Positions 1-8,044 of a stretch of DNA of 8,044 nt are shown in pieces. The DNA comes from a bacterium. GTDB lineage: Bacteria > UBP15 > UBA6099 > DSWB01. The position numbers and the translations under genes are program-made. How positions within the stretch are numbered: position 1 is the first letter of the stretch; every line of letters starts with the position of its first letter. Where the stretch lies: NCBI GenBank assembly GCA_020061125.1, contig JAGUYV010000132.1, positions 1 through 8,044 of the forward strand, in the 5' to 3' direction. The notes beneath the pieces were generated by a model. It saw only the letters and a program-made list of their open reading frames with translations, did not search any database and was not told where the DNA came from.

Positions 1-767
1 CAGGCGCCGGGTGCGCCGGGCGCGGGTGCTGGCTCCATTTCCAGCGCCGCAACTGCGGCCGGCGCACTGGCAATGGCGTGGCGCAGCGCATATTTCTGCA
101 AGGGATTGAAATCGTAAAATCCTTCCAGAATCAGGCAGTTCGCGTGCGGAAACAGAGCGGCAAATCCCTGCGTTTCCAGCGCCTTGCCCGCGCTGAACTG
201 CGCATCCTCGGTATCCTGAACCTCAAGAGCGCGGAGCCGGCGTTCGTACTCGCCGAAGAGCAGAACGAGATCGCGGGCCTTGTCGCGCGGCACGGCGCGG
301 CGCGCGTCGGTGTTATCGAGCGCTGCGGCCAGGTCTTCCGTTCTGAAAATCAGGTTCTGTTTGAACTCGGAAAACAGGGTGGAAATTTTGCGCGCCAGGC
401 CGGGATGTGCTACGGCGCGGGTGACATAGCGCAGGCGCGGGCGCAGTTCCCGCATGATATCCTCGACCAGCGCCAGGCGCGCTGTTGCGGACAGCGGGTC
501 GTGCGCGGCCCCGGCCGCGGCGCGGGCGCTCTCGAAGAAATCCGTGAGCGTCATCACGCAGTTGCCGAAAAGCGCGCCGCCGAACCGTTCGAGCAGCAGT
601 TCACGAATGTGCTCGACCTTGCGCCTTGTGGGCGCGAGATACAGAAACCGCGGCGCGGCCCATACGCCATCCCCTGCCGGGAACGCATCCGGGCAGCGCT
701 CCATGAGCGCCTGGCTGGACCGCTGGTGCGGCGGCTGTATGATGATTTCAAAACCCTGATGGCTCAT
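1..767 (-). CDS. AddB-like helicase/nuclease subunit, N-terminal part (3' end outside window)
   Basis: The 255 visible residues resemble the N-terminal half of AddB-type proteins, which pair with AddA to process double-strand DNA ends for recombination. Visible signs: FLYLAPTRRKVEHIRELLLE at residues 41-60 (the family's early 'vPTrr' strand and helix), TLTDFFESA near 73-81, LEVQDTEDAQFSAGKAL at 181-197 (the 'lgl.D..D.l..A' motif), and CLILEGFYDFNPLQ at 211-224, which matches the family's 'l.l.GF.dF.p.Q' signature. No Walker A (GxxGxGKT) motif is present in the first 50 residues, as in proteobacterial-type AddB proteins with a degenerate helicase domain. The C-terminal PD-(D/E)XK nuclease would lie off the left edge. 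ATG at 765-767 is the only start after an in-frame TGA, with a weak GGCGGA six bases upstream. An addA gene would be expected beyond the left edge. Family assignment is by pattern recognition only; a related RexB or generic PD-(D/E)XK family protein is possible. Confidence 0.72.
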   Translation of the reverse strand, partial: MSHQGFEIIIQPPHQRSSQALMERCPDAFPAGDGVWAAPRFLYLAPTRRKVEHIRELLLERFGGALFGNCVMTLTDFFESARAAAGAAHDPLSATARLALVEDIMRELRPRLRYVTRAVAHPGLARKISTLFSEFKQNLIFRTEDLAAALDNTDARRAVPRDKARDLVLLFGEYERRLRALEVQDTEDAQFSAGKALETQGFAALFPHANCLILEGFYDFNPLQKYALRHAIASAPAAVAALEMEPAPAPGAPGA

Positions 768-811
768 AAGGAATCCGCCGGTGCGCGTCGCTGCGGCCGC
801 GCCTGTGCATA

Positions 812-817
812 ATCATA
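812..817 (-). promoter_or_regulatory. possible -10 element for the AddB-like gene
   Basis: Read on the minus strand this is TATGAT, five of six matches to TATAAT, and would give a leader of roughly 40 bases before the ATG at 767. No convincing -35 lies 16-18 bases upstream (GC-rich sequence there), so this is a weak call. Confidence 0.25.
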
Positions 818-876
818 ACAAATCCGCGCCGCGCCCGCGCCTCCGCCACTGAAATTCGCGGCCAGCTCCCGCTTTC

Positions 877-905
877 TTGACACCTATGTCCCGGCATTTG
901 ATACT
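877..905 (+). promoter_or_regulatory. sigma70-type promoter for the RidA-family gene
   Basis: A perfect TTGACA (877-882) is separated by exactly 17 bases from GATACT (900-905, four of six matches to TATAAT). Transcription would start near 912, giving a leader of about 32 bases that carries the GGAGGA ribosome binding site at 931-936. It sits in the divergent spacer between the AddB-like and RidA-family genes. Confidence 0.6.
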
Positions 906-943
906 TAGGATAAAGCGCACAGCGATCATCGGAGGATTTTTCC

Positions 944-1381
944 ATGCAGATGCGGCCCATGAAGGCTTCCCACACGCTCAATGAAGCGTATCAATATGAC
1001 AAACCGGTCCCGTTCTCGCGCGGCACCAGGGTAGACATCAAGGGAACGGCGATGCTGTTCATCTCGGGCACGGCCAGCGTGGACGAGCACGGCCAGAGCG
1101 TGCATCAAGGCGATCTCGAAGCCCAGGCGCGGCGCATGTTCAAAAATGTCACCGAACTGCTCAAGTCCGAGGGCGCCACCTGGCGCAATGTGGCGCGCAC
1201 CACCATTTACCTTAAGCACATGGACGAGCATTACCACGATCTCGCCCGCATCCGCATGGAGTTCTTCAAGGAGCAGGGAATCACCGAATATCCGGCCAGC
1301 ACATGCATCCAGGCCACGCTGTGCCGTCCCGAGTTGCTCGTGGAAATGGAAGCCATCGCCATTCTGGAAACCGGTGAGTGA
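944..1381 (+). CDS. RidA (YjgF/YER057c/UK114) family protein, lacking the deaminase arginine
   Basis: The 145-residue product has the usual size of the small trimeric RidA fold. Family marks are LFISGTASVDEHG at 38-50, the GDLEAQARRMFKNVTELL helix around 57-73, GATWRNVARTTIYLK at 77-91, YPASTCIQ at 116-123 and the closing VEMEAIAI at 133-140. Archetypal RidA hydrolyses 2-aminoacrylate and related enamines/imines and needs an arginine in the 'PARSCV' motif (Arg105 in E. coli). Here the aligned position is Ser119 (PASTCI), so that activity is not expected; Glu136, matching the conserved late glutamate, is kept. Such Arg-less members fall among the functionally unclear Rid subfamilies. The ISGTAS motif also recalls the C-terminal half of chorismatase-like proteins (FkbO/XanB2), another possible relationship. 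GGAGGA at 931-936, seven bases before ATG 944, favours this start over the in-frame ATGs at 950 and 959. It is probably transcribed alone from the promoter at 877-905. Confidence 0.85.
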   Translation: MQMRPMKASHTLNEAYQYDKPVPFSRGTRVDIKGTAMLFISGTASVDEHGQSVHQGDLEAQARRMFKNVTELLKSEGATWRNVARTTIYLKHMDEHYHDLARIRMEFFKEQGITEYPASTCIQATLCRPELLVEMEAIAILETGE

Positions 1382-1595
1382 CGCCGGGGCCAGCCAGCGG
1401 CTGCGGCGCGGTGACCCGGCCCTGCAACTTATTTGATGTTGATTAGCAAACCAGTTAATTTGGAAATAATTTTTTTACGGCTTTTCGTTTATCCTTCCCA
1501 TGACGCCGGTGCTGCCTGTGCGCCAATTTCCGGGGACATGCAAATTCTTCAATGTCCGAAATGCATCGCAGCCTTTAGAGAAACAGGCCCCGCGC

Positions 1596-1610
1596 GCCGC
1601 ATTGCGCGGC
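1596..1610. repeat. inverted repeat GCCGC-N5-GCGGC upstream of radical SAM gene
   Basis: GCCGC (1596-1600) and GCGGC (1606-1610) form a perfect 5-5-5 inverted repeat ending 29 bases before the start of the radical SAM gene. The same arms and spacing occur at 3145-3159 upstream of the SCP2-like gene. It could be an operator or an RNA hairpin; a chance origin in GC-rich DNA is not excluded. Confidence 0.35.
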
Positions 1611-1630
1611 CATGGCCATTCAACTAAGAT
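1602..1630 (+). promoter_or_regulatory. candidate leaderless promoter for the radical SAM gene
   Basis: TTGCGC (1602-1607) and TAAGAT (1625-1630, four of six matches to TATAAT) are 17 bases apart. The -10 ends ten bases before the ATG at 1640, which would place the transcription start at or very near the A of the start codon. This would explain why no Shine-Dalgarno sequence precedes the gene. The -35 is poor, so the call is tentative. Confidence 0.3.
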
Positions 1631-1639
1631 TCTAGTCTA

Positions 1640-3094
1640 ATGAGAGTTTTATTCATTCAGGACAACGGCATCAACGAATCCCTGGCCCTGTGCGAGCTGT
1701 CTGCGCTTCTCAAGGCGCACGGGCACGAGACCGCGGTTCTGCTGGAGCGCGAGGAACGGGATCTGGATGCGGCAATCGAGGCGTTCGCCCCGGACTGGTT
1801 TCTGATCCCGTGCTCAATCCTTGCGCACACCTGGGCGCTGGGCATCGCGCGGCGCATCAGGGCGCGGTTTCCGGGCCGCCCCGTAATTTTTGGGGGCACG
1901 CACCCCACATTTTATCCCGAGATCGTGGAGTCGCCGGATATTGACGCCATCATCGTGGGCGAAGCCGAGGGCGCGGCGCTCGACATCTGCGAGGCGCTGG
2001 CGCGGGGCGATGATTTCGCGGACATTCCCAATGTATGGCTCATGCGCGACGGGCAGGTTGTGCGCAACGAAAAACGGCCGCTTCTCGCGCCCCTGGACGA
2101 CTTGCCCCTGCCCGACCGCGGCATGTATTTCCGCTACCCGTTCCTGCGCGCGTTCGGATGGAAAAAATTCATGAGCGGGCGCGGGTGCTATCACTCGTGC
2201 GCATACTGCTACAACCCGAAAATCCGAGAGAGCTACCACGGGCTGGGCGTGTATGTGCGCCGCAAGTCCCCGGAGCGCGCCGTGGCCGAAGTCCTGTGGA
2301 TGAAGCAGAACGCGAATCTTAAAATCGCGCATTTTTCCGACGACCTGTTCATTTCAGACGAGGACTGGGCCGAGGAATTCAGCGAACGGTACAGGAGAGA
2401 AATTGGCGGTGTGCCGTTCACCTGCAACGCGACCGTGGACCTGGTCCGGGAAAAATCCGTGGCCGCTCTGGCCCGGGCCGGGTGCCGCGCCGTGGCCATC
2501 GGCATCGAAACCGGGGACGAAACCCTGCGCCGCATGATCATGAAAAAGGACATTACCGACGATCAGATCCGGGACGCCGCGGCCCTGCTCAAAAAGCACG
2601 GCGTCATGGTGGTCACCTTCAATATGATCGGCAATCCCGGCGAAACCATGGAAAGCGCGTTCCGCACCATGGAGCTGAACGCGGAAATCGGCGCGGACTG
2701 CGCGCGGCTCACCTTCGGCATCCCCCTGCCGCGCACGCGTTACGCGGATTACGCCGTGGATATCGGAGTGTTGGCCCCGGACGACGCCGCGCGCCTGCCG
2801 GACATCACGGACATCGCCGCGGCCGGGCCGCACCCCATTTTCAAGACGGATAACGCGCGCGAGTTGATTAATCTTTACTATTTGTTCCGGCTGGGCGTGG
2901 CGCGGCCCGGGCTGATTCCCCTCATCAAAAAAGCCGTGCGCTGCCCGGTTCCGTTCGTGTTCAAGCCCTTCAGCCTAAACATGTTCCTGGTGGAAAAGCG
3001 CATGTTCAACCTGGGCTGGTTCGAGGGCTTCCGCTACTACCTGCATGTAGGCTCCCCGGACCGGCGAACCACGAATTTCGTTTTTCTGATCTGA
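1640..3094 (+). CDS. B12-binding-domain radical SAM protein (class B type)
   Basis: The 484-residue protein has the two-domain layout of cobalamin-dependent (class B) radical SAM enzymes, many of which methylate unactivated carbon or remodel rings. Residues 1-140 look like a B12-binding Rossmann domain: MRVLFIQ start, an L/A-rich helix to HGHE (30), and VIFGGTHPTFYPEIVES with DAIIVGEAE at 82-110. The DxHxxG cobalamin-ligand motif is absent, which is common in this class. The radical SAM motif CX3CX2C is Cys183, Cys187, Cys190 (GRGCYHSCAYCYNP). Further core signs are FSDDLF at 232-237, CNATVDLV at 262-269, AIGIETGDETLRRM at 286-299 and FNMIGNPGET at 327-336. The C-terminal 80 residues, typical of the family's variable tail, give no clear clue to the substrate. 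ATG 1640 is the first start after an in-frame TAA (1625-1627), yet no Shine-Dalgarno precedes it. An SCP2-like gene follows 133 bases downstream with its own promoter. The reaction and substrate are unknown; HpnP-like lipid methylation is only one option. Confidence 0.88.
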   Translation: MRVLFIQDNGINESLALCELSALLKAHGHETAVLLEREERDLDAAIEAFAPDWFLIPCSILAHTWALGIARRIRARFPGRPVIFGGTHPTFYPEIVESPDIDAIIVGEAEGAALDICEALARGDDFADIPNVWLMRDGQVVRNEKRPLLAPLDDLPLPDRGMYFRYPFLRAFGWKKFMSGRGCYHSCAYCYNPKIRESYHGLGVYVRRKSPERAVAEVLWMKQNANLKIAHFSDDLFISDEDWAEEFSERYRREIGGVPFTCNATVDLVREKSVAALARAGCRAVAIGIETGDETLRRMIMKKDITDDQIRDAAALLKKHGVMVVTFNMIGNPGETMESAFRTMELNAEIGADCARLTFGIPLPRTRYADYAVDIGVLAPDDAARLPDITDIAAAGPHPIFKTDNARELINLYYLFRLGVARPGLIPLIKKAVRCPVPFVFKPFSLNMFLVEKRMFNLGWFEGFRYYLHVGSPDRRTTNFVFLI

Positions 3095-3103
3095 TTTTTT
3101 GCG

Positions 3104-3125
3104 AATTCCGCAGCGTTCCGGAATT
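3104..3125. repeat. inverted repeat AATTCCG-N8-CGGAATT
   Basis: AATTCCG (3104-3110) and CGGAATT (3119-3125) form a perfect 7-base-pair inverted repeat with an 8-base spacer, just after the radical SAM stop codon. Six T's lie before it (3095-3100) and GATAAAAAGG after it, so it lacks the trailing T-run of an intrinsic terminator on either strand. It ends 12 bases before the candidate -35 of the SCP2-like gene, where a regulator could bind. Confidence 0.4.
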
Positions 3126-3137
3126 GATAAAAAGGGG

Positions 3138-3167
3138 TAGTCAGGCCGCTTTTGGCGGCACTATAAT
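3138..3167 (+). promoter_or_regulatory. promoter of the SCP2-like gene
   Basis: A perfect TATAAT (3162-3167) lies 18 bases after TAGTCA (3138-3143, four of six matches to TTGACA). Transcription would begin near 3174, leaving a leader of about 54 bases with GGAGG at 3216-3220. The spacer between the two boxes contains the GCCGC-N5-GCGGC inverted repeat, a position where a bound repressor or MerR-like activator could act. Confidence 0.6.
3145..3159. repeat. inverted repeat GCCGC-N5-GCGGC inside the SCP2-like gene promoter
   Basis: GCCGC (3145-3149) and GCGGC (3155-3159) flank TTTTG and fill most of the -35/-10 spacer. The arms and spacing are identical to the repeat at 1596-1610 upstream of the radical SAM gene. 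It may be an operator; no regulator gene lies in the window to test this. Confidence 0.4.
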
Positions 3168-3227
3168 ATGAAGGCTGCGCATGCGGTGACCACAAACCAT
3201 GATTTCAATTTTACTGGAGGTTAGAAA

Positions 3228-3608
3228 ATGGCAGACCTGAACAATCTCACAATGCAAGACCTGCTGGGCGCGCTGAACAAGCTCGTGAAAAGCGACTTCG
3301 AGGGCCGGCACGTGTTCGATGTGACCGTGTTCGACGATGACGGCAACGAAAAGGAAAAGATGGGCATCATCGTGGAGCCGGGCAAGGTGGAAATGATCGA
3401 GGGCGAAAGCGGCGATGAGAACGCCGTTCTGTTCCACATCAAGAAGAATGCCGTGGAAACCATGAAGGCCATGCAGACCGAGGGCCTGGACGCCGCCATG
3501 CGCTTCATGTTCGACGGCTCCATCTACACCACCAACCCGGCCGGCGCGCAGGCGTGGTTCGAGATCTTCGAGATCGGCGAAGAGCCTCTGACCAAAGCTC
3601 TGGGCTGA
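3228..3608 (+). CDS. small SCP2-like (sterol/lipid carrier fold) protein
   Basis: The 126-residue acidic product has no signal peptide or membrane segment and should be cytoplasmic. Its pattern fits the SCP2 lipid-binding fold: an N-terminal helix (residues 7-22, LTMQDLLGALNKLVKS), strands FDVTVFDDDG and MGIIVEPGKVEMIEGE (30-60), then ENAVLFHIKKNAVETMKAM at 64-82 (the 'd..i.i....l..l' strand-helix) and GLDAAMRFMFDGSIYTTN at 86-103, like the family's '..afm.GkikikG' segment. SCP2 proteins carry or present lipids and other hydrophobic ligands; stand-alone bacterial ones of about 100-130 residues are common and mostly uncharacterised. The match is by pattern and not strong in every part, so a different small alpha/beta fold is possible. 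GGAGG at 3216-3220, seven bases before ATG 3228, supports the start. The gene has its own promoter (3138-3167) and terminator (3648-3678), so it is probably mainly monocistronic despite lying behind the radical SAM gene. Confidence 0.6.
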   Translation: MADLNNLTMQDLLGALNKLVKSDFEGRHVFDVTVFDDDGNEKEKMGIIVEPGKVEMIEGESGDENAVLFHIKKNAVETMKAMQTEGLDAAMRFMFDGSIYTTNPAGAQAWFEIFEIGEEPLTKALG

Positions 3609-3647
3609 ACCGCACCACACCGGTTTTTCAATCGAACGCAACCAGGG

Positions 3648-3678
3648 GCAGGCTCCGGGGTTCCGGGGCCTGCTTTTT
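3648..3678 (+). terminator. intrinsic terminator after the SCP2-like gene
   Basis: An 11-base-pair GC-rich stem (3648-3658 with 3663-3673, one G-U pair) closes a GGTT loop and is followed by TTTTT (3674-3678). An outer pair, AACGCAA (3635-3641) with TTGCGTT (3677-3683), could extend the structure through the T-run. It ends plus-strand transcription 40-70 bases after the SCP2-like stop. The minus-strand gene converges from the right, but the minus-strand reading has no T-run after the hairpin, so termination looks one-way. Confidence 0.88.
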
Positions 3679-3704
3679 GCGTTGCCGGGAATCCGGTTTG
3701 AACC

Positions 3705-6700
3705 TTATTTGAATCGCGTCTGTGTTTCCATGCTGAAAGTGGTGACGGGCAGGGTGCCCGCCGCGGCGCCGCTCGGGGTGGCGGTGCGGCTGTATTTGAG
3801 GGACAGGTTCGTGTCCTCGGTCATCTTCCACACGAAATCCATGCTCTGTGTGGTGCTGCGCCTCGGGGTGGCGCCGAGCGTCCTGTTGAAGGAAAGCCGC
3901 GTGTTGAGCGTGAGGCCTGTCAGCAACTGATATCCCAGGGACAGGCTGGAGTTGCGCGTGGGCGCGGTGCTGCCCTCGGAGCGGTCGGTTTTCGCGGACA
4001 CGCGGATTTTCTTCGAGGCGTCGAAATCCAGCACCAGGGTCGAGGTTTGCGAGGTCGTGAGGGTTTCGGCGCCGCCGGTGGTGAAGTTCCGGTTGCTTGT
4101 GCTGTTCTCGGTTCTCGTGTACGAAGTGGACGGATTGTACTTGGATTTCGGCAGTTTGTATTCCACGGTCCATTTGTACCCGCGTGAGTAGTTGTAGCTC
4201 TTGGTTTCGGTCATGGACACATTTCTGTTGTACGATGGCAGGAACTTGAGATAGTTCTTGTACTGGGTGTTGAAGGACACTGTGAGGCTGTCGGAGCGGC
4301 GGGTGTCGGGGTTGTCCGTGGACCCGCCGGGCGTGTCCTGCCTTCGGAAATTGAAGTTGAGGTTTTCGATGGCCCACAGGGGCATGAACTGGAGGTTGTA
4401 GGCAATGTCCTGCACCTCGGAGAAATCAGAACCGTAGCGCGGGCGCGTGTCCGTGTCCTTGTATTCGAGGCGCAGCTCCTTGACATAAGGGATGGCGCGG
4501 AAATTCAGAGAGTAGGCCTTGGCCTCGGACTTGTTGCCGTCGCTGGAGTGCGAATCGCTCATGGCCACATTCAGATCGTACTTGCGCGACGGGGTGTATT
4601 TGAACGCGAAGTTGGATACCGCGGACTCGGTATTGGGCTTGCTGCCGATCCTGTATTCGTAAGCGTTCTTGCTGATGTTGCCGGTGATGGCGTAAACATT
4701 TTTTCGCATGGAGAGCAGAAAATCCAGGGAATCAATGGTGTTCTCTTCATCGGTGAATGTGCGCGTGGTTTCGTCCGCGCCGGTGAAGCCTTTGGACGCC
4801 TTGGTGTCCCGCGACAGCTTAAGGGCCTTGAGGCTTCCGGACGAGTAGCTCAAGCTCATCTTTTCGTTGTCGCGGTCGGTGTTGGAGGACAGCACGCCGG
4901 TCTCGTTGTCCACGACCTGCTCGGTCGCCTGTCTCCATTCGTAGTTCATCTTCCACTTCTTTTTGAATGTCCAGGCCACATCGCCGCCGAGGTGATCCAC
5001 CACGCTGTCGTTGAGCAGGGACACGGCGGTGTCGAACAGGGGGTCGCGGCCGCGTTTGAGCAGGTTCACCTGCAGGTTTTTGCTCCGGTAGGCGGTGTCA
5101 ATGAAATACGCGTCGCCGGTGACGACCTTGTCGAGTTTCTGTTCATAGGTGTAGATCACGAAGAACTTGTCGCCCTGGTTGGGGAAGCGCACGATGCTGC
5201 CGTAGTCCTTGAGCCATTCGCCGCGCTCGAAGGTGATGGTTCCCTTGTCCTTGTCCACGCGGCTGCGGGGCACCAGGATGTCGTAAGTCACCGTGTCGTA
5301 CAGAGTGCAGACTTCGAGCGCGTTGTCGAATTCATTGCACAACTGCACCTTGACGATCACGGCGCCGTAAACGCCTGTGCGCGTGAGGCGGCAGGTGAGC
5401 TTGTCGTCCGATGATTTGATGGCGTCGGCCGTGGGGTCGTAGGTGCAGTTGGGCTTGACGATCGTCGAGGTGTTGATTTCGAGAGTGTTGGGGTCCACGA
5501 TGATCTGGTCTTCGTTGGTGTTGAAGCTTGCGGACAAGTCCGAATTGGCCTGGGCGTATTCGGCCTTGATTTCGATTTTCTTGCCGACTTTGATATTGGT
5601 GTCCACGCCCCAGGCCACTTTCTGGAACTCGGATCCGCCGGCCGAATCCGGGGGCACGGGGGTGTATAGAACCTTGAGCACAGGTTTGTCCACCACGCCG
5701 CCGTAGATGCGGATCAGGGTGTCGAATCCGGTGATTTCGAATTCGTATTTGTGGTTCGAGTTGCCGAACACGCCCGGGCAGAAAGAGGATTTGTCCGTGT
5801 CGCCCTCGGATTCGTCGCTGTAGCACACAATGTTGTCCGCGCCCTCGGTGACATCGTATTGCTCGTCGTCGGACAGGTACAGGATTTCGCTGCCGGGGAA
5901 CATGTCCGTGGGCCAGCGGCCTTCGGTGTCAATGCGCACCTCGCTGCTGCCCTGGCTCGCGGCGCTGATGGGGAACAGAACAAATGCGCGCTGGGTCAGA
6001 TTCACGGGGTTGTAGTATGTGTAGGTGACGCTCATTTTCACGGACGGAAATTTGGTGGTGTCCACGAAGAACCGGCCCTCGAGGTGCCCGCGATGGTCTA
6101 TGTAAATATATTTGCTGTCCTGGTTGTATGTGGCGGTGTCGGAAGAGATTTCGTTTTTGATTTCGATGGAGCCTTCCACGATGTGGGTGTGGGCGAGCTT
6201 GATCTCGAAGCATTTGCGGCCCTCGCCGAAATACCCGCAGTCGAAAGATTTGGTCGTGCCGGTGGATTCCTCGGGGGTGATGACCTGGGCCTCGGTCACG
6301 GCCTCGGTGGTCACGAGCCTGGACTGGGCCGTGCTTTTCGGGGACATGGTGGTGATGTAGGTGGAACCGATTTTCACATTTTCGTTGCCGGACTGGTAGT
6401 CCGCCCGGAAAGCCCGGATGTTGCCGGTCGAGAACAGCAGGGACGACTGCTGGTATTTGACGATCACGGTTTCGTTGTTCTGCAGAGGCTGCTTGAAGGT
6501 GATCTGGTTGCGGCCGAAATCAATGATGTATTCGCTGGAGGACAGAATCTCGTTCTGACGGTAGACCGTCACGCTTGCGGGGATGATGGCCGCGCCCTGG
6601 ATGTTGAGGCTGTAGGGTCCGACGCTTCCGTTTCCCTTGATGTTGGCGTCCGGTCCGGGAGAGCTTTTAAGTTCGGCGAGCAGGCCGCGGAACGAGAGGC

Positions 6701-8044
6701 CCTTGTGTTTGTGTATGAGCTGCAGGCCGGTCACATCGCTGGCCTTGAGCGCGGTGAGCTTGCTGTCCACCATGGACGCGCTGAAATCCCCGAATCGCGC
6801 CGTGGTGTCCTGCCCGATCATTTCCATGTTCAGGCGCTGCTCCATGTTCGGCTCGTCCACGAGCGACCCCTGAAGGCGCACGCCGTTGCGCAGGCTGCCG
6901 TTCATGCCCAGGTTCCAGCGCTGCTCCAGGAAGTACTTCTTGACGCGCACATTCTGCGTGGCGCCGGTCTGTTCGTCTGAAAATTGGCCCACGACCGCGG
7001 TGCGCTGCACTTCGTTCTTGTTGCTGATGTTGAAAGCCACGGTGCCGCTCACCTTGAACGAGCCGGAGCACAGGGTGGCGGGCAGGTCCTTGTCGCAGCC
7101 CGCTTCCGAAGGTTTCACCGTTACGGCCGCGCCGTGCCGCGCCAGCTTGCTGCCCGGCCGCGACACCGGCACCTTCACTTCCTCCAGAGTGATCTGCTCG
7201 TCCGTGGTCTGCTTCATGCCCTTGAAGTACAGGGACACCAGGGTCACGGGCATTGTCTCCAGCACGGTTGCGTCCGAGAGCGTGAGATCCAGTCCCACCT
7301 GGATGTCAATCTCGCCCTTGTTACGGTCCACCCGGTTCACGAATCCCATGTTGAAGTACTCGTTGAGTTCCACTGCGGCGGCCTCCTGGCCGCGCGAGTC
7401 CGTGTAAGTGAACGCGGAGGGATCGTACTTGACCTTGAACGCGGCCGCGGCCAGCATCTCGTTTTGCGGGAATTTGGTGATCACCACATCGAGTCGCACC
7501 CACTGGCGCAGGCCGATGGTTGCCTGGCGCTTGCTGAACTCGATGACCACATCCGCGTCCGCGTCGCCCGATGCTTCCTCAAGGGCTGATATCCCGAGGC
7601 TGGCCTCCATGATGGACGCCTTGCGCTCCGGGGCCGTGAACTCGATTTCATTGTGCAGGGCCGTGGCCGTGAGCGTGCTGTTCTCGCCCTCGAGGGACGA
7701 CAGCAGCAGCGGGTCCAGTTCGCCCTTGTATCCGGCCAGGCGCTGATATCCCGAGTTGGCCGTAACCCGTTCCATGTTTTCCGCATATATGGACGATGTG
7801 AATGTGATGGACGAAAGGCCCGGCTGCATGAACTTGAGCGGAATGCGCAGCAGAATCTTGTTTTCTGACAGAGGCTTGTCTGTCTGCACTCTGTAAACCA
7901 GCGCGCCGTTCAGGGAATCCACGGTGAATTTCTCGACCTTGCTGAAAGCGGGATCGCTGGCGTAGTGCGTGCGGTCCGACAGGAGCATGACATATTCGGG
8001 GTTCACGGACAGGGAGACCCATGCGCCGCGCACGGACTCGCCGG
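3705..8044 (-). CDS. giant SprA-like outer-membrane protein with cohesin-like domain (5' end outside window)
   Basis: The reading frame stays open to the right edge (GGC GAG TCC precede the GTG at 8033), so the true start and signal peptide are not visible. Residues are counted from that GTG; 1442 lie downstream of it. Residues 160-290 resemble a cohesin-like beta-sandwich: VRLDVVITKFPQNEMLAAAA, then FKVKYDPSAFTY, NKGEIDIQVGL and VTLVSLYFKG. Residues 410-966 hold several beta modules like those of SprA/large surface proteins; the clearest is GPYSLN...IIPASVTV...EYIIDFGRNQITF...VIVKY at 472-527, with looser copies near 609-675, 692-792 and 885-965. From about 966 to 1442 alternating hydrophobic/polar strands with aromatic ends and polar loops suggest an outer-membrane barrel, ending TTFSMETQTRFK. 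Ten cysteines fall in five close pairs. T9SS SprA forms a very large barrel translocon, but similarity here is of pattern only, so transport, adhesion or scaffold roles remain open. A lone cohesin-like domain does not prove cellulosome function. Confidence 0.75.
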   Translation of the reverse strand, partial: GESVRGAWVSLSVNPEYVMLLSDRTHYASDPAFSKVEKFTVDSLNGALVYRVQTDKPLSENKILLRIPLKFMQPGLSSITFTSSIYAENMERVTANSGYQRLAGYKGELDPLLLSSLEGENSTLTATALHNEIEFTAPERKASIMEASLGISALEEASGDADADVVIEFSKRQATIGLRQWVRLDVVITKFPQNEMLAAAAFKVKYDPSAFTYTDSRGQEAAAVELNEYFNMGFVNRVDRNKGEIDIQVGLDLTLSDATVLETMPVTLVSLYFKGMKQTTDEQITLEEVKVPVSRPGSKLARHGAAVTVKPSEAGCDKDLPATLCSGSFKVSGTVAFNISNKNEVQRTAVVGQFSDEQTGATQNVRVKKYFLEQRWNLGMNGSLRNGVRLQGSLVDEPNMEQRLNMEMIGQDTTARFGDFSASMVDSKLTALKASDVTGLQLIHKHKGLSFRGLLAELKSSPGPDANIKGNGSVGPYSLNIQGAAIIPASVTVYRQNEILSSSEYIIDFGRNQITFKQPLQNNETVIVKYQQSSLLFSTGNIRAFRADYQSGNENVKIGSTYITTMSPKSTAQSRLVTTEAVTEAQVITPEESTGTTKSFDCGYFGEGRKCFEIKLAHTHIVEGSIEIKNEISSDTATYNQDSKYIYIDHRGHLEGRFFVDTTKFPSVKMSVTYTYYNPVNLTQRAFVLFPISAASQGSSEVRIDTEGRWPTDMFPGSEILYLSDDEQYDVTEGADNIVCYSDESEGDTDKSSFCPGVFGNSNHKYEFEITGFDTLIRIYGGVVDKPVLKVLYTPVPPDSAGGSEFQKVAWGVDTNIKVGKKIEIKAEYAQANSDLSASFNTNEDQIIVDPNTLEINTSTIVKPNCTYDPTADAIKSSDDKLTCRLTRTGVYGAVIVKVQLCNEFDNALEVCTLYDTVTYDILVPRSRVDKDKGTITFERGEWLKDYGSIVRFPNQGDKFFVIYTYEQKLDKVVTGDAYFIDTAYRSKNLQVNLLKRGRDPLFDTAVSLLNDSVVDHLGGDVAWTFKKKWKMNYEWRQATEQVVDNETGVLSSNTDRDNEKMSLSYSSGSLKALKLSRDTKASKGFTGADETTRTFTDEENTIDSLDFLLSMRKNVYAITGNISKNAYEYRIGSKPNTESAVSNFAFKYTPSRKYDLNVAMSDSHSSDGNKSEAKAYSLNFRAIPYVKELRLEYKDTDTRPRYGSDFSEVQDIAYNLQFMPLWAIENLNFNFRRQDTPGGSTDNPDTRRSDSLTVSFNTQYKNYLKFLPSYNRNVSMTETKSYNYSRGYKWTVEYKLPKSKYNPSTSYTRTENSTSNRNFTTGGAETLTTSQTSTLVLDFDASKKIRVSAKTDRSEGSTAPTRNSSLSLGYQLLTGLTLNTRLSFNRTLGATPRRSTTQSMDFVWKMTEDTNLSLKYSRTATPSGAAAGTLPVTTFSMETQTRFK

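What the first reader, a model, noticed from the sequence alone, without database searches (positions are those of the whole stretch)
3705..8044. Giant SprA-like surface/outer-membrane protein carrying a cohesin-like domain
Seen: a >1,445-residue open frame with a cohesin-like sandwich (about residues 160-290 from the GTG at 8033), repeated Y-x-I-D...I-x-F beta modules (472-965) and a barrel-like C-terminus. Known: SprA is the roughly 2,400-residue barrel of the type IX secretion translocon of Bacteroidota; cohesin domains mediate dockerin binding or occur in surface and secretin-like proteins. Inference: a shorter, differently built relative outside classical T9SS could be a translocon or scaffold.
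Basis: partly seen in the sequence, partly recalled or inferred. Interest (0 to 1): 0.6.

Follow-up and report, generated by a model that had tools for sequence, protein, structure and literature searches.

The report
Cohesin-bearing SprA-like outer-membrane barrel
A bacterium of a little-known candidate phylum (UBP15) encodes a large outer-membrane barrel protein, distantly related to the Bacteroidota protein-secretion channel SprA, that carries two 'cohesin' docking modules, while the same genomes put 'dockerin' tags on the ends of exported proteins; this suggests, but does not prove, a tag-and-receptor route to the cell surface.

Summary
An open frame of 1,445 residues (3705-8042, minus strand) runs off the contig end. 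Orthologues in six genomes of the same order (UBP15 MAGs) reach about 1,590-1,660 residues, start with a signal peptide and follow rsmI, so the GTG at 8033 is not the start; about 85-90 residues are missing.

Cohesin is confirmed, and there are two. In an orthologue model both match solved cohesins (Z 15 and 14), domain 2 specifically type II; domain 2 is the best-conserved part of the protein.

SprA-likeness is right at superfamily level, wrong as membership: profile-profile comparison with SprA gives E 1.1e-15 over 407 columns (reversed control 0.009), but nothing in the order passes the SprA cut-off. The C-terminus is predicted as a barrel wall; closure is unproven.

New here: all seven genomes carry dockerin-like domains at the extreme C-terminus of exported, mostly large proteins. 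I propose that the barrel protein is their outer-membrane receptor, possibly a translocon. No binding or transport was shown, and other cohesin proteins exist in these genomes.

The parts
3705..8042 (-). Gene for cohesin-bearing SprA-like outer-membrane protein, 5' end cut by the contig end; stop codon at 3705-3707
7722..8042 (-). Cohesin domain 1 (residues 1-107), N-terminal strands missing in the window
   Evidence: Position by alignment with L055 residues 31-137; orthologues pass PF00963; orthologue model residues 1-136 match 2vo8 Z 15.4 and 2jh2_B Z 15.3, rmsd 1.9 over 127 residues
7107..7565 (-). Cohesin domain 2 (residues 160-312), type II-like; best-conserved part
   Evidence: Pfam 13.8 bits, below cut-off, residues 182-215; orthologue model residues 195-387 match type II cohesins Z 13.9, rmsd 2.9-3.0 over 141-145 residues; 41-45% identity against 19-24% in the barrel
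6633..7109 (-). Strand-rich region (residues 312-470) with conserved Cys pair 316/325 and GDF motif, homologous to the N-terminal strand region of SprA
   Evidence: strand region of the family alone: 91.1%, E 1e-6
5148..6632 (-). Hairpin-module region (residues 471-965; about four modules with Y-x-I/V-D...I-x-F pattern)
   Evidence: module shared with SprA
3708..5147 (-). C-terminal beta-barrel region (residues 966-1445); strands of residues 1141-1442 (3717-4622) best supported

Best explanation
It is an outer-membrane protein of the SprA superfamily: signal peptide, two cohesins, a strand region and hairpin modules homologous to SprA's N-terminal half, then a large C-terminal barrel. Shown: the architecture, the remote homology, and the presence in all seven genomes of dockerin-like domains at the extreme C-terminus of exported proteins. 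Inferred: the cohesins face the periplasm, because they sit where SprA has its periplasmic N-terminal extension; they bind the C-terminal dockerin tags of exported proteins and bring these to the barrel, which threads them through or holds them at the outer membrane, as SprA does with C-terminal-domain cargo.
For: Two cohesin folds; domain 1 over the Pfam cut-off in orthologues. Domain 2 is the most conserved segment, as expected of a binding part. Homology to SprA with negative controls. All seven genomes match the C-terminal dockerin profile, 2-8 matches each; in all 30 fetched loci the domain is the last thing before the stop codon, in proteins of about 325-2,050 residues, many with visible signal peptides. 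Dockerin_1 passes its cut-off in all seven. Sister genomes place a PorV-family protein (191 bits, cut-off 90) and a protein with a T9SS-type C-terminal domain beside a cohesin-less SprA-like paralogue, so SprA-like barrels in this order keep T9SS-like company. SprA's extended N-terminus is tied to the periplasmic part of the translocon (PMC10994853).
Against: No binding, localisation or transport data. Other cohesin proteins exist (a lipoprotein-like protein at G000:C118 next to a protein with an N-terminal dockerin; a conserved protein of about 735-750 residues), and any of them could be the partner. Dockerin and cohesin domains also occur in other phyla (17 and 21 of about 110 genomes). In one set of proteins of genus g3 the first dockerin F-hand is degenerate. 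The barrel model has low overall confidence (pLDDT 52.6) and the C-terminal barrel shows no significant sequence similarity to SprA (8.1%). No linkage of this gene to dockerin genes or to PorV.
Confidence: 0.45

Rival explanations
1. Surface anchor: the cohesins reach the outside and the barrel only fixes them in the membrane, so that dockerin-tagged proteins secreted by another route are held on the cell surface, as an anchoring scaffoldin does in Gram-positive cellulosome bacteria.
For: Tandem cohesins, domain 2 closest to type II cohesins, the type used for cell-surface anchoring in cellulosome bacteria (the role is from general knowledge); dockerin-tagged exported proteins in the same genomes.
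Against: The cohesins lie N-terminal to the barrel and before a region homologous to SprA, whose N-terminal extension is on the periplasmic side.
Confidence: 0.2
2. The cohesin folds are structural: they line or plug the periplasmic end of a transport or adhesion barrel, or join copies of it, and bind no dockerin.
For: Proteins not known for dockerin binding share the fold, for example the pilins among the structural matches (9m00). Domain 2 scores below the Pfam cut-off and has a long insertion in orthologues. Cohesin-less paralogues of the same barrel exist in the same genomes.
Against: Domain 2 is better conserved than the barrel, and C-terminal dockerins are present in every genome.
Confidence: 0.28
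3. It is the SprA/Sov of an ordinary type IX secretion system.
For: Homology to SprA; PorV-family and CTD-like proteins in sister genomes.
Against: No match over the TIGR04189 cut-off in any of seven genomes; about 1,590-1,660 residues instead of 1,897-2,203 in the SprA proteins compared; no T9SS CTD match in its own genome; cohesins in place of the SprA_N profile; several paralogues per genome.
Confidence: 0.05

Closest known systems
SprA/Sov, T9SS outer-membrane translocon (TIGR04189; PDB 6h3i, 6h3j, 8gl6, 8gl8)
   Same: Homologous strand region and hairpin modules (E 1.1e-15 over 407 columns); Foldseek's best outer-membrane match; the VIA alignment to 6h3i has the lowest rmsd of the 50 rows listed, 3.8 over 237 residues, Z 12.7.
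   Different: Shorter, carries two cohesins, not over the family cut-off, several paralogues per genome, no significant sequence similarity in the C-terminal barrel.
Cohesin domains: C. perfringens cohesin-like modules (2jh2, 2vo8) for domain 1; type II cohesins of Acetivibrio and Clostridium (3fnk, 1qzn, 5g5d) for domain 2
   Same: Fold, Z 15 and 14; domain 1 over the PF00963 cut-off in three orthologues.
   Different: On a Gram-negative outer-membrane barrel, not on a scaffoldin or glycoside hydrolase; domain 2 has an insertion in orthologues.
Short SprA-like proteins of about 830-1,180 residues in many other phyla (alignment A7)
   Same: Strand region plus GPY...GSE...Y-x-I-D...I-T-F module (99.6%, E 1.3e-24).
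   Different: No cohesin in those scanned with Pfam, and too short to hold two.

Membership tests
SprA/Sov (TIGR04189 equivalog) | Score over the curated cut-off of 200 bits | tested here: not met
   0 of 7 genomes; best 34.9 bits, in a paralogue
SprA/Sov (TIGR04189 equivalog) | SprA_N domain (PF14349) | tested here: not met
   Absent from the Pfam scans of the window protein and orthologues; found in control SprA proteins
SprA/Sov (TIGR04189 equivalog) | 36-strand barrel with lateral opening | tested here: inconclusive
   About 17 strands predicted with fair confidence, more upstream at low confidence; closure and strand number not settled
SprA superfamily (homology only) | Significant profile-profile similarity, with controls | tested here: met
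   98.6%, E 1.1e-15, 407 columns; reversed 4.4%; shuffled 0.0-0.1%; without paralogues 95.4% over 90-100 columns
Type IX secretion system | Cargo with T9SS C-terminal domain (TIGR04183) | tested here: inconclusive
   None in the window's own genome, which is only 78.8% complete; one to three weak or marginal matches in each of the six sister genomes
Type IX secretion system | PorV/PorQ shuttle | tested here: inconclusive
   Over cut-off in G002, near-identical homologue in G004, below cut-off in G001; not searched genome-wide in the window's genome
Type IX secretion system | GldM/PorM motor | tested here: inconclusive
   No match, but the SprA-bearing genomes taken as controls were silent too
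Cohesin (PF00963) | Profile score over the cut-off | tested here: met
   Domain 1 in orthologues of G004, G006 and G005; in the window itself only 13.8-18.5 bits, domain 2
Cohesin (PF00963) | Cohesin fold | tested here: met
   Orthologue model, both domains, Z 13.9-15.4
Cohesin (PF00963) | Binds a dockerin | not testable with these tools
   Candidate partners exist; no binding data

The most novel reading that the evidence does not exclude
A dockerin-addressed branch of SprA-type secretion outside Bacteroidota: exported proteins carry a C-terminal dockerin as sorting signal, read in the periplasm by cohesins built into a SprA-like outer-membrane translocon.
Probability: 0.22. Interest if true: 0.85.

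Novelty: new variant of a known kind. Interest (0 to 1): 0.6.

Why it matters
Cohesin-dockerin pairs are known above all as the glue of cellulosomes, and SprA as a channel of Bacteroidota. A natural protein that joins a SprA-type barrel to cohesins, in genomes with C-terminally dockerin-tagged exported proteins, would be a new use of the pair (sorting or display at the outer membrane) and would show that the SprA superfamily serves other tag systems. Cohesins and dockerin tails are small and can be tested in vitro. I found no description of such an architecture in the open library searched, which does not hold most subscription papers.

Tried and rejected
First genome-contig scan with the single protein: nothing; with the alignment: six orthologues. 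Sequence search against PDB with the window protein or A4: nothing; with A3 only a type II cohesin at E 0.24. PorP and GldM: no match, but controls silent, so no conclusion. TIGR04183: few weak matches, not read as a T9SS. Taxonomy look-up failed on the underscore. A simple alternation score for amphipathic strands did not separate the C-terminal barrel from shuffles (22 against 18.4; 65 of 500 shuffles as high), so it is not used as evidence. Considered and rejected: chance ORF; SprA as a strict equivalog. The DUF2460/phage-tail matches are read as the shared hairpin module, not as a phage origin.

Full report
The thing itself. The window is one whole contig (G000:C392) of a 4.1 Mb, 513-contig genome, 78.8% complete. 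The minus-strand frame 3705-8042 has 1,445 codons without a stop and runs off the contig end. Six other genomes of the same order hold an orthologue; matching contigs in GTDB are named bacterium UBP15_UBA6099, ADurb.Bin236 and similar MAGs. Copies that reach the 5' end begin with a hydrophobic signal peptide and directly follow rsmI (rsmI and signal peptide by reading the sequence, not by a profile run). Window residue 1 aligns about 85-90 residues inside the gene. So the gene is real and the GTG at 8033 is an internal codon.

Two cohesins. The window protein alone gives only a sub-threshold Pfam match (13.8 bits, residues 182-215). Orthologues show why: the domain that scores is an earlier one, cut in the window. 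It reaches 27.2 and 26.9 bits against a cut-off of 24.1 and 33.4 bits in G005:C256; in the closely related G002 copy it stays just below (22.5 bits). A model of the orthologue L055 (613 residues, seven sequences, pLDDT 63) has two fairly well predicted sandwiches. Residues 1-136 match C. perfringens cohesin modules (2vo8 Z 15.4, 2jh2_B Z 15.3, rmsd 1.9, 127 residues) and residues 195-387 match type II cohesins (3fnk Z 13.9, 145 residues, rmsd 3.0). Foldseek agrees (2jh2_B, TM 0.82 by target), though its three top rows are other multi-domain surface proteins. The model is of an orthologue, so the fold of the window's own domain 2 follows by 41% identity. Domain 2 is the best-conserved segment: 41-45% identity against 19-24% in the C-terminal barrel.

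SprA relationship. The SprA profile TIGR04189 gives no match over its cut-off in the seven genomes; its weak matches fall in paralogues, nearly all at one module around positions 590-690. An alignment of orthologues and paralogues (A4) was compared with nine proteins that all match TIGR04189 (A6): 98.6% probability, E 1.1e-15, 407 columns, covering the strand region and modules. Reversing A4 gives 4.4% (E 0.009) and shuffling its columns 0.0-0.1%; the strand region alone 91.1%; the C-terminal barrel alone 8.1%; the cohesin-bearing orthologues without paralogues 95.4% over 90-100 columns, that is, one module. So the longer homology rests on the paralogues. The A4 profile also finds matches in 91 of 283 genomes outside the order (98 of 290 in all), mostly in frames of about 850-1,200 or 1,600-2,200 residues; two of the long ones were scanned and are SprA, one was not recognised. 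The family is therefore one branch of a broad superfamily.

Barrel. The model of window residues 312-1445 is poor overall (pLDDT 52.6) but residues 1141-1442 form about 17 strands of 10-15 residues at pLDDT roughly 65-87. Among Foldseek's rows the first outer-membrane protein is SprA (8gl8 E 1.6e-6; apolipoprotein B ranks first overall); VIA finds many barrels (MtrB Z 15.2, rmsd 6.8) and SprA 6h3i with the lowest rmsd among the 50 rows listed (3.8 over 237 residues, Z 12.7). This supports a barrel wall; strand number and closure remain open.

Dockerins. Dockerin_1 passes its cut-off in all seven genomes. Eleven C-terminal tails (A5) show two F-hand repeats and, in ten, a cysteine near the very end. 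A5 matches 2-8 proteins per genome. In all 30 fetched loci the domain is the last thing before the stop codon; the distance from the last recognised motif to the stop is 13-72 residues. In genus g3 some of these proteins have both F-hands intact and others have a degenerate first one while the cysteines remain. Background: 17 of about 110 genomes of other phyla match A5 at 1e-6, and 21 of about 110 have a cohesin match at 1e-4, so the domains as such are not special to this order; their C-terminal placement together with the barrel protein is what is notable.

Neighbouring evidence. In G002 (L036) and G004 (L040) a cohesin-less SprA-like paralogue lies near a PorV-family protein (191 bits, cut-off 90) and a large protein whose C-terminus resembles T9SS C-terminal domains (PorZ and PorU tails, far below their equivalog cut-offs). 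This shows SprA-like barrels of the order in T9SS-like company, but not for the window's gene.

Mechanism. SprA's extended N-terminus is tied to the periplasmic part of the translocon, and its cargo is recognised by a C-terminal domain (PMC10994853). Transferred here: periplasmic cohesins would read a C-terminal dockerin and present cargo to the barrel. Architecture and homology are shown; topology is inferred from homology; binding and transport are hypothesis. Surface anchoring and a purely structural role remain serious rivals.

Noticed in passing
G002:C45 (L036:5137-13950) and G004:C52 (L040:1527-10934): A SprA-like paralogue (1,165 aa) sits with a PorV-family protein and a 1,329-1,525 aa protein with a T9SS-type C-terminal domain: a possible T9SS-like module outside Bacteroidota.
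   Followed up: partly
G000:C118 (L062:1-3646): A cohesin-bearing lipoprotein-like gene (464 aa, PF00963 36.7 bits) lies next to a protein with an N-terminal dockerin-like repeat.
   Followed up: partly
G001:C117 (L071:2162-6239): A PorV-like protein (65 bits, below cut-off) two genes from a protein with a C-terminal dockerin.
   Followed up: no
G002:C157 (L034:4845-9284), G004:C11 (L038:6578-11101): SprA-like paralogues with long Pro/Lys/Glu-rich N-terminal stretches before the barrel part.
   Followed up: no
window 1640-3094: B12-binding radical SAM protein, closest to HpnJ-type models but far below their cut-offs.
   Followed up: no
window 3228-3608: 126-aa frame without a family match over any cut-off.
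   Followed up: no
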